Source: Lysobacteraceae bacterium
GTDB lineage: Bacteria; Pseudomonadota; Gammaproteobacteria; Xanthomonadales; Rhodanobacteraceae
Assembly: GCA_004143945.1 (NCBI GenBank)
Contig: SEHB01000009.1
Coordinates: 62,001 to 126,000, forward strand
Direction of reading: 5' to 3'
Length of the DNA stretch: 64,000 nucleotides
In this document: positions 1 through 64,000 of the stretch, one piece after another
Position numbering within the stretch: the first letter of the stretch is position 1
How the letters are laid out: every line of letters starts with the position of its first letter
The notes under the pieces: model-generated
Database searches by the model: none
Told to the model about the DNA's origin: nothing
The model's input: only the letters and a program-made list of their open reading frames with translations
Translations under genes and position numbers: made by a program

Positions 1-2
1 AC

Positions 3-941
3 GATTCGATCTCGGCCGCGATCATCCACGCGTGCTGGGAGCTTTCGATCGAGCCGCATCGGGTGGCCAAGCTCAGCGGCATCGGCTGCAGCTCGAAGAC
101 ACCGGACTACTTCCTCGGCCAGTCGCACGGTTTCAACACCGTGCACGGGCGCATGCCCTCGGTGCTGACCGGCGCGAACCTCGCGAACCGCGACCTGATC
201 TACCTCGGCGTCTCCGGCGACGGCGACTCCGCCTCGATCGGCATCGGCCAGTTCGTGCATGCGATCCGCCGCGGCGTGAACATGGTCTACATCGTCGAGA
301 ACAACGGTGTCTACGGCCTGACCAAGGGCCAGTTCTCGGCCACCGCCGACCAGGGCTCGATGTCGAAGAAGGGCGTCGCGAACACCGACGCGCCGATCGA
401 CCTCGTCGGCCTCGCGATGCAGCTCGGCGCAAGCTTCGTCGCACGCGGATTCTCGGGCGACAAGCACCAGCTCGTGCCGCTGATCAAGGCCGCGATCGCG
501 CACCGCGGCGCCGCGTTCATCGACGTGATCAGCCCTTGCGTCGCGTTCAACAACCACGCCGGCAGCACCAAGAGCTACGAATACGTGCGCGAGCACAACG
601 ACGCGGTCAACCGCCTCGACGTGATCGAGGAGCGCGCGCCGATCAGCGTCGCCTATGAACCCGGCGAAACCGTCGAGGTGCAGCAACACGACGGCACCAC
701 GCTGCGCCTGCACAAGCTCGATGCGAGCCACGACCCGACCGACCGCGTCGCTGCGATGAACTACGTGCACGCGCACCATGCGAGCGGCGAAGTCGTGACC
801 GGCCTGCTCTACGTCGACGGCGATGCGCAGGACCTGCACCAGCACCTGAACACGGTTGCCGTGCCGTTGAATGCGTTGTCGGAGCGGGAGTTGTCGCCCG
901 GGGCTGCGATGCTCGCGAGGATCAACGCGGGCCTGCGCTGA
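3..941 (+). CDS. 2-oxoacid:ferredoxin oxidoreductase, beta subunit (5' partial)
   Basis: The reading frame is open from the left edge, so the start and the first few dozen residues are missing; about 312 residues are visible. It matches the thiamine-pyrophosphate-binding beta subunit of 2-oxoglutarate/pyruvate:ferredoxin oxidoreductases (KorB/PorB type). These enzymes decarboxylate a 2-oxoacid with CoA and reduce ferredoxin in the cytoplasm. The TPP motif is clear: GDGDSASIG, then about 25 residues later VENNGVYGLTKGQ. The alpha subunit would be expected just upstream, outside the window. A KorB (2-oxoglutarate) specificity is the likeliest guess, but substrate cannot be read from this part alone. 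Confidence 0.85.
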   Translation, partial: DSISAAIIHACWELSIEPHRVAKLSGIGCSSKTPDYFLGQSHGFNTVHGRMPSVLTGANLANRDLIYLGVSGDGDSASIGIGQFVHAIRRGVNMVYIVENNGVYGLTKGQFSATADQGSMSKKGVANTDAPIDLVGLAMQLGASFVARGFSGDKHQLVPLIKAAIAHRGAAFIDVISPCVAFNNHAGSTKSYEYVREHNDAVNRLDVIEERAPISVAYEPGETVEVQQHDGTTLRLHKLDASHDPTDRVAAMNYVHAHHASGEVVTGLLYVDGDAQDLHQHLNTVAVPLNALSERELSPGAAMLARINAGLR

Positions 942-1044
942 GCCCGCGATCCGGCGGATCTGCCAGGATCTCCCGCCTGAAGAGCGCCCGGCCATGATCG
1001 CGGCCCGGAAGCAGGCTCGCTTCGAATCCCGGAATCGGAGTTCC

Positions 1045-1443
1045 ATGGACCCCACGCTCTACGCCTCACTCGCCAACCGCGCATCGGACCTCGTCGAAGC
1101 CGGCGAGCACCTGCAGGCGATCGGAATCCTCGAGCAACTCGTCGAGAGCGACCTGCCGGATTTCGACAAGGCGGTGATGCAGCTCAACATCGCGACGGTG
1201 CGCGACAAGATGGGCGATCGTGAGGGTGCGCTCGCGAGCTACGCGACCGCGCTCGATTTCGAAGCGCGGACCGATGCGTATTTCGTCGCGCAGCAGTACG
1301 CGGCCTACCTCGCCCAGCTCGGGCGATATGCCGATAGCATCACGGTCTATCAGGGACTCATCGAGCGGCCGGACCTGAAGCCGGAATCGCGCGAGATGTT
1401 CGTCGCGAACGTGGCGACGTTGCAGGACCTCGCGCGCGGTTGA
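1045..1443 (+). CDS. Small TPR-like protein
   Basis: A 132-residue soluble protein built of helical pairs that look like tetratricopeptide repeats (AGEHLQAIGILEQLVES, GDREGALASYATALDFE, LGRYADSITVYQGLI). No signal peptide, catalytic motif or transmembrane segment is visible. I chose ATG 1045 because GGAATCGGAG lies just upstream; the frame is open further upstream but has no better start. It follows the oxidoreductase gene by about 100 bases on the same strand and converges on sppA. A scaffold or protein-interaction role is the only inference the fold supports. Confidence 0.65.
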   Translation: MDPTLYASLANRASDLVEAGEHLQAIGILEQLVESDLPDFDKAVMQLNIATVRDKMGDREGALASYATALDFEARTDAYFVAQQYAAYLAQLGRYADSITVYQGLIERPDLKPESREMFVANVATLQDLARG

Positions 1444-1455
1444 CGGCCGCGCGGC

Positions 1456-1517
1456 ACCTTCTCGCGCGAGCGGGAGAAGGGAAAAGGGGGCACCTTCCCC
1501 CGCAGGCGGGAGAAGGA
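1456..1517. repeat. Tandem palindromic repeat CCTTCTC...GAGAAGG
   Basis: Two consecutive hairpin units, each opening with CCTTC and closing with GGGAGAAGG, fill the space between the converging TPR gene and sppA. This is the style of dispersed extragenic palindrome common in Lysobacterales. In this position it could also help terminate transcription from both sides, but there is no T-run. Confidence 0.6.
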
Positions 1518-1545
1518 ATGGCGGAAGCCGCGTCCGCGCTGCGCG

Positions 1546-3393
1546 TCAGCGCAGGTCGCAGAAGCAATGCGCGAACGCGCCGTAGCGCTTGCCGCGCAGC
1601 GAGTCGAGGATGCCGGCGAGGCGCTCCAGTTCGTGCTTCGCGAACATTCCGCGCGGCAGGCTCAGGCCCGCGCTGCGCGCGAGGCGCAGCATCGCCTCGC
1701 TGTCGCTGAGGCTCAATGCGAAGCGCTCCCACGCACCGAGTTCGCGTTCGACGTAGCGCACGTGGAAGCCCTCGGCGATGCCCGCGCGCGACGCCGCTGC
1801 GGCGATCGCGTCCTCGAGCCCGCCGAGCTTGTCGACGAGGCCGCGCTCCTTCGCCTGCGCGCCGGTCCACACGCGCCCCTGCGCGATCTCGTCGACCTGC
1901 TGCGGCGTCTTGTTGCGCGCATCGGCGACCTTGCCGATGAACTGCGCGTAGCCGCGTCGGATCACGCTCGTGATGATCGACTCCAGCTGCGGCGACAGCG
2001 GGCGGCGGATGTCGAAGCTGCCCGCGAGCGGCGTGGTGCCGACGCCGTCGGTGTGGATGCCGATTTTCGCGAGGGTGTCCGGCACCGTCATCAGCAGGCC
2101 GAAGATGCCGATCGATCCCGTGATCGTGGTCGGTTCGGCCCAGATCTCGTCGCTCGCCATCGAGATCCAGTAGCCGCCGCTCGCGGCGACGTTGCCCATC
2201 GAGACGACGACCGGCTTGCCCTGCTCGCGCGCCTGCGCGAGTTCGCGCCGGATCAGTTCGGACGAGTACGCATCGCCGCCGGGCGAATCCACGCGCAGCA
2301 CGATCGCGTGCACCGCGTCGTTCTCGCGCGCGGCGCGCACGAGGTCGGCCGTCGACTCGCCGCCGATCATCCCCGGCGGGCGCTCGCCCGGCACGATCTC
2401 GCCCTGGGCGACGACCACCGCGACTTCGGCGCCCGCATGCGGCAGGTTGCTCGGACCGAGCGAGCCGAGGTACTCGCGCCAGCCGACCTGGCGGAAGCTG
2501 TCTCCGCCATCGGATTCGCCGAGCGCGGCGATCTGAGCGCGCGCCTCCGCGCGCGTCGCCAGTTCGTCGACGAGCTTCTGGTCGAGCGCGAGGCGCGCGA
2601 GGTCGCCTTCGTAGGCGTCGACCTTCGCGTCGTAGCGCGCGACGTCGTCGGCGATCGTGGCCGCATCCACCTTGCGCCGGGCCGCGATGTCGGCGAGCAC
2701 TTCCTGCCAGAGCCCCCCCATCCAGTACGCATCGGCCTCCTTCGAGGCCTCCGACGCTTCGTCCATCACGAACGGCTCGGCCGCCGACTTGAACGTGCCG
2801 ACCTTGATCAGATGCACCTGCACGCCGAGGCGGTCGAGCGCGTCCTTGAAATAGCTGCGGTAATTCGCGAATCCCTCGAGCAGCACCGCGCCGTCGGGAT
2901 CGAGCAGTATGCGGTTCGCGTGCGTGGCGAGCAGGTACTGGCCCTGCGCCATGCCGCCCGACACCGCGACGACCTCCTTGCCGGTCGCCTTGAAGCGTTC
3001 GAGCGCGGCGCCGAGCTCGCGCGTGCTCGCGAGGCCGATCGACGTGAGGTCATCGGGCACCAGCACGATGCGTTCGATGCGCGCATCGCGCGCGGCGGCA
3101 TCGATCACGCGCACGAGGTCGCGCAGCTGCACTTCCGGTTCCTCGCTGCCCGCGATGCGCGCGAGCGCGCGTTGCGCCGGATCGGTCGAGTACTGCTCGA
3201 CGATCGCGCCGCCGGGGTCGAGCACGAGCGCGGTGCGCGGCAGCAGCACCGGGCGCGTGCCGAAGATCGCGCCGATGAAGACCGCGAGCAGGAACAGGAA
3301 CACGAGGTTGAACACGAGCCTGCGCGTGAAATTGAGCGCGTTCCAGATCGCGCGGAAGAAGCGCCGGATCACCCCGGGTTGGCCGTTCGACAT
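1546..3393 (-). CDS. sppA: Signal peptide peptidase SppA, 67K type
   Basis: A 615-residue membrane-anchored serine protease that digests cleaved signal peptides at the periplasmic face of the inner membrane. An N-terminal membrane anchor spans about residues 25-46. Two tandem ClpP/crotonase-like S49 domains follow, as in the long E. coli-type enzyme (618 aa). The catalytic Lys is K202 in [12 protein letters not shown], and the nucleophile is S405 in NVAASGGYW. The start is supported by AGGAG six bases upstream. The gene is monocistronic and convergent with the TPR gene. Confidence 0.93.
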
Positions 3394-3478
3394 GCTCTGC
3401 TCCTGCTCGCGACGGCGACGCGCGCGCCGCGGACGAAGAGCCTACCCGATTCCCCGCGCCGTCGGGATCGGCCGAGGG

Positions 3479-4828
3479 TCACGCCTGCGGCAGTCGCGAG
3501 AGCCTGCGGAAGCGCAGCAACAGCAGCACCGCGGCGACGCCGAGGCCCGCGATCAAGCCGATCCACATGCCCTGCGCGCCCATGCCGCGCGGAAACGCGA
3601 GCCACCAGCCGACCGGCATGCCGACGCCCCAGTACGCGAAGGTCGTGATGAACATCGGCACGCGCGTGTCCTTGAGTCCGCGCAATGCGCCGTTCGCGAC
3701 GACCTGGATGCCGTCCGGGAACTGGAACAGCGCGGCCAGCACGAGCAGCTCGGCCGCGAGCGTGATCACGGCCGCGTCGCTCGAGTAGAGCGAGGCGATC
3801 GTGACCGGCAGCGCGAGCATCAACGTGGCCGAGATCGCCTGCGTGCCGAGCGTCAGCGCGACGCCGGCGTGGCCGGCGAGCCGCACCGCGGCCGCGTCGT
3901 CGCGCCCGGCCGCGTTGCCGACGCGCACCGTGGTCGCCATCGCGATGCCGAGCGGGATCATGAAGAACAGCGATGCGACGTTCAGCGCGACCTGGTGGCT
4001 CGCGACGATCGACGCGCCGAGTGTTCCGATCGTCAGCGTGGTCGCGATGAACAGGCCCGCCTCCATCAGAACCGTCACGCCCATCGGCACGCCGATGCGC
4101 AGCAGTTCGCGGATCGCAGGCCACTGCGGGGGTTCGAGCCGCGCGGTCAATGCGAGGTCCGCGTACACCGGATGCCACAGCACGTACAACGCGAAGGCGA
4201 TCGCCTCGAGCCACAGCACGATCGCGGTGGCCGCGCCGATGCCGGTCGCGCCGAGCGCCGGGATGCCGAAGCCGCCGTAGAGCAGCACCCAAGCGATCGG
4301 CCCGAGCGCGACCAGCGCCATCAGGCTGAAGTACATCGTCGGGCGCGTGACGCCGATGCCCGCGCTCATGCCGCGCAACGTGAAGAACGCCGCGAGCGCA
4401 GGCGCGCCCCACGAGGCCGCGCGCAGGAACCCGGCCACGTCGTCGACGAGCACCGGATCGATGCCGATCACGCGCACCAGCGGCACCGCGGTGCGCAATG
4501 CGAGCCACAGCAGCAGGCCGAGGCCGGCGGCGAGCCAGAGGGCCTGGCGGAACAGCGGGCCGATCGCGTCGCGGCGGCCGGCACCGTCGAGCTGCGCGAC
4601 CGACGGCGGCACCGCCATCGTGACGCCGATCGCGACGACCATCGCGAGCGACCAGATGCTCGCGCCGATCGCGACCGCGCCGAGCGTCGCCGCGCCGTGG
4701 TGGCCGGCCAGCACCGCGTCGATCGCGTTCATGCCGACGGCCGATAGTTGGCTCACGACGAGCGGCAGTGCAAGCACGAGCGTCTCGACCAGCTCGCGCG
4801 CGAGTCGCGGCCGCGGGGGATGTACCAT
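3479..4828 (-). CDS. MATE family multidrug/sodium antiporter
   Basis: A 449-residue integral inner-membrane protein with about twelve hydrophobic segments in two homologous halves. It is typical of the MATE (NorM/DinF) exporters, which expel cationic drugs or metabolites in exchange for Na+ or H+. The N-terminal run ETLVLALPLVVSQLSAVGM and the following AIDAVLAGHHG segment match MatE domain 1. The start has no good Shine-Dalgarno. The gene is divergent from the DUF3667 gene (91 bases between starts). Substrate cannot be predicted. Confidence 0.88.
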   Translation of the reverse strand: MVHPPRPRLARELVETLVLALPLVVSQLSAVGMNAIDAVLAGHHGAATLGAVAIGASIWSLAMVVAIGVTMAVPPSVAQLDGAGRRDAIGPLFRQALWLAAGLGLLLWLALRTAVPLVRVIGIDPVLVDDVAGFLRAASWGAPALAAFFTLRGMSAGIGVTRPTMYFSLMALVALGPIAWVLLYGGFGIPALGATGIGAATAIVLWLEAIAFALYVLWHPVYADLALTARLEPPQWPAIRELLRIGVPMGVTVLMEAGLFIATTLTIGTLGASIVASHQVALNVASLFFMIPLGIAMATTVRVGNAAGRDDAAAVRLAGHAGVALTLGTQAISATLMLALPVTIASLYSSDAAVITLAAELLVLAALFQFPDGIQVVANGALRGLKDTRVPMFITTFAYWGVGMPVGWWLAFPRGMGAQGMWIGLIAGLGVAAVLLLLRFRRLSRLPQA

Positions 4829-4919
4829 GTGCGGGACTTCGACGGAACGGCGCGCGATCTTAGCAGGGCGCCCACGCGGCCATTGCCGCGCCGCCAGTCA
4901 CTTGCAGGAACCGGGAACG

Positions 4920-6116
4920 ATGAGCGAAACGAACGACGCCGCACTGCCTGCGCCGCCCGCTCCGCCCGAGGCTCCGGTGCCTGCCGTCACGCGCGGCGCC
5001 ACCTGCCTCAACTGCGGCGCGCCTTCGAAAGGCCCGTACTGCTACGCCTGCGGCCAGCCCGAGAAGGGCATGATCCGGCCGCTCGCGAACGTGATGTCGG
5101 ATGTCGCCGATACCATCTTCAACGTCGACTCGCGCATTTTCCGCAGCATCCCCGCGCTGTACTTCCGGCCCGGCCACCTGACCCGCGAGTACTTCGCGGG
5201 TCGGCGCACGCGCTACGTCACGCCGTTCAGGCTGTTCTTCTTCCTCTGCATCATCTCGTTCTTCGCGGTGCAGGCGAGCCTCGACATCGACGAGATCAAG
5301 CTCGACCTCGCCACCGACAGCGGCATCGCGGGCGCGACCACCGAGGCGCAGGTGCGCGAGCGCGAGAAGGCCGCGCTCGACGAACTCACGAAGGCGCGCA
5401 ACGAGCAGGGCCTGCCCCCTGCGGCCCAGGTCGGCATCGACGTCGCGATCGCCAACGTGCGCACCGAGGCCGCGAGTCGCTCGGCCTGGCTCGCCGCCAA
5501 GGCCCGCGCGGAGGCGAACGGAACGCCCCTGCCGCCCGACCCGGACCGGCCGAAGATCAACCTGTTCGGCAACAGCGCATGGGACCCGGAAGCGAATCCG
5601 ATCAGGATCGCCTGGCTGCCCGACTTCGCGAATGCCGAGCTCAACGCCGCGGCCGCGCGCATGCAGGACAACATCGAGGAAGCGCGCAGGGACCCGCGCC
5701 ACCTGATCCGCAGCCTGTTCTCGGTGCTGCCGCAGACGCTGTTCGTGCTGATGCCGCTGTTCGCAGTGCTGCTGAAGATCGTCTACGTGTTCTACCGACG
5801 GCTGTACATGGAGCACCTGATCGTCGCGCTGCACAGCCACGCATTCATCTTCATGTCGCTGCTGGTCGTCGCGGTGCTCACCTTGCTGCTCAGCGTGACC
5901 GGGTCGCAGGCGGCGTGGGCCGATCCACTGTTGCGCGTGCTGCGCGGCGCGGCGTGGACCTGGCTGCCCGTTTACCTGTTCCTGATGCAGAAGCGCGTCT
6001 ATCGCCACGGCTGGCCGATGGCCCTGCTCGCGTGGAGCGTGGTCGGCACCTGCTACCTCGTGATCCTGAGTGTCGGCCTGGTCGGCGCCCTGCTCGCGAG
6101 CCTGACGCTGGACTGA
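4920..6116 (+). CDS. DUF3667 membrane protein with N-terminal zinc ribbon
   Basis: 398 residues. After a short Pro/Ala-rich head, residues about 25-45 carry two CxxCG knuckles (CLNCG and CYACGQ), a likely zinc ribbon that defines DUF3667 proteins. Then comes a hydrophobic segment (RLFFFLCIISFFAVQ), a long charged, mainly helical loop of about 150 residues, and four more membrane segments to the C-terminus. Function of the family is unknown; the layout suggests a cytosolic zinc ribbon tethered to the membrane. Start ATG 4920 is preceded by CAGGAACCGGGAACG. It is divergent from the MATE gene. Confidence 0.75.
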   Translation: MSETNDAALPAPPAPPEAPVPAVTRGATCLNCGAPSKGPYCYACGQPEKGMIRPLANVMSDVADTIFNVDSRIFRSIPALYFRPGHLTREYFAGRRTRYVTPFRLFFFLCIISFFAVQASLDIDEIKLDLATDSGIAGATTEAQVREREKAALDELTKARNEQGLPPAAQVGIDVAIANVRTEAASRSAWLAAKARAEANGTPLPPDPDRPKINLFGNSAWDPEANPIRIAWLPDFANAELNAAAARMQDNIEEARRDPRHLIRSLFSVLPQTLFVLMPLFAVLLKIVYVFYRRLYMEHLIVALHSHAFIFMSLLVVAVLTLLLSVTGSQAAWADPLLRVLRGAAWTWLPVYLFLMQKRVYRHGWPMALLAWSVVGTCYLVILSVGLVGALLASLTLD

Positions 6117-6509
6117 ACCGGGGCGCCCGCGCGGGCGCTCGCAGGCCCGCGAGGCAAGGTCAAACCGCGCCGCCTGTCAAGCGGTTGTGCACAGACCTTC
6201 GCTTCACTGCGCAGGTCGAGCCGAGCCCTCGCCAGGCACGGCATCAGGCCTCGGACCCACATCGCAAGTGTCTGATTCCAAACATGTATTACAGATTGAT
6301 TAAACATTCGCCAACGCGAGCGCGGAGCACCCCGTGCGCGCTCGCGTGGCCGCTGCGGGCGCACCATCCACAGTGTTATCCACAGATGTTGTGGATAAGC
6401 CGAATTTCTGCCGATCTTGAATGGTTTACCGCCGACACCTGATGGTTACGTGAGAAACAGGTTGCAACCGGCCACACCCATGGCCGATGCGGCCGCTACA
6501 CTCGCGGCG
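6117..6509. other. Non-coding spacer upstream of priA
   Basis: A 390-base stretch with no supportable gene. It holds a locally AT-richer patch (about 6270-6310) and the DnaA-box pair described separately. It also holds a short perfect palindrome, GGTTGCAACC, at 6460-6469. TACACT at 6497-6502 is a possible -10 element for priA, but no convincing -35 is visible. Confidence 0.5.
6376..6398. promoter_or_regulatory. Inverted pair of perfect DnaA boxes
   Basis: TTATCCACA (6376-6384) and its exact reverse complement TGTGGATAA (6390-6398) are separated by five bases. Both match the strict DnaA consensus. A weaker CCATCCACA lies at 6364-6372. With only two strong boxes and no dnaA/dnaN nearby, this looks like a DnaA regulatory or titration site rather than the chromosomal origin. 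Confidence 0.6.
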
Positions 6510-6517
6510 ATGCCGAA

Positions 6518-8692
6518 ATGCCGCGTCGCATGCCCATGAATCCCGTCCTGCGCGTCGCGCTCCCGGTGCCCCTGCATGCGGTGTTCGACTACCGCCATCC
6601 CGTCGCGATCGAGCCCGGTTGCCGCGTGCTGGTGCCGTTCGGGCGGCGCGACGTCGTCGGCGTCGTGGTCGGCGCGAGTGCCGACAGCGAATTCGACCCG
6701 GCGCGGCTCAAGTCGGTGGTGCGCGTGCTCGACGATGCGCCGCTGCCGACCGCAGAACTGCTCGCCACGCTGCAATGGGCCGCGCGCTACTACCAGCATC
6801 CGCTCGGCGAGGTGCTGCAGGCCGCGCTGCCGGTCGCACTGCGCTCGGCGCGTCCGCTGCCGGTCACCGGCATCGAAGTGCTCGGCCTCACCGCGAGCGG
6901 CCGCGCGGCAACGGCCGATCCTCGGCGCCGCCGCGGCACGCGCATCGATGCCCTGCTCGAGGCGCTCACGCGCGGTCCGCTCGCGCTGCCGCAGGCGCGC
7001 CTACTCGCGGGCGTGGCGGGCGTGCGCACGCTGCTCGCGCGCGGCTGGGTCGGGCGCGTCGAACACGCGCCGCCGCCGCAGGCTGCGAAGGACGGCATCG
7101 TCCTCAATGCGGCGCAGCGCGAGGTCGCCGATGCGGTAATCGCCGCCGACGGCTTCAACGCGTTCCTGCTCGAGGGCGTGACCGGCAGTGGCAAGACCGA
7201 GGTCTATCTCGAGGTGATCCGCGCGAGCCTCGCGCGCGGGCGCCAGGCACTCGTGCTCGTACCCGAGATCGCGCTGACGCCGCAGGCGCTGCGGCGCTTT
7301 CGCGAAGGGCTCGGCGTGGAAGTCGCGGCGCTGCATTCGGGTCTCGGCGAAGTCGAACGCGCGCGCGCGTGGCTCGCCGCCGCGCGCGGCGAAGCCGGCG
7401 TCGTGCTCGGCACCCGCTCGGCCGTGTTCGTGCCGCTGCCGCGCGCCGGCGTGATCGTCGTCGACGAGGAGCACGACGCCTCGTACAAGCAGCAGGACGG
7501 ATTCCGCTACCACGCGCGCGACCTCGCGGTCGTGCGCGCGAAGGCGCTCGGCGTGCCGGTGCTGCTCGGCTCGGCGACACCCTCGCTCGAAAGCCTCGCC
7601 AATGTCGTCGCGGGCCGTTATCACGGGCTGCGGCTCGACCGTCGCGCGGGTGCGGCGCAACCGCCCGCGTTGCGCGTGGTCGACCTGCGCAGGCAAAGAC
7701 TGCGGCACGGCCTCGCGGCGCCCGTGCTCGACGCGATCGGCGCCTGCATCGCACGCGGCGAACAGGCGCTGGTGTTCAGGAACCGGCGCGGGTACTCGCC
7801 GGTGCTGATCTGCCATGATTGCGGCTGGAGTGCGCACTGTCCCGACTGCGAGCGTGCGCTGACCCTGCATCGCCGGCTGGCGCGCCTGCGCTGCCATCAT
7901 TGCGGCCTCGAACGGCCGGTGCCACGCGCGTGCCCCGACTGCGGCGGCCTCGCGCTCAATCCGCTCGGAGAGGGCACCGAACGCCTCGAGGACGCGCTCG
8001 TCGAGCGCTTCCCCGGGGTACAGGTGCTGCGCGTCGACCGCGATTCGACACGCGGGCGGCATGCGCGCGACGCGCTGTTCGACTCGTTGCCCGATTCCGG
8101 CGCGCGCATCCTGGTCGGAACGCAGATGCTCGCCAAGGGCCACGACCTGCCGCACCTGACGCTGGTGGTCGTCGTCGGCGTCGACGAAGGATTGCACAGC
8201 GTCGACTTCCGCGCGGCGGAGCGGCTCGGTCAACTGATCGTGCAGGTATCGGGACGCGCCGGGCGCGCGGAGCGGCCGGGCACGGTGATCCTGCAGACGC
8301 ACAATCCGGAGCATCCGCTGCTCGCGCTGCTGCTCGAACGTGGCTATCGCGCGTACGCTCGGCACCTGCTCGAGGATCGACGCGCGGCCGGCCTGCCTCC
8401 GTTCGCGCAGTTCGCGCTGCTGCGCGTGGAGACGCCCGACAAGCCGTTGCTCGACGCGTTCCTCGCGGCCGCGGTGCTGGCCGCAGCGGACGCTGCCGTG
8501 GTCGCGCACGGTCCGATGGACGCCCCGATGCCGCGCCGCGCGGGCGCGTTCCGCGGACAGGTGCTGCTCGAATCTCCCGAGCGCGCGCCGCTGCAGGCGT
8601 TCCTTCCGGGCTGGCTCGACGCGCTGCGCGCGCTGCCGCTCGCGCGCAAGCTGCGCTGGTCGATCGACGTGGATCCGGTGGACCTGTATTGA
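6518..8692 (+). CDS. priA: Primosomal protein N' (replication restart helicase PriA)
   Basis: 724 residues. PriA recognises stalled forks and reloads the replisome by 3'-5' helicase activity. The N-terminal DNA-binding domain begins LRVALPVPLHAVFDY. The helicase core has Walker A GVTGSGKTE, the DEEH box VVDEEHDASYKQ and motif III GSATPSLES. The zinc-binding insert has the expected eight cysteines in pairs (CHDCGW, CPDCE, CHHCG, CPDCGG). Three in-frame ATGs lie close together (6518, 6530, 6536); I kept the first, but MNPVLRVALP from 6536 is equally possible. Length is normal for the family. Confidence 0.95.
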   Translation: MPRRMPMNPVLRVALPVPLHAVFDYRHPVAIEPGCRVLVPFGRRDVVGVVVGASADSEFDPARLKSVVRVLDDAPLPTAELLATLQWAARYYQHPLGEVLQAALPVALRSARPLPVTGIEVLGLTASGRAATADPRRRRGTRIDALLEALTRGPLALPQARLLAGVAGVRTLLARGWVGRVEHAPPPQAAKDGIVLNAAQREVADAVIAADGFNAFLLEGVTGSGKTEVYLEVIRASLARGRQALVLVPEIALTPQALRRFREGLGVEVAALHSGLGEVERARAWLAAARGEAGVVLGTRSAVFVPLPRAGVIVVDEEHDASYKQQDGFRYHARDLAVVRAKALGVPVLLGSATPSLESLANVVAGRYHGLRLDRRAGAAQPPALRVVDLRRQRLRHGLAAPVLDAIGACIARGEQALVFRNRRGYSPVLICHDCGWSAHCPDCERALTLHRRLARLRCHHCGLERPVPRACPDCGGLALNPLGEGTERLEDALVERFPGVQVLRVDRDSTRGRHARDALFDSLPDSGARILVGTQMLAKGHDLPHLTLVVVVGVDEGLHSVDFRAAERLGQLIVQVSGRAGRAERPGTVILQTHNPEHPLLALLLERGYRAYARHLLEDRRAAGLPPFAQFALLRVETPDKPLLDAFLAAAVLAAADAAVVAHGPMDAPMPRRAGAFRGQVLLESPERAPLQAFLPGWLDALRALPLARKLRWSIDVDPVDLY

Positions 8693-8717
8693 GATCGCGG
8701 GAAAGGCCTGGTGTGTT

Positions 8718-8832
8718 GTGGGAGGGGCTTCAGCCCGAGCCTTCCGCGCGAAGGGCTCGGGGCTAAAGCCCCTCCCGCAGAGCTCGGGGCTGAAGTGCCT
8801 CGCGCAGGGCTCTGGGCTGAAGTCGATCCCGA
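8718..8832. repeat. Palindromic repeat cluster, GTGGGAGGGGCTTCAGCCC family (copy 1)
   Basis: An inverted pair (GGGAGGGGCTTCAGCCCGAG at about 8720 and its counterpart ending AAAGCCCCTCCC at 8777) is followed by two more degenerate half-units (GCTCGGGGCTGAAGTGCCTC and GCTCTGGGCTGAAGTC). The same element recurs near 37.0 kb and 51.4 kb. It sits between the converging ends of priA and the VCBS gene. Confidence 0.8.
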
Positions 8833-8859
8833 AAGGTCGCTGCGCCGATGGCGCCGCGG

Positions 8860-11268
8860 TCAGTCGGGGTCGAAGCCGTCCGCGAAGATCGCGTCGCCCG
8901 CACTCGCGTTGCGCAGCACCGCGATGTCGTCGTTGCTGCGGTTCGCGCTGACGATGTCGTTGCGGCCGTCGCCATCGAAGTCGGCAATCGCGACCGAGCC
9001 CGGCTGCGCACCGCTCGCGAACCACGCGTACGCCGGGAACCCACCGTTGCCGTCGTTCGGCAGCACCGACACGGTGTCGTTCTGCGTGTTCGCGGTCACG
9101 ATGTCGGGCACGCCGTCGCCGGTGACGTCGCCGAGCGCGAGTCCCCACGGCCAGGCATCGAACTCCTGCACCGACTGGGGCGGGTAGAGTGCGTGCGCGA
9201 CGGCGGGCGCGAAGCCGCCATTGCCGTCCGCGAGCAGTACCGCCGCGCTCTGCCCCCACTGGTTCGCGGTCACGAGGTCGAGGTGTCCGTCGCCGTTCAT
9301 GTCGCCGGCGTGCACGATCACGGGACCGCCATCGACCGCGAGATGGACCGGTGCGGCGAAGCCGCCGCTGCCATCGCCCGCGAGCAGCGACAGGTTGTTC
9401 GCGCCGGAGTTCGCACTGACGATGTCGTGGTGGCCGTCGCCGGTGACGTCGGCGAACACGATTCCCTGCGGACTGTAGTAGCCCGGGGCGCCGAGCGGCA
9501 GTTCGATTGCGGCTGCGAATACACCGCTGCCGTCGCCGAGCAGCAGCGAGAGGCTGTCGTTGGAGATGTTCGTGTTCGCGGTCGCGATGTCGAGGTGGCC
9601 GTCGCCGTTCGCGTCGCCGAGCGCGAGCGCATACGGACTCTCGAAACCGGTGCTGACGGGGAACGACTGCGCGGTGGCGAAGCCGCCTGCGCCATCGCCG
9701 AGCAGCACCGACACGCTGCCACCGCCGAGGTTCGCGCTGACCAGGTCGATCGCGCCGTCGCCGTTCACGTCGCCTGCGACGAGGTTGGTCGGCGACGCGT
9801 CGACTGCATGCGGCTGCGCCGCGAGGAAGCCGCCGCTGCCGTCGTTGCGCAGCACCGAGACATCGTCGCCGAACGCATTCGCGGTCGCGACGTCGACATG
9901 GCCGTCACCGTCGAAATCCGCTGCGGTGACGCCGTGCGGAAATCGCCCCGCGGGATGGCGGCCGGCGAAGCCGACGCCAACGACGCCACCGCCGGGCAGC
10001 ATCGACACGTTGGGTCCGACCGCATTCGCGACGATGACGTCGGCGGTGCCGTCCGCGCTGACGTCGGCGAGCACGAGCGGATTCGGGCCGACACCGACCG
10101 GGCGCAGCAAGGCGGCGCCGAATCCGCCGCCTGCGTTGCCCGGGATCACGCTGACCGCGTTCGCGTTCGGTCGACTCGCGACGATATCGGCGTGACCGTC
10201 GCCGGTCACGTCACCGACTACGATGCCGTCCGCGCGACCTTCGCCGCCGCCGAGCGCGAGCGTGGTGCCCGCGGCGAACGCGCCGCTGCCGTCGCCGGCC
10301 AGCAGCGAGATCGAGCCCGGCAGTTCCGGCGGCGGGAATGGCGAGCCGTCGCTGCCGGTGTTCGCGGTGAGGAGGTCGAGGTCGCCGTCGCCATCGGCGT
10401 CGGCGAGCGCGATGTCGTTGGGCTCGACGTCGGAGCCGAGCGCGAGCGAGACCGGCGCGGCGAAACCACCGCCGCCGTCGCCAAGCAGCAGGCTCGCGTC
10501 GCGGCTACCGGCGTTCGCGGTCGCGACGTCGAGGTCGCCGTCGCCGTCGACGTCGCCGAGCGCGAGCGCGACCGGGAATGCGCCGGTCGCGAAGCCCTGC
10601 GCCGTCGCGAATCCGCCCGCGCCGTCGGCGAGGATGACCGAGATCGAAGCGCTGTCGTTGTTCACGCCGACGAGGTCCGCATCGGCATCGCCATCGACGT
10701 CGGCAATCGCGAGAGCGCGCGGCCAGGCGCCGCCCGCGCCGATATCGAGCAGCGCGCCGGCCGTGAAGCCGCCGCTGCCGTCCCCGATGAACACCTGGAT
10801 GTGGCGCGCATCGACGCCGGCCGCGGCGATGTCCGGGTGCCCGTCGCCATCGAGGTCGCCGACCGCGACCGCGACGTGACTGAGTTCGGTTGCCCACAGC
10901 GGCAGGTTCAGCGCGGGCGCATAGCGGCCGACGCCCTCGGCCAGCAGCACCGACACGTCATAGGACATGCCGTTGCCGACGACGAGGTCGATGTCGCCAT
11001 CATCATCGAGGTCGGCGCTTGCGAGCGTGGTCGCGAAGCAGCACGCGGGTGCGTGCATCGCGACCGGCGTGAACGCGGGCGCGGCGATGCCCGCGGGACC
11101 CCGCCAGGGCATGGCCGACCACGCTTGTGCGCCCGCGTGCTGGCGATCACCCGCGGCGGCCGTGGCGATCGCGGCCTGCGCGAGCAGCCCGAGCACGAGC
11201 AGCCGCTGCATTCGCGGTCGCATGCGGGACGGATGGCGTTCTGGGCGGGACAGCTTGGCGTGCAGCAT
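8860..11268 (-). CDS. Secreted FG-GAP/VCBS beta-propeller protein with IFADGF tail
   Basis: About 802 residues. A signal peptide is visible near the start (MQRLLVLGLLAQAAIATAAA after a basic head). The body is at least 14 FG-GAP/VCBS-type repeats of the form D-x-D-G-D-G-x-x-D-[IVL]-x-x-A-N (for example DVDGDGDLDVATAN). These usually bind Ca2+ and fold as integrin-like beta-propellers. The C-terminus is GDAIFADGFDPD, the tail shared with four other secreted proteins in this window. Start ATG 11268 is preceded by GAGGAG; the frame stays open upstream to 11406 but with no ribosome site. Exported; function unknown. Confidence 0.85.
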   Translation of the reverse strand: MLHAKLSRPERHPSRMRPRMQRLLVLGLLAQAAIATAAAGDRQHAGAQAWSAMPWRGPAGIAAPAFTPVAMHAPACCFATTLASADLDDDGDIDLVVGNGMSYDVSVLLAEGVGRYAPALNLPLWATELSHVAVAVGDLDGDGHPDIAAAGVDARHIQVFIGDGSGGFTAGALLDIGAGGAWPRALAIADVDGDADADLVGVNNDSASISVILADGAGGFATAQGFATGAFPVALALGDVDGDGDLDVATANAGSRDASLLLGDGGGGFAAPVSLALGSDVEPNDIALADADGDGDLDLLTANTGSDGSPFPPPELPGSISLLAGDGSGAFAAGTTLALGGGEGRADGIVVGDVTGDGHADIVASRPNANAVSVIPGNAGGGFGAALLRPVGVGPNPLVLADVSADGTADVIVANAVGPNVSMLPGGGVVGVGFAGRHPAGRFPHGVTAADFDGDGHVDVATANAFGDDVSVLRNDGSGGFLAAQPHAVDASPTNLVAGDVNGDGAIDLVSANLGGGSVSVLLGDGAGGFATAQSFPVSTGFESPYALALGDANGDGHLDIATANTNISNDSLSLLLGDGSGVFAAAIELPLGAPGYYSPQGIVFADVTGDGHHDIVSANSGANNLSLLAGDGSGGFAAPVHLAVDGGPVIVHAGDMNGDGHLDLVTANQWGQSAAVLLADGNGGFAPAVAHALYPPQSVQEFDAWPWGLALGDVTGDGVPDIVTANTQNDTVSVLPNDGNGGFPAYAWFASGAQPGSVAIADFDGDGRNDIVSANRSNDDIAVLRNASAGDAIFADGFDPD

Positions 11269-11495
11269 GGTCGAGTCGCTCCTCGGATCGGATGCAGGGC
11301 GTCGCGGACGCTGTCGCGACGCGGCGGCTGGAACGCCGAAGCTGGCCCACGCGGTGTCCAATGTCGCTCCAAGCGCATTCCAAATCGATGCCGCGGCGGC
11401 TCCCACCCGGAATCGCGGAGGCGCGGGCGCAGCGGACGGCGACGACCGCGCACGCCCGGAACGCGGGGACGCCGCGGAGGCAGTCGCCGGCGCAG

Positions 11496-13928
11496 CTACT
11501 GCAACGGGGACGCCGCAGGATCCGGCGCCGTCGCGAGCGCGCGCGGGATCTCGCGTTCGCCCGCGAGCGTGCGCGCTTGTTGCAGCGCGGAGGTCCAGGC
11601 TTCGCGCTGGCCGAGCGCGTGGTAGAGCCGTAGCTGCAGCAACGCCGCATCGAAGTCTCGCGTGGCCCAGCTCGCGACGCGGCCGACCATCGCGACGACC
11701 GGCTCGGTTTCACCGTCGGCAAGCAGCCGTGGCGCCCATGCCTGCGCGACCTCCACGATGCCCGACGGCACGCCGCGGCGTTCGGCGCTCGCGGCCGCAT
11801 GCGCGAACCAGGCCCGCGCGGCCGCTGCGTCGCCCTGTTCGGCCGACCACTCCGCCATCGCGAGCGCGTCGGCCACGCTGCCGGGTTCGATCGACGGTTC
11901 CGCGGCGGCCACGCGCGTGCGATCGAGGAGCGCGCCCGCCTCCGCGTCGCGGCCGAGTGCGAGCAATGCGCGCTGGCGGATCAGCACGGTGCCCGCGCGG
12001 TCGCCGTCGGCGCCCGCGTCGGGCCAGTCGGCGAGTGCATCACGCGCGATCGCGGCCGCGTCTTCCCAGCGCGCCTGCTCCGACGCGAGCGCGGCTGCGA
12101 GTGCGCGCTCGCGCGCGGCGAGCACGCGATTGCCCGAGGTCGCGATCCCCCGCGCCTGCGCGAGCGCATCGGAGGCTTCGCGATGGCGACCCTCGCCGAT
12201 GAACCACTGCGCGCGATTGAGCAGGAGGTCGACCTGCTGGTCCGGATCGGTGATGCGCTCGCGCAGCTGCGAGGCACGCTCGACCGTCATGCCGGCCTCC
12301 GCGCGTTGCAGCATCTGGAGCTGCGCCTCGATCACGCCGGTCAGGGTCAGCAGAAGTTCGTGCAGCGCACCGAACGACTGGAAGCGGTCCGCTGCCGCGG
12401 GCAGGTAACCGAGTGCAGCCGCGGGCCGGCCGCGGTACAGCTCGAGCATGCCGAGGTTCGCATCGACGCGCGCGACACCGAGCACGTCGCCCGCGCTTTC
12501 GAGTTCGATCCGCGCGATGCCGAACGCAGCCAGTGCATCGGCATAGCGGTGTGCGGCGACGAGGCTGTTGGCGCGGCCGAGGCGTGCCTTGCCGCGCGCG
12601 AGCGGATCGCCGCGCTCGCCGAGCGCGGCGAGCGCGGCGAGCGCAGCGTCGAAGTCGCGACCGCCCTCGGCGAACGCACCGCGCCGCGTGCGCGCCGCCC
12701 CGCGCGCGCTCAGGAGGTCCGCGCGAAAACGCGGATCGTCGCGCGCGGCACTGCCGTCCAGCAACGCATCGAGCGCGGCCTCGGTCGCGTCGAGTCGCCC
12801 GGCGCGGAAGTCGACGAGCGCGAGGCGATAGGCGAGCTGCTCCGGCGCGGCGGCGAGTTCGCTCGACGATTCGAGGATCGTGCGCGCGGTGTCGAGTTCG
12901 TTCGCGAGCATCGCCGCACGCGCGCGTTGCAGCACGTCGTCGAGCGCATGGTCGCGTTCGGCCGGGTCCGGCGCGAGGCGCCCGAGTGCGGCGAGCAGCA
13001 GGTCGGCCGCCGCGCGTGCGGCCTGCATCGCGTCGGGCGAGCTCGACGACACCGGGATCGCGATGCCCTCGCGCGGCAGCGCCGCGAGTTCGACGGTCCA
13101 GCGACCGCCGTCGCGCAGCGCACGGCCGCGCACGACGAGCGACGCGCCGAGCACGTCGCGCGCGCGGCCGGCGCCATCCTCGCCTTCGACGCCCGATGCG
13201 TGCAGCAGGCCGAGCACGGCTTCGCTCGGCGGCACGCCGAGCCCGGACTGGCGCAGCCGGTCGGCGACGAGATCCATCGCGCCGAGCCGGATCCAGCCGT
13301 CCTCGCCGCGACCGTCGACCACGAGCGGCAGCACCACGGTCGGCGCGGGCGAGGCGCTCGCGGGTCGGGGCGCCGCTGCAGGGGTGCCTGCGGCCGCCGA
13401 CGGCGCGGGCGACTCACGCGGACGATCGACGATCCATGCCAGCAGCAGCGCGACGAGCAACGACGCGATCGCCAGCACGGACGCACGGCGCAGCCGGCGG
13501 CGCGGACCCGGGGTGACGGGCGCGGCATCGTCTCGCGACATCGGCGGCGCGACATCCCGATCGGCAACATTTGCGTCCTGCGGCATCCCGGCGCGTGATG
13601 CATCGGTCGCGACCACCCTGACCGGCGCGACCCAGCGATAACCGTGGCCCGGCACCGTGCGGATCATGCGCTGAAGCGCACCGTCGTCGTCGAGCGCGCG
13701 ACGCGTGCGCAGCACGACCTGGCCGAGTTGCGCGTCCGACACGTTCGGACGCCGGAACACGGCCTCGACGAGCTCGTCGCGATGCACCGCACGATCGCGG
13801 TGGCGCAGGAGGAACTCGAGGCACTCGAAGCTGCGCCGCGGCAGATCGACCGGCTTGCCCGCGCGCACGAGTTCGCGCGCCTTCGGCACGAAGCGGAATT
13901 CGCCGAATTGGAGTACGTCCTCATCCAT
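11496..13928 (-). CDS. Membrane-anchored winged-helix transcriptional regulator with TPR sensor region
   Basis: 810 residues in three parts. Residues about 5-102 are an OmpR/CadC-type winged helix (FGEFRFVPKAREL, then TVPGHGYRWVAPV, the usual end of the fold). A single membrane segment lies near residues 150-167 (SVLAIASLLVALLLAW). A roughly 600-residue Ala/Leu/Arg-rich helical region reads as TPR-like repeats. This is the CadC-like plan of a DNA-binding domain tethered in the membrane, with a large periplasmic region that may sense a ligand or partner. There is no receiver domain. It is divergent from the ABC exporter at 14293. Targets are unknown. Confidence 0.75.
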   Translation of the reverse strand: MDEDVLQFGEFRFVPKARELVRAGKPVDLPRRSFECLEFLLRHRDRAVHRDELVEAVFRRPNVSDAQLGQVVLRTRRALDDDGALQRMIRTVPGHGYRWVAPVRVVATDASRAGMPQDANVADRDVAPPMSRDDAAPVTPGPRRRLRRASVLAIASLLVALLLAWIVDRPRESPAPSAAAGTPAAAPRPASASPAPTVVLPLVVDGRGEDGWIRLGAMDLVADRLRQSGLGVPPSEAVLGLLHASGVEGEDGAGRARDVLGASLVVRGRALRDGGRWTVELAALPREGIAIPVSSSSPDAMQAARAAADLLLAALGRLAPDPAERDHALDDVLQRARAAMLANELDTARTILESSSELAAAPEQLAYRLALVDFRAGRLDATEAALDALLDGSAARDDPRFRADLLSARGAARTRRGAFAEGGRDFDAALAALAALGERGDPLARGKARLGRANSLVAAHRYADALAAFGIARIELESAGDVLGVARVDANLGMLELYRGRPAAALGYLPAAADRFQSFGALHELLLTLTGVIEAQLQMLQRAEAGMTVERASQLRERITDPDQQVDLLLNRAQWFIGEGRHREASDALAQARGIATSGNRVLAARERALAAALASEQARWEDAAAIARDALADWPDAGADGDRAGTVLIRQRALLALGRDAEAGALLDRTRVAAAEPSIEPGSVADALAMAEWSAEQGDAAAARAWFAHAAASAERRGVPSGIVEVAQAWAPRLLADGETEPVVAMVGRVASWATRDFDAALLQLRLYHALGQREAWTSALQQARTLAGEREIPRALATAPDPAASPLQ

Positions 13929-14292
13929 CGGCGTGAGGGTAGCGCAAAGCGCTTGCACCTCCGGGCGTAATGGCCGAACCGGCAATCGACGCCGGCGCAG
14001 CGACCGAGGGCTGCGCAGTCCTGGCATGCGCGTGCCCGAGTCGCGAGTCGGACTGGTCCTTCGACTCCGGCCTTCGGCCCGCGCCCCGGGGCGAACGGCG
14101 ATATCCATGGCCGCTCGCGCTGAGCGTAGCGCCCGCAGCGCACGCGGTCGAAGCGTGCGCGCCGCACCGTCGCGACGCGGCCTGGCCCCGGTGAAATCGG
14201 CACGCGCATGCCGGCGCGCGAGTCGACGCGCGTTCGGGTTCACCATGCGATGCTCTGCGTTCGCGCCGCGGGCGCTGCGCCAGGGAGGACGG
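13929..14292. other. Divergent intergenic region
   Basis: A 364-base spacer between the start of the winged-helix regulator and the ABC exporter. It contains a dispersed palindromic repeat (listed separately) and otherwise no gene I can support. Promoters for both genes must lie here, but none is clear by eye. Confidence 0.4.
14055..14154. repeat. Palindromic repeat with CCTTCGAC / GTCGAAG ends
   Basis: Starts TCCTTCGACTCCGG and ends GCGGTCGAAGCG, with GAGCGTAGCGC-type sequence inside. It resembles the widespread TTCGACT...CTCAG extragenic element. A related fragment (CCTTCGACTGGCTCAGGA) lies inside soeA at about 43642-43660. Confidence 0.5.
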
Positions 14293-16215
14293 ATGCCACG
14301 CCAGTACAGCATGGGAGGGCGCAGCACGCCGGGCGCGGCACCGGCGGGGCGCGGGCCGCACAGCGCCGCGCCGCCGCCGCATCCGAAGAACCTGCGCGAG
14401 CGCGTCGGCGCGCTGCGCAACCTGCCGCCGTTCCTGCGCGAGCTCTGGCGCACGAGTCCGCCGCTGCTGGCCGCGAACCTCGCGCTGCGCGTACTGCGCG
14501 CGCTGCTGCCGGTCCTGACGCTTTACGTCGGCAAGCTCATCATCGACGAGGTGGTCACGCTCGTGCAGGGCGGCCTCGTGGTCGACGCGTTGCCCGCGGC
14601 ATTCGCGAGCGGGCGGCTCGATGATCTTGCGCTGTTCCTCTGCCTCGAGTTCGGCCTTGCGGTCGTCTCCGACCTGCTCGGGCGGGTCGTGTCGTTGCTC
14701 GATGCGCTGCTGTCGGAGAAATACACCAACGCGACCAGCATCCGGCTGATGGAGCATGCGGCGACGCTCGACCTCGAGGATTTCGAGGACAGCGAAATGC
14801 AGGACCGCCTCGACCGCGCGCGCCGCCAGACGATGGGCCGCAGCGCGCTGATGGGCCAGCTGTTCGGCCAGGCGCAGGACCTCGTGACGGTCGCGAGCCT
14901 CGCCGCAGGCGTCATCGTGTTCGCGCCTTGGCTGATCGCGCTGCTCGTGGTCGCGCTCGTGCCCGCGTTCCTCGGCGAAGCGCATTTCAACGCGCAGAGC
15001 TACACATTGAACTACGCGTGGACGCCGGAGCGGCGCGCACTCGACTACCTGCGCCAGACCGGCGCGAGCGTCGAAAGCGCGAAGGAAGTGAAGATCTTCG
15101 GCCTGCACCGGTTCCTGATCGAGCGCTATCGCGAACTCGCCGAACGCTTCTACGCGGCCAACCGGGTGCTCGCGCGACGGCGCGCGCTCTGGGGCAGCGT
15201 GTTCGCGGCGCTCGGCACGCTCGGCTACTACGCGGCATACGCGTTGATCGCATGGCGCACGCTGCGCGGGGACTTCAGCATCGGCGACCTCACCTTCCTC
15301 TCGGGCTCGTTCCGGCGCCTGCGCAACCTCATCGAGAACCTGCTGATCGGCTTCTCGCAGCTCGCGGGCCAGGCGCTCTACCTCGACGACCTCTACTCGT
15401 TCTTCGAGGTGCGACCGGAAATCGTGTCGAAACCCGGCGCACTGCGATTCCCGCAGCCGGTGCGCGAAGGGTTCCGCTTCGAGGCGGTCGGCTTCCGCTA
15501 TCCGGGCGCGCAACGCTGGGCCGTGCGCGAGCTCTCGTTCGAGTTGCGCGCGGGCGAAGTACTCGCACTGGTCGGCGAGAACGGCGCGGGCAAGACCACG
15601 CTGGTGAAGCTGCTCGCGCGCCTCTACGACCCCGACGAAGGCCGCATCCTGCTCGACGGCCACGACCTGCGCGACTACGACCTGGAGGACCTGCGCGCGA
15701 ACATCGGCGTGATCTTCCAGGATTTCGTGCGCTATGCGTTCAGCGCGGCCGACAACATCGCGGTCGGTCGCATCGACGCGCGCGAGGACCGCGCGCGCAT
15801 CGAACACGCGGCCGCGCAGAGCCTCGCCGACGCGGTGGTCGAGCGATTGCCCAACGCCTGGGACCAGGTGCTCGGCCGGCGCTTCCAGGACGGCGTCGAG
15901 CTGTCCGGCGGCGAGTGGCAGAAGATCGCGATCGCGCGCGCCTACATGCGCGACGCCGCCGTGCTGATCCTCGACGAGCCGACCGCCGCACTCGATGCGC
16001 GCTCGGAGTTCCAGGTGTTCGAGCGCTTCAAGGAGCTGTCGCGCGGCAAGACCGCCGTGCTGATCTCGCATCGCTTCTCGACCGTGCGCATGGCCGACCG
16101 CATCCTCGTGCTCGAAGGCGGTCGCATCGAGGAGTCCGGCACCCACGAAGAACTGCTCGCGGCGGGCCGCCGCTACGCCGAGCTGTTCGAGCTGCAGGCG
16201 GCGGGGTATCGGTGA
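14293..16215 (+). CDS. ABC-type exporter, fused permease and ATPase (half-transporter)
   Basis: 640 residues: an N-terminal six-helix exporter-type membrane domain (about residues 50-370) and a C-terminal nucleotide-binding domain (about 385-635). Walker A is GENGAGKTTLVKLL, the signature LSGGEWQKIAIARA, and Walker B AVLILDEPTAALD. It should act as a homodimer in the inner membrane; the cargo is unknown. Start ATG 14293 follows AGGGAGGA by a short spacer; ATG 14245 in the same frame is an alternative. Divergent from the winged-helix regulator, which might control it. Confidence 0.87.
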   Translation: MPRQYSMGGRSTPGAAPAGRGPHSAAPPPHPKNLRERVGALRNLPPFLRELWRTSPPLLAANLALRVLRALLPVLTLYVGKLIIDEVVTLVQGGLVVDALPAAFASGRLDDLALFLCLEFGLAVVSDLLGRVVSLLDALLSEKYTNATSIRLMEHAATLDLEDFEDSEMQDRLDRARRQTMGRSALMGQLFGQAQDLVTVASLAAGVIVFAPWLIALLVVALVPAFLGEAHFNAQSYTLNYAWTPERRALDYLRQTGASVESAKEVKIFGLHRFLIERYRELAERFYAANRVLARRRALWGSVFAALGTLGYYAAYALIAWRTLRGDFSIGDLTFLSGSFRRLRNLIENLLIGFSQLAGQALYLDDLYSFFEVRPEIVSKPGALRFPQPVREGFRFEAVGFRYPGAQRWAVRELSFELRAGEVLALVGENGAGKTTLVKLLARLYDPDEGRILLDGHDLRDYDLEDLRANIGVIFQDFVRYAFSAADNIAVGRIDAREDRARIEHAAAQSLADAVVERLPNAWDQVLGRRFQDGVELSGGEWQKIAIARAYMRDAAVLILDEPTAALDARSEFQVFERFKELSRGKTAVLISHRFSTVRMADRILVLEGGRIEESGTHEELLAAGRRYAELFELQAAGYR

Positions 16216-16221
16216 GGGGGT

Positions 16222-16250
16222 CGGGAATGGGAATGGGGAATGGGGAATGG
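16222..16250. repeat. GGGAATGG-family repeat
   Basis: Iterated GGGAATGG units directly after the ABC exporter stop. A short opposite-strand match (CCCCATTCCC) lies at about 16375-16384, so this may be one arm of a long palindrome enclosing the terminator. Related copies occur at 20.73, 35.09 and 45.84 kb. Confidence 0.6.
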
Positions 16251-16313
16251 TTCGAGGACTAGCCGGGATGTGAATTGACGCGTTGGCCGGGGCCAGTAGG
16301 CGAGCGCGAAAAA

Positions 16314-16338
16314 AAACGGCCCCGCGAAGGGGCCGTTT
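16314..16338. terminator. Bidirectional intrinsic terminator between ABC exporter and rpoH
   Basis: A perfect 10-bp stem (AAACGGCCCC / GGGGCCGTTT) has a 5-base loop and is preceded on the plus strand by a run of A. Read on the minus strand this is a strong hairpin followed by a U-run, ideal for ending rpoH. On the plus strand the U-tract is shorter. Confidence 0.85.
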
Positions 16339-16389
16339 GTCGATCTACTCACGAGTGCAGGACGAGAGGCGTGTCCCCATTCCCAGCCA

Positions 16390-17250
<861 letters not shown>

Positions 17251-17278
17251 CGTCTAGCCTCCTGATGCGTTGACCACT

Positions 17279-17305
17279 TTAGCACTCGCTTCCTTTGAGT
17301 GCTAA
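17279..17305. promoter_or_regulatory. CIRCE operator (HrcA binding site) upstream of rpoH
   Basis: TTAGCACTC-N9-GAGTGCTAA is a perfect match to the CIRCE consensus. It is located about 29-55 bases before the rpoH start codon, in the expected leader. CIRCE is the operator of the heat-shock repressor HrcA and is usually found before groESL or dnaK operons. Confidence 0.93.
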
Positions 17306-17362
17306 ACGCGGCGGGAGTTCCTGCCGGACTGGCTGCCGGGAACAGTTACTGAACTGACCGGT

Positions 17363-17390
17363 ATTGTACTTAAAAGTTCAGTTCCGCAAG
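17363..17390 (-). promoter_or_regulatory. Candidate rpoH promoter
   Basis: On the minus strand TACAAT (17368-17363) is a good -10 element, with CTTGCG/TTGCGG about 15-16 bases upstream as a weak -35. Transcription would start near 17356, placing CIRCE in the leader. A GAACTGA/TCAGTTC inverted repeat (17351-17357 and 17378-17384) brackets the -10. Confidence 0.4.
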
Positions 17391-17431
17391 CGCCGCCGGA
17401 CGCAACACACTGTTTCAGCTCTTATCCTATC

Positions 17432-18187
17432 TCATTGATTGTGAATGCTTTCAGTACCCGGGCGCCGGTCGGGCAGCGTCCCGGCAGTCCGCAACGCTGC
17501 CGCCGGCGGCAGCCGCCAGTCGACCGCCCCGCGCCCCTTGTCGCGCAAGTACTCGTTTGCACGGGAAAAATGCCCGCAGCCGATGAAACCGCGGTGGGCG
17601 GACAGGGGCGAAGGATGCGGCGCCTTGAGCACGAGGTGGCGCGCCCGGTCGATCAGGCGACCCTTGGCCTGCGCGTAGCTGCCCCAGAGCAGGAATACGA
17701 GGTGCTCGCGACCGCGGTTGAGTGCATCGACGCAGGCATCGGTGAATTCTTCCCAGCCCTTGCCCTGGTGCGACCCGGCCAGCCCGCGCTCCACCGTGAG
17801 CACCGCATTGAGCAGCAGCACGCCCTGGCGCGCCCACGGCTCGAGGCAGCCGTGGTCGGGACGCGGGAGGCCGAGGTCGCGCGCGAGTTCCTTGAAGATG
17901 TTCTCGAGCGACGGGGGCACCGCGACGCCGGGCGGCACCGAAAAGCACAGTCCATGCGCCTGGCCCGGGCCGTGATAGGGATCCTGGCCGAGGATCACGA
18001 CCTTGACCTGCTCGAACGGCGTCGCGTCGAGCGCGGCGAAGATGCGCGGACCGGGCGGATAGATCGCCTTGCCTGCGCGTTTCTCCGCGCGCAGGAAGTC
18101 CGACAGCGCCTGCATCCGCGGCTGCTCGAACTGGTCGCCGACGCGCGCCGTCCATGACGGATCCAGGCGCAGCCGCTCCGCGCTCAC
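17432..18187 (-). CDS. ung: Uracil-DNA glycosylase
   Basis: 251 residues; family-1 Ung, which excises uracil from DNA in the first step of base-excision repair. The water-activating motif is GQDPYHG (residues 67-73, Asp69) and the minor-groove intercalation loop is [11 protein letters not shown] (His191). I chose GTG 18187 because it forms a 4-bp GTGA overlap with the stop of the upstream receiver gene; the sequence [14 protein letters not shown] then begins at the usual place. It is the last gene of an ftsE-ftsX-receiver-ung operon, an unusual partner for cell-division genes. Confidence 0.95.
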
Positions 18188-19029
18188 GCGCCGGCGTGCC
18201 CGCGCAGGCGGCGCGCGACGCGCAACTGGAACTGCAGCTTGGTCACGAGCAGGCGTTCCTCGATCGGCTTGTGCACGAGGTCGTTCGCGCCCGCGCGCAG
18301 CAGGGCGGCCTGGTTGGCGGGGTTGTCGTCGCCGGTCATCACGAGCACCGGCAGTTCGCCCTTGGCGTAGCGATAGCCCGCGCGGATGCGCTCGAGCAGG
18401 TCGCCGCCACTGAGCTCGCCCTTGAGGTTGACGTCGGTCAGCACGAGGTCGGCGCCGGGGGCGCGGTTCTCCGCGCGCGCGGCATCGAGGATCTCGATCG
18501 CGGCCTCGACGCTGACCACGTGGCTCACCGTGAAGCCGCACTTCTCCATCATGCGCCGCGTCGCGAGCGCGACCACGCGGCTGTCCTCGACGTAGAGCAC
18601 GGTCCCGCTGACCTGTTCGATTGGGCGCACGTAGCCGCGGATGAACGTCGCGAGTGCATCGAACCCGAGCGCCTTGTCGAAATAGTCGGTCACGTGGCTC
18701 GACAGCGTGCGCGCGACGAGGCGCTCCTGCACGTCGCCGGAGACCACGACGATCGGGATGTACGCCTGGTTGGATGACTCGCGCGCGCGCCGCGCGAGTT
18801 CGAGTCCGTCCATGTCGGGCAGGCGCAGGGCGGTCGTCACGAGGTCGAACACGCCTTCGTCGAGCTCGCGCGCCGCGTCCGCGCCGCTGCCGCAACCGAC
18901 CACGACCGCGTTCGGCAATTCGGCCTTGAGCACGCGCTCGATCAGCTGGCGCACGACGCGCGAACCGTCGACGACGAGCACGCGCGGCTCGTCGCTCGAG
19001 ATGTGGCGCGTCAGCGACACCTCGCTCAT
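18184..19029 (-). CDS. Dual receiver-domain protein; first receiver lacks its phosphoacceptor
   Basis: 281 residues made only of two CheY-like receiver domains. Receiver 1 (about 16-130) reads [15 protein letters not shown], with Ala67 where the phosphorylated Asp belongs, and VVDGS in place of the usual acidic pair. Receiver 2 (about 143-260) is intact: VLYVEDS, Asp199 in [12 protein letters not shown] and Lys244 in VHKP. There is no DNA-binding, kinase or GGDEF output domain, so it should signal by protein contact. Start ATG 19029 overlaps the ftsX stop (ATGA). Its position between ftsX and ung hints at a link to division, but that is inference. Confidence 0.85.
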
Positions 19030-20038
19030 GCGCCCGGCCTGCCCGCGGCGAGGTGGCGCGCGGTCGCGATCCAGGCGCCGATCCAGCCGAGCAGCGTGCT
19101 CGCGCCGACCAGCGAAAGCGCGGTCGCGAGGTCGATGCCACGCGGCTCGAAGCGGTTGCCGAAGCCCGCGAGCAGCTGCGTGAGCGGTCCTGCAAGCGCC
19201 AGTTGGACCGCGAGCACGAGCGCGAGCGCGAGCAGGCTGCCGAACAGGCCGTACCAGGAGCCCGCGTAGAGGAACGGACGGCGCACGAATCCGTCGCCGG
19301 CCCCGATCAGCTGCATCACCGCTATCTCCTCCGAGCGCGACTGGATGTCCATCCGAACCGTATTGCCGATCACGAGCAAGGTTGCAAGCGCGAGCAGCGC
19401 GGCGACCACGACGACGACGCGCGCGCCGAACGCGAGGATCGCCGACAGCTTGCGGCGCCACTCGACATCGTACTGCACGAGGTCGACCGCGGCCTCGGCG
19501 CGCAGGTCGGCGAGCAGCGATGGTTCAGCCGCGCCGACGGCGGCATCCGCGGGCGTGACGACCAGCACCGCCGGCAAGGGATTGTCGCGCAGCGCGTCGA
19601 GCGCGTCGTTGTAGCCCGAGAGTCGGCGGAACTCCGCGAGGCCTTCGGCGGGCGTGCGCAGCAGCACGCCGGCGACATCGGGGCGTTCGCGCAGCCGCTG
19701 CGCGAGCGCCTCGCCCGCGCGCGCGTCGAGGCCGGGATCGAGGAAGACGGTGATCTCGCGCGCGGCGCGCATGCCGCCGGAGAGGTCGCGCGCATTCTGG
19801 AACGCGAGCAGGAACAGCAACGGCAGCGCGAGCGCGAACCCGAGCACGAGCACGGTCAGCGCACTCGACCACGGTCGCGCGGCGAGCCGGCCGAGGCTCG
19901 AGAAGAAGCTGAAGAAATGCTGGTCGCGCCAGCCGCCGATGCGCGCGGCGAGCGGCACGCGCGAACGTGGCGCGCGCGCGGGCGCCTCCTTCCTGGGTGG
20001 CGGCGCCGGCTTGCGCGCGTTGCGCTCGGCCTGCGGGC

Positions 20039-20042
<4 letters not shown>
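19026..20042 (-). CDS. ftsX: Cell-division permease FtsX
   Basis: 338 residues with the FtsX layout. It has a Pro/Arg-rich cytoplasmic head, a first membrane helix (about 60-83), an extracytoplasmic domain of about 130 residues, and three C-terminal membrane helices. The conserved [10 protein letters not shown] segment follows the second helix. With FtsE it forms the ABC-like complex at the septum that activates cell-wall hydrolases through coiled-coil activators. Start overlaps the ftsE stop by ATGA. Confidence 0.93.
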
Positions 20043-20722
<680 letters not shown>

Positions 20723-20730
20723 GGGGAAGC

Positions 20731-20800
20731 CGGGAATGCGGAATGGGGAATCGTTGAAGCGGGATTGTAGCTTCGGGCTTGAACCATTCCCTATTCCCCG
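20731..20800. repeat. GGGAATGG-family palindrome between ftsE and gspF
   Basis: Left arm GGGAATGCGGAATGGGGAATC, right arm ACCATTCCCTATTCCCC, about 30 bases between. The right arm abuts the TAG stop of gspF. Same family as the copies at 16.22, 35.09 and 45.84 kb. Confidence 0.75.
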
Positions 20801-22012
20801 CTACTTCACCATCTGGTTCAAGTCGAAGATCGGCAGCAGGATCGCGAGCACGATGAACAGCACGATCGCGCCGACGGCGAGGATCACGGCGGGGCCCAGG
20901 ATCGAGGTCAACGCGGTGAGCCAGCGGTCGAGTTCGCGTTGCTGCTGCGCGGCGGCTTCGCCGAGCATGCGCGGCAACTGGCCGGAACGTTCGCCGCTCG
21001 CAACGAGGCGCAGCGCGACCGGCGGGAAGTGGCCGCTCTCGCCGAGCGCGCGCGAGAACGGGCTGCCTTCGCGCACCTTGAACGCCGCGCGCCGCAGCGC
21101 GTCGCGCATCGGCAGGTTCGGCACCACGTCGGCCGCGATCCCGAGCGCGTCGAGCAGCGGCACCGCGCTGTCGGCGAGCAGCGCGAGCGTGCGTGTCGCG
21201 CGCGCGGTGTTCGCCGCCCGCACGAGCCGCCCGACCAGCGGCAGCCGCAGCAGCCATGCATGCCAACGATGGCGCAGCGCCTCGGAGCGCAGCGCGATGC
21301 GCGCACCGATCACCGCGATCACGATCACGAGCAGCAGCAACCAGCCCCAGCCGCGCACGACATCCGACAGCGCGATCAGCGCACGCGTCGCGAACGGCAG
21401 TTCCTGCTGCAGGTTCTGGAACACGCCGACGATCTGCGGCACCACCCAGGCGAGCAGCCCGGTGACGACCGCGACCGCGACCAGCGAGAGCAGCAGCGGA
21501 TACGCGAGCGCCGCGAGGATCTTCTGCTTCAGCGCATCGCGCGCCTCGGCATAGTCGGCGAGCTTTTCGAGCACGCCGTCGAGCCGGCCCGACTGTTCGC
21601 CCGCGGCGACCGTCGAGCGGAAGATGTCCGGGAAGCTGTCGGGGAATTCGGCCATCGCCTGCGCGAGGCTCGCGCCTTCCATCACGCGAGCGCGCAGGCT
21701 CACCACGAGCCCGCGCTGGCGCTCGCCCTCGGACTGCTCGGCGAGCGCGCCGAGCGCCTCGTCGATCGGCAGTCCCGCACCGACCAGGGTCGCGAGCTGG
21801 CGCGTCAGCAACGCGAGCTGCGCGCCACCGAGCCCGCGCCGCGCGAACGGCCGCGCGGCGTGCGCACGCGACTCGCTGACCTCGTCGACCTGCAGCGGAT
21901 CGAGCCCGCGCTCGCGCAGCAGCCCGCGCACCGCACGCGCGGTGTCGCCCTGCAGCACGCCGCGCTGGGTCTTGCCGCTCGCGTCGAGGGCCTGGTAGGC
22001 GAAAGCCGGCAT
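20801..22012 (-). CDS. gspF: Type II secretion system inner-membrane protein GspF
   Basis: 403 residues, with two T2SSF domains and three hydrophobic segments (about 165-195, 215-240, 370-395), exactly the GspF/PilC plan. The start MPAFAYQALDASGKTQRG and the repeated motif AGLPIDEALGALAEQ / DSAVPLLDALGIAAD are diagnostic. GspF is the central platform protein that couples the GspE ATPase to pseudopilus assembly. GspF rather than PilC is inferred from neighbouring gspC, gspD and gspE. Confidence 0.88.
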   Translation of the reverse strand: MPAFAYQALDASGKTQRGVLQGDTARAVRGLLRERGLDPLQVDEVSESRAHAARPFARRGLGGAQLALLTRQLATLVGAGLPIDEALGALAEQSEGERQRGLVVSLRARVMEGASLAQAMAEFPDSFPDIFRSTVAAGEQSGRLDGVLEKLADYAEARDALKQKILAALAYPLLLSLVAVAVVTGLLAWVVPQIVGVFQNLQQELPFATRALIALSDVVRGWGWLLLLVIVIAVIGARIALRSEALRHRWHAWLLRLPLVGRLVRAANTARATRTLALLADSAVPLLDALGIAADVVPNLPMRDALRRAAFKVREGSPFSRALGESGHFPPVALRLVASGERSGQLPRMLGEAAAQQQRELDRWLTALTSILGPAVILAVGAIVLFIVLAILLPIFDLNQMVK

Positions 22013-22239
22013 CTACGCGCCTCTCCCTGCATGCGGCATCAATGTGGATGCAGAAGCCAACCGACCCTGCTTGCCCGTGAGGGACCTGTGCGCCGTTGCG
22101 TATTCTTCCAGCGATCGCGTCGAAAGTCGCGCAGGGCGGTGCACAGCATACGGCTTTCGTCGCAGTCCCCGACGCCGGTCACCTCCCCTTCGGACCATGC
22201 GCGCGCTCGCGCGCGAAATCCCGCGCGTGCGATCGGCCC

Positions 22240-22728
22240 TCATCGTCGTGGTCGGTCCGCGCCCGCGGCCCACGGCCACCAGCCGCGCCCACTCCGCGCA
22301 TACCGGTCCGCCGCGCGTTCGAAGCGGTTGCGCACGCCGATGCCGCCGCAGAGGAAGTACAGCGGCAGGAACAGCGGGCCGAGTGCCATGTACTGCAGCA
22401 CGTGCGCGCGCTCGTGGTCGCAGAGGCGCACCGGCGGTTCGCACGCGAGGCCGGCGCGATGCGCGTAGGTCTCGCAGTCGCAGTCGAGGCTCGCGCCGGT
22501 GTGCAGGATCGCGTTGCCGAGCACGAGCGCGCCATCGCGCGCGAACGGCGTCGGGAAATGGGCGAACGCGATCGCGAGGTCGGCGCGGCGCATGCTTGGC
22601 CGCGCACCGAATGCGAGACCGATGGCGCCCGCGACGAGCCCGACCAGCGTGTTCGGCAGCGCCCACGCGACCCCGAGCATGCGCAGTGCGGTGCGCGCCC
22701 CCCTCCACCGCTGCGCGCGCACGCTCAC
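22240..22728 (-). CDS. Small membrane protein with HExxH motif, embedded in the gsp operon
   Basis: 162 residues. Hydrophobic helices at about 17-40 and 115-130 flank a Cys/His-rich middle. It contains HERAH (His105, Glu106, His109), a zinc-metalloprotease-like HExxH signature, then [15 protein letters not shown] and a conserved-looking [11 protein letters not shown] end, whose Glu could be a third ligand. I do not recognise a named family. Start GTG 22728 overlaps the gspE stop (GTGA), so it is translationally coupled to the secretion ATPase. 227 bases separate it from gspF. Could be a protease or just a structural membrane protein. Confidence 0.6.
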
Positions 22729-24221
22729 TCCTCGCGCGTGACCCTGAGCACTTCTTCGGTCGAGGTGATGCCTGCGACGCACTTGTTCCAGCCATCCTCG
22801 AGGATCGAGGCGCCGCGCGTGCGCGCGTGGCGCTCGAACTCGGCTTCGGATGCGCCTTCGTGGACGAGGCGGCGCATCGTGTCGTCGAGTGCGACGAGTT
22901 CATAGATGCCGGTGCGGCCGCGGTAACCCGCGTGGCGACCGCCCTGTGCCGCGAGGTCGGCGCGCGGGCGGTACAGCGTGGCCGCGAGGTCGGCGGGCTT
23001 GGCGAACGCGGCGAGCTCGCCCGGCGTCGCGGCGTACGCCTCGCGCGTGGCCGGATCGAGCACGCGCACGAGGCGCTGCGCGAGCACGCCGACGAGCGAG
23101 GACGCGAGCAGGAACGGTTCGACGCCCATGTCGCGCAGGCGCGTGACCGCGCCGACCGCGGAGTTGGTGTGCAGAGTCGACAGCACGAGGTGGCCGGTCA
23201 GCGACGCCTGCACCGCGATCTCGGCGGTCTCGAGGTCGCGGATCTCGCCGACCATCACGACGTCGGGATCCTGGCGCAGGATCGCGCGCAGTCCGCGCGC
23301 GAACGTCATGTCGACGCGCGTGTTGACCTGGGTCTGGCCGATGCCGTCGATGTAGTACTCGATCGGATCCTCGACCGTCATGATGTTGCGCGAGCTGTCG
23401 TTGAGCTGCAGCAGCGCGCCGTAGAGCGTCGTGGTCTTGCCCGAGCCGGTTGGACCGGTCACGAGCAGGATGCCGTGCGGGCGCGCGATCAGGTCTTCGA
23501 GCTTCGCGCGCGCGGCGTGGTCCATGCCGAGTTCGGCCAGGTCGAGGCGGCCGGCCTGCTTGTCGAGCAGGCGCAGAACGACGCGCTCGCCGCGCCCGGC
23601 CGGGATCGTCGAGACGCGCACGTCGACCGGGCGACCCGCGATGCGCAGGCCGATGCGCCCGTCCTGCGGCAGGCGGCGCTCGGCGATGTCGAGTTTCGCC
23701 ATCACCTTGATGCGGCTCGCGACCGCCGCCGCGATCGCCTTGCGCGGGCTCAGCACTTCGCGCAGCACGCCGTCGACGCGGAAGCGCACGACGAGGCGGT
23801 TCTCGTACGGCTCGATATGGATGTCCGACGCACCTTCCTTGACCGCCTCGGTCAGCAGCGCGTTGATGAGCCGGATGATCGGCGCGTCGTCATCGCTCTC
23901 GAGCAGGTCCTCGGGCTCGGGCAGGTCGTCGGCGAGCGCCTTGAGGTCGGTGCGCTCGTCGAGGTCGGACACCATCGCGCGCGCATCGTCGCCCTGCTCG
24001 TAGAGCTCGCGCAGCAGGCGTTCGAAACCCGCGTCGTCGAGCGTCTCGAGCGCGAGCGGCGCGCCGAAATGCCGGCGCAGCTCCGCGAGCACGTCCGCGC
24101 GCGTGCCGGTCCGGCACGCGATCTGCGCGTGTCCGTCGCGCCAGCCGGTCAGCGCGACGCCGTGGCGGCGCGCGTAGCCGAAGCCCGGGCGCGACGGACG
24201 CGCGGGCGCCGCTTCGCTCAC
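22725..24221 (-). CDS. gspE: Type II secretion ATPase GspE
   Basis: 498 residues. An N-terminal N1E-like domain is followed by a RecA-type ATPase with Walker [10 protein letters not shown] (near residue 255), Asp box EYNRLVV-type [15 protein letters not shown], Walker [13 protein letters not shown] and His box [13 protein letters not shown]. It drives pseudopilus assembly from the cytoplasm. The CxxC pair that most GspE proteins carry is absent: the region reads [26 protein letters not shown] without cysteine (written here across positions 22899-22975). Start GTG 24221 overlaps the gspD stop. Confidence 0.93.
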
Positions 24222-26317
24222 GGGCGCGGCTCCGCGCGAGGCGGATCGGTGCGCCCGGGCTCGCCGTCGAGCGACGGACTCGCGAGGAAGTCGTGCACCG
24301 CGGGCAGCATCGGCCGTTCGGCGCGCGGCGTCAGCGGCCAGTCCTGCTGGCGCATCTGCAACTGCTCGGTGCGCATGTAGTTGTACTTCTCGCTCGACAC
24401 CGCGGCTTCGGTCGCCGGGTCGCGCAGGATCTTCGGGTGCAGGAACACCATCAGGTCCTTCTTCACGCGGTCGTTGGTGCGGTAGCGGAACAGGTTGCCG
24501 AGCACCGGGATGCTGCCGAGCCCGGGCACCTTCTCGACGTTGTCGCGCGCCTGGTTGTCGATGAGGCCGCCGAGCACGAGCAGCGAATCGTCCTTGACCA
24601 GCACGCTCGTGGTCAGTTCGCGCTTGTTGGTGACGAGGTCGACCGCGCCGGAGACGGTCGGCGCGATCGAGGAGACTTCCTGGTGGATGTCCAGGCGCAC
24701 CGATTCGCCCTCGTTGATCTGCGGTTTGACCTTGAGCACGAGGCCGACGTCCTTGCGCTCGATCGTCTGGAACGGGTTGGTGATGCCGGTTGTCGCGGTG
24801 CTGGAGCCCGCGCCGCCGAGCATGCCGGTGGTGTACTGGCCGGTCAGGAACGGGACTTCCTGCGCGACCTTGATCTCCGCTTCCTGGTTGTCGAGCGTGA
24901 GCACCGAGGGCGTCGACAGGATGTTGGAGTTGCCGTCGCCGCGCAGCGCGGTGACCAGCGCACCGAGCTGGAAGATCGTGTTGCGCCCGACCTGCACGGT
25001 GCCGTCGATGTAGCCGAGGTTGAAGCCGTTGCCGACGCCGAGCGGATTCTGCGCCGCGGCGAGGATGTTGTTGCCGGGCGAGGTGCCGCGGAAGTTGGTG
25101 CCGCCGATCACGTGGCGCGTGTCGCCGAGCGGAAGCTGCCACTGCACGCCGATCTCGCTCGCGGTCTGGTCCGATACCTCCGCGATCACCGCCTCGATCA
25201 GCACCTGGTTGCGGCGGATGTCGAGCTGGCGCACGACCGCCGACAGCGACCGGAAGATCGCAGGCGGCGCGCTGATGATCAGCGCATTGGTCTCGGCATG
25301 CGCCTGGATCGTCGCCGGCGAAGGACTGGCCGTGGTGCCTTCCGCGCGCGCGGTCGGCGGCAGCGTGCCCGACAGCGTCGCCGCGACGCCTTCGAGGATC
25401 GGCACCAGATCCTTCGCACTCGCGTAGCGCAGGTAGACGACCTGGGTGTCACCGCCGCTGTCGACCGGTGCGTCGAGGTGCGCGACCAGCGCGCGCATGC
25501 GCAGCCGCGCGTTCTTCGCGCCCGAGAGCAGGATCGAGTTGGTGCGCGTGTCGGCGAACACGCGCGTGGTCTCGGTACCCGGCGCGGCGGCCTTGTCCTC
25601 GGCCAGCAGGGTCAGCGTGCGCGCGAGCTCGGACGCGTTGCCGTGGCGCAGCGGGATCATCTCGACCTGCGCGTCGGACACCGTGTCGATGCGCTGGATG
25701 ATGCCGACGAGGCGTTGCACGTTGCCGGCGCGATCGGACACCACGAGCGAATTGGACGAGGCATGCGCGACGAGCTGCCCGCTCTGCGGCATCAGCGGAC
25801 GCAGGATCGGCAGCAGCTCCGCGGCCGCCACGTGGCGCACCGGCACGATTTCGGTCACGAGTTCGTCGCTCGCGCGCGCGGCGAGCGCATCGACGCCGCT
25901 CGCACCGTCCTGCTGCGCCATCGCGTCGGGCACGATCTTGACCATGCTGCCCGACTGCACCGCGGCGAAGCCGTGCACGCGCAATACCGACAGGAACACG
26001 TCGTAGACCTCGTCGGGCTTCATCGGCCGTGCCGACACCACGGTGACCTTGCCCTGCACGTTCGGCCCGACGATGAAGTTCTTGCCCGTGATCTCGCTGA
26101 CCGTTGCGATCAGCGCCTGGATGTCGGCGTCCTTGAGGTTCAGCGTGTGGCGTCCGTCGGAGGTGGTCGCGTGGCCCGGTTGCGACTCGGCCGCGGCCTG
26201 CGCGGGAGCGCGCGGCGATGCGACGAGCAGGGCGATGGCGGCGCACAGCGCAGCGCCGGGAACGTTGAGCCGGTTGGGACGCATCGCGTGGATTTCCTGT
26301 GGCGGAAGGGGTTTCAT
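24218..26317 (-). CDS. gspD: Type II secretion secretin GspD
   Basis: About 699 residues. A signal peptide ([20 protein letters not shown]) is followed by the N0 domain ([20 protein letters not shown]), N1-N3 repeats, and a C-terminal secretin domain ([35 protein letters not shown]). It forms the outer-membrane channel through which folded proteins leave. ATG 26317 overlaps the gspC stop (ATGA); the internal ATG 26284 with AGGAA upstream is the main alternative and gives a cleaner signal peptide. There is no S-domain extension beyond the usual C-terminus that I can identify. Confidence 0.93.
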
Positions 26318-27195
26318 CGCAGGCCGACCGTGACTTCGGTCGGCTTGCCGCTGCGCAGCACCGTCACGCGCACCGAGTTCGCGTTGCCGATGCCTTCGAT
26401 GATCTGGCGGCCGCGCTCGACCGAGTCGACCGCCACGCCGTTGACCGCCGTGACGACGTCGCCCTGCTGAAGGCCGACCTGTTCGAGCAGCGCGGCATCG
26501 GTGCCGGCCGACAGGCGCACGCCCGCGAGCTTGCCGTCGGCGAGCACCGGCACGACCTGCACGCGGCGCATCAGCGCCTGTGGATCGCGCCGCCACTCAT
26601 CGATCGGCAGCGACGCCGCGGGCGCCGGTGCAGGCTTCGCGCCGCGGGCGACGGACGGCGCCGCGGTTTCACCGCCGCGCACGCGCGCGGGCGTCGCGCG
26701 CACGACGTCGGCAGGCGCAAGCGCGGAATCGCGCGGCAATGCAAGCGTTTCCTCGATGCCTTCGCGCACGAGCACGATGCGATCGGCGTGCACCGCCGAC
26801 AGCCGCACGCCGGGGACGACTTCGTCGCCGACGCGCCAGGCGCGCTCGCCTTCGCCCGCATGGTCGATCACCGCGATGCCATCCTTCGGATCCCGGCCCG
26901 CGAACGTGCCCCGCAGCACCAGCGCGAGCGTCGAAGCGCCACCCGGCCTCCCGGCGAGGGTGCGCGGGGCTTCGCCGAACAGGTGCCAGCGCGCGACCGA
27001 CGGCGCGGCCGACGGCGCGGCCCGGCCGGCGCTTCGCAGCGGCGCAGGCTCCGACGCCGCGTCTCCGCGCGGCACCAAGGCCCACGCCACGCGCACGAGC
27101 AGCCACAGCGCGAGCGCGCCGAGCGCGGCGCAGCTGGTCCATGCGGCCGTGTCGACGACGCGGCCGCGATCGATGCTGGACGCACGCACGGGCAT
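26314..27195 (-). CDS. gspC: Type II secretion protein GspC with PDZ domain
   Basis: 293 residues. It has a short cytoplasmic head, one membrane helix (about 20-42), a Pro/Ala linker, the homology region (ARWHLFGEAP...LALVLRGTFAG), and a C-terminal PDZ domain (GLQQGDVVTAVNGVAVDS). GspC links the inner-membrane platform to the secretin and helps select substrates. Start ATG 27195 is preceded by AAGGGGT. It is the first gene of gspC-D-E-X-F; pseudopilin genes gspG-K and gspL-N are not in this window. Confidence 0.88.
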   Translation of the reverse strand: MPVRASSIDRGRVVDTAAWTSCAALGALALWLLVRVAWALVPRGDAASEPAPLRSAGRAAPSAAPSVARWHLFGEAPRTLAGRPGGASTLALVLRGTFAGRDPKDGIAVIDHAGEGERAWRVGDEVVPGVRLSAVHADRIVLVREGIEETLALPRDSALAPADVVRATPARVRGGETAAPSVARGAKPAPAPAASLPIDEWRRDPQALMRRVQVVPVLADGKLAGVRLSAGTDAALLEQVGLQQGDVVTAVNGVAVDSVERGRQIIEGIGNANSVRVTVLRSGKPTEVTVGLR

Positions 27196-27368
27196 GCCCG
27201 GGTACCCCTTCGCGAATGATTCGACAAGCGTAGCAAAGCCGGGGCCGTCGCGACCGGCCGCAGTCCGCGAAGCGCGAACGCCGATGTCCGCCCGCGGACG
27301 TGAATCGCGTATCCCCCGCTGCGACCCGCCCGTGTGCGGATCCTTTCCATGCCAAGGAGATGCAGGAC

Positions 27369-29024
27369 GTGAACGACAGTCACTACCGGAGGATGGCCCG
27401 CCGCTCGGCGCGTGCAACGCTGCTCGCGGGCTTGGTCGGCGCATGCCTGATTGCGGCAAGCGCGCCCGCGCTCGCGCGTACGAAGCCGCTCGAGCCCGAT
27501 GTCGCCGCCACGCCCGCGCCCGCAGTGGCCGGGTACGTGCTCGATCCGGCGTTCAATGGCGGGGAATTCTTCCTCGACCGCTTCGCCGGGCCCGGCAACG
27601 CGAACTACCGGGGGCGCAAGCTCGTGCAACTGCCGAATGGGGACGTGGTCGTGGCCGGGCTGGTGCCGCGCTTCAACCAGCCCGACCAGCCCGATGGCTA
27701 CGCGAATGTCGGCCTCGTGCGCTACGACTCGGCCGGGCAGCGCGTCGCGTGGACCTTCAATTCGATCTACGGGAATTTCGGCAACCAGTACCTGATCTAC
27801 CCGGGCAGCCAGACCGACGGGCAGCTCTCGCCGCGCTTCAGCGCAGTCAAGGACATCAAGGCGATCGGCGACCGCATCTACGTGATGGTCGATCATTCGC
27901 CGGTGGGCGAGAGTCGCGACGTGCATCTGCTCGTGTTTTCCGACGAAGGCGCCGAGAGCGGGCGGTTCCTCGGGCACTTCGCTTTGTTCGCCGGCGCGTT
28001 CAACGAGGACGGCGCCGCGCTGGCGGTTTTCGATCCGCTCGGCGACGGCCAGAAACTGCTCGCGGCCGGTACCGTATTCGGCGGATCCGGCAACTACATC
28101 AGCGTGACGCGATTCGACATCGGAGGTGCAGTCACGCTGGAGCCGGATGCCGGATTCGGAACCATGAACGCGTTCCTGCGCCAGGATGCCGGTGGTTGCA
28201 CGTCGGGGGTGGCGGTCGCGGGCGCATGCCCGATCGTGGCGCGCAGCATGGCACTCGGTTTCCGCGGATTCACGGGCGCGGGCCCGATCTACATCGGCGC
28301 GGACCGCCAATGGTCGGCGCCGGCCACGGGCAGCAACGACTGGGACGCGGCCGTCCTGAAGCTAAACAGCAGCGGGGAGGTCGAGACTGGCTTCGGCGCG
28401 GGTACCGGCACCGGCGGGGGCGGCGGCTTCGCGTTCGTGCAGTTCGATCGGGGGGACGCGGAAGACCGGAACCGCGCGATCGCCGTGCGCACCCTCGGCA
28501 TCGGGCTGCCGGCCAACCCGTATCGCGACGAGGTCTTCGCGGTGGCCAGCGTGGCGCAGGACTGCGCCTCCGGCACCGGCGTCGGCAAGCTCGACGACGA
28601 CGGCCACTACGTCGCGTCGTTCGGCACCGGCGGCAAGCTGCGGTTCGGCGGCTGGGACGATCCGGGCGATCCGCAGGCGTGCGCGGTGTACGGCCCTACC
28701 CAGCCGTTCGCGGTCGCACGCGATGGCACCGCGCTCGCGATCGCAGGACAGGCCGATGCCGAGGTCGGCCCGGACTTCATCCCTTCACCGATGCTCGCCC
28801 TCGTCGACGGCGAGGACGGGAGCCTCGACCAGGTCGCGGCGGTAGCGGTGGAGGCGCCATGGGCGAACTTTCCGGGAGATGGCGCGCTCTACGGTGTCGT
28901 CGCGTCCGGCGGCGGCCGTTTCACCGCAGCCGGGGACGCACGCGACCCCACGACCGGCAACACGCTGATGTTCGCGACGGCGCGCTTCGGAAATGACGTG
29001 ATCTTCGCCGACGGATTCGACTGA
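27369..29024 (+). CDS. Secreted delta-60-repeat-like protein with IFADGF tail
   Basis: About 551 residues. Signal peptide: basic head, then ATLLAGLVGACLIAASAPALA. The body has delta-60-like repeat signatures (LVQLPNGDVVVAG, VGLVRYDSAGQ, FGTGGKLRFGG), suggesting a beta-propeller. The C-terminus GNDVIFADGFD is the tail shared with four other secreted proteins here. I chose GTG 27369, nine bases after AAGGAG; ATG 27360 directly abuts that site and is less likely. It is divergent from gspC, 173 bases away, making it a plausible type II substrate. Function unknown. Confidence 0.78.
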   Translation: MNDSHYRRMARRSARATLLAGLVGACLIAASAPALARTKPLEPDVAATPAPAVAGYVLDPAFNGGEFFLDRFAGPGNANYRGRKLVQLPNGDVVVAGLVPRFNQPDQPDGYANVGLVRYDSAGQRVAWTFNSIYGNFGNQYLIYPGSQTDGQLSPRFSAVKDIKAIGDRIYVMVDHSPVGESRDVHLLVFSDEGAESGRFLGHFALFAGAFNEDGAALAVFDPLGDGQKLLAAGTVFGGSGNYISVTRFDIGGAVTLEPDAGFGTMNAFLRQDAGGCTSGVAVAGACPIVARSMALGFRGFTGAGPIYIGADRQWSAPATGSNDWDAAVLKLNSSGEVETGFGAGTGTGGGGGFAFVQFDRGDAEDRNRAIAVRTLGIGLPANPYRDEVFAVASVAQDCASGTGVGKLDDDGHYVASFGTGGKLRFGGWDDPGDPQACAVYGPTQPFAVARDGTALAIAGQADAEVGPDFIPSPMLALVDGEDGSLDQVAAVAVEAPWANFPGDGALYGVVASGGGRFTAAGDARDPTTGNTLMFATARFGNDVIFADGFD

Positions 29025-29140
29025 CTTTCATGGCCCGGCCGGCTGCGTGCCGGCCGCGGCCCGCCCCGGATCGCGACATGCATGCCCTTTCTCCACTCGC
29101 CGGCTTGGCAGTCAGGCGCACCGCGCGCTACTTTCCGCCG

Positions 29141-29710
29141 ATGCAAGCGAACGCGGCCGACAGCATCGCCGGATGGCTGCAGCGCTGGCGCGACGGCGAT
29201 GCCGATGCGCTCGAGCGCCTGCTTCCGCTCGTCTACGTGGACCTGCGCCGGATCGCGCGCGGGATGCTGCGTTCGACGCCGGGCCATCCGACCTTGCAGA
29301 CCACCGCGCTGGTGCATGATGTCCTGCTGCGGCTGCTCGGTCGCGCGCCCTCCGATTTCGGGGACGCGGCGCACCTGTTCAGCGCGTTCGCGCGCATGAT
29401 GCGGCAGGTGCTCGTCGACCGCGCGCGCAAGGCGCACAGCGCCAAGCGCGGAGGGGGCTGGATGCGCGACGAGTTCGAGGCCGCTCTGGAGCTGCCGATC
29501 CCCGACCGCACCGACCTGGCGATGCTCGACCACGTGCTGGACGAACTGGAGTCCGTGCACCCGCGCATGGCGAAAGTCGTCGAGCTGCGCTATTTCGTGG
29601 GCCTGGAGGTCGAGGAGATCGCGGGCGCACTCGACATCAACGAGCGCACTGCGCGGCGCGACTGGGTCGCGGCGCGCGCATGGCTGTGCGAGCGGCTCGA
29701 GCGGCCATGA
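29141..29710 (+). CDS. ECF sigma factor (TIGR02999-like)
   Basis: 189 residues. Sigma region 2 spans about 10-85 (DALERLLPLVYVDLRRIARGML; HLFSAFARMMRQVLVDRARK), and region 4 about 130-185 (VVELRYFVGLEVEEIAGALDINERTARRDW). It belongs to the extracytoplasmic-function group usually paired with a membrane Ser/Thr kinase instead of an anti-sigma factor, and such a kinase follows. It should redirect RNA polymerase after kinase activation. Its stop overlaps a 20-codon mini-ORF that in turn overlaps the kinase start. The regulon is unknown. Confidence 0.87.
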   Translation: MQANAADSIAGWLQRWRDGDADALERLLPLVYVDLRRIARGMLRSTPGHPTLQTTALVHDVLLRLLGRAPSDFGDAAHLFSAFARMMRQVLVDRARKAHSAKRGGGWMRDEFEAALELPIPDRTDLAMLDHVLDELESVHPRMAKVVELRYFVGLEVEEIAGALDINERTARRDWVAARAWLCERLERP

Positions 29711-29765
29711 GCGGCCGTGCGAGCGCGGACAGCATGCGAAAGCTGCGCCGCGACGGGGTCCGGCG

Positions 29766-29769
<4 letters not shown>
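29707..29769 (+). CDS. 20-codon mini-ORF bridging sigma factor and kinase genes
   Basis: ATG 29707 overlaps the sigma factor stop (ATGA) and its own TGA (29767-29769) overlaps the kinase ATG (ATGA). The product is a 20-residue Arg-rich peptide beginning MSGRASADSM. It has no known domain. The exact double overlap suggests a translational relay that couples the two genes; it could also arise by chance. Confidence 0.35.
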
Positions 29770-32630
<2,861 letters not shown>

Positions 32631-32680
32631 TCTCGGGTGCGCAGTCCCGCGCGACGTGCCGAGCCTGCGCGTGCCTGGCC

Positions 32681-34441
32681 TCAGCGCGGCGAGAGCATGC
32701 GCATGATGCGGCGGAAGAAGCCTGGTTTCGGCGCATGGGACGGAGCGGCCGTCGGGGTGGGCGCCGAGGCCGCGTGCGGATGGGGCTTGCGCTCGACCAC
32801 GCGCTGCGGCGGGGGGCTGCTGCGCTCGCCGCGCGGCTTCGTCCCGCGCTGCGCGGCAGCAGGCGCGCGCTGCGGGTTCGGCGCCGGACTCGCATTTGCG
32901 TCGCCGCCTTCGCGCTGCTTGTTGCGACCGCGACCACCGCGGCGCCGACGCTTGCGCGGCTGGCCGTCGGCGTCGAGGGCCGGCGGCGCCAACGGCGCTG
33001 CGCGATTGGCCGCAGGCGCGGCGGCTTGCTCGGCCACGGGCGCCGCCGATGGCGCATCGCTGCGCGCAGCGCGAGGCGGGCGTGGCGTGCCTTCGCTGCG
33101 CCCACGTGCCTGCGGCGCACCCCTGCCGCTGCGGCCGGAGCCATCGCGCGAACTCCGCGACGGCGCGTTCTTCGGCGGCGCGCCGGCCGTGTTGCGCAGG
33201 TCGTCCGCCGCGACCGCGTCGGCGTCGTCGGCACTCGTCGCCATCGCCGCTCGCGCACGCGGCGGCGGCACCACGAGCAGTTCGGGCGTGATCGGCGCGG
33301 TCGGGATCTTCTGCTCGATGTAGGTCTCGATCTCGGGCAGGCCCATCGCGTAGAGGTCGCAGGCGAAGCTGATCGCGTCGCCCTCGGCGCCGAGGCGCGC
33401 GGTGCGCCCGATGCGGTGGACGTAATCCTCGGCGTCGTGCGGCAGGTCGTAATTGAACACGTGGCTCACATCGGGGATGTGCAGGCCACGCGCGGCGACG
33501 TCGGTCGCGACGAGGATCTCGATCTCGCCCTTCTGGAACTTGCCGAGCAGGCGCTCGCGCTTGGCCTGAGGCACGTCGCCGGACAGCGTCGCGACGCCGA
33601 AGCCCTGGCGCTCGAGCGCGCGCGTGACGCGCTCGGCCGCCATCTTGGTGTTCACGAACACGATGCTGCGATGCGCGTCGATGCCCGAGAGCAGGTTGAC
33701 CAGCAGCGGCTGCTTCTCTTCCTTGGCCGGGAAATACACCAGCTGGCGTACGCGGTCGGCGGTGACGTTGTCGGTCTCGACGGTGAGCTTCTCGGGGCTG
33801 TTCATGTGCTCGTAGGCGAGCTCGAGCACGCGGTGGCTGAGCGTCGCCGAGAACAGCAGGCTCTGGCGCTGCTCGCGCGGCGGCATGCGGCGGAACAGGA
33901 ATCGGATGTCCTTGATGAAGCCGAGGTCGAACATGCGGTCGGCCTCGTCGAGCACCACCGCCTCGATCGAGTTCAGCGAGAACACGTGCTGCTTGAGGTA
34001 GTCGATCAGGCGGCCCGGCGTCGCGATGATGATGTCGCAGCCGGCCTTGAGCATCTCGCGCTGCTTGTCATAGTCGATGCCGCCGTAGATCAGCGCCGAG
34101 CGCAAGCCGGTGTCGCGGCCGATCGCACGGAAATCCTTGTCGATCTGGATCGCGAGTTCGCGCGTGGGCGCGATCACGATCGCGCGCGGGTCGCTGAGCT
34201 TGCGATCGGTGTTCGCGGGCTGCGCCAGCAGGCGGTTCAGCACCGCGACGAGGAACGCGCCGGTCTTGCCGGTGCCGGTCTGCGCCTGTCCGGCGACGTC
34301 GCGGCCGGTCAGCGCGATCGGCAGGGTCAGCGCCTGGATCGGCGTGCAACGGGTGAAGCCGCATGCATGCAGGCCCGAGAGGAGGCGCGGATGCAGGTCG
34401 AAGCTCTCGAAGGTGATGTCGGTGATGGGATGCTGGGACAT
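32681..34441 (-). CDS. rhlB: DEAD-box RNA helicase RhlB
   Basis: 586 residues. The N-terminal 390 residues are a complete DEAD-box helicase: Q motif [44 protein letters not shown], and [10 protein letters not shown]. It unwinds RNA in mRNA decay. The opening [18 protein letters not shown] matches RhlB of Xanthomonads, and the trxA-rho neighbourhood agrees. The last 190 residues are a disordered tail rich in Arg, Gly, Pro and Ala (for example [14 protein letters not shown]), probably for RNA or RNase E binding. Divergent from trxA. Confidence 0.9.
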
Positions 34442-34748
34442 GGGTTCCGCGGAAGTCTGGAGGGCGCGCAGGCCAGGCGCGGCGGGATGCCGGCGCGGGG
34501 GCGCGATCGGGGCGTCGTTCAGATGGAGGCGCGCATCGGCCCTTGCAACACGGCCGCGTCGCCTACACCTTGCGCCTGTCGGGTGTTTCGGCTGAAATGC
34601 GGGCGTGTTTCCCCGCCCCGCTTTCGTGCCGCTTGCACCGCCGAACCCGGCGAGTGTAACGGATGCGCGCCGGTTGCGCGCGCCTGGCCCGTGGCCGATG
34701 GTGCCGCCAGGCCGGACCCGCCGCCCCTGAATCAGCTGGAGAAGTACC
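34442..34748. promoter_or_regulatory. Divergent rhlB-trxA intergenic region with candidate trxA promoter
   Basis: A 307-base spacer with no supportable gene. TTGCAC (34633-34638), a 16-base spacer and TGTAAC (34655-34660) form a plausible sigma-70 promoter for trxA. GGAGAAG precedes its GTG start. The rhlB promoter is not evident by eye. Confidence 0.4.
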
Positions 34749-35078
34749 GTGAGCGAGAATGTTTCGCATGTGAGCGACGCGCAGTTCGAGGACCAGGTCC
34801 TCAAGTCCGATGGCCCCGTGCTGGTCGACTTCTGGGCCGAATGGTGCGGCCCGTGCAAGATGATCTCGCCGCTGCTCGACGACCTCGCGGCGAGCTACGG
34901 CGGCCGCCTCAAGGTGGCCAAGGTCAACATCGACCAGAATCAGAAGACCCCGCGCGACTACAACGTACGCAGCATCCCGACCCTGATGGTGTTCAAGGAC
35001 GGCAAGGTGCAGGCGACCCAGATCGGCGCGGTCAGCCGCACCCAGCTCACGCAGATCATCGACAAGGCGATCGCCTGA
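34749..35078 (+). CDS. trxA: Thioredoxin 1
   Basis: 109 residues, a single thioredoxin fold with the classic active site WCGPC and the cis-proline loop SIPTLMVF. It reduces disulfides in the cytoplasm with electrons from thioredoxin reductase. GTG is the start, with GGAGAAG upstream. It is followed by rho on the same strand, the usual order in this group, with a palindromic repeat in between. Confidence 0.96.
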
Positions 35079-35088
35079 GCGTGCGGGA

Positions 35089-35162
35089 AGGGGGAATGGC
35101 TGAGTAGAAGCAGGGCCTGCCTCTGCTTTTCCCATTCCCCATACCCTATCCGCCATTCCCCC
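35089..35162. repeat. GGGAATGG-family palindrome between trxA and rho
   Basis: Opens GGGGGAATGGCTG, closes CCCATTCCCCATACCC and CGCCATTCCCC, with an inner AGCAGGGCCTGCCTCTGCT hairpin. Same family as the copies at 16.22, 20.73 and 45.84 kb. It could attenuate transcription into rho but has no U-run. Confidence 0.65.
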
Positions 35163-35289
35163 CAAAGCTGGACGCCCGCCAGATGCGGTGCTAAGTTAAT
35201 CGCGAGCGCCCGGATACCGTTTCCGCCCGCTCCTCCCTCCGATTCCACCTCTCCCTCCGTACTGCAACGGCGCCCAGCGAGGATTGCCC

Positions 35290-36921
35290 GTGTCCGAAAA
35301 CGAAACGAATGACAGCGGCCCGCCGGCCGCGGCCGAAGGCCGTCCCGAGCCACGCCAGCGCGCACCGCGCGGCCAGCAGCAGCCTGCGCGTGATGCAGGG
35401 GCGGATGACGCGCATGCGCCGGAATCCGGCCAGGGCGGCGGCGATGCCGGCGATGGCGGCGGCAATGGCAATGGCGGCCAGCCCAACCAGAACCAGGGTG
35501 GCCAGCAGCAAGGCCAGGGTGCGCGGCGCGGACGGCGTGACCGGCGCGGCGGCCGCCACGGCGGAGGCGGCGGCAACAATCCGCAGGGCAACCGCAACGT
35601 GCCCTACGACGATGAAGAGTACGACGAGTCCAAGAACGGCGGCGGCAACGGCCCGCTGATCGACCTCAACGAACTCAAGCGCAAGAACGCGGCGGACCTG
35701 CTCGCGCTGGCCGAGACGCTCGGCATCCAGGAAGGCGTCGCGCGCGCACGCAAGCAGGACATCGTGTTCCTCGTGCTGAAGGCGCATGCGCGCGCAGGCG
35801 GCGGAATCTACGGCGAAGGCGTCCTCGAGATCCTGCAGGACGGCTTCGGCTTCCTGCGCGGCTTCGATGCGTCCTACCTCGCCGGTCCCGACGACATCTA
35901 CGTCAGCCCGAGCCAGATCCGTCGCTTCAACCTGCGCACCGGCGACTACATCACCGGACGCATCCGGCCGCCGAAGGAAGGCGAGCGCTACTTCGCGCTG
36001 CTCAAGGTCGACCACATCAACGGCGAACCGCCGGAAGCGTCGAAGAACAAGGTCCTGTTCGAGAACCTGACGCCGCTGTTCCCGCGCAAGTCGTTCCACC
36101 TCGAGCGCGGCAACGGCTCCTCGGAAGACATCACCGGCCGCATCCTCGACCTGGTCGCGCCGATCGGGCGCGGTCAGCGCGGCCTCATCGTGAGCCAGCC
36201 CAAGGCCGGCAAGACGATGATGCTGCAGAACGTCGCGCAGGCGATCGTGCACAACCACCCGGATGCGCACCTGATCATCCTTCTGATCGACGAGCGTCCC
36301 GAGGAAGTCACCGAAATGCAGCGCAGCGTGCGCGCCGAGATCGTCGCCTCGACGTTCGACGAGCCCGCGGTGCGCCACGTGCAGGTCGCCGAGATGGTGA
36401 TCGAACGCGCCAAGCGCCTGGTCGAGCACAAGAAGGACGTCGTGATCCTGCTCGACTCGATCACGCGCCTCGCACGCGCGTACAACACCGTGGTGCCCTC
36501 GTCGGGCAAGGTGCTGACCGGCGGCGTCGACGCGAACGCGCTGCAGCGCCCGAAGCGCTTCTTCGGCGCCGCGCGCAACGTCGAGGAAGGCGGATCGCTG
36601 ACGATCATCGCGACCGCACTGATCGACACCGGCTCGAAGATGGACGAGGTGATCTACGAGGAGTTCAAGGGCACCGGCAACATGGAAGTGCACCTGAGCC
36701 GCCGCATCGCCGAGAAGCGCGTGTATCCCGCGATCGACATCAACCGCTCGGGCACACGCCGCGAAGACCTGCTGATCGATCCGGACCAGCTGCAGAAGAT
36801 CTGGATCCTGCGCAAGCTGCTGCACCCGATGGACGAGCTTGCGGCGATCGAGTTCATGCTCGACAAGATGAAGAACACCAAGACCAACGACGAGTTCTTC
36901 GGGTCGATGAAGCGCGGTTGA
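35290..36921 (+). CDS. rho: Transcription termination factor Rho with long disordered N-terminal extension
   Basis: 543 residues against about 419 in E. coli. Residues about 121-543 align end to end with Rho: [17 protein letters not shown] (N-terminal helix bundle), the RNA-binding fold ([24 protein letters not shown]), the P-loop SQPKAGKT, and [13 protein letters not shown] (Q-loop/R-loop region). Residues 1-120 are low-complexity, rich in Gly, Asn, Gln and Arg ([19 protein letters not shown]). Start GTG 35290 follows GCGAGGA. A strong terminator follows the gene. Rho ends transcription of untranslated RNA. Confidence 0.97.
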
Positions 36922-36956
36922 TCGCGGCGCGCGGATTCGCGAATCCTGAACGCATG

Positions 36957-36984
36957 GGCCGGCGCAAGCCGGCCTTTGTTTTTT
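36957..36984 (+). terminator. Intrinsic terminator of rho
   Basis: GGCCGGC-GCAA-GCCGGCC, a perfect 7-bp stem with a tetraloop, followed by TTTGTTTTTT. A textbook Rho-independent terminator, sited 36 bases after the rho stop. Confidence 0.92.
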
Positions 36985-37043
36985 CGGGGCGGCGGATGGT
37001 CGCGCCGAGATGTCGACATGGGCACACCGGTCCCTTGTTCGAA

Positions 37044-37157
37044 CAGCTCGGGACTGAAGTCCCTCCCACACAGCATCAATCCCGAAGCACCGTGGGAGGG
37101 GCTTCAGCCCCGATGCGTTTCGCTCGACGAGCTCGGGGCCGAAGTCCCTCCCACGAC
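37044..37157. repeat. Palindromic repeat cluster, GTGGGAGGGGCTTCAGCCC family (copy 2)
   Basis: Three units in alternating orientation: GCTCGGGACTGAAGTCCCTC (37046), GTGGGAGGGGCTTCAGCCCC (37092) and GCTCGGGGCCGAAGTCCCTC (37130). Located between the rho terminator and the stop of the secreted protein gene, with no ORF disrupted. Confidence 0.82.
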
Positions 37158-37174
37158 CAGTCTGCAGCCCGCCG

Positions 37175-38017
37175 CTAGTCGACGCTGTCGAGATCGTCGC
37201 GGTCGAAGCGCCAGTCCTCGCCCTGCTTCACCATCAGCACGCGCCCGCGGCGCTTGATGTCGTCACGATCGGTCCCCTCCACGCGCAGCACCGCGATGTC
37301 GCCGCGCTGCATGCCCGACAGGATCTTCGCCGACACCGGCTTGCCGTCACGCAGCATCTTGAGTCCCTCCTTGGCCGATTTCGGATCGTCGAGCGGAAGC
37401 TGCCAGGTGGCCGACTCGCCGAGCATCGCATGCAATGCCGGCAGGTCGCCCTTGGCCAGCGCCGCGAGCAGCGCGGTATACGCGCGACCCGGCGCGCCGC
37501 CGTCCGCACCGAGCCTGGTGCCCGGCGTCGCCTTCGTCACGTCGGTCGCGAAGCGCAGGTCGAAGTCGTAGGTCTTGTCGAAGAAGTCTTCGGGCTCGAC
37601 CTGCACCCAGCTGCCCTCGACGCGCGCATCGCTGCGCGAGGCGAGCTTGAACACGCCCGAGCCCGAGAGGTTGAACGAAGCCGTCGGCTCGTCGTGCGAG
37701 AAGTACAGGCCGCACTCGGCCCCCTCGGCATTGATGCACACGCGCACGTAGCCGGCCGACTTCCCGCTGAGCTGCTGGTCGAGCGCGTTGCCCGCGTCGA
37801 ACGCGTCGGCGACCGGCTGCGCGTCGATCGGCACGCTGGTCAGGAATACCAGTACGTTGCCCTCGCGCCCTTCGTCCTCGTCGAGGAAGGCGTAGGCGTG
37901 CGTGACCTCCATGCGCACGTCGCCGTAGCGGAAATGGCCGCCCGGCGCGGCGGCGAGCGCGGTGGTTGCCAGCGCGGACGATGCCAGCAGGGACAGCAGG
38001 ACGGTACGGGTGTTCAT
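37175..38017 (-). CDS. Secreted protein of unknown function
   Basis: 280 residues. A good signal peptide (TVLLSLLASSALATTALAA) precedes a soluble domain with a YAFLDEDEGREGNVLVFLTS segment and two cysteines (VCINAEGAECGLYF) that may form a disulfide. The C-terminal third (ALLAALAKGDLPALHAMLGE...GEDWRFDRDD) resembles the ligand-pocket half of NTF2-like/DUF4878 domains. Start ATG 38017 has GGGGAGG upstream. I cannot name a family. Likely periplasmic. Confidence 0.6.
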   Translation of the reverse strand: MNTRTVLLSLLASSALATTALAAAPGGHFRYGDVRMEVTHAYAFLDEDEGREGNVLVFLTSVPIDAQPVADAFDAGNALDQQLSGKSAGYVRVCINAEGAECGLYFSHDEPTASFNLSGSGVFKLASRSDARVEGSWVQVEPEDFFDKTYDFDLRFATDVTKATPGTRLGADGGAPGRAYTALLAALAKGDLPALHAMLGESATWQLPLDDPKSAKEGLKMLRDGKPVSAKILSGMQRGDIAVLRVEGTDRDDIKRRGRVLMVKQGEDWRFDRDDLDSVD

Positions 38018-38167
38018 CGCGGGCCTCCCCGGCGCACCGGAATGGGCGCCTGTATCCACCCAAACGGAAAAACGCGGCGCGGCGAACACCGGACAGCGGA
38101 GCCTCGTGTCCATCGGCGCCGCTGCGGCGGCCGGACGGCGCGGACGCGGCGCGGAGGCCGGCGCGGG

Positions 38168-39175
38168 CTAGCGCGCGCGCGGCGGGGTCCAGCGCGCGAG
38201 CGCCTCGCGCGTGCGCACGCGGCCGAGCTCGATCAGCTCCGCCGCGCGGTCGAATTCGTAGAAGGCGCACGCGTTGCGCGGAATCGTCACGAGCAGGTCG
38301 GGGGGCTGCGCGGCGATCTTCAGCCGCGTGATCGTTTCCTGCACGATGTCGAGCGAGCTCGCGAACAGCTCCACCATGCCCGGTTCGCGCACCGTCGCAC
38401 GCGGCTCGCGCTTGCCGACGAGGGATTCGATCAAGCCGCCGATGCGCCGCGCATAGGTCGGGCGCGCGACCTCGCCCGGCGCCGGCTTGCCGCCTTCCGG
38501 CAGCATCTCGGGCGTGGCCTGGCCGCCCGCGCCGCGGTCCTGCGCCTGCTCGCCGCAGGCCGACGCGAGCGGTTCCGCGGGCGCATTGACGTCGACCGCG
38601 ATCGTCGCGTCGGTGAGGTCGCGCAGGGTCGGTGACACCGGCAGCGGGTTCAGCAGCCCGCCATCGACGAGCAGCCGGCCCTGGTAGCGATGCGGCCGGA
38701 AGATCGTCGGGATCGCGATCGAGGCGCGGATCGCGTCGAACAGCGACCCGCGCGAGAACCACACCTCGCGCTGCACGTCGAGATCGACCGCCACCGCGGT
38801 GTACGGGATCGGCAGGTCCTCGATCTCGGCGTCCCCGACGAGATCGCGCAGCACGCCGATGATGCGGTCGCCCTTGATGAAACCGCCGCCGTAGACGGTC
38901 CAGTCGACGAGTCGCAGCACGTCGAGCCGCGCCAGCGGCTGCGCCCAGTCGCGGAACGCGCCGAGCTTGCCGGCCGCGTAGATGCCGCCGACCAGCGCAC
39001 CCATCGAGCTGCCCGCGAGCGAGCGGATCGCATACCCCTGTGCCTCGAGTTCCTCGATCACGCCGATGTGCGCATACCCGCGCGCGCCGCCGGAGCCGAG
39101 CACCAGCGAGATCGGCGTCGGTTCGCTCGCGTCGCGCGCCGCGGGCGCGCCATGCGCGAGCGTCGCGCTGTTCAT
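38168..39175 (-). CDS. Patatin-like phospholipase (RssA type)
   Basis: 335 residues. Patatin fold with the oxyanion loop GSGGARG (27-33), nucleophile Ser57 in GSSMG, and the catalytic Asp in LLVDGG. There is no signal peptide or membrane segment, so it is probably a cytoplasmic or membrane-associated lipid acyl hydrolase like bacterial RssA/NTE proteins. Start ATG 39175 overlaps the stop of the WYL regulator gene (ATGA), suggesting that regulator and enzyme are expressed together. Confidence 0.88.
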   Translation of the reverse strand: MNSATLAHGAPAARDASEPTPISLVLGSGGARGYAHIGVIEELEAQGYAIRSLAGSSMGALVGGIYAAGKLGAFRDWAQPLARLDVLRLVDWTVYGGGFIKGDRIIGVLRDLVGDAEIEDLPIPYTAVAVDLDVQREVWFSRGSLFDAIRASIAIPTIFRPHRYQGRLLVDGGLLNPLPVSPTLRDLTDATIAVDVNAPAEPLASACGEQAQDRGAGGQATPEMLPEGGKPAPGEVARPTYARRIGGLIESLVGKREPRATVREPGMVELFASSLDIVQETITRLKIAAQPPDLLVTIPRNACAFYEFDRAAELIELGRVRTREALARWTPPRAR

Positions 39176-40155
39176 CGCTGCGCGTCCTGGTAGGTGCCGA
39201 TCGCGAGCTGCAGCAGGATGCGCATTTCCTCGCGCAGCGACACCGGCGCGACGATCTCGGCATCCGGCCCGTACTTGAGCACGTCCATCAGCAGTTCGCG
39301 CGAGTTCGAATACGGCAGCTTCAGTTCGTAGCGTCCATCCGGCAGGCGCGTACCCTCCTGCTGCGAATGCCAGTGTTCGTCGGCGACCCATCGCGCCGCG
39401 TGCGGCGAGAAGCGGATCGTGGCCCACGCCTTCGGCGCACCCGAGAAGATGCCGTAGCTCGAGGCGAGGTGCGCATCGAGTTCGCTCCCTTCGCGGTCGA
39501 GCGCGGCCTCGTCCAGCAGCAGCGGCGCGCGGATGCGGTCGAGCGCGAAACTGCGCAGCGCATCGCGGCTGTGGTCCCAGGCATCGAGGTACCAGTTGTC
39601 GCGGTAGTGCGCGAGTCGCTGTGGCGAAACGATGCGATCGGTCGGCGTTTCGGTCGAGCGCGCGCGATAACCGAACTTGAGCCGCTTGCGGTTCAGCAGC
39701 GCGCCCGCGACCGTGCGGAACACGCCCTGGTCGAGCCGGCGCGAACCGCTCGCGAGCACGCGGATACGTTCGACCGGCAGCGTGCGGCCGCTCGCATGAT
39801 CGGACAGCAGCCGTTCGATGCGCGCGCGGAACGGCGCGAGCGCGCCGGCCAGCACGCCGGGATCGGAGCGTCCGAGCAACTCGTTGAGTGCAAGCAAGGC
39901 CGCGAGCTCCTCGCTCGTCAGCCACAGCCCCGGCAGCTCGAAGCGCTCGGCCTCGTCGGCTGCGTAGCGGAACGTAGCCTCCTCGCCATCGCCGCTTTCG
40001 ATCGGCGCGCCGAGCGCGTCGCGCAGGAACGCGATATCGCGATAGAGCGTCGCGCGCGAGCAGCCGAGCTCGTCCTTGAGGCGCGCGAACGGCACCGGAT
40101 AACGCGCCGACTTCAACAGGCGATGCAGGGTGAGGATGCGTTCGTAGCGGTCCAT
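39172..40155 (-). CDS. WYL-domain transcriptional regulator
   Basis: 327 residues. An N-terminal helix-turn-helix of the HTH_11/DeoR type (LKDELGCSRATLYRDIAFLR) is followed by a central WYL domain (AHYRDNWYLDAWDHSRDALRSFALDRI) and a C-terminal WCX-like extension (ELKLPYSNSRELLMDVLKYG). WYL proteins often bind nucleic acid or nucleotide ligands and regulate stress or defence genes. Here it is coupled to a patatin phospholipase and lies 27 bases after the DUF6498 gene on the same strand. Confidence 0.87.
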   Translation of the reverse strand: MDRYERILTLHRLLKSARYPVPFARLKDELGCSRATLYRDIAFLRDALGAPIESGDGEEATFRYAADEAERFELPGLWLTSEELAALLALNELLGRSDPGVLAGALAPFRARIERLLSDHASGRTLPVERIRVLASGSRRLDQGVFRTVAGALLNRKRLKFGYRARSTETPTDRIVSPQRLAHYRDNWYLDAWDHSRDALRSFALDRIRAPLLLDEAALDREGSELDAHLASSYGIFSGAPKAWATIRFSPHAARWVADEHWHSQQEGTRLPDGRYELKLPYSNSRELLMDVLKYGPDAEIVAPVSLREEMRILLQLAIGTYQDAQR

Positions 40156-40182
40156 CGCGCTATTGTGCCGAATCGGCGGCGC

Positions 40183-41043
40183 TCATGCCGGACGCGTCTC
40201 CTCGTCGTCGCGTGCGTCCTTGCGCGCGGCCTCGTGCTTGCGCTTCCAGTGCGCGCGAAACCCTTCGGCGCCGCCCTTGCGCCGGCCGATCCGGTCGGCG
40301 AGGCGGAGCAGCCATCCCGGCGGCTCGGCCGTGGCCGGGTCGGCCGATGGCTCCGCCGGCAGCGGATCGCCCGGCGCGCCGGCGCCGAGCTCGAACAGCG
40401 TCTTGAGGCCGACCAGCAGGTACAGCGCGCCGAGCGGCGAATCGGTCAGCGCGATCGCGAGCATCCCGAAGATGATCACGGTGTGCAGGATCACGACGCG
40501 GCCCATGCGGCGCCGCACCTGGTCCTGCAGCCAGGCGTAGCTGCGCGTGCGGATCGTCGCGAGATCGAACGCGAGTTCGATCGCGAGCATCGTGGCGATC
40601 GCGAGCGCTCCCCATGCGACCTGGGACGGCGAGAATGCCCACATCGGATCGTCCGCATGCGTGCTCGCGAGCCCGAACACGATCATCGCGACGAACAGGC
40701 CGTGTGCGAGCGTGAACACGAAAGCACCGGTCGCGTACTCGCGCAGCAGCCCGCCGCGGACCGGCTTGCCGTTGCTGCTGACGCCGAGCTGCGCGTCGCG
40801 CCAATGCCCGCGCTTGCGCGTGAGGCGACGGTGCGTCGCGATCCGGACGCAGGTGCAGGCGGCCACCAGCAGGTTCTCGAACCAGTACAGCAGCAGCACG
40901 CTGGTCACCGACCAGCCGTAGTGCAGCACGCCCACCACCGGCACCGCGTTGACCAGCAGCACCACGATGGCCGCGGCCACGCGTGCGGCGGCACCGGTCG
41001 GCGACACCGCGGCAGGCAGTTGCGGGGATCTCGCGCGTGGCAT
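40183..41043 (-). CDS. DUF6498-like integral membrane protein
   Basis: 286 residues with about six hydrophobic segments, starting VAAAIVVLLVNAVPVVGVLHYGWS. The YWFENLLVAACTCVRI segment after the second helix is the hallmark of the DUF6498 family, whose role is unknown. The C-terminal 60 residues are charged and cytoplasmic (GRRKGGAEGFRAHWKRKHEA). It heads a probable three-gene unit with the WYL regulator and patatin. Divergent from the LolA-like gene at 41185. Confidence 0.7.
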   Translation of the reverse strand: MPRARSPQLPAAVSPTGAAARVAAAIVVLLVNAVPVVGVLHYGWSVTSVLLLYWFENLLVAACTCVRIATHRRLTRKRGHWRDAQLGVSSNGKPVRGGLLREYATGAFVFTLAHGLFVAMIVFGLASTHADDPMWAFSPSQVAWGALAIATMLAIELAFDLATIRTRSYAWLQDQVRRRMGRVVILHTVIIFGMLAIALTDSPLGALYLLVGLKTLFELGAGAPGDPLPAEPSADPATAEPPGWLLRLADRIGRRKGGAEGFRAHWKRKHEAARKDARDDEETRPA

Positions 41044-41184
41044 GGGCAGGCTCCGGTTCCACCAAGGTACACGGCCGGCGGCACGCGGCGGGGCCAGCTG
41101 CCGATCGCGGCGTCATGCGCGATGTCCTGAAAGGGCGCGATCGTGCGTATTCTTGCGCATTGCCCCCATCGACGAGAGTCCTCC

Positions 41185-41763
41185 ATGCGCCGCATCACGA
41201 CCCTGTTCACCGGTTTCGCACTCGCCGTCTCCAGCGGCCTCGCGTTTGCTGCGCCGAAGGACGAGTTGCACGCGGCGTTCTCGAAGTTCCTGCAGGCCAA
41301 GAGCTTCCGCGCCACGATCACGGACCTCGGCAAGGGCCAGCAGATCTCGTCGATGGAGTTCCTCGCGCCGGACCGCTACCGCATGCAGGTCGCCAATGGC
41401 CCGACGCAGGTGATCGTCGGCGACGCGATGTACATGGAGATGGACGGCCAGATGACGCGCGTGCCGGTGCCGGGCGTCTCCAGGCTGACCGCGCAGTACC
41501 GCAACGAGGCGTTCCTGCGCCAGGTCGCGGGCGGCATGACGGTGCAGGCGCTGCCGGACGATACGGTCGATGGCGAACCGGCGAAGGTCTACGCCTACAC
41601 CGTGACCGAACCGGTCAAGGCCGATGCGAAGACCTGGGTCTCGATCGCGAGCGGCCTGCCGCTCCAGACCGACTCGAGCGGCCGCTTCATGGGCGTGAAG
41701 TCGAGTACGCGCGTGCGTTACAGCGGCTACGACGATCCTTCGATCCGCATCGCCTCACCCTGA
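41185..41763 (+). CDS. Periplasmic LolA-like/outer-membrane-sorting-fold protein
   Basis: 192 residues with a clean signal peptide (ITTLFTGFALAVSSGLAFA). The mature part has the pattern of LolA/LolB-fold lipid-binding proteins: FSKFLQAKSFRATIT, APDRYRMQV, GDAMYMEMDGQ and PLQTDSSGRFMG. No lipobox. Probably binds a hydrophobic molecule in the periplasm; identity unknown. Its last 9 bases overlap the end of the convergent beta-lactamase gene. TATTCT at 41149-41154 is a possible -10 element. Confidence 0.6.
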   Translation: MRRITTLFTGFALAVSSGLAFAAPKDELHAAFSKFLQAKSFRATITDLGKGQQISSMEFLAPDRYRMQVANGPTQVIVGDAMYMEMDGQMTRVPVPGVSRLTAQYRNEAFLRQVAGGMTVQALPDDTVDGEPAKVYAYTVTEPVKADAKTWVSIASGLPLQTDSSGRFMGVKSSTRVRYSGYDDPSIRIASP

Positions 41764-42600
41764 TCGACCGGCCCGCGCGGGGCGCGTTGCGGGCGCATCG
41801 CCCGGCAACGCGCCGATCCGCGCGAGCACCGACCGCGCGATCGAGATGCGCTTGGGCGCATCCTCGCGCGCACGCGGCATGTCGATCGTGAGCGCGAACA
41901 GCCAGCGGCGGCCGTCGCGTTCGAGCCAGCCGACGTACCAGCCGAAATCAGCCTGCTCCGCGCCCACCAGCGCCCAGCCGGTCTTGGCGTACAACACCCA
42001 TCCCGGCGCGGCCTCGACGATCGCGATGCGCCGCACCGCTTCCTGCACGTCGGGACGGAACGGCAGCGTGCCGGAGGCGAGGCGCCGCAGGAACCCGACC
42101 TGCTCGACCTGCGAGATGCGCAGCGCGCCATCGAGCCAGAAGCGGTCGATGCCGCCGCCGATGTCGCGGTTGCCGTAACCGACGCGGTCGAGCCAGGCCT
42201 GCATGCGCGCGGCACCGATGCGGCGCGCGACCGCCTGGTAGTACCAGACGACCGAATGCTTCATGCCGCTCGCGAGCGTATGGTCGCGGTTCCAGTCGTC
42301 GAACGTGCGCTTCACGCCGTCCCAGCGCATCACCTCGTGCTCGTCGGCGACCGCGCCGGTCTCGAGCGCGACCAGCGCGTTGAAAAGCTTGAACGTCGAC
42401 GCCGGGCTGTAGCGGCTTTCCGCGCGGGCGCGATCGAACACGTGCCAGGCTTGCGCGCGCTCGTCGAAAACGACGATGCTGCCGTTGACGCCGCGTCCGG
42501 AGAATTCGGCGCCCCACTCCGGGTGTTCGCGCCAGACATCGCCGCGCGCGGGCGCGAGCGCGGGGCAGAGGAGCAGTGCCGACAACAGGACTCGCAGCAT
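41755..42600 (-). CDS. Class D (OXA-type) beta-lactamase
   Basis: 281 residues. All class D landmarks are present: STFK (Ser68-Lys71; the Lys would be carbamylated), SVV (116-118), YGN (142-144), WLDGALRIS, and KTG (206-208). A signal peptide (LLSALLLCPALAPARG) sends it to the periplasm, where it would hydrolyse beta-lactams through an acyl-enzyme. I prefer ATG 42600, which has GGCGAGG nine bases upstream; ATG 42618 adds six residues. It is not next to any mobile element, so it is probably intrinsic. Spectrum cannot be predicted. Divergent from soeA. Confidence 0.9.
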   Translation of the reverse strand: MLRVLLSALLLCPALAPARGDVWREHPEWGAEFSGRGVNGSIVVFDERAQAWHVFDRARAESRYSPASTFKLFNALVALETGAVADEHEVMRWDGVKRTFDDWNRDHTLASGMKHSVVWYYQAVARRIGAARMQAWLDRVGYGNRDIGGGIDRFWLDGALRISQVEQVGFLRRLASGTLPFRPDVQEAVRRIAIVEAAPGWVLYAKTGWALVGAEQADFGWYVGWLERDGRRWLFALTIDMPRAREDAPKRISIARSVLARIGALPGDAPATRPARAGRSG

Positions 42601-42754
42601 CGGGATCGACCTCGCCATTCCGTGTCGATCCGATCATGCACGCCTGCGACGGCTGAAAGAAGGCGGGATCATGGCGCGGTCGGGTTGCGAAGATGGCGCA
42701 TCGGCTACCATGCACGCGATCGCCGCGACCTCTCCGGCGTCCCGACGGGTCCCC

Positions 42755-45637
42755 ATGCCGCACGCGCATCTGAATCTCGACAAGCCGACCGGCGACGAGG
42801 TCAAGACGACCACGTGCTACATGTGTGCCTGCCGCTGCGGGATCCGCGTGCACCTCGAAGACGGGCGCGTGCGCTACATCGACGGCAACCCGAAGCACCC
42901 GGTCAACCAGGGCGTGATCTGCGCCAAGGGCTCGTCCGGCATCATGCAGCACTACTCGCCCGCGCGGCTCGCCAAGCCGTTGCTGCGCGTGGGCGAGCGC
43001 GGCGCGCGCGCCTTCCGCGAGATCGAATGGGACGAGGCGCTCGCGCTCGCGGCGACATGGCTCGGCGACATCCGCGCGCGCGATCCGGACCAGCTCGCGT
43101 TCTTCACGGGCCGCGACCAGAGCCAGGCCCTGACCGGCTGGTGGGCGCAGCAGTTCGGCACGATCAATTACGCCGCTCACGGCGGTTTCTGCTCGGTCAA
43201 CATGGCCGCGGCCGGCATGTACACGTTCGGCGGCAGCTTCTGGGAGTTCGGCGAGCCGGACTGGGCGCTGACGAAGTACCTGATGCTCTGGGGCGTCGCC
43301 GAAGACCACGATTCCAATCCGATCAAGCTCGGCCTCGGCCAGCTCAAGGCGCGCGGCGCGAAGGTCGTCGCGATCAATCCCGTGCGCAGCGGTTACGGCG
43401 CGATCGCGGACGAATGGGTGCCGATCAACCCGGGCACCGACGGCCTGCTCGCGGGCTCGCTGATCCACGAACTGCTGCGCAGCGACCACGTCGACCTCGA
43501 CTACCTCGTGCGCTACACCAATGCACATCATCTCGTCGTGCAGGCACCCGGCGACGCCGACGACGGGATGATCGCGCGCGATGCGGACGGGCATGCGCTG
43601 TGCGCGGTACGCTCCGGACACCATCCCCACCCAAACCCTCCTCCTTCGACTGGCTCAGGATGCCGCCTTGAAGGGGAGGGCTTCGGCATTGCGCGCGCGG
43701 ATGCGATCGACATCGCGCCGCTCGTGGTCGGCACGTACGCGCTTGCGGACGGGCGCCGCGCGGTGCCGGGGTTCCAGCTGTTCGCCGAGCGCTTCCTGTC
43801 GGCCGAATACGCGCCCGATGCGGTCGCCGCGCGCTGCGGCGTCGAGGCCGACACGATCCGCCGCCTCGCGCGGGAACTCGCCGACGTCGCGTTCGAGCAG
43901 CCGATCACGCTCGAGCAGCACTGGACCGATGCCTGGGGCCGCGAGCACGCGACGATGACCGGCCGGCCGGTCGCGATGCACGCGATGCGCGGCATCTCGG
44001 CGCACGCGAACGGCTTCCACACCTGCCGCACGTTGCACCTGCTGCAGATGATCCTCGGCGCGATCGACACGCCGGGCAGCTTCCGCTACCAGCCGCCGTA
44101 TCCGAAACCCGCGCCGCCGCCGAACCGCCCGGGCAAGGCACGCAAGGACGATGGCGCGCTCGACGCGGGACCGCTCGGCTACGTGCACGTGCCGGCCGAC
44201 CTCGTCGTCGATGCGCGCGGCGAGCCGCGGCGCATCGACAAGGCGTTCTCGTGGCAGCATCCGTTCGCCGCGCACGGCATGCTGCAGAACGTGATCGCGA
44301 ATGCCGTGGCCGGCGATCCGCATCGCATCGACACGTTGTTCCTTTTCATGGCGAACATGGGCTGGAACTCCGCGATGAACACGACGCGCACGCGCGAGTT
44401 GCTCTGCGCGCGCGACGAATCGACCGGCGAGTACGCGATCCCGCACATCATCTACGCCGACGCCTACGACTCGGAAACCGTCGCGTTCGCCGACCTCGTG
44501 CTGCCCGACACCACGTATCTCGAGCGCCACGATTGCATCAGCCTGCTCGATCGCCCGATCTCGGACGCGGACGGCGCGAGCGATGCGATCCGCCGCCCGG
44601 TGGTCGCGCCCGATCGCGACGTGCGACCGTTCCAGGACGTGCTCATCGATCTCGGCGCACGCATCGGCCTGCCCGGCCTCGTCGACGAATCGGGCGCCGC
44701 GAAGTACCGCGACTACGCCGACTACATCGTGCGCCACGAGCGCATGCCCGGCGTCGGCCTGCTCGCGGGCTGGCGCGGCGAGGACGGCGCACAGGACGGC
44801 ATCGGTGCGCCGAGTCCCGCGCAGCTCGAGCGCTACATCGCACACGACTGCTTCTGGCATCGCGAAGTGCCGGCTGCGGGCCGCTACTACAAGATGGCCA
44901 ACCGCGATTACCTCGAGTGGGCGAAATCGCTCGGCTTCGTCGGCACGACCCAGCCGATGGTGATGCAGTTCTATGCCGAATCCCTGCAGCGCTTCCGCAT
45001 CGCCGCACGCGGCCACGGAGCCGCGCAACCGCCGGAACGCGACCGCGCGCGCGTCGACCGCTACTTCGATCCGCTGCCCTTCTGGTATGGAGATCTGCGC
45101 GACGGCGTGCGCGATGGACGGCAGCCCTCGGCCCTCAGCCCCCAGCCCTATCCCCTCAGCGCCATCACCCAGCGCCCGATGTTCATGTACCACGCGTGGG
45201 GTTCGCAGAATCGCTGGCTGCGGCAGATCGCGACGCGCAACTACCTGTACCTCCATCCCGCGACCGCTTCGGCGCACGGCGTCGACGACGGCGACTGGAT
45301 CTGGCTCGTCGGCGCGCTCGGACGCATCCGCGTGCAGGCACGCACGCACACGGGCACCGCGCCCGGCACGGTGTGGACCTGGAACGCGATCGGCAAGCGC
45401 AAGGGCGCGTGGAAACTCGGCGAGCGCGCACCCGAATCCACCGACGGCTTCCTGCTCAACCACCTGATCGACGAATCGCTGCGCGAGCGCGACGGGTCGG
45501 CCCGCTACGCGAACGCGGACCCGGTGACTGGCCAGGCCGCGTGGTTCGACCTGCGCGTGCGCATCGAGCGCGATCCGGAGCCCACGCGCGAAGGCCATGA
45601 CATCAGGATGACACCCGCCGAAGGAGTGCGCGCGTGA
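42755..45637 (+). CDS. soeA: Molybdopterin oxidoreductase, probable sulfite dehydrogenase subunit SoeA
   Basis: About 960 residues; DMSO-reductase family. The N-terminal [4Fe-4S] site is CYMCACRCG plus GVICAKG, followed by molybdopterin domains and the C-terminal dinucleotide-binding domain (MYHAWGSQNRWLRQI). No Tat signal is present, which argues for a cytoplasmic enzyme like SoeA and against periplasmic DMSO or tetrathionate reductases. With SoeB and SoeC it would oxidise sulfite to sulfate and feed electrons to quinone. Two in-frame segments (43620-43686 and 45121-45162) look like inserted repeats. ATG 42671 has a better ribosome site (AAGAAGG) and would add 28 residues. Confidence 0.7.
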   Translation: MPHAHLNLDKPTGDEVKTTTCYMCACRCGIRVHLEDGRVRYIDGNPKHPVNQGVICAKGSSGIMQHYSPARLAKPLLRVGERGARAFREIEWDEALALAATWLGDIRARDPDQLAFFTGRDQSQALTGWWAQQFGTINYAAHGGFCSVNMAAAGMYTFGGSFWEFGEPDWALTKYLMLWGVAEDHDSNPIKLGLGQLKARGAKVVAINPVRSGYGAIADEWVPINPGTDGLLAGSLIHELLRSDHVDLDYLVRYTNAHHLVVQAPGDADDGMIARDADGHALCAVRSGHHPHPNPPPSTGSGCRLEGEGFGIARADAIDIAPLVVGTYALADGRRAVPGFQLFAERFLSAEYAPDAVAARCGVEADTIRRLARELADVAFEQPITLEQHWTDAWGREHATMTGRPVAMHAMRGISAHANGFHTCRTLHLLQMILGAIDTPGSFRYQPPYPKPAPPPNRPGKARKDDGALDAGPLGYVHVPADLVVDARGEPRRIDKAFSWQHPFAAHGMLQNVIANAVAGDPHRIDTLFLFMANMGWNSAMNTTRTRELLCARDESTGEYAIPHIIYADAYDSETVAFADLVLPDTTYLERHDCISLLDRPISDADGASDAIRRPVVAPDRDVRPFQDVLIDLGARIGLPGLVDESGAAKYRDYADYIVRHERMPGVGLLAGWRGEDGAQDGIGAPSPAQLERYIAHDCFWHREVPAAGRYYKMANRDYLEWAKSLGFVGTTQPMVMQFYAESLQRFRIAARGHGAAQPPERDRARVDRYFDPLPFWYGDLRDGVRDGRQPSALSPQPYPLSAITQRPMFMYHAWGSQNRWLRQIATRNYLYLHPATASAHGVDDGDWIWLVGALGRIRVQARTHTGTAPGTVWTWNAIGKRKGAWKLGERAPESTDGFLLNHLIDESLRERDGSARYANADPVTGQAAWFDLRVRIERDPEPTREGHDIRMTPAEGVRA
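43620..43686. repeat. In-frame palindromic repeat insert 1 in soeA
   Basis: Low-complexity CCATCCCCACCC and ACCCTCCTCC sequence, a CCTTCGACTGGCTCAGGA core, and GAAGGGGAGGGCTTC at the end. It has the composition of a dispersed extragenic repeat, not of an enzyme, and is read as a Pro/His/Gly-rich segment (HHPHPNPPPSTGSG). It is 67 bases here, with no frameshift. Confidence 0.6.
45121..45162. repeat. In-frame low-complexity insert 2 in soeA
   Basis: GCCCTCGGCCCTCAGCCCCC and the following CAGCCCTATCCCCTCAGC are iterations of a CCTCAGCCC unit. They are read as SALSPQPYPLS between the conserved YGDLRDGV and the final domain. This Ser/Pro run is unlike the surrounding sequence. Confidence 0.5.
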
Positions 45638-46494
45638 CGTCGCTTCCGCCCCCTGCAACGAAGAAGCTCGGCCTCGTGATCGACCTCGACACCTGCGTCG
45701 GCTGCCACGCCTGCGCGGTCGCGTGCAAGGAATGGAACGACGGCGGCGACTTCGGCCCGCTGCCCGATGCCGATCCCTACGGCGCCGAACCGCACGGCGT
45801 GTGGTTCAACCGCGTGCATTCGTATGCAGTGGAGCCGGGAATGGGGAATGGGGAATCGGGAATGGGAAGGGCAAGCCTGCGCGGCACGCCTGATGCCGCT
45901 TCCACCATTCCCCATTCCCCATTCCCCCTTCCCGGCGCGCAAGCGCTGACCGTGCACTTCCCGCGCTCGTGCCTCCACTGCGAGACACCCGCGTGCGTGA
46001 CCGTGTGCCCGACCGGCGCGAGCTACAAGCGCGCCGAAGACGGCATCGTGCTCGTCGATGCGGACAAGTGCATCGGGTGCCAGCTGTGTTCGTGGGCGTG
46101 TCCGTACGGTGCGCGCGAGTACAGCGCGGCGCGCGGCACGATGCAGAAGTGCACGCTGTGCGTCGATCGCATCTACAACGAGACGCTCGAGGAGATCGAC
46201 CGCCAGCCCGCCTGCGTGATGGCGTGCCCGACGCGCGCGCGGCATTTCGGCGACCTCGGCGACGCGGATTCGAAGGTGTCGAAGCTGGTCGCGGAACGCG
46301 AGGGCTATGCCCTGATGCCCGAGTTCGGGTATGCGCCGGTCAATCGTTACCTGCCGCCGCGGCCGCGACGCGGCGGGTGCGGCGACGCCGACCCGGTGTC
46401 CGCGCGTGAATCATCCCGCAGCGGCGCCGAAATCCTCGATCCCGCGCAACTGCCCGGCGTGCTGCGCTGGCTCGATCGCGTGCTGTCGCGCTGA
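45634..46494 (+). CDS. soeB: Iron-sulfur subunit, probable SoeB
   Basis: 286 residues; DmsB-like electron-transfer subunit. Four cysteine clusters for [4Fe-4S] centres: CVGCHACAVAC, CLHCETPACVTVC, CIGCQLCSWAC and CTLC...CVMAC. The start KLGLVIDLDTCVGC and GVWFNRVHS are typical of the cytoplasmic Soe group. Start GTG 45634 overlaps the soeA stop (GTGA) with AAGGAG upstream. Residues about 68-100 (GMGNGESGMGRAS...IPHSPFPLPG) are the translation of an inserted palindromic repeat. Passes electrons from SoeA to SoeC. Confidence 0.78.
   Translation: MTSLPPPATKKLGLVIDLDTCVGCHACAVACKEWNDGGDFGPLPDADPYGAEPHGVWFNRVHSYAVEPGMGNGESGMGRASLRGTPDAASTIPHSPFPLPGAQALTVHFPRSCLHCETPACVTVCPTGASYKRAEDGIVLVDADKCIGCQLCSWACPYGAREYSAARGTMQKCTLCVDRIYNETLEEIDRQPACVMACPTRARHFGDLGDADSKVSKLVAEREGYALMPEFGYAPVNRYLPPRPRRGGCGDADPVSARESSRSGAEILDPAQLPGVLRWLDRVLSR
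45836..45932. repeat. GGGAATGG-family palindrome inserted in frame in soeB
   Basis: Left arm GGGAATGGGGAATGGGGAAT..., right arm CCATTCCCCATTCCCCATTC..., about 45 bases between. It is the same element seen in intergenic gaps at 16.22, 20.73 and 35.09 kb. Here it adds about 32 codons without breaking the frame. Confidence 0.85.
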
Positions 46495-46509
46495 GGAACG
46501 GGATCGACG

Positions 46510-47508
46510 ATGCGGCCGACGTTTTCGATCATCTGTTTCACCGTGCTGTCGGGCGTGGGGTATGGCGCGTGGTTCCTGCTCGGCATCGGAATCGCGTTGC
46601 ACGCACTCCTGTGCGCTCCACTACTCGGCAGCGAGGTCGCGGGATGGGCCTGTACGCATCCCGACCGGCTCGCGTTCTGCCTGGCCGTGGGTTTCATTTT
46701 CGTCAGCGCAGGATTGCTGTGCTCGCTCGGCCATCTCGGGCAACCGCAGCGAGCGTGGCGCGCGCTGTCGCAATGGCGCAGCTCATGGCTCTCGCGCGAA
46801 GGCATCTTCGCCGTGCTGACGTTTCTCCCCGCCATGGCTCTCATCGTGCGGGAACTCTCGACGCGCCTGACTGGATGTCCGCCGTTGTCGAGTAACGCGA
46901 CGCCGACGTTCGGTGCCTTGCTTGCACTCGGCTCCCTGTCCACCGTGTACTGCACCGCACACATCTACAGCAGCCTGAAGCCGGTTCGCGCCTGGCGTGA
47001 TCCTCGAGTGGTCCCGGGCTATCTGCTCCTCAGTGTCTTCGGAGGGACGCTCTTGCTGTGGGCTCTCGCCAGCCGTGCACCCACTGCGGGATGGGAGCGT
47101 GTCCTGCCGTGGATGGTCGTGGGGCTCACGGGGCTCGCGAGCGGGGTCAAGGTCCTGTATTGGCGGGCGATCGACGCTTTGCCCGCCCCCGATCCCGGCA
47201 ATGCGATCGGACTCGCCGCACTCGGCGCGGTACGCTCATTCGAAGCGCCGCACACCGAGGAGAACTACCTCACGCACGAGATGGGCTTCGTGCTCGCGCG
47301 CAAGCATGCGCGCAAGCTGCGCCGGATCGCGCTGATGCTCGCGTTCCTCGTGCCGGGCCTGCTGGCGCTGTCAGCGCTCGTACTGCCTGCGATCGGGATG
47401 CCGGCTGCGTGGCTCGCGCTGGCCTCGGGTCTGGCGGGCCTGTTCGTCGAACGCTGGCTGTTCTTCGCCGAGGCCAAGCACGCGGTGATGGCCTACTACG
47501 CGCGCTGA
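46510..47508 (+). CDS. soeC: Membrane anchor subunit, probable SoeC (DmsC-like)
   Basis: 332 residues with eight or nine membrane helices. It starts RPTFSIICFTVLSGVGYGAWF, the DmsC N-terminal signature, and carries HTEENYLTHEMGFVLARKHARKLR near the C-terminus, as in Soe anchors. It would hold the complex at the inner membrane and pass electrons to quinone. It lies 15 bases after soeB and is followed by an intrinsic terminator, so soeABC is one transcription unit. Confidence 0.8.
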   Translation: MRPTFSIICFTVLSGVGYGAWFLLGIGIALHALLCAPLLGSEVAGWACTHPDRLAFCLAVGFIFVSAGLLCSLGHLGQPQRAWRALSQWRSSWLSREGIFAVLTFLPAMALIVRELSTRLTGCPPLSSNATPTFGALLALGSLSTVYCTAHIYSSLKPVRAWRDPRVVPGYLLLSVFGGTLLLWALASRAPTAGWERVLPWMVVGLTGLASGVKVLYWRAIDALPAPDPGNAIGLAALGAVRSFEAPHTEENYLTHEMGFVLARKHARKLRRIALMLAFLVPGLLALSALVLPAIGMPAAWLALASGLAGLFVERWLFFAEAKHAVMAYYAR

Positions 47509-47597
47509 GCGACAGCGCCGCGCCACCGTTGTTCACCCGTGTGCACCGGCCCGTTCACGCTGTTTTCAGCGCACTTGAACGAGGATCGCGCCCGACC

Positions 47598-47621
47598 AGA
47601 CCGCCTCGTGCGGTCTTTTTT
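47598..47621 (+). terminator. Intrinsic terminator of soeABC
   Basis: AGACCGC-CTCGT-GCGGTCT followed by TTTTT. A strong hairpin with U-run, 90 bases after the soeC stop and 27 bases before the next start codon. Confidence 0.88.
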
Positions 47622-47647
47622 GTGCCCGCCATCGATGGAGTGTCCCG

Positions 47648-48451
47648 ATGAACAAGAACCTGATCCCGCTCGCGCTGCTGCTCGCGCTGCCTGCCTGCGC
47701 CCTCGCCGACGACGGATGGTCCGGCTCCGGCGAACTCGGCTTCGCCGCCGCGCGCGGCAACTCGAAGTCGGAGAACCTCAACGCGAAGCTCGAGTTCAAG
47801 AAGGAAGACGAGACCTGGAAGGACCACTTCTACCTGACCGCGCTGCGCAGCAAGGGCGAGGTCACCGCGACCACGGTCGTCGACGGTGAAGTCACGAGCG
47901 TGAAGAACTTCGACCTCACCGCGAACCGCTACGAGGCGGGTGCCTCGGTCGGCTACAAGCTCGACGAACGCAGCTACGTGGTCGGCGCCCTGCGCTACGA
48001 GAACGACGACTTCTCGCCATTCGAGTACCAGGCGGTCGCGTCGGTCGGCTACGGCTACACCGTGCTCAAGAACCAGAACAACGAGCTGTCATTCGAGGCG
48101 GGCCCCGGTTACAAGCGCTACCAGCCGGTCGACGTGTACGGCCCCGAGCTTGTCGACGGCGTGCCGCTGCGCCACAGCTTCGATGCCGAGGGCGAGGTGG
48201 TCGGCCGCGGCCTGATCGCGTACAAGCACAACTTCAGCGACACCACCGCGTTCGTCGATACCTTCCTCGTCGAAGCGGGCGGCGACAATACCTTCATGCA
48301 GAATGACGCGGGCCTGCAGGTCGCGATCAACAAGTCGTTCGCGCTCAAGGTCGGCTACCAGGTGCGCCGCAACTCCGAAGTCGCCGCGGGCCTCAAGAAG
48401 ACCGACCAGTTGATGACGACGAACCTCGTCTACAACTTCGGCGCGAAGTAG
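47648..48451 (+). CDS. DUF481 outer-membrane protein (YdiY-like)
   Basis: 267 residues. Signal peptide (LIPLALLLALPACALA), then alternating amphipathic strands typical of a small outer-membrane beta-barrel: WSGSGELGFAAARGNSKSENLN, the DUF481 opening, and a last strand ending in LVYNFGAK. The family includes YdiY, described as a salt-induced outer-membrane protein; its role is unclear. GATGGAG precedes the start. A GC-rich hairpin-like repeat lies between this stop and the convergent hemC. Confidence 0.85.
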   Translation: MNKNLIPLALLLALPACALADDGWSGSGELGFAAARGNSKSENLNAKLEFKKEDETWKDHFYLTALRSKGEVTATTVVDGEVTSVKNFDLTANRYEAGASVGYKLDERSYVVGALRYENDDFSPFEYQAVASVGYGYTVLKNQNNELSFEAGPGYKRYQPVDVYGPELVDGVPLRHSFDAEGEVVGRGLIAYKHNFSDTTAFVDTFLVEAGGDNTFMQNDAGLQVAINKSFALKVGYQVRRNSEVAAGLKKTDQLMTTNLVYNFGAK

Positions 48452-48556
48452 CGCGTGCGTCGGGGTCGCGGCGCTGCGGCGACCGTCGAAACCGACATCG
48501 CGCGCCGTGCCATCGCGAGGCGAGCCTGCCACATGACGGTCGCGGCTGCGCCGCGC

Positions 48557-49486
48557 CTACAGCGCGGGGTCGGCGTGGCGGGAGAGGATCTCGTCGGCGC
48601 CGCGTTCGAGCAGCAGGCTCGCGACGGATTCCCCCAGCAAGGTCGGGTCGGCGTATGCGCCTTCCATCTCCGCGCGCACGAGTCGTCCGGTCGCGGCGTC
48701 CCCGACGAGGCCCCACAGCGCGAACCCGGCTTCGGTCTCGATGCAGTATCCGGCGACCGGCACGTTGCAGCTGCCATGCAGCCGCAGGTTCATCGCGCGC
48801 TCGGCGGCCACACAGCGCTGCGTGGCCGCATCGCCGAGGCCCGCGACGAGTTCGAGCACGGCCGCGTCACCCTCGCGGCATTCGATCGCGATCGCGCCCT
48901 GCGCGACCGCCGGCAGCCATTGCGGCGGCGCCAGTCGCGAGCGCACGCGCGCGCCGAGCCCGAGCCTCTCGATGCCCGCGCAGGCGAGGATGATCGCGTC
49001 GTAGTCGCCCGCATCGAGACGCGCGAGGCGCGTGTTGACGTTGCCGCGCAGGTCGCGCAGTTCGAGGTCCGGCCGCAGCGCGCGCAGTTGCGCCTGCCGG
49101 CGCAGCGAAGAGCTTCCGACGCGCGCGCCCCGCGGCAACTCGTCGATGCGCGTGCAGGAGTTGCTGATGAACGCGTCTGCCGCGTCCGCGCGTTCGAGCA
49201 CCGCGCCGATGCGGAAACCCGGCTCGAGCAGCATCGGCACGTCCTTGAACGAATGCACCGCGATGTCCGCTCGCTGCTCGAGCATCGCGACCTCGAGCTC
49301 CTTGAGGAACAGCCCCTTGCCGCCGATCTCGGCAAGCGGGCGGTCGAGCACCTGGTCGCCGCGCGTCGTCATCGGAACCAGCTCGACCGCAAGGTCGACA
49401 TGCAGCGCGCGCAGGCGCGTGGCGACATGCTCGGCCTGCCAGAGTGCGAGCGCGCTCTTGCGCGTGGCGATGCGCAGCGTCCTCAC
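48557..49486 (-). CDS. hemC: Hydroxymethylbilane synthase (porphobilinogen deaminase)
   Basis: 309 residues. It joins four porphobilinogen units into hydroxymethylbilane for haem synthesis. Signatures: [42 protein letters not shown], and [13 protein letters not shown], whose first Cys carries the dipyrromethane cofactor. GTG is the start, overlapping the algR-like stop (GTGA). The algZ-algR-hemC order is the conserved arrangement known from Pseudomonas and Xanthomonads. hemD does not follow here. Confidence 0.96.
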
Positions 49487-50217
49487 AGCGAACGCACCAG
49501 CTTGCGCAGCGCGGGCAGGTTGCGGCGGCTCACCTCGAGCGTGCCGGATCCGCCTTCGACGCTCGCGAACACGCGCCCGTCCGCGCTGCGCACGAGACCG
49601 GCGAGTTTCGAGCGCGCGACCAGGCAGTTGCGATGGATGCGCACGAAATCGTCGCCGAACTCGTCTTCGAGCGCCTTCAGGGATTCCTCCACGAGTACCT
49701 CACCCTGCGCGTGGTGCACGACCACGTACTTGTCCTCGGCCAGCAGGTAGCGGATGTCGGCGACCGGCACCAGCACGAGGCTGCCGCGCACGCGCGCGCA
49801 GAGGTGGCTGCGCCGCGAGTCCGCGCCGAGCGCACTGCCGAGCCGGCGCGCGTCGTCGCCATTCCAGCGCCGCGCCTTCGCGACCGCCGCGTGCAGGCGG
49901 TCGCCGCGCACCGGCTTGACGAGGTAATCGACCGCATTCGCCTCGAAGGCTTCGAGCGCATGGTCCGCATAGGCGGTGCAGAAGATGATCGCGGGCGGCG
50001 ATTCCAGCCCGCCGAGGTGGCGCGCGGTTTCGAGTCCGTCCATCAGCGGCATCCGGATGTCGAGCAGCAGCAGGTCGGGCGCGTGCGCCGCGACGGCGTC
50101 GATCGCCTCGCGACCGTTGCCGGCCTCGCCGACGACTTCGATGCCTTCGATGTCGCCGAGCAAGGCGCGCATGCGTTCACGCGCGAGCGGCTCGTCGTCG
50201 ACGACCAGGGCTTTCAT
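49483..50217 (-). CDS. algR: LytTR response regulator, AlgR-like
   Basis: 244 residues. A receiver domain (1-120: [12 protein letters not shown], phosphoacceptor Asp in [13 protein letters not shown], Lys in YLVKPV) precedes a LytTR DNA-binding domain (140-244: [28 protein letters not shown]). It is the partner of the adjacent LytS-type kinase, and in Pseudomonas AlgR controls alginate and type IV pilus genes. Overlaps both neighbours by 4 bp. Confidence 0.9.
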
Positions 50218-51275
50218 CGATCCGTGTTCTCCGGCAAGCGCACGTGCGCGACGTAGAAATCCGCGCCCTCCTCCACGCGCAGCTCCCCGCGCGCGCCGAA
50301 ATGGTACTCGATGCGCGCACGAATGTTCGCGAGCGCGACGCCGTTGCGACGCGCATTGGGCTGCACCGGTCGCGGATTGCGCACGCTGAAATCGACGTAG
50401 CCGCCCTCGCGGCGCCCTTGCAGCGCGACGACGCCGCCTTCCGCGAGCGGTTGCACGCCGTGGTACACCGCGTTCTCGACCAGCGGCTGCAGCAACAGCG
50501 GTGGCAGCGGCATCTCGCGCGGCAATGCGTCGAGATCGGCCTGCACGCGCAGGCGGTCGCCGAGCCGAAGGCGCTCGATGTCGAGATAGCGCGCGATCAG
50601 GTCGAGTTCCCCTCCGAGCGTGCCGGGCTGGTCGTCGGCGCCGAGCGCCGCGCGGAACAGGTCGGACAGGTCCTCGACCGTGCGCTCGGCCTCGAGCGGA
50701 CGCGTGCGGATCAGGCTCGCGATCGTGTTCATGCTGTTGAACAGGAAGTGCGGCCGGATGCGCGCCTGCAACGCGTCGACTTGCGCCTTTGCGGCCGCAT
50801 GCACGCGCCCTCGCCATTGTTCGAGCACGTACAGGTAGCGCAACAATGCGGCGGCGATCAGCGCGCAGATCGCAGCATTCGCGAACACGAAGCGCGCCGT
50901 GCCGTGGGGCGGCACCGTGAGGCCGAACCCGAGCGCCTGGTCGAGCCGGCAGACCACGAGCGCGCCGAGCGCGGTCACCACCACGCTCGCGCACCACGCG
51001 ATGGAGAATCCCCACGCGAGGTCGAGCCGATCGAGCACGCCGCGCAGCGAGCACAGCACGACCGCGTTGAGCAGCGCGAGCCATTGCACGTAGACCGACG
51101 CGACCGCGAGGCGACGCCAGCCTCCGGGTTGCGCCGTATCGCCCGCGAGCACGATCACCAGCGCGACCAGCTCGGCGACGATCATCACCGCGAACAGCGT
51201 CGGCCCGCTGCAGAAGCGCGGCAGCCAGCTGCGGGCGGGAAGCTCGGTGCGGGACGGGCGCGCGTGCGCGTGCAT
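50214..51275 (-). CDS. algZ: LytS-type sensor histidine kinase, AlgZ/FimS-like
   Basis: 353 residues. Four hydrophobic segments in the first 150 residues are followed by a His_kinase domain (RPHFLFNSMNTIASLIRTRP) and an ATP-binding domain (LLLQPLVENAVYHGV; GVALANIRARIEYHFG). It lacks a large periplasmic sensor. It is inferred to phosphorylate the AlgR-like regulator encoded next. The start ATG 51275 has no ribosome site, and TATACT ends only six bases upstream, so the mRNA may be leaderless. Confidence 0.88.
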   Translation of the reverse strand: MHAHARPSRTELPARSWLPRFCSGPTLFAVMIVAELVALVIVLAGDTAQPGGWRRLAVASVYVQWLALLNAVVLCSLRGVLDRLDLAWGFSIAWCASVVVTALGALVVCRLDQALGFGLTVPPHGTARFVFANAAICALIAAALLRYLYVLEQWRGRVHAAAKAQVDALQARIRPHFLFNSMNTIASLIRTRPLEAERTVEDLSDLFRAALGADDQPGTLGGELDLIARYLDIERLRLGDRLRVQADLDALPREMPLPPLLLQPLVENAVYHGVQPLAEGGVVALQGRREGGYVDFSVRNPRPVQPNARRNGVALANIRARIEYHFGARGELRVEEGADFYVAHVRLPENTDR

Positions 51276-51281
51276 GGCCGG

Positions 51282-51287
51282 AGTATA
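51282..51287 (-). promoter_or_regulatory. Candidate -10 element for a leaderless algZ transcript
   Basis: TATACT on the minus strand, six bases before the algZ ATG. Transcription would then start at or within one base of the start codon. The -35 region (CAAGAC) is poor, so the call is tentative. Confidence 0.35.
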
Positions 51288-51368
51288 GGGCGAAGGCTGG
51301 AGCGGTCTTGCGCGTTCGTGCTGCGGGCCGAGGCGGCAGCGTGACTGCGCAGACCCTTTGGAAGGAAT

Positions 51369-51511
51369 TACAGTCCCGAGCTCTTCGAGCAAAAGCAGCG
51401 GGTCTGAAGCCCCTCCCATAACGACCCCGCAGAGCAGCAGTCCTTGTGGGAGGGACTTCAGTCCCGAGCTCTTCGTGCGAAACGCATCGGGGCTGAAGCC
51501 CCTCCCACAAT
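51369..51511. repeat. Palindromic repeat cluster, GTGGGAGGGGCTTCAGCCC family (copy 3)
   Basis: Three units: CAGTCCCGAGCTC with TCTGAAGCCCCTCCCA (51369-51418), GTGGGAGGGACTTCAGTCCC (51446) and GGGGCTGAAGCCCCTCCCAC (51489). It fills the gap between the algZ start and the esterase stop. Same element as at 8.72 and 37.04 kb. Confidence 0.82.
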
Positions 51512-51555
51512 GCAGCCGGACGCGAAGGTTGTCGCTTCGCGGCGAGCCGCGCACG

Positions 51556-52218
51556 TCAGGCCAGGCGTGCCCCGATCCACCTGCGCAGGTCCGCGATCTC
51601 CTGCGCGCTGACCTGGTGCGCCATCGGGTAGCTGTGCCACTCGACCGCGTAGCCGAGCGTTTCGAGCGTGTTGCGCGTGGTGGTGCCGAGCACCTCGGGC
51701 ACGACGTTGTCGACGCTGCCGTGGCCCATGAACACCGGCAGCCCCTTGTTCGCCTCGCTGCGTTCGGCCGCGGTCTTCTCCGACAGCGGCAGGTAGGTCG
51801 ACAGAGCGATGATCCCGGCCAGCCTTTGCGCATGCCGCACGCCACCGGACAGCACGATCGCGCCGCCCTGCGAGAAGCCCGCGAGCAGCACGCGCTGCGA
51901 CGGGATGCCGCGCGTGGCCTCGCGCGCGATCAGCGCGTCGAGTTCGGCGATCGATGCGCGGATGCCGGGCTCGTCCTGCTTGTCCGCGATCTGCATGCCC
52001 TTGATGTCGTACCACGCGCGCATCGGCATGCCGTTGTTGATCGTGACCGGCCGCACCGGCGCGTGCGGGAACACGAATCGCAGCGGCGGCCAGGCACGGT
52101 CGACGAGTTCGGGCACGATCGGCGCGAAGTCGTTGCCGTCGGCGCCGAGGCCGTGCAGCCAGATCAACGCATGGCGCGGATTCGGGGCGGTTTCGTGTTC
52201 GATCGTCGGCAGGGGCAT
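51556..52218 (-). CDS. Carboxylesterase/phospholipase, EstB-like alpha/beta hydrolase
   Basis: 220 residues, a compact alpha/beta hydrolase. Oxyanion segment WLHGLGADGNDF, nucleophile GFSQGGA, Asp in GSVDNVV and His in YPMAHQVS. The motif set and size match the Abhydrolase_2 family (EstB and acyl-protein-thioesterase relatives). No signal peptide: cytoplasmic. It hydrolyses carboxyl or acyl esters; the natural substrate is unknown. Divergent from the esterase-malectin gene. Confidence 0.9.
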   Translation of the reverse strand: MPLPTIEHETAPNPRHALIWLHGLGADGNDFAPIVPELVDRAWPPLRFVFPHAPVRPVTINNGMPMRAWYDIKGMQIADKQDEPGIRASIAELDALIAREATRGIPSQRVLLAGFSQGGAIVLSGGVRHAQRLAGIIALSTYLPLSEKTAAERSEANKGLPVFMGHGSVDNVVPEVLGTTTRNTLETLGYAVEWHSYPMAHQVSAQEIADLRRWIGARLA

Positions 52219-52378
52219 CGGGCGTACGCGTGTCGGGGGCGGGATGTCGAAGCGGTCACGACGGCGCGAGGCTGCCCGATGGCGTGGCGTTTGCCAAGCG
52301 GCAGCGTGCGCCGCGTGGCGAAACGCCGAATGGAGGCGTGCTAGGGTCGCGCGGCCGATCCTGTCGGGAGAATGCACG

Positions 52379-53917
52379 ATGCCGGCTTTCTGGCGGCCCG
52401 TCCTCGCCGTCCTGCTCGCATGCGCGGGCGCCGCGGACGCGGCCACGCGCGATGATTTCCTTTACGGCAACAGCGAACCCGACGGCACCGGCCTGCCGTT
52501 CCGCTACTTCGTCCCTCCCGATCTCGTGCCTGGCACGCACTATCCGGTGATCCTGTTCCTGCACGGCTCCGGCGAGCGCGGCGCGGACAACGAGGCGCAA
52601 CTGGACAACGCCGCGAATGGCGCGATGCAGTTGCTCGACGACGCGAACCTCGCGCTGCAACCGGTGTTCATGATCGCACCGCAATGCCCGGCCGGAGGCT
52701 GGTGGAGCGGTGCGACGCTCGCGACCGCGATCGGACTCATCGACCAGCTCGCGGACGAATATCCGATCGACATGGACCGGCTCTACATCACCGGCCTTTC
52801 GATGGGCGGGATGGGCACCTGGAGTGCGGTCACCTCGCAGCCCGCGCGCTTCGCGGCCGCGGTCCCGATGTCAGGCAACGGTGCGACAGGGCCAGCGGCT
52901 TCGGTCGCACATGTCCCTTTCTGGTTCTTCCACGCGGCCAACGACGGCACCGTCGGCGTCGCGGGTTCGGACGACCTCGTCGACGCGCTGCGCGCATCGG
53001 GCGCGAGCACGATCTACACGCGGTACGCGCTCGGCGGCCACGGTATCTGGACGGTGGCCTATCGCCATCCGCTGCTGTTCCCGTGGCTCGTCACGCAGCG
53101 TCGCGGCGTCCCCGACCCGGCCACGCCGCCGTCGCTGCGCATCACGAGTCCGACGAGCGCGGCCGCGTGGACCACGCCCGATCCGTTGCTCGATCTTGCA
53201 GGCAGCGCCGTGCAGGGCGGCTTGTCGATCGATGCGGTGGAATGGGTCGTACGTGGCGGTGCCAGCGGGGGCGCGACCGGAACCGCGGCGTGGTCGGTCG
53301 ATGGCATCGCGCTGGCGCCCGGCCCGAACCGGATCGGCGTCATCGCCGGAGGGCCGAGCGAACACGCCACGTACGCGGGTCGCGTCACGTTCAACGACAG
53401 CCTGCTCGCGACGCGCAGCGGACCCCCGCCGGAGCCGGGCACGGTCGTCGCCGCGATCAATGCGGGTGGCCCGGCCTACGTCGGCGCGGACGGCACGGCG
53501 TACCTCGCCGATACCGCGTTCGAAGGCGGCAGCACGCAGGTGTCCGCGCATGCGGTCGCGAACACCGAGGACGACGCACTCTACAACGACTGGCGCTGGG
53601 GCGATTTCGCGTATCGCCTGCCGCTACCGGACGGGCCGTACGCGGTCGAGCTGCACTTCGCCGATACCTACAACAGCGCCGCGGGGCAACGCGTGTTCGA
53701 TGCATCGATCGAAGGCGCGCTCGTGCTCGACGACTACGACATCATCGCGAGCGTCGGCATCGACGCCGCGGTCGTGTTCCGCCACGACGTCGTGGTGTCG
53801 GACGGCATGCTCGACCTCGTGTTCGCGAACGGCAGCGCCGGCAGTGCGCGCGTCGATGCGCTGCGCGTGATCCGCGGCGGCGAAGGGATCTTCGCCGACG
53901 GGTTCGAAGCGAACTGA
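52379..53917 (+). CDS. Secreted esterase with C-terminal malectin-like domain and IFADGF tail
   Basis: 512 residues. Signal peptide (WRPVLAVLLACAGAADA). Residues about 25-260 form a secreted polyhydroxybutyrate-depolymerase/feruloyl-esterase-like hydrolase: LFLHGSGERGAD, nucleophile Ser141 in GLSMGGMG, His in GGHGIW. An Ig-like linker (about 270-345) is followed by a malectin-like carbohydrate-binding domain (INAGGPAYVGADG; YAVELHFADTYN; DYDIIASVG). It ends GEGIFADGFEAN. Probably acts outside the cell on a polysaccharide-linked or polyester substrate. Confidence 0.83.
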   Translation: MPAFWRPVLAVLLACAGAADAATRDDFLYGNSEPDGTGLPFRYFVPPDLVPGTHYPVILFLHGSGERGADNEAQLDNAANGAMQLLDDANLALQPVFMIAPQCPAGGWWSGATLATAIGLIDQLADEYPIDMDRLYITGLSMGGMGTWSAVTSQPARFAAAVPMSGNGATGPAASVAHVPFWFFHAANDGTVGVAGSDDLVDALRASGASTIYTRYALGGHGIWTVAYRHPLLFPWLVTQRRGVPDPATPPSLRITSPTSAAAWTTPDPLLDLAGSAVQGGLSIDAVEWVVRGGASGGATGTAAWSVDGIALAPGPNRIGVIAGGPSEHATYAGRVTFNDSLLATRSGPPPEPGTVVAAINAGGPAYVGADGTAYLADTAFEGGSTQVSAHAVANTEDDALYNDWRWGDFAYRLPLPDGPYAVELHFADTYNSAAGQRVFDASIEGALVLDDYDIIASVGIDAAVVFRHDVVVSDGMLDLVFANGSAGSARVDALRVIRGGEGIFADGFEAN

Positions 53918-54021
53918 GGTTGCGCGCGCGGGACCGGCCGGGGGGGATCTGACTTTCGGCCCTCCCGTGCCGCACGGGAGCCGCTATCCTCGCCCATTGC
54001 CGTCCGGCCCCGGAGTCCTGC

Positions 54022-56469
54022 ATGTCGCGCACGTGGATCGCCTGCCTCACCGCCCTGCTCTGCCTCGCCGCCGCGCCGGCGCGTGCGATCACGATCGAAC
54101 AGGCGATGGCCGATCCGGACTGGATCGGTCCGCCGGTGGAACAACCTTACTGGAGCCTCGACGGCGGCAGCGTCTACTACCGCGTCAAGCAGAAGGGCTC
54201 GCCGGTGCGCGACCTGCACCGCGTCACGCTCGCGGACGGTCGCGACGACATCGTCGAGCCGGCCGGAATGGCGCAGGCCGACGGCCCGTCCCCTGCCTAC
54301 GACCGCGAACGCCGGCGCGCCGCGTTCGTGCGCAATGGCGATGTATTCGTGCGCGAGCTGCCCGGCGGCCGGCTGCTGCAGCTCACGCGCACGCCGGACC
54401 AGGAAGCCTCTCCGCAGTTTTCCGCCGACGGGCGCGCCGTGCAGTACCGGATCGGCAGCGACTGGTACAGCCATGACCTCGCGACGCGCGTCGGCGGGCC
54501 GGTCGCCGTGATCAAGGCGATGAAGGATCCAGACGCGGCCATGCCCGACGACCTCGGCGAGATGCAGCTGCGCTGGTTCTCGACGCTGCGCAAGCTCAAA
54601 GCCGACAAGGCGGCCCAGAAGCAGCATGCCGACAACTACGCGCAGGGCGACCCGACGCGCGCGCCGATGCCGTTCCACGTCGGCGACCAGGTGAAGGTCG
54701 AGGGCAGCTCGCTGTCGCCGAACGGCCGCTGGCTGCTGCTGGTCACCTCGCCGAAGGACCACGAGGCCGGTCGCAAGGGCAAGCTCCAGCGCTTCGTGAC
54801 CGAGTCGGGTTACGAGGAACAGGAAGAAGAGCGCACGCGCGTCGGCCGCAACGATCCTGCGCCGCAGTCGCTGTTGCTGCTCGACCTCGTGAAGCATGCG
54901 CAGCGTCCGCTCGCGTTCGACGACCTGCCCGGCATCGACGACGATCCGCTCGCGGATGTGCGCCGGGAAAACGAGAAGCTGCGGCGCGAGCGTGGCCTCG
55001 GGAAGGCCGATGCCGACGACAAGGCCGCGGGAACGAAGGGCCGCGACAAGCAAGGCAAGGGCGAGCCGGAACGGCGCAGCGTGCGCATCGTCTCCGATGC
55101 CGAAGACGGCGGCGGCGGCGGCTTCGCCTGGAGCGCAGACGGCGCCTCGATCGCGATCCAGATCCGCGCGATCGACAACAAGGACCGCTGGATCGCGACG
55201 GTCGATTTCGATCGCGCGAAGCTCTCGAGCCGGCACCGCCTCACCGACCCGGGCTGGATCAACTGGAACTTCAACGAATTCGGCTGGCTGCGCGACAACC
55301 GCACGCTCTGGTACGTGTCCGAAGAGACCGGCTACAGCCAGCTCTACGCGCTCGGCCAGGGTGGCAAGGCGAAGGCGCTCACGCGCGGCACGTTCGAAGT
55401 GTCCGCACCGGTGGAATCGCCCGACGGACGCTGGTTCTACCTGCGCGCGAATGTCGAGGCGCCGTACAGCTACGACGTGTACCGCGTCGCCGTCGGCGGC
55501 GGCGAACTCGAGCGCGTGACCGCGCTCGAGGGCATGCAGTCGTTCACACTCTCGCCCGACGGGCGCCAGCTCGCGCTGCTGCATTCGAGCGCGTACGTGC
55601 CGAACCAGCTCGCGGTCGCCGGCGTCGACGGCGGCACGCCGCGCACGTTGACCGACACGCGCACGCCCGAGTTCAAGGCGCAAACGTGGTTGATGCCCGA
55701 GATCGTGCAGGTGCCGTCCTCGCACGCGCAGCAACCGATCCACGCGAAGTTCTACAAGCCGCGCGATTTCGATCCCGCGAAGAAGTATCCCGCCGTGCTG
55801 TTCGTGCACGGCGCGGGCTACCTGCAGAACGTGCACCTCGGCTATCCGGCCTATTTCCGCGAGCAGATGTTCCACAACCTGCTCGTCGAGAAGGGCTATG
55901 TCGTGCTCGACATGGACTATCGCGCGAGCGAGGGCTACGGCCGCGACTGGCGCACCGCGATCTATCGCCGCATGGGCACGCCCGAACTCGAGGACCTCAT
56001 CGACGGCGTGCGCTGGCTCGAGAAGAACGCGGCGGCCGATCCCGCGCGCGTGGGCCTGTACGGGGGTTCCTACGGCGGCTTCATGGCGCTGATGGCGATG
56101 TTCCGCGCGCCCGAGGTGTTCAGGGCCGGCGCCGCGCTGCGCCCGGTCACCGACTGGACCCAGTACAACCACGAGTACACCGCGAACATCCTCAACACGC
56201 CGCAGGTCGATCCGATCGCGTACGAGCGCTCCTCGCCGATCGAGTTCGCCGACGGCCTGAAGGGCGGCCTGCTGATCGCGCACGGCATGATCGACGACAA
56301 CGTGCTGTACGAGGATTCGGTGCGCCTGTTCCAGCGCCTGGTCGAGCTGCGCAAGGACGACTTCGAACTCGCGGGTTATCCGCTCGAGCGGCACGGGTTC
56401 GTGCACGCCGATGCGTGGCTCGACGAGTACAAGCGCATCCTCAAGCTGTTCGAGACGCACCTCAAGTGA
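54022..56469 (+). CDS. S9 family prolyl oligopeptidase / dipeptidyl peptidase-like
   Basis: 815 residues. Signal peptide (WIACLTALLCLAAAPARA), a WD40-like beta-propeller (to about residue 560), then an S9 catalytic domain with Ser683 in GGSYGGF, Asp in GMIDDNV (about 758) and His791 in LERHGF. It cleaves small peptides, often after proline, in the periplasm or outside. A charged insert (ENEKLRRERGLGK, KGRDKQGKGEPERR) interrupts the propeller at about 314-355. It may use DPP-IV-like substrates. Confidence 0.9.
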   Translation: MSRTWIACLTALLCLAAAPARAITIEQAMADPDWIGPPVEQPYWSLDGGSVYYRVKQKGSPVRDLHRVTLADGRDDIVEPAGMAQADGPSPAYDRERRRAAFVRNGDVFVRELPGGRLLQLTRTPDQEASPQFSADGRAVQYRIGSDWYSHDLATRVGGPVAVIKAMKDPDAAMPDDLGEMQLRWFSTLRKLKADKAAQKQHADNYAQGDPTRAPMPFHVGDQVKVEGSSLSPNGRWLLLVTSPKDHEAGRKGKLQRFVTESGYEEQEEERTRVGRNDPAPQSLLLLDLVKHAQRPLAFDDLPGIDDDPLADVRRENEKLRRERGLGKADADDKAAGTKGRDKQGKGEPERRSVRIVSDAEDGGGGGFAWSADGASIAIQIRAIDNKDRWIATVDFDRAKLSSRHRLTDPGWINWNFNEFGWLRDNRTLWYVSEETGYSQLYALGQGGKAKALTRGTFEVSAPVESPDGRWFYLRANVEAPYSYDVYRVAVGGGELERVTALEGMQSFTLSPDGRQLALLHSSAYVPNQLAVAGVDGGTPRTLTDTRTPEFKAQTWLMPEIVQVPSSHAQQPIHAKFYKPRDFDPAKKYPAVLFVHGAGYLQNVHLGYPAYFREQMFHNLLVEKGYVVLDMDYRASEGYGRDWRTAIYRRMGTPELEDLIDGVRWLEKNAAADPARVGLYGGSYGGFMALMAMFRAPEVFRAGAALRPVTDWTQYNHEYTANILNTPQVDPIAYERSSPIEFADGLKGGLLIAHGMIDDNVLYEDSVRLFQRLVELRKDDFELAGYPLERHGFVHADAWLDEYKRILKLFETHLK

Positions 56470-56482
56470 GACGCTGCCCGCG

Positions 56483-56911
56483 ATGAAGTCGCGCATCCGC
56501 CGCATCGGGCTCGCCGCAGCGCTCGCGCTGCTCGGCGGCTGCCAGCTCGACTGGGTGCGCGAACATCCTCTCGGCTGCCGCGCCGACGAGCAGCTCGCGG
56601 TGCGCGACGCGCTGTACTTCGGCCGCTCGATTCCCGGCGGCGGCGAAGTCGACGACGCCGCGTGGCAGGCGTTCGAAGCCTCCACGCTGCTGCCGGCCTT
56701 CCCGCGCGGCTACACGGTGCTCGACGCGGCCGGTCGCTGGCGCGGCGAGGATGGCCGCACGATCGGCGAAGCGAGTCGCGTCGTCATCGCCGTGCACGCG
56801 GATGACCGCGACACCGACGCGGCGGTGCGCGACGTCATCGCACGCTACCGCACGCAATTCCGGCAGGAATCGGTGCTGCGCGAACGCACCGCTGCGTGCG
56901 CATCGTTCTAG
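56483..56911 (+). CDS. DUF3574 lipoprotein
   Basis: 142 residues. Signal ending in the lipobox LGGC (Cys20), so it should be lipid-anchored. The body matches DUF3574: LYFGRSIPGGGEVDDAAWQAF, LPAFPRGYTVLDAAGRW and ESVLRERTAACASF. Function unknown. Starts 13 bases after the S9 peptidase stop, so probably co-transcribed with it. Confidence 0.85.
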   Translation: MKSRIRRIGLAAALALLGGCQLDWVREHPLGCRADEQLAVRDALYFGRSIPGGGEVDDAAWQAFEASTLLPAFPRGYTVLDAAGRWRGEDGRTIGEASRVVIAVHADDRDTDAAVRDVIARYRTQFRQESVLRERTAACASF

Positions 56912-57000
56912 CCGCGCGATGGGCGCGCTGCGGGACGCACGATTGCGGGACCGGCATGCGGATGCGAGCATCGGCATTCCGCCACCACCGGGCCGCTGCG

Positions 57001-57351
57001 ATGCGCATCGAAAAGGTGTTCGCGATGCCGTTCGCGAACCTGTATCCGCTGTACCTCAAGAAGGTCGCGTCGAAGGGACGCTCGCGCGAGGAGCTCGATG
57101 CGGTGATCGGCTGGCTCACGGGCTATGGCACGAGCGAGATCGAGCAGCAGGTCGGATCCGGGAACGACCTCGAGGCCTTCTTCGCCACGGCGCCACGGCA
57201 GGACCTCGATGCGCTCGCGATCAAGGGCGTGGTCTGCGGCGTGCGCGTCGAACAGGTCGAGGATCCGTTGATGCGCCGGATCCGCTACATGGACAAGGTC
57301 GTCGACGAACTCGCGAAGGGCAAGGCAGTGGACAAGATCGTCGGCCGCTGA
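57001..57351 (+). CDS. DUF2200 protein
   Basis: 116 residues, soluble. MRIEKVFAMPFANLYPLYLKK, WLTGYGTSEIEQQ and KGVVCGVRVEQVEDPLM are the characteristic DUF2200 blocks. No function is known for the family. The frame is open upstream to 56896, but the family's normal start is ATG 57001. Compact, monodomain, no signal peptide. Confidence 0.87.
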   Translation: MRIEKVFAMPFANLYPLYLKKVASKGRSREELDAVIGWLTGYGTSEIEQQVGSGNDLEAFFATAPRQDLDALAIKGVVCGVRVEQVEDPLMRRIRYMDKVVDELAKGKAVDKIVGR

Positions 57352-57418
57352 TGGCGGCGCAGGGCGCGAAGGCGATCGTGCCGGATGCAGCGCGCCACGC
57401 TCCCGTCAAGGACATTGC

Positions 57419-57925
57419 ATGCGCATCCTGATCGTCCCCTTGTTGCTGATGCTGGTGCCACTCGGCGCCGCCGCCGCGGAACACACGCCCGACGCCGCGG
57501 TCGCCGCGTTGTGGCGCGCACTGTCGAACGAACCCGGCGCGAGCGCCGACGTCGCGACGCTCGATCGGCTCTTCCACGCGGATGCGGTCGTGTTCGGCGG
57601 GAGCTACCGCGACGGCGCGCCGGTCGTGCAGCGCAAGGCCGCGACGGAATTCCTCGCACCCTACGGCAAGGTCTCGCGCAAGGGCTTCCACGAGTGCGAG
57701 ATCGCACGCGTCGTACAGGCTTACGACCGCTTCGCGGCGGTCTACAGCGTGGTGGAATCGCGCACGCGGCGCGAGGCGCCGGAACCCGATTTCGTCGGCG
57801 TCAACAGCATCCAGTTGTACCAGGCCGGCACGCAGTGGAAGATCCTGTCGTTGTACTACCACGCCGAGAAACCCGGGCTGCCGATCGCGCCCGCGGGCGC
57901 CCGCTCCGGCGCCTGCATCGACTGA
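57419..57925 (+). CDS. Secreted NTF2-like (SnoaL/DUF4440-type) protein
   Basis: 168 residues. Signal peptide (LIVPLLLMLVPLGAAAA), then an NTF2-fold domain (AALWRALSNE...LDRLFHADAVVFGG; WKILSLYYHAEKPGLP). Family members bind small molecules or hydrolyse them; no catalytic set is clear. Starts 67 bases after the DUF2200 gene. Periplasmic. Confidence 0.7.
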   Translation: MRILIVPLLLMLVPLGAAAAEHTPDAAVAALWRALSNEPGASADVATLDRLFHADAVVFGGSYRDGAPVVQRKAATEFLAPYGKVSRKGFHECEIARVVQAYDRFAAVYSVVESRTRREAPEPDFVGVNSIQLYQAGTQWKILSLYYHAEKPGLPIAPAGARSGACID

Positions 57926-58095
57926 CACCGCGGCCGCAGGCCTCCGGCGCGATCCCTCTCGAGCGACGATGTGCGTCGGCATGCGCTGGCTTGTCGCCGC
58001 GCTCGAGCGATGCGAGGATCGGCACAGGCGGACCGCGGTCCAGCGTCAGCGCCCACCGCGTGGCAGGACCCGGTCGACCGCAAAGGAGGTTGCGG

Positions 58096-58722
58096 ATGGC
58101 AACGGCTGCACCGCCCGACCAGCAGGGTGCCTACCCTTCGCTCCTGACCGCGCTGTGCGCGCGCGATGCCTATACGCGCGGCCATTGCGACCGCGTCTGC
58201 ACGCTCGCGCTCGCGTTGGGACGCAGGCTCGACCTCTGCGAGCGCGACCTCGACGCGCTGCGCCTCGCGAGCCAGTTGCACGACATCGGCAAGATCGGCG
58301 TGCGCGACGACGTGTTGTACAAGCGTGGACGCCTCGATCCCGCCGAGTGGGACGAAATGAAGGCGCACGCGATCCATGGCGAGCGCATCGTCAACCAGAC
58401 GTATCTCTCGAACCGCGCCGAAGTCGCCGCGATCGTGCGGCACCACCACGAGGCATTCGACGGCAGCGGCTATCCGGACGGCCTATCGCAGGCAGCCATT
58501 CCACGCGCAAGCCGCATCCTGCTCGTCGTCGATGCCTACGACGCGATGACGAGCGGACGTCCGTACCGCGCGCCGCGTTCGCACGCGGAAGCGATCGGGA
58601 TCATCGCGGGCGAAGCGGGCACGCAGCTTGATCCTGCCGTGGTCGCCGCGTTCGTCGACTTCGCGAACACGCCGCCCTGGCGAGAGTCGGATGCGTACGG
58701 CGACCCGGCGCGACCCGCCTGA
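58096..58722 (+). CDS. Stand-alone HD-GYP phosphodiesterase
   Basis: 208 residues, a single HD-GYP domain. Metal ligands HDIGK (62-66), HHHEAFDGSGYP (116-127) and DAYDAM. HD-GYP proteins degrade cyclic di-GMP. There is no receiver or sensor, so activity may be constitutive or depend on a partner. AAAGGAGGT precedes the ATG, an unusually strong ribosome site for this window. The Asp, His and GYP residues are all intact. Confidence 0.88.
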   Translation: MATAAPPDQQGAYPSLLTALCARDAYTRGHCDRVCTLALALGRRLDLCERDLDALRLASQLHDIGKIGVRDDVLYKRGRLDPAEWDEMKAHAIHGERIVNQTYLSNRAEVAAIVRHHHEAFDGSGYPDGLSQAAIPRASRILLVVDAYDAMTSGRPYRAPRSHAEAIGIIAGEAGTQLDPAVVAAFVDFANTPPWRESDAYGDPARPA

Positions 58723-58761
58723 AGCGCGCGAAGCCAATCCACCTGCACCAGGATCCCGGAC

Positions 58762-59244
58762 ATGAACCCGTCGAGACACCCGTTTTCGCTGCCGATGCTC
58801 GCCCGTTTCGAGGACGCCGCGCTGGCACTGATGCGCCTCGTCGTCGGCGCATTCCTCGTCTGGGGCGTGCAGGACAACGTGCTCGACGCCGAGCGCATGC
58901 AGGAGTTCGAGCAGTTCCTCGCGAAGTCCGGCTTCATCGGGGCCGCGTTCATGGCGCGGCTGTCGGTCTGGACGCAGTTGCTGGTCGGCGTCGCGTTCAT
59001 CGCCGGATTCGCCACGCGCTGGGCCGGCATCGTCTGCGCAGTCCACTTCGTCGTCGCGATCGCGATGGTGGACATGCACGGCGGCATCCGCGCATCGTTC
59101 CCGTCGGCCTGCCTCGTCGTGATCGGTCTTTACCTCGCCTGCCGCGGCGCCGGTCGGATCAGCATCGACCATGCATGGGCGCAGCGTGCAGGACGCGCGA
59201 CCGCGCAGCCGCACCGCGATCGACGAGACCTCGGGACCGCATGA
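58762..59244 (+). CDS. DoxX-like membrane protein
   Basis: 160 residues with four helices (LMRLVVGAFLVWGV; WTQLLVGVAFIAGFATRWAGIV; FVVAIAMVDMHGG; CLVVIGLYLACRG). This matches DoxX/DUF417-like quinone-interacting membrane proteins. It lies 39 bases after the HD-GYP gene. The last 25 residues are charged. Precise role unknown. Confidence 0.7.
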   Translation: MNPSRHPFSLPMLARFEDAALALMRLVVGAFLVWGVQDNVLDAERMQEFEQFLAKSGFIGAAFMARLSVWTQLLVGVAFIAGFATRWAGIVCAVHFVVAIAMVDMHGGIRASFPSACLVVIGLYLACRGAGRISIDHAWAQRAGRATAQPHRDRRDLGTA

Positions 59245-59312
59245 CGCCTTGATCGTGCAACAGGACGGTCGCGCCGCGCCGTTGCTGCGCGGATGCCGGC
59301 CACCCGTGTCGA

Positions 59313-59999
59313 TCAGGCGAACAGGCGCCCGACCATCGCCGTCGCGAGCATGGCGACCGCGCTCCAGACGGTCACGCGCACCGCGCCGCGCAGCATCGGC
59401 GCGCCGCCCGCGCGCGCCGCGAGCGCACCGAGACCGGCAAGGCACATCAGCGAAATGGGCACCATCACGCTCGCGAGTCGTTCGGCCGGGGCAAGCGCCG
59501 CGAGCGCGAGCGGCAGCGCGGCGCCGACCGCGAACGAGGCGGCGGACGCGAGCGCCGCCTGCAGCGGTCGCGCGCGCATCTCGTGCGTGATGCCGAGTTC
59601 GTCGCGCGCGTGCGCACCGAGCGCGTCGTGCGCGGTGAGCTGCTCGGCGACCTGCGCGGCCAGCGCCGGATCGAGCCCGCGCCGGACGTAGATGCCGGCG
59701 AGCTCGCGCAGTTCGCCTTCGGGATACTGCTCGAGTTCGCGACGCTCGGTCGCGAGATCGGCGCCTTCGACGTCGGCCTGCGAGGCGACCGACACGTACT
59801 CGCCTGCGGCCATCGAGAGCGCGCCGCCGACCAGCGACGCGAGGCCCGCGAGCAGCACGCTGCGCGTGTCGGCGCCGGAGGCGGCGAACCCGGCGATCAG
59901 GCTCGCAGTCGAGACGATGCCGTCATTGGCGCCGAGGACCGAGGCGCGCAGCCAGCCGACCCGGTCAGTCCGATGGTTCTCGGAGTGGTGCCTCGACAT
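59313..59999 (-). CDS. VIT1/CCC1 family metal transporter
   Basis: 228 residues. The start GWLRASVLGANDGIVSTASLIAG is the VIT family signature; five helices in two groups flank a charged cytoplasmic Glu-rich segment (ATERRELEQYPEGELRELAG), the metal-binding domain. The family moves Fe2+/Mn2+ out of the cytoplasm. GGAG precedes the ATG. Convergent with the DoxX gene. Confidence 0.88.
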   Translation of the reverse strand: MSRHHSENHRTDRVGWLRASVLGANDGIVSTASLIAGFAASGADTRSVLLAGLASLVGGALSMAAGEYVSVASQADVEGADLATERRELEQYPEGELRELAGIYVRRGLDPALAAQVAEQLTAHDALGAHARDELGITHEMRARPLQAALASAASFAVGAALPLALAALAPAERLASVMVPISLMCLAGLGALAARAGGAPMLRGAVRVTVWSAVAMLATAMVGRLFA

Positions 60000-60182
60000 G
60001 CGATTCGCTCCGGTCGTGCGACCCGCGCATGCTAGCACCGGGCAACGCGCCACCGCTTCGCGCCCCGCGCACGCGGCGCGGCCGCCGCCCGCGCCTCGCC
60101 GAAACGGAATGTTGCAGCCAGGACCGCTGCCGTGGGTGGAAACGCCCATGCGCGCGTCGCGCGGCAGGCCTAGACTGCGCGC

Positions 60183-61640
60183 ATGTACACACCATCGGCC
60201 ACCTCCCTGCTCGGCGCGCTGCTGTCCGCGGCGGCCCCGGCGTTCGCGCAGGACGTGCTCGACATCGGCGGACACCTCGTGCGCATCGACGAGACCACCG
60301 TCGTGTTCGTCGACGGCGAGCCGCTGCCTGCGGGCGCGCCGCTGCCGGACAAGCCCGGCCTGCGCGTCGAGGCGAGCTATGCGCCGGCGCTGCGCGGCGA
60401 TGCCGCCGCGGCGACGCTGGTGTTCTCGTACGCGGTGCGCGGCGCCGTCACTTCGACCGAGCCGCTGCGCGTGCTCGGCCAGGAGATCACGGTGACGGCG
60501 GATGTCGGCATGACCGGCGTCCCCGGAGGGGACATCGCGAACATCGCGGTCGGCGACCACCTCGACGTCAGCGGCTACATCGACACCAACGCGAGCCTGC
60601 TCGCGTCGTTCATCGAGTACTTCCATGAACCGACGCCGCGCTGGCTGCTGTCGGGCTACGTCAGTGCGATCAACGGCGAGATCGCAGCGCTCGGTCCGCA
60701 GCAGGTCAGTCTCGCGGGCGTTGCGCCGATCGACTGTGGCGACGCGCTCGATGTCGGCGAGTTCGTCGAGATCCGTGCGGACGGCATCGCGGATTTCGGA
60801 CCCGACAGCGTGCTCGACACGGTCACGCGCCTGACCTGCGTGAACCCGGTGCCGCTCGGCACGCCGGGCGCGCTCGGCGCGCTCAACGGGCTGGTCGGCG
60901 AGATCCTCTCGGCCGACTCGTTCCGCTTCGGCCCCTACGTGGTCACGCACGACGCGACGACGGAGTTCCGCTTCGGCAGCATCGACGACCTCGCGCCGGG
61001 CGCGATGCTCGAAGTCGACGGCGTATTCGGCGATGGCGCGACCTTCACCGCGCAGGGCATCGCGTTCGACGCACCGGTGATCCGGCTCGAAGGACCGGTC
61101 ACGCCGGCCGACGTGGTCCCCGGTGCGGACGGCGTGGTGACGCTGCTCGCGAACGTGGTGCGGCGTTCCGCGCAGGTGCGCGATGAGGACGGCATCTTCG
61201 CGAACGGCATCGCGCAGGACCGCCAGATCGAACTTCGCGGCTACATCGACAGCGCGGGCAACCGCTGGGCGACGCGTGCGCGCGTGCGCGGTGGCCCCGA
61301 CGCGACGGACGCACGCGCGGCCGGGCCGGTCGAAGCAGTGGCCGAGCCGCTGATGTCGGTACTCGGCCTGACACTCGATGCGAGCACGGCGACATTCGAG
61401 GATCCCGCCGGCGAGCCGATCGATGCCGCGACCTTCTTCGCGCAGGCCGTGCCCGGTGCGATCGTCGAGCAGAACGGCGCCTGGGACGGCATCGACCGCA
61501 TGACTGGCGGCGTCGTCGCGCTGATCCTGCCGGTCGATGCGCCGCCACCCGCGGGCCAGCGCAGCCTCATCGTGGGGACGTTGCGAGGCGGCGACCGCGT
61601 GTTCGCGGACGGATTCGATCCCGCGGCCGCGCGCCGCTGA
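60183..61640 (+). CDS. Secreted DUF5666-like protein with FADGF tail
   Basis: 485 residues. Signal peptide (LLGALLSAAAPAFA). The body is five or six repeats of a short beta-rich unit (VGDHLDVSGYID; LAPGAMLEVDGVF; IELRGYIDSAG) typical of DUF5666. The end GGDRVFADGFDPAAARR is the shared tail. TAGACT (60171-60176) lies six bases before the ATG without a ribosome site, so this mRNA may also be leaderless. Confidence 0.75.
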   Translation: MYTPSATSLLGALLSAAAPAFAQDVLDIGGHLVRIDETTVVFVDGEPLPAGAPLPDKPGLRVEASYAPALRGDAAAATLVFSYAVRGAVTSTEPLRVLGQEITVTADVGMTGVPGGDIANIAVGDHLDVSGYIDTNASLLASFIEYFHEPTPRWLLSGYVSAINGEIAALGPQQVSLAGVAPIDCGDALDVGEFVEIRADGIADFGPDSVLDTVTRLTCVNPVPLGTPGALGALNGLVGEILSADSFRFGPYVVTHDATTEFRFGSIDDLAPGAMLEVDGVFGDGATFTAQGIAFDAPVIRLEGPVTPADVVPGADGVVTLLANVVRRSAQVRDEDGIFANGIAQDRQIELRGYIDSAGNRWATRARVRGGPDATDARAAGPVEAVAEPLMSVLGLTLDASTATFEDPAGEPIDAATFFAQAVPGAIVEQNGAWDGIDRMTGGVVALILPVDAPPPAGQRSLIVGTLRGGDRVFADGFDPAAARR

Positions 61641-61734
61641 GCGTCCCTGCCCGCAGCTGAATCCGCGCGCGCACCGCCATCGTCGGTACAGGCGCGCATG
61701 CGACACTGTCGCCATCGACCCAATGGAACAGACG

Positions 61735-62343
61735 ATGGCCGTGCACGTTCCCGCGCTGCGCGTCGCAGCGGCCGATGCGCGCTCCGCCGCGACGCGCCTC
61801 GGCGACGTCGTGCTCGAACTCGCGAGCTACGTGCCCGCGAGTCGTGAGCGCGCGACGTCCGGCCCGCATGCGCACGCCGAGCGCCTCGCGAACGCGGCCG
61901 CGAAGCGCGCCGCGCTCGCGGCCGGCACGCTCGCGCTGCCGCCCGGTCCGCTCGGATGGCTCACGATCCTGCCCGAGCTCGTCGCGATCTGGCAGATCCA
62001 GCGCCAGATGGTCGCGGACATCGCCGCGGCCCATGGCGCCAGCGCCGAACTCACGCGTTCGCAGATGCTTTATTGCCTGTTCCGCCATGCCGCCGCGCAG
62101 GCGCTGCGCGACGTCGGCATGCAGGTCGGCGCGCGCCTGATCGTGCGCGACCTTCCGCTGCGCACGATCGAGCGCGTCGCGGCTAAAATCGGCGTGCGCC
62201 TTTCGCGGCGCGTCGCTGGTCGCGGCGTTTCGCGCTGGCTGCCGGTGATCGGCGCGATCGGTGTCGGCGCCTACGCGTACTACGACACGCGCCAGGTCGC
62301 ACGCACCGCGATCGCTCTGTTCGGCGGAAAGCAGGACGCGTAG
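61735..62343 (+). CDS. EcsC-like protein (tentative)
   Basis: 202 residues. A helical protein with a central hydrophobic patch (LPPGPLGWLTILPELVAIWQIQRQMV) resembling the EcsC core, and a C-terminal hydrophobic helix (WLPVIGAIGVGAYAYYD). No catalytic motif. GGAA precedes ATG 61735; ATG 61723 in frame is an alternative. Its stop codon is the first three bases of the palindromic element at 62341. Confidence 0.5.
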   Translation: MAVHVPALRVAAADARSAATRLGDVVLELASYVPASRERATSGPHAHAERLANAAAKRAALAAGTLALPPGPLGWLTILPELVAIWQIQRQMVADIAAAHGASAELTRSQMLYCLFRHAAAQALRDVGMQVGARLIVRDLPLRTIERVAAKIGVRLSRRVAGRGVSRWLPVIGAIGVGAYAYYDTRQVARTAIALFGGKQDA

Positions 62344-62430
62344 GAGCGCACCCTGTGCGCGATGCTCGCGAATGTGAACGCCCGCGCACGACCGATTGCC
62401 TGCGCGGATCGCCCACAGGGTGGGCTCCTA
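62341..62430. repeat. 90-bp palindromic element TAGGAGC...GCTCCTA
   Basis: Left arm TAGGAGCGCACCCTGTGCG, right arm CGCCCACAGGGTGGGCTCC TA. The 22-base arms match at 20 of 22 positions. Its first three bases are the stop of the EcsC-like gene and its last three the stop of the GSDH gene. Also a good convergent terminator-like stem. Confidence 0.9.
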
Positions 62431-64000
62431 CGGGTTCGCGGGCGCTTCGAAGCCGTCGGCGAAGATCGCATCGCCGAGGATCGCGTCGGTGTCTTCGGCG
62501 CTGTCGTCCCCGGGGCTCAGGTTGTAGTGGCTCGGCGGGGTCGCCGCGCTGATCGCCATCGTCACGCTGCCCTGCGCGTCGGCGGCCACCGTGGCTTCGA
62601 TCGTATAGGTCAGCCGGCCGCCCGCGGCAAGATCGGCGAAATCCGCCACGGCACCGGGACTGCCGAGGCCGCAGGCCGACACCGGCGTCGCCTCGCAGGT
62701 CCATGCAAGGTCGAAGAGGCCAGCGGACGCCGAAGACGTCACCGCGACTGCGCCGAGCACGCTGTCGCCATGGTTCTCGACGACTGCGGTCCATTGCACG
62801 CGCTGGCCCGCGACGACGCCCATGTAGCCATCGTCGATCGTGGCCGACAGGTCGGCCGACGGTCGAACGAGGATGCGCATGCGCGCGACATCGCTGCGCG
62901 CGTGGCCATCGTCACTGCGCACCGCGACCACGTGCTCGCCCGGCGTCGTGAACGCCGCGTTCGCACCCACGCCGGTCGCATCGTCGAAGACGCCGTCGTC
63001 GTCGAGGTCCCACGCATGCGCGAGCACGTCGCCGTCCGGATCGATCGCGTTCGATGCATCGAACGCGACGACGCGCGCGGGTCCGTCGGCGAGCGAACCC
63101 GTCGCGAGCGCGATCGCGGCGGATGGCGCGCGATTGCTGCAGCCATTGCAGTAGGAAATGCGCGAGATGCGGTTGTTCTCGAGATTCACGTAGAAGAGGT
63201 CGCCGCCCGGCCCGCTCGCGAGCTGCACCGCCTTCGCGAGATTGCCGCCATGGAACGGCAGCGCACCGCCGTCGACGGGCGCGTCGGGCACGCCATCCTC
63301 GTTCGCGTCGACGTGCGCGATCCAGAAGATCACGGTGCGACTGTTGTCGGCGAGGAACAGCGCATCGTGGTACTGCGCGGGATAGCTGTCGCCGGTGTAG
63401 AACGCGAGGCCCGTGATGTCGGATCCGCCCTGGTGCGCGTACGCGTACCAGGGCGGCGCATGCGGCGTGCGACCACCGGTGCCGCCGTTCGCGTACAGCG
63501 AGGTGCAGATCGGCCCGCTGAAACCCGCGTGCTGTGCGCGACCTTCGAAGCACGGCCAGCCGAAGTTGCGCAGCTGCGCGGGCGGCGCCGCCGCGACGTC
63601 GGGGATCCGGTTGATCTCTTCCCATACGTTCTCGCCGACATCGCCGAGCCAGACTTCGCTGGTGCCCGGACGGAACGTGAAACGGAACGGATTGCGCAGG
63701 CCGTACGCGATGATGCGCCGCGCGTTCGGCCACCCATCGCTCGCGAGCGGGTTGCCGAATGCGCCCGCGCCGGTCGCGGGATCGATGCGGATGATCGTCC
63801 CGTCGAGCCAGACATCGTTGCCTGACGCCGCGTAGTCGGCCTGCCGTTCGAGCCCCTGCGATCGCAGCGAACCACCATGGTTCAACGCGGGATTGGCTGG
63901 CTGCGAAGGATCGAGCGGCGAACGCAGGTCCGGGTACGCGGGATTGCCCCATTGCCCGAAATCGGCGCCGTTGAAGCTCGCGCCATCGCCGCCCCCCGCA
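62428..64000 (-). CDS. PQQ-dependent glucose/sorbosone dehydrogenase with PKD domain and IFADGF tail (5' partial)
   Basis: The reading frame runs off the right edge; about 523 residues are visible, the N-terminus is missing. Residues up to about 260 are the C-terminal half of a GSDH beta-propeller (GIIRIDPATGAG-like TIIRIDPATGAG; YGLRNPFRFTF; GDVGENVWEEIN). Then come a PKD domain (VAFDASNAIDPDGD...HAWDLDDDG) and a DUF11-like domain (LTYTIEATVAADAQG). It ends GDAIFADGFEAPANP. Likely a secreted sugar oxidase. Confidence 0.83.
   Translation of the reverse strand, partial: AGGGDGASFNGADFGQWGNPAYPDLRSPLDPSQPANPALNHGGSLRSQGLERQADYAASGNDVWLDGTIIRIDPATGAGAFGNPLASDGWPNARRIIAYGLRNPFRFTFRPGTSEVWLGDVGENVWEEINRIPDVAAAPPAQLRNFGWPCFEGRAQHAGFSGPICTSLYANGGTGGRTPHAPPWYAYAHQGGSDITGLAFYTGDSYPAQYHDALFLADNSRTVIFWIAHVDANEDGVPDAPVDGGALPFHGGNLAKAVQLASGPGGDLFYVNLENNRISRISYCNGCSNRAPSAAIALATGSLADGPARVVAFDASNAIDPDGDVLAHAWDLDDDGVFDDATGVGANAAFTTPGEHVVAVRSDDGHARSDVARMRILVRPSADLSATIDDGYMGVVAGQRVQWTAVVENHGDSVLGAVAVTSSASAGLFDLAWTCEATPVSACGLGSPGAVADFADLAAGGRLTYTIEATVAADAQGSVTMAISAATPPSHYNLSPGDDSAEDTDAILGDAIFADGFEAPANP

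Follow-up and report, generated by a model that had tools for sequence, protein, structure and literature searches.

Predicted HrcA operator in the rpoH leader

The window, i.e. the whole stretch of 64,000 nucleotides that was analyzed, encodes on its minus strand (positions 16390-17250) the heat-shock sigma factor RpoH (sigma-32) of 286 amino acids, assigned by the TIGR02392 model (rpoH_proteo) with 410.3 bits against a cut-off of 323.1. The open reading frames delimit its leader to positions 17251-17431 (minus strand), between rpoH and the end of ung, a gene identified through NCBIfam that ends at 17432 on the same strand. Further upstream (17432-20722, minus strand) the genes appear to follow the order ftsE-ftsX-response regulator-ung-rpoH, the first three of which were assigned by visual inspection.

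The leader contains, at positions 17279-17305 of the minus strand, a palindrome that matches the CIRCE consensus TTAGCACTC-N9-GAGTGCTAA without mismatch and reads TTAGCACTC-AAAGGAAGC-GAGTGCTAA with its spacer on the rpoH strand. It ends 28 nt (17251-17278) before the ATG at 17250, and the gap includes a Shine-Dalgarno sequence AGGAGG seen at 17258-17263 (minus strand), the GGAG column of which is conserved in the family alignment. The initial annotation had claimed a perfect CIRCE before rpoH, and both the exact palindrome and the assignment of the downstream gene by the RpoH model bear this out. Judging from the sequence comparisons below, we regard it with high confidence as a predicted HrcA operator. 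In 100 dinucleotide shuffles of the window no CIRCE match was obtained, which, together with the scan of the host genome and its read-backwards control, rules out a chance palindrome.

HrcA, RpoE and CIRCE sites in the host genome

The host genome (3.67 Mb in 29 contigs) was searched for the repressor on which the proposed control of rpoH depends, and hrcA was found as a single copy (PF01628, 217.8 bits). One RpoE gene exceeds the cut-off of its model (TIGR02939, 328.2 bits; cut-off 236.15), and 12 weaker ECF matches to the same model are present. The CIRCE before rpoH is the sole site with two or fewer mismatches in the entire genome, while three sites appear when up to three mismatches are allowed: the one before rpoH, one at groES (CTGGCACTC-N9-AAGTGCTAA, three mismatches) and one on contig 10, where no heat-shock gene was recognised by eye. 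A read-backwards control scan of the genome with up to three mismatches gave no CIRCE, and none was found within five mismatches at the hrcA locus.

Operator and hrcA across the order

In a sample of 150 genomes of the order we identified rpoH in 144, hrcA in 70 and groES in 142, and the six genomes without an rpoH match were left out of the counts. Among the 144 rpoH-bearing genomes an operator with at most two mismatches and a 9-nt spacer precedes rpoH in 57 of the 69 with hrcA and in none of the 75 without it, counts that ignore kinship, the genomes not being independent. The best matches with a 9-nt spacer in the leaders lacking hrcA (n = 75, some of these genomes being incomplete) carry at least six mismatches. 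The operator thus tracks hrcA and recurs in the rpoH leaders of relatives, where it had been expected, and this comparison argues for the suggested control of rpoH by HrcA. In the family of the window all 24 genomes have an rpoH operator with no or one mismatch, and a relaxed scan of the order (up to five mismatches, spacer of 8 or 9 nt) found one in 67 of the 69 hrcA-bearing genomes. Perfect arms separated by an 8-nt spacer precede rpoH in G016 and G034. No clear rpoH operator was seen in the hrcA-bearing genomes G019 and G121, though groES carries one in both. G019 is the only genome of family f9 with hrcA, and has two rpoH-like genes, one of them below the family cut-off.

No sampled genome of families f7, f8 or f10 has hrcA, and the gene is also missing from 23 of 24 genomes in f9, 1 of 24 in f2, 3 of 10 in f4, 1 of 4 in f5 and 2 of 9 in f12. 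Because it is missing in several separate families, the joint absence of hrcA and the rpoH operator probably arose several times. A possible natural case of hrcA loss with a decaying operator is G013 of family f2, in which no hrcA was found and the HrcA of the window, used as query, finds nothing in a 3.5-kb stretch around grpE, whereas its relative G061 has an almost full-length HrcA match there (residues 1-345, 61% identity). The rpoH leader of G013 retains GGAACTT-N15-GTCCAA, while of the palindrome a remnant is left, with a disrupted left arm, a spacer of 10 nt and five mismatches when spacers of 8 to 10 nt are allowed. The outer left arm is already weak in hrcA-bearing relatives (G061 and Xanthomonas pisi), and the support that G013 lends to such a loss is therefore modest.

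The same distribution bears on whether the palindrome could be an RNA element rather than a DNA operator, forming a hairpin in the rpoH mRNA that serves stability or thermosensing. Structure prediction for the leader does pair the two arms, upstream of the AGGAGG ribosome site, and the palindrome ends 28 nt from the ATG, but the fold is no better than that of shuffled sequences (z 0.15) and many operators are altered in one arm, which breaks a pair. In addition, all 75 leaders of genomes lacking hrcA are without the palindrome (up to five mismatches, 9-nt spacer), although an RNA element would not need hrcA, and a transcript started by sigma-E (see below) would begin within the hairpin and hence be without the full structure. 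From these absences and the shuffle-level fold we judge a hairpin to be unlikely as the main role, and consider the RNA reading as a whole very improbable.

A sigma-E-type promoter overlapping the operator

Sixteen nucleotides before the operator a sigma-E-type -35 element, GGAACT followed by C, starts in the window sequence (17316-17321, minus strand), and a sigma-E-type -10 element, CTCAAA (17294-17299, minus strand), is formed by the last CTC of the left operator arm and the first three spacer bases. Together they read GGAACT-N16-CTCAAA (17294-17321), and the exact composite with the operator lies at G000:C3:79279-79321. The sigma-E -10 consensus is GTCNNA, at 15-17 nt from the -35. Relative to it the -10 in the window has TCNNA, with the G replaced by the C of the operator, and its -35 (GGAACTC) shares six of seven letters with GGAACTT.

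This arrangement is recurrent in the order. GAAC begins 13, 15 or 16 nt before the operator at 64 of 67 rpoH sites, and GGAACT with at most one mismatch is found 14-18 nt before the terminal xTC of the left arm at 61 of the 67, compared with 2 of 54 groES sites and a background of 2.9% of positions in the same leaders at which such a motif is found. The six sites without an aligned -35 are those of G095 and G115, both from the family of the window, and of G054, G038, G045 and G052. Among the rpoH sites whose spacer is 9 nt long, 52 of 65 have A as the third spacer base, which would complete the -10; among the groES sites 2 of 54 do. On these grounds HrcA quite probably controls rpoH through an operator overlapped by a sigma-E-type promoter. 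The initial annotation had proposed two stacked heat-shock circuits; the link between HrcA and rpoH stands, but because the operator overlaps a sigma-E-type promoter there are probably three circuits rather than two.

A base shared by operator and promoter

Sigma-E-like matches, defined as GGAACTT with at most one mismatch, N14-16 and xTCNNA, were found in 47 of the 75 rpoH leaders from genomes lacking hrcA (shuffle mean 1.2) and in 52 of the 69 from hrcA-bearing genomes (shuffle mean 0.85). At the base x preceding TC the operator has C and the promoter G. Without hrcA, x is G in 39 of the 47 matches. Among hrcA-bearing genomes family f2 stands apart, with G in 17 of 20 matches, while 31 of 32 matches from the other families have C. 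The rpoH sites of f2 have a CAG left arm in 18 of 22 cases, and of these 16 of 18 also have a GACTG right arm, giving a symmetric operator variant, TTAGCAGTC-N9-GACTGCTAA, that agrees with the letter G of the sigma-E -10.

The simplest reading is that operator and promoter both make use of this one base and that the operator was the one to yield in f2, symmetrically; the G of the promoter prevailed there and the far arm changed with it, and the operator would therefore have been remodelled by the promoter. Counter to this simple story, three families outside f2 also include sites altered in the right arm only (e.g. G002, G015 and G074). At the groES sites of f2, where no such promoter was found, the left arm is CAGTC in 9 of 19 and the right arm GACTG in 3 of 19; since these arms vary without a sigma-E-type promoter, the HrcA of f2 may accept both letters. 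As to a change in the HrcA recognition helix as the source of the f2 variant, SPATIRN is present in all 24 HrcA proteins matched by the search expression, 4 of them from f2, but this expression itself required SPATIR, and 14 of 38 loci were unmatched and dropped, so that the agreement carries no weight.

Occurrence across the class

A search of 369 genomes of the class with the composite pattern GGAACT-N10/11-TTRGCASTC-N9-GASTGCTAA, the spacer being unconstrained, found it in 68 genomes from 53 genera, while the reversed control gave none. In all 30 composite loci that were fetched, out of the 68, an rpoH homologue lies directly downstream. Although the search left the third spacer base free, 63 of the 68 composites have A there.

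A second set comprised 80 rpoH loci from named genomes, in 50 of which hrcA was sought, with counts made by hand. An operator with at most three mismatches precedes rpoH in 29 of 34 genomes with hrcA and in 3 of 16 without it; these three (L011, L051 and L061) are all metagenome-assembled, and the other five hrcA-bearing genomes have no rpoH operator at this threshold. Carriers of both include Nitrosomonas, Pandoraea, Trinickia, Polynucleobacter, Methylocaldum and Pseudoalteromonas, the last with a weak HrcA match, and genomes with neither include Haemophilus, Photorhabdus, Shewanella, Vibrio and Aeromonas. In Pseudoalteromonas luteoviolacea (L057) a perfect CIRCE precedes rpoH and the HrcA match is only 46.6 bits; this HrcA is perhaps diverged. 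The occurrences in the order, the named genomes and the class rule out that the operator is a peculiarity of the host genome. Taken together with the contested base, the evidence tilts towards a class-wide chimera in which operator and ECF sigma promoter would share letters, HrcA would directly gate the sigma-E input into rpoH, and the two readings would compete for single bases.

An aligned -35 is present in 27 of 44 operator-bearing leaders of the named set and absent in 17, among them several from Burkholderiales and that of a metagenome-assembled Rhodanobacter (L076). Inspection by eye suggests that [AT]AT frequently comes after the operator in leaders such as L053, L059 and L060. With this ending, TTRGCA-N18-TAANAT could itself take the part of a sigma-70 promoter in leaders that lack the sigma-E -35.

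The 17 leaders without the aligned GGAACT are in keeping with a plainer alternative, in which the site is an ordinary HrcA operator, transcription comes from a sigma-70 promoter upstream with HrcA as a roadblock, and the sigma-E match is mere decoration. A sigma-70-like sequence, TGGAC-N16-20-TACNAT, does lie upstream of the operator in 16 of 24 leaders from the family of the window, but decoration would predict neither the constant distance nor the NNA letters nor the conflict between G and C. In the rpoH leader of the window itself, a scan of positions 17200-17500 for TTGACA-N16-18-TATAAT (at least 9 of 12 letters) found no sigma-70 promoter. We consider this alternative rather unlikely, and the sigma-70-like and sigma-E-type promoters may both be used.

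rpoH and groESL as HrcA targets

Groups of HrcA targets were compared through the quality of their sites. The groES leaders of 61 of the 69 hrcA-bearing genomes were covered; those left out are G001, G005, G019, G075, G116 (start unrecognised) and G131, plus G014 and G055, which have no groES match. Of these 61 genomes, 40 have the stronger site before rpoH and 9 before groES (G003, G010, G061, G096, G101, G121, G125, G126 and G141), and in 12 the two sites are equal. Most of the nine belong to f2 and carry the CAG operator variant. In the family of the window the rpoH site is better in 21 of 24 genomes, with two ties and one case in which it is worse.

A groESL CIRCE with up to five mismatches is present in 54 of the 61 hrcA-bearing genomes, and the other seven all belong to f12, where no groES CIRCE was found in 7 of 7 hrcA-bearing genomes (G030, G038, G045, G052, G059, G066 and G073). 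In each of these seven the rpoH operator is the sole CIRCE with two or fewer mismatches genome-wide, and rpoH appears to be the only HrcA target in f12. No CIRCE within five mismatches was found at any of the 37 hrcA(-dnaK) loci examined from the 70 hrcA-bearing genomes, one of which (G033) has no rpoH match; autoregulation of hrcA and direct control of dnaK through CIRCE are rejected for the order on this count.

The frequent groESL sites, and the nine genomes in which they surpass the rpoH site, would also suit a view of the rpoH operator as an inherited remnant of little effect, with control of groESL as the real role of HrcA. Against this, the rpoH site is better in 40 of the 61 genomes and equal in 12, prevails in the family of the window, and has no groES counterpart in f12, and we find a relic scarcely plausible.

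Relation to known systems

The HrcA/CIRCE regulon, with groESL and hrcA-grpE-dnaK-dnaJ as targets, has the same consensus, TTAGCACTC-N9-GAGTGCTAA (PMC545781), and the host likewise has HrcA. It differs in that the best site of the host lies before rpoH, its groESL site has three mismatches, and no CIRCE occurs at the examined hrcA loci of the order. The initial annotation had set a CIRCE before rpoH apart from the classic groESL and dnaK cases, but the arrangement is common in the order, and a perfect CIRCE before rpoH was predicted from sequence for Geobacter sulfurreducens in 2004 (PMC545781, Table 8). In that species rpoH is listed together with groESL and hrcA-grpE-dnaKJ, three targets in all, of which groESL alone is described as constant among delta-proteobacteria (PMC545781), whereas in the present order rpoH is the more constant target and the hrcA-grpE-dnaK loci examined yielded no site. 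The available portion of PMC545781 contains no mention of an overlap with sigma-E at the Geobacter site. Transcription of E. coli rpoH by sigma-E is also already known: its promoter P3 is a sigma-E promoter with -35 GGAACTT (PMC8103513), and the host has GGAACT likewise. A control profile search of E. coli gave no HrcA match. To our knowledge P3 carries no operator, whereas the sigma-E-type -10 of the host lies within the predicted HrcA operator.

A search at the level of literature listings, not of full texts, found no HrcA operator overlapping a sigma-E promoter at rpoH, and likewise neither the contested base nor a greater constancy of rpoH than of groESL among HrcA targets. If CIRCE at rpoH was described earlier, this is most likely in the study by Permina and Gelfand from 2003 on beta-, gamma- and epsilon-proteobacteria.

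In the usual picture HrcA/CIRCE and sigma-32 are parallel or alternative systems, but here HrcA seems to stand above sigma-32 and, in many families of the class, to act on bases that sigma-E would read as well, so that one short DNA stretch may link three stress circuits. If this is true, loss of HrcA, for which E. coli gave no match, would be the loss of a gate on rpoH and not only of a groESL repressor. The leader would also provide a natural example of DNA that evolves while two regulators read it, and in which the contested base can be named.

Proposed control of rpoH

Our best reading is that HrcA blocks sigma-E-dependent transcription of rpoH. What was observed is the operator sequence with the promoter elements that overlap it, both conserved, the genes hrcA and rpoE, and the co-occurrence of the operator with hrcA; binding and repression by HrcA, use of sigma-E and the start site are predicted from these. 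HrcA activity depends on GroEL. In unstressed cells an HrcA dimer kept active by GroEL would occupy the operator and, since it would cover the promoter -10, hold rpoH transcription down. Unfolded cytoplasmic protein would occupy GroEL, upon which HrcA would release the operator, and sigma-E that envelope stress has set free could direct RNA polymerase to start rpoH transcription inside the operator; RpoH would then drive the chaperone genes. Because bound HrcA would cover both the -10 and the start region, rpoH would be freed only when HrcA is inactive, and the output of sigma-E would be gated by the cytoplasmic folding load. A basal transcript may come in addition from the upstream sigma-70-like promoters (16 of 24 family leaders), and HrcA could act on it as a roadblock.

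A dyad, TGTAC-N4-7-GTWCA, is present upstream of the operator in 20 of the 24 family leaders, over the -10-like hexamer of the sigma-70-like promoter, and may be bound by a further regulator. The corresponding stretch of the window is GTACAATACCGGTCAGTTCAG, at positions 17349-17369.
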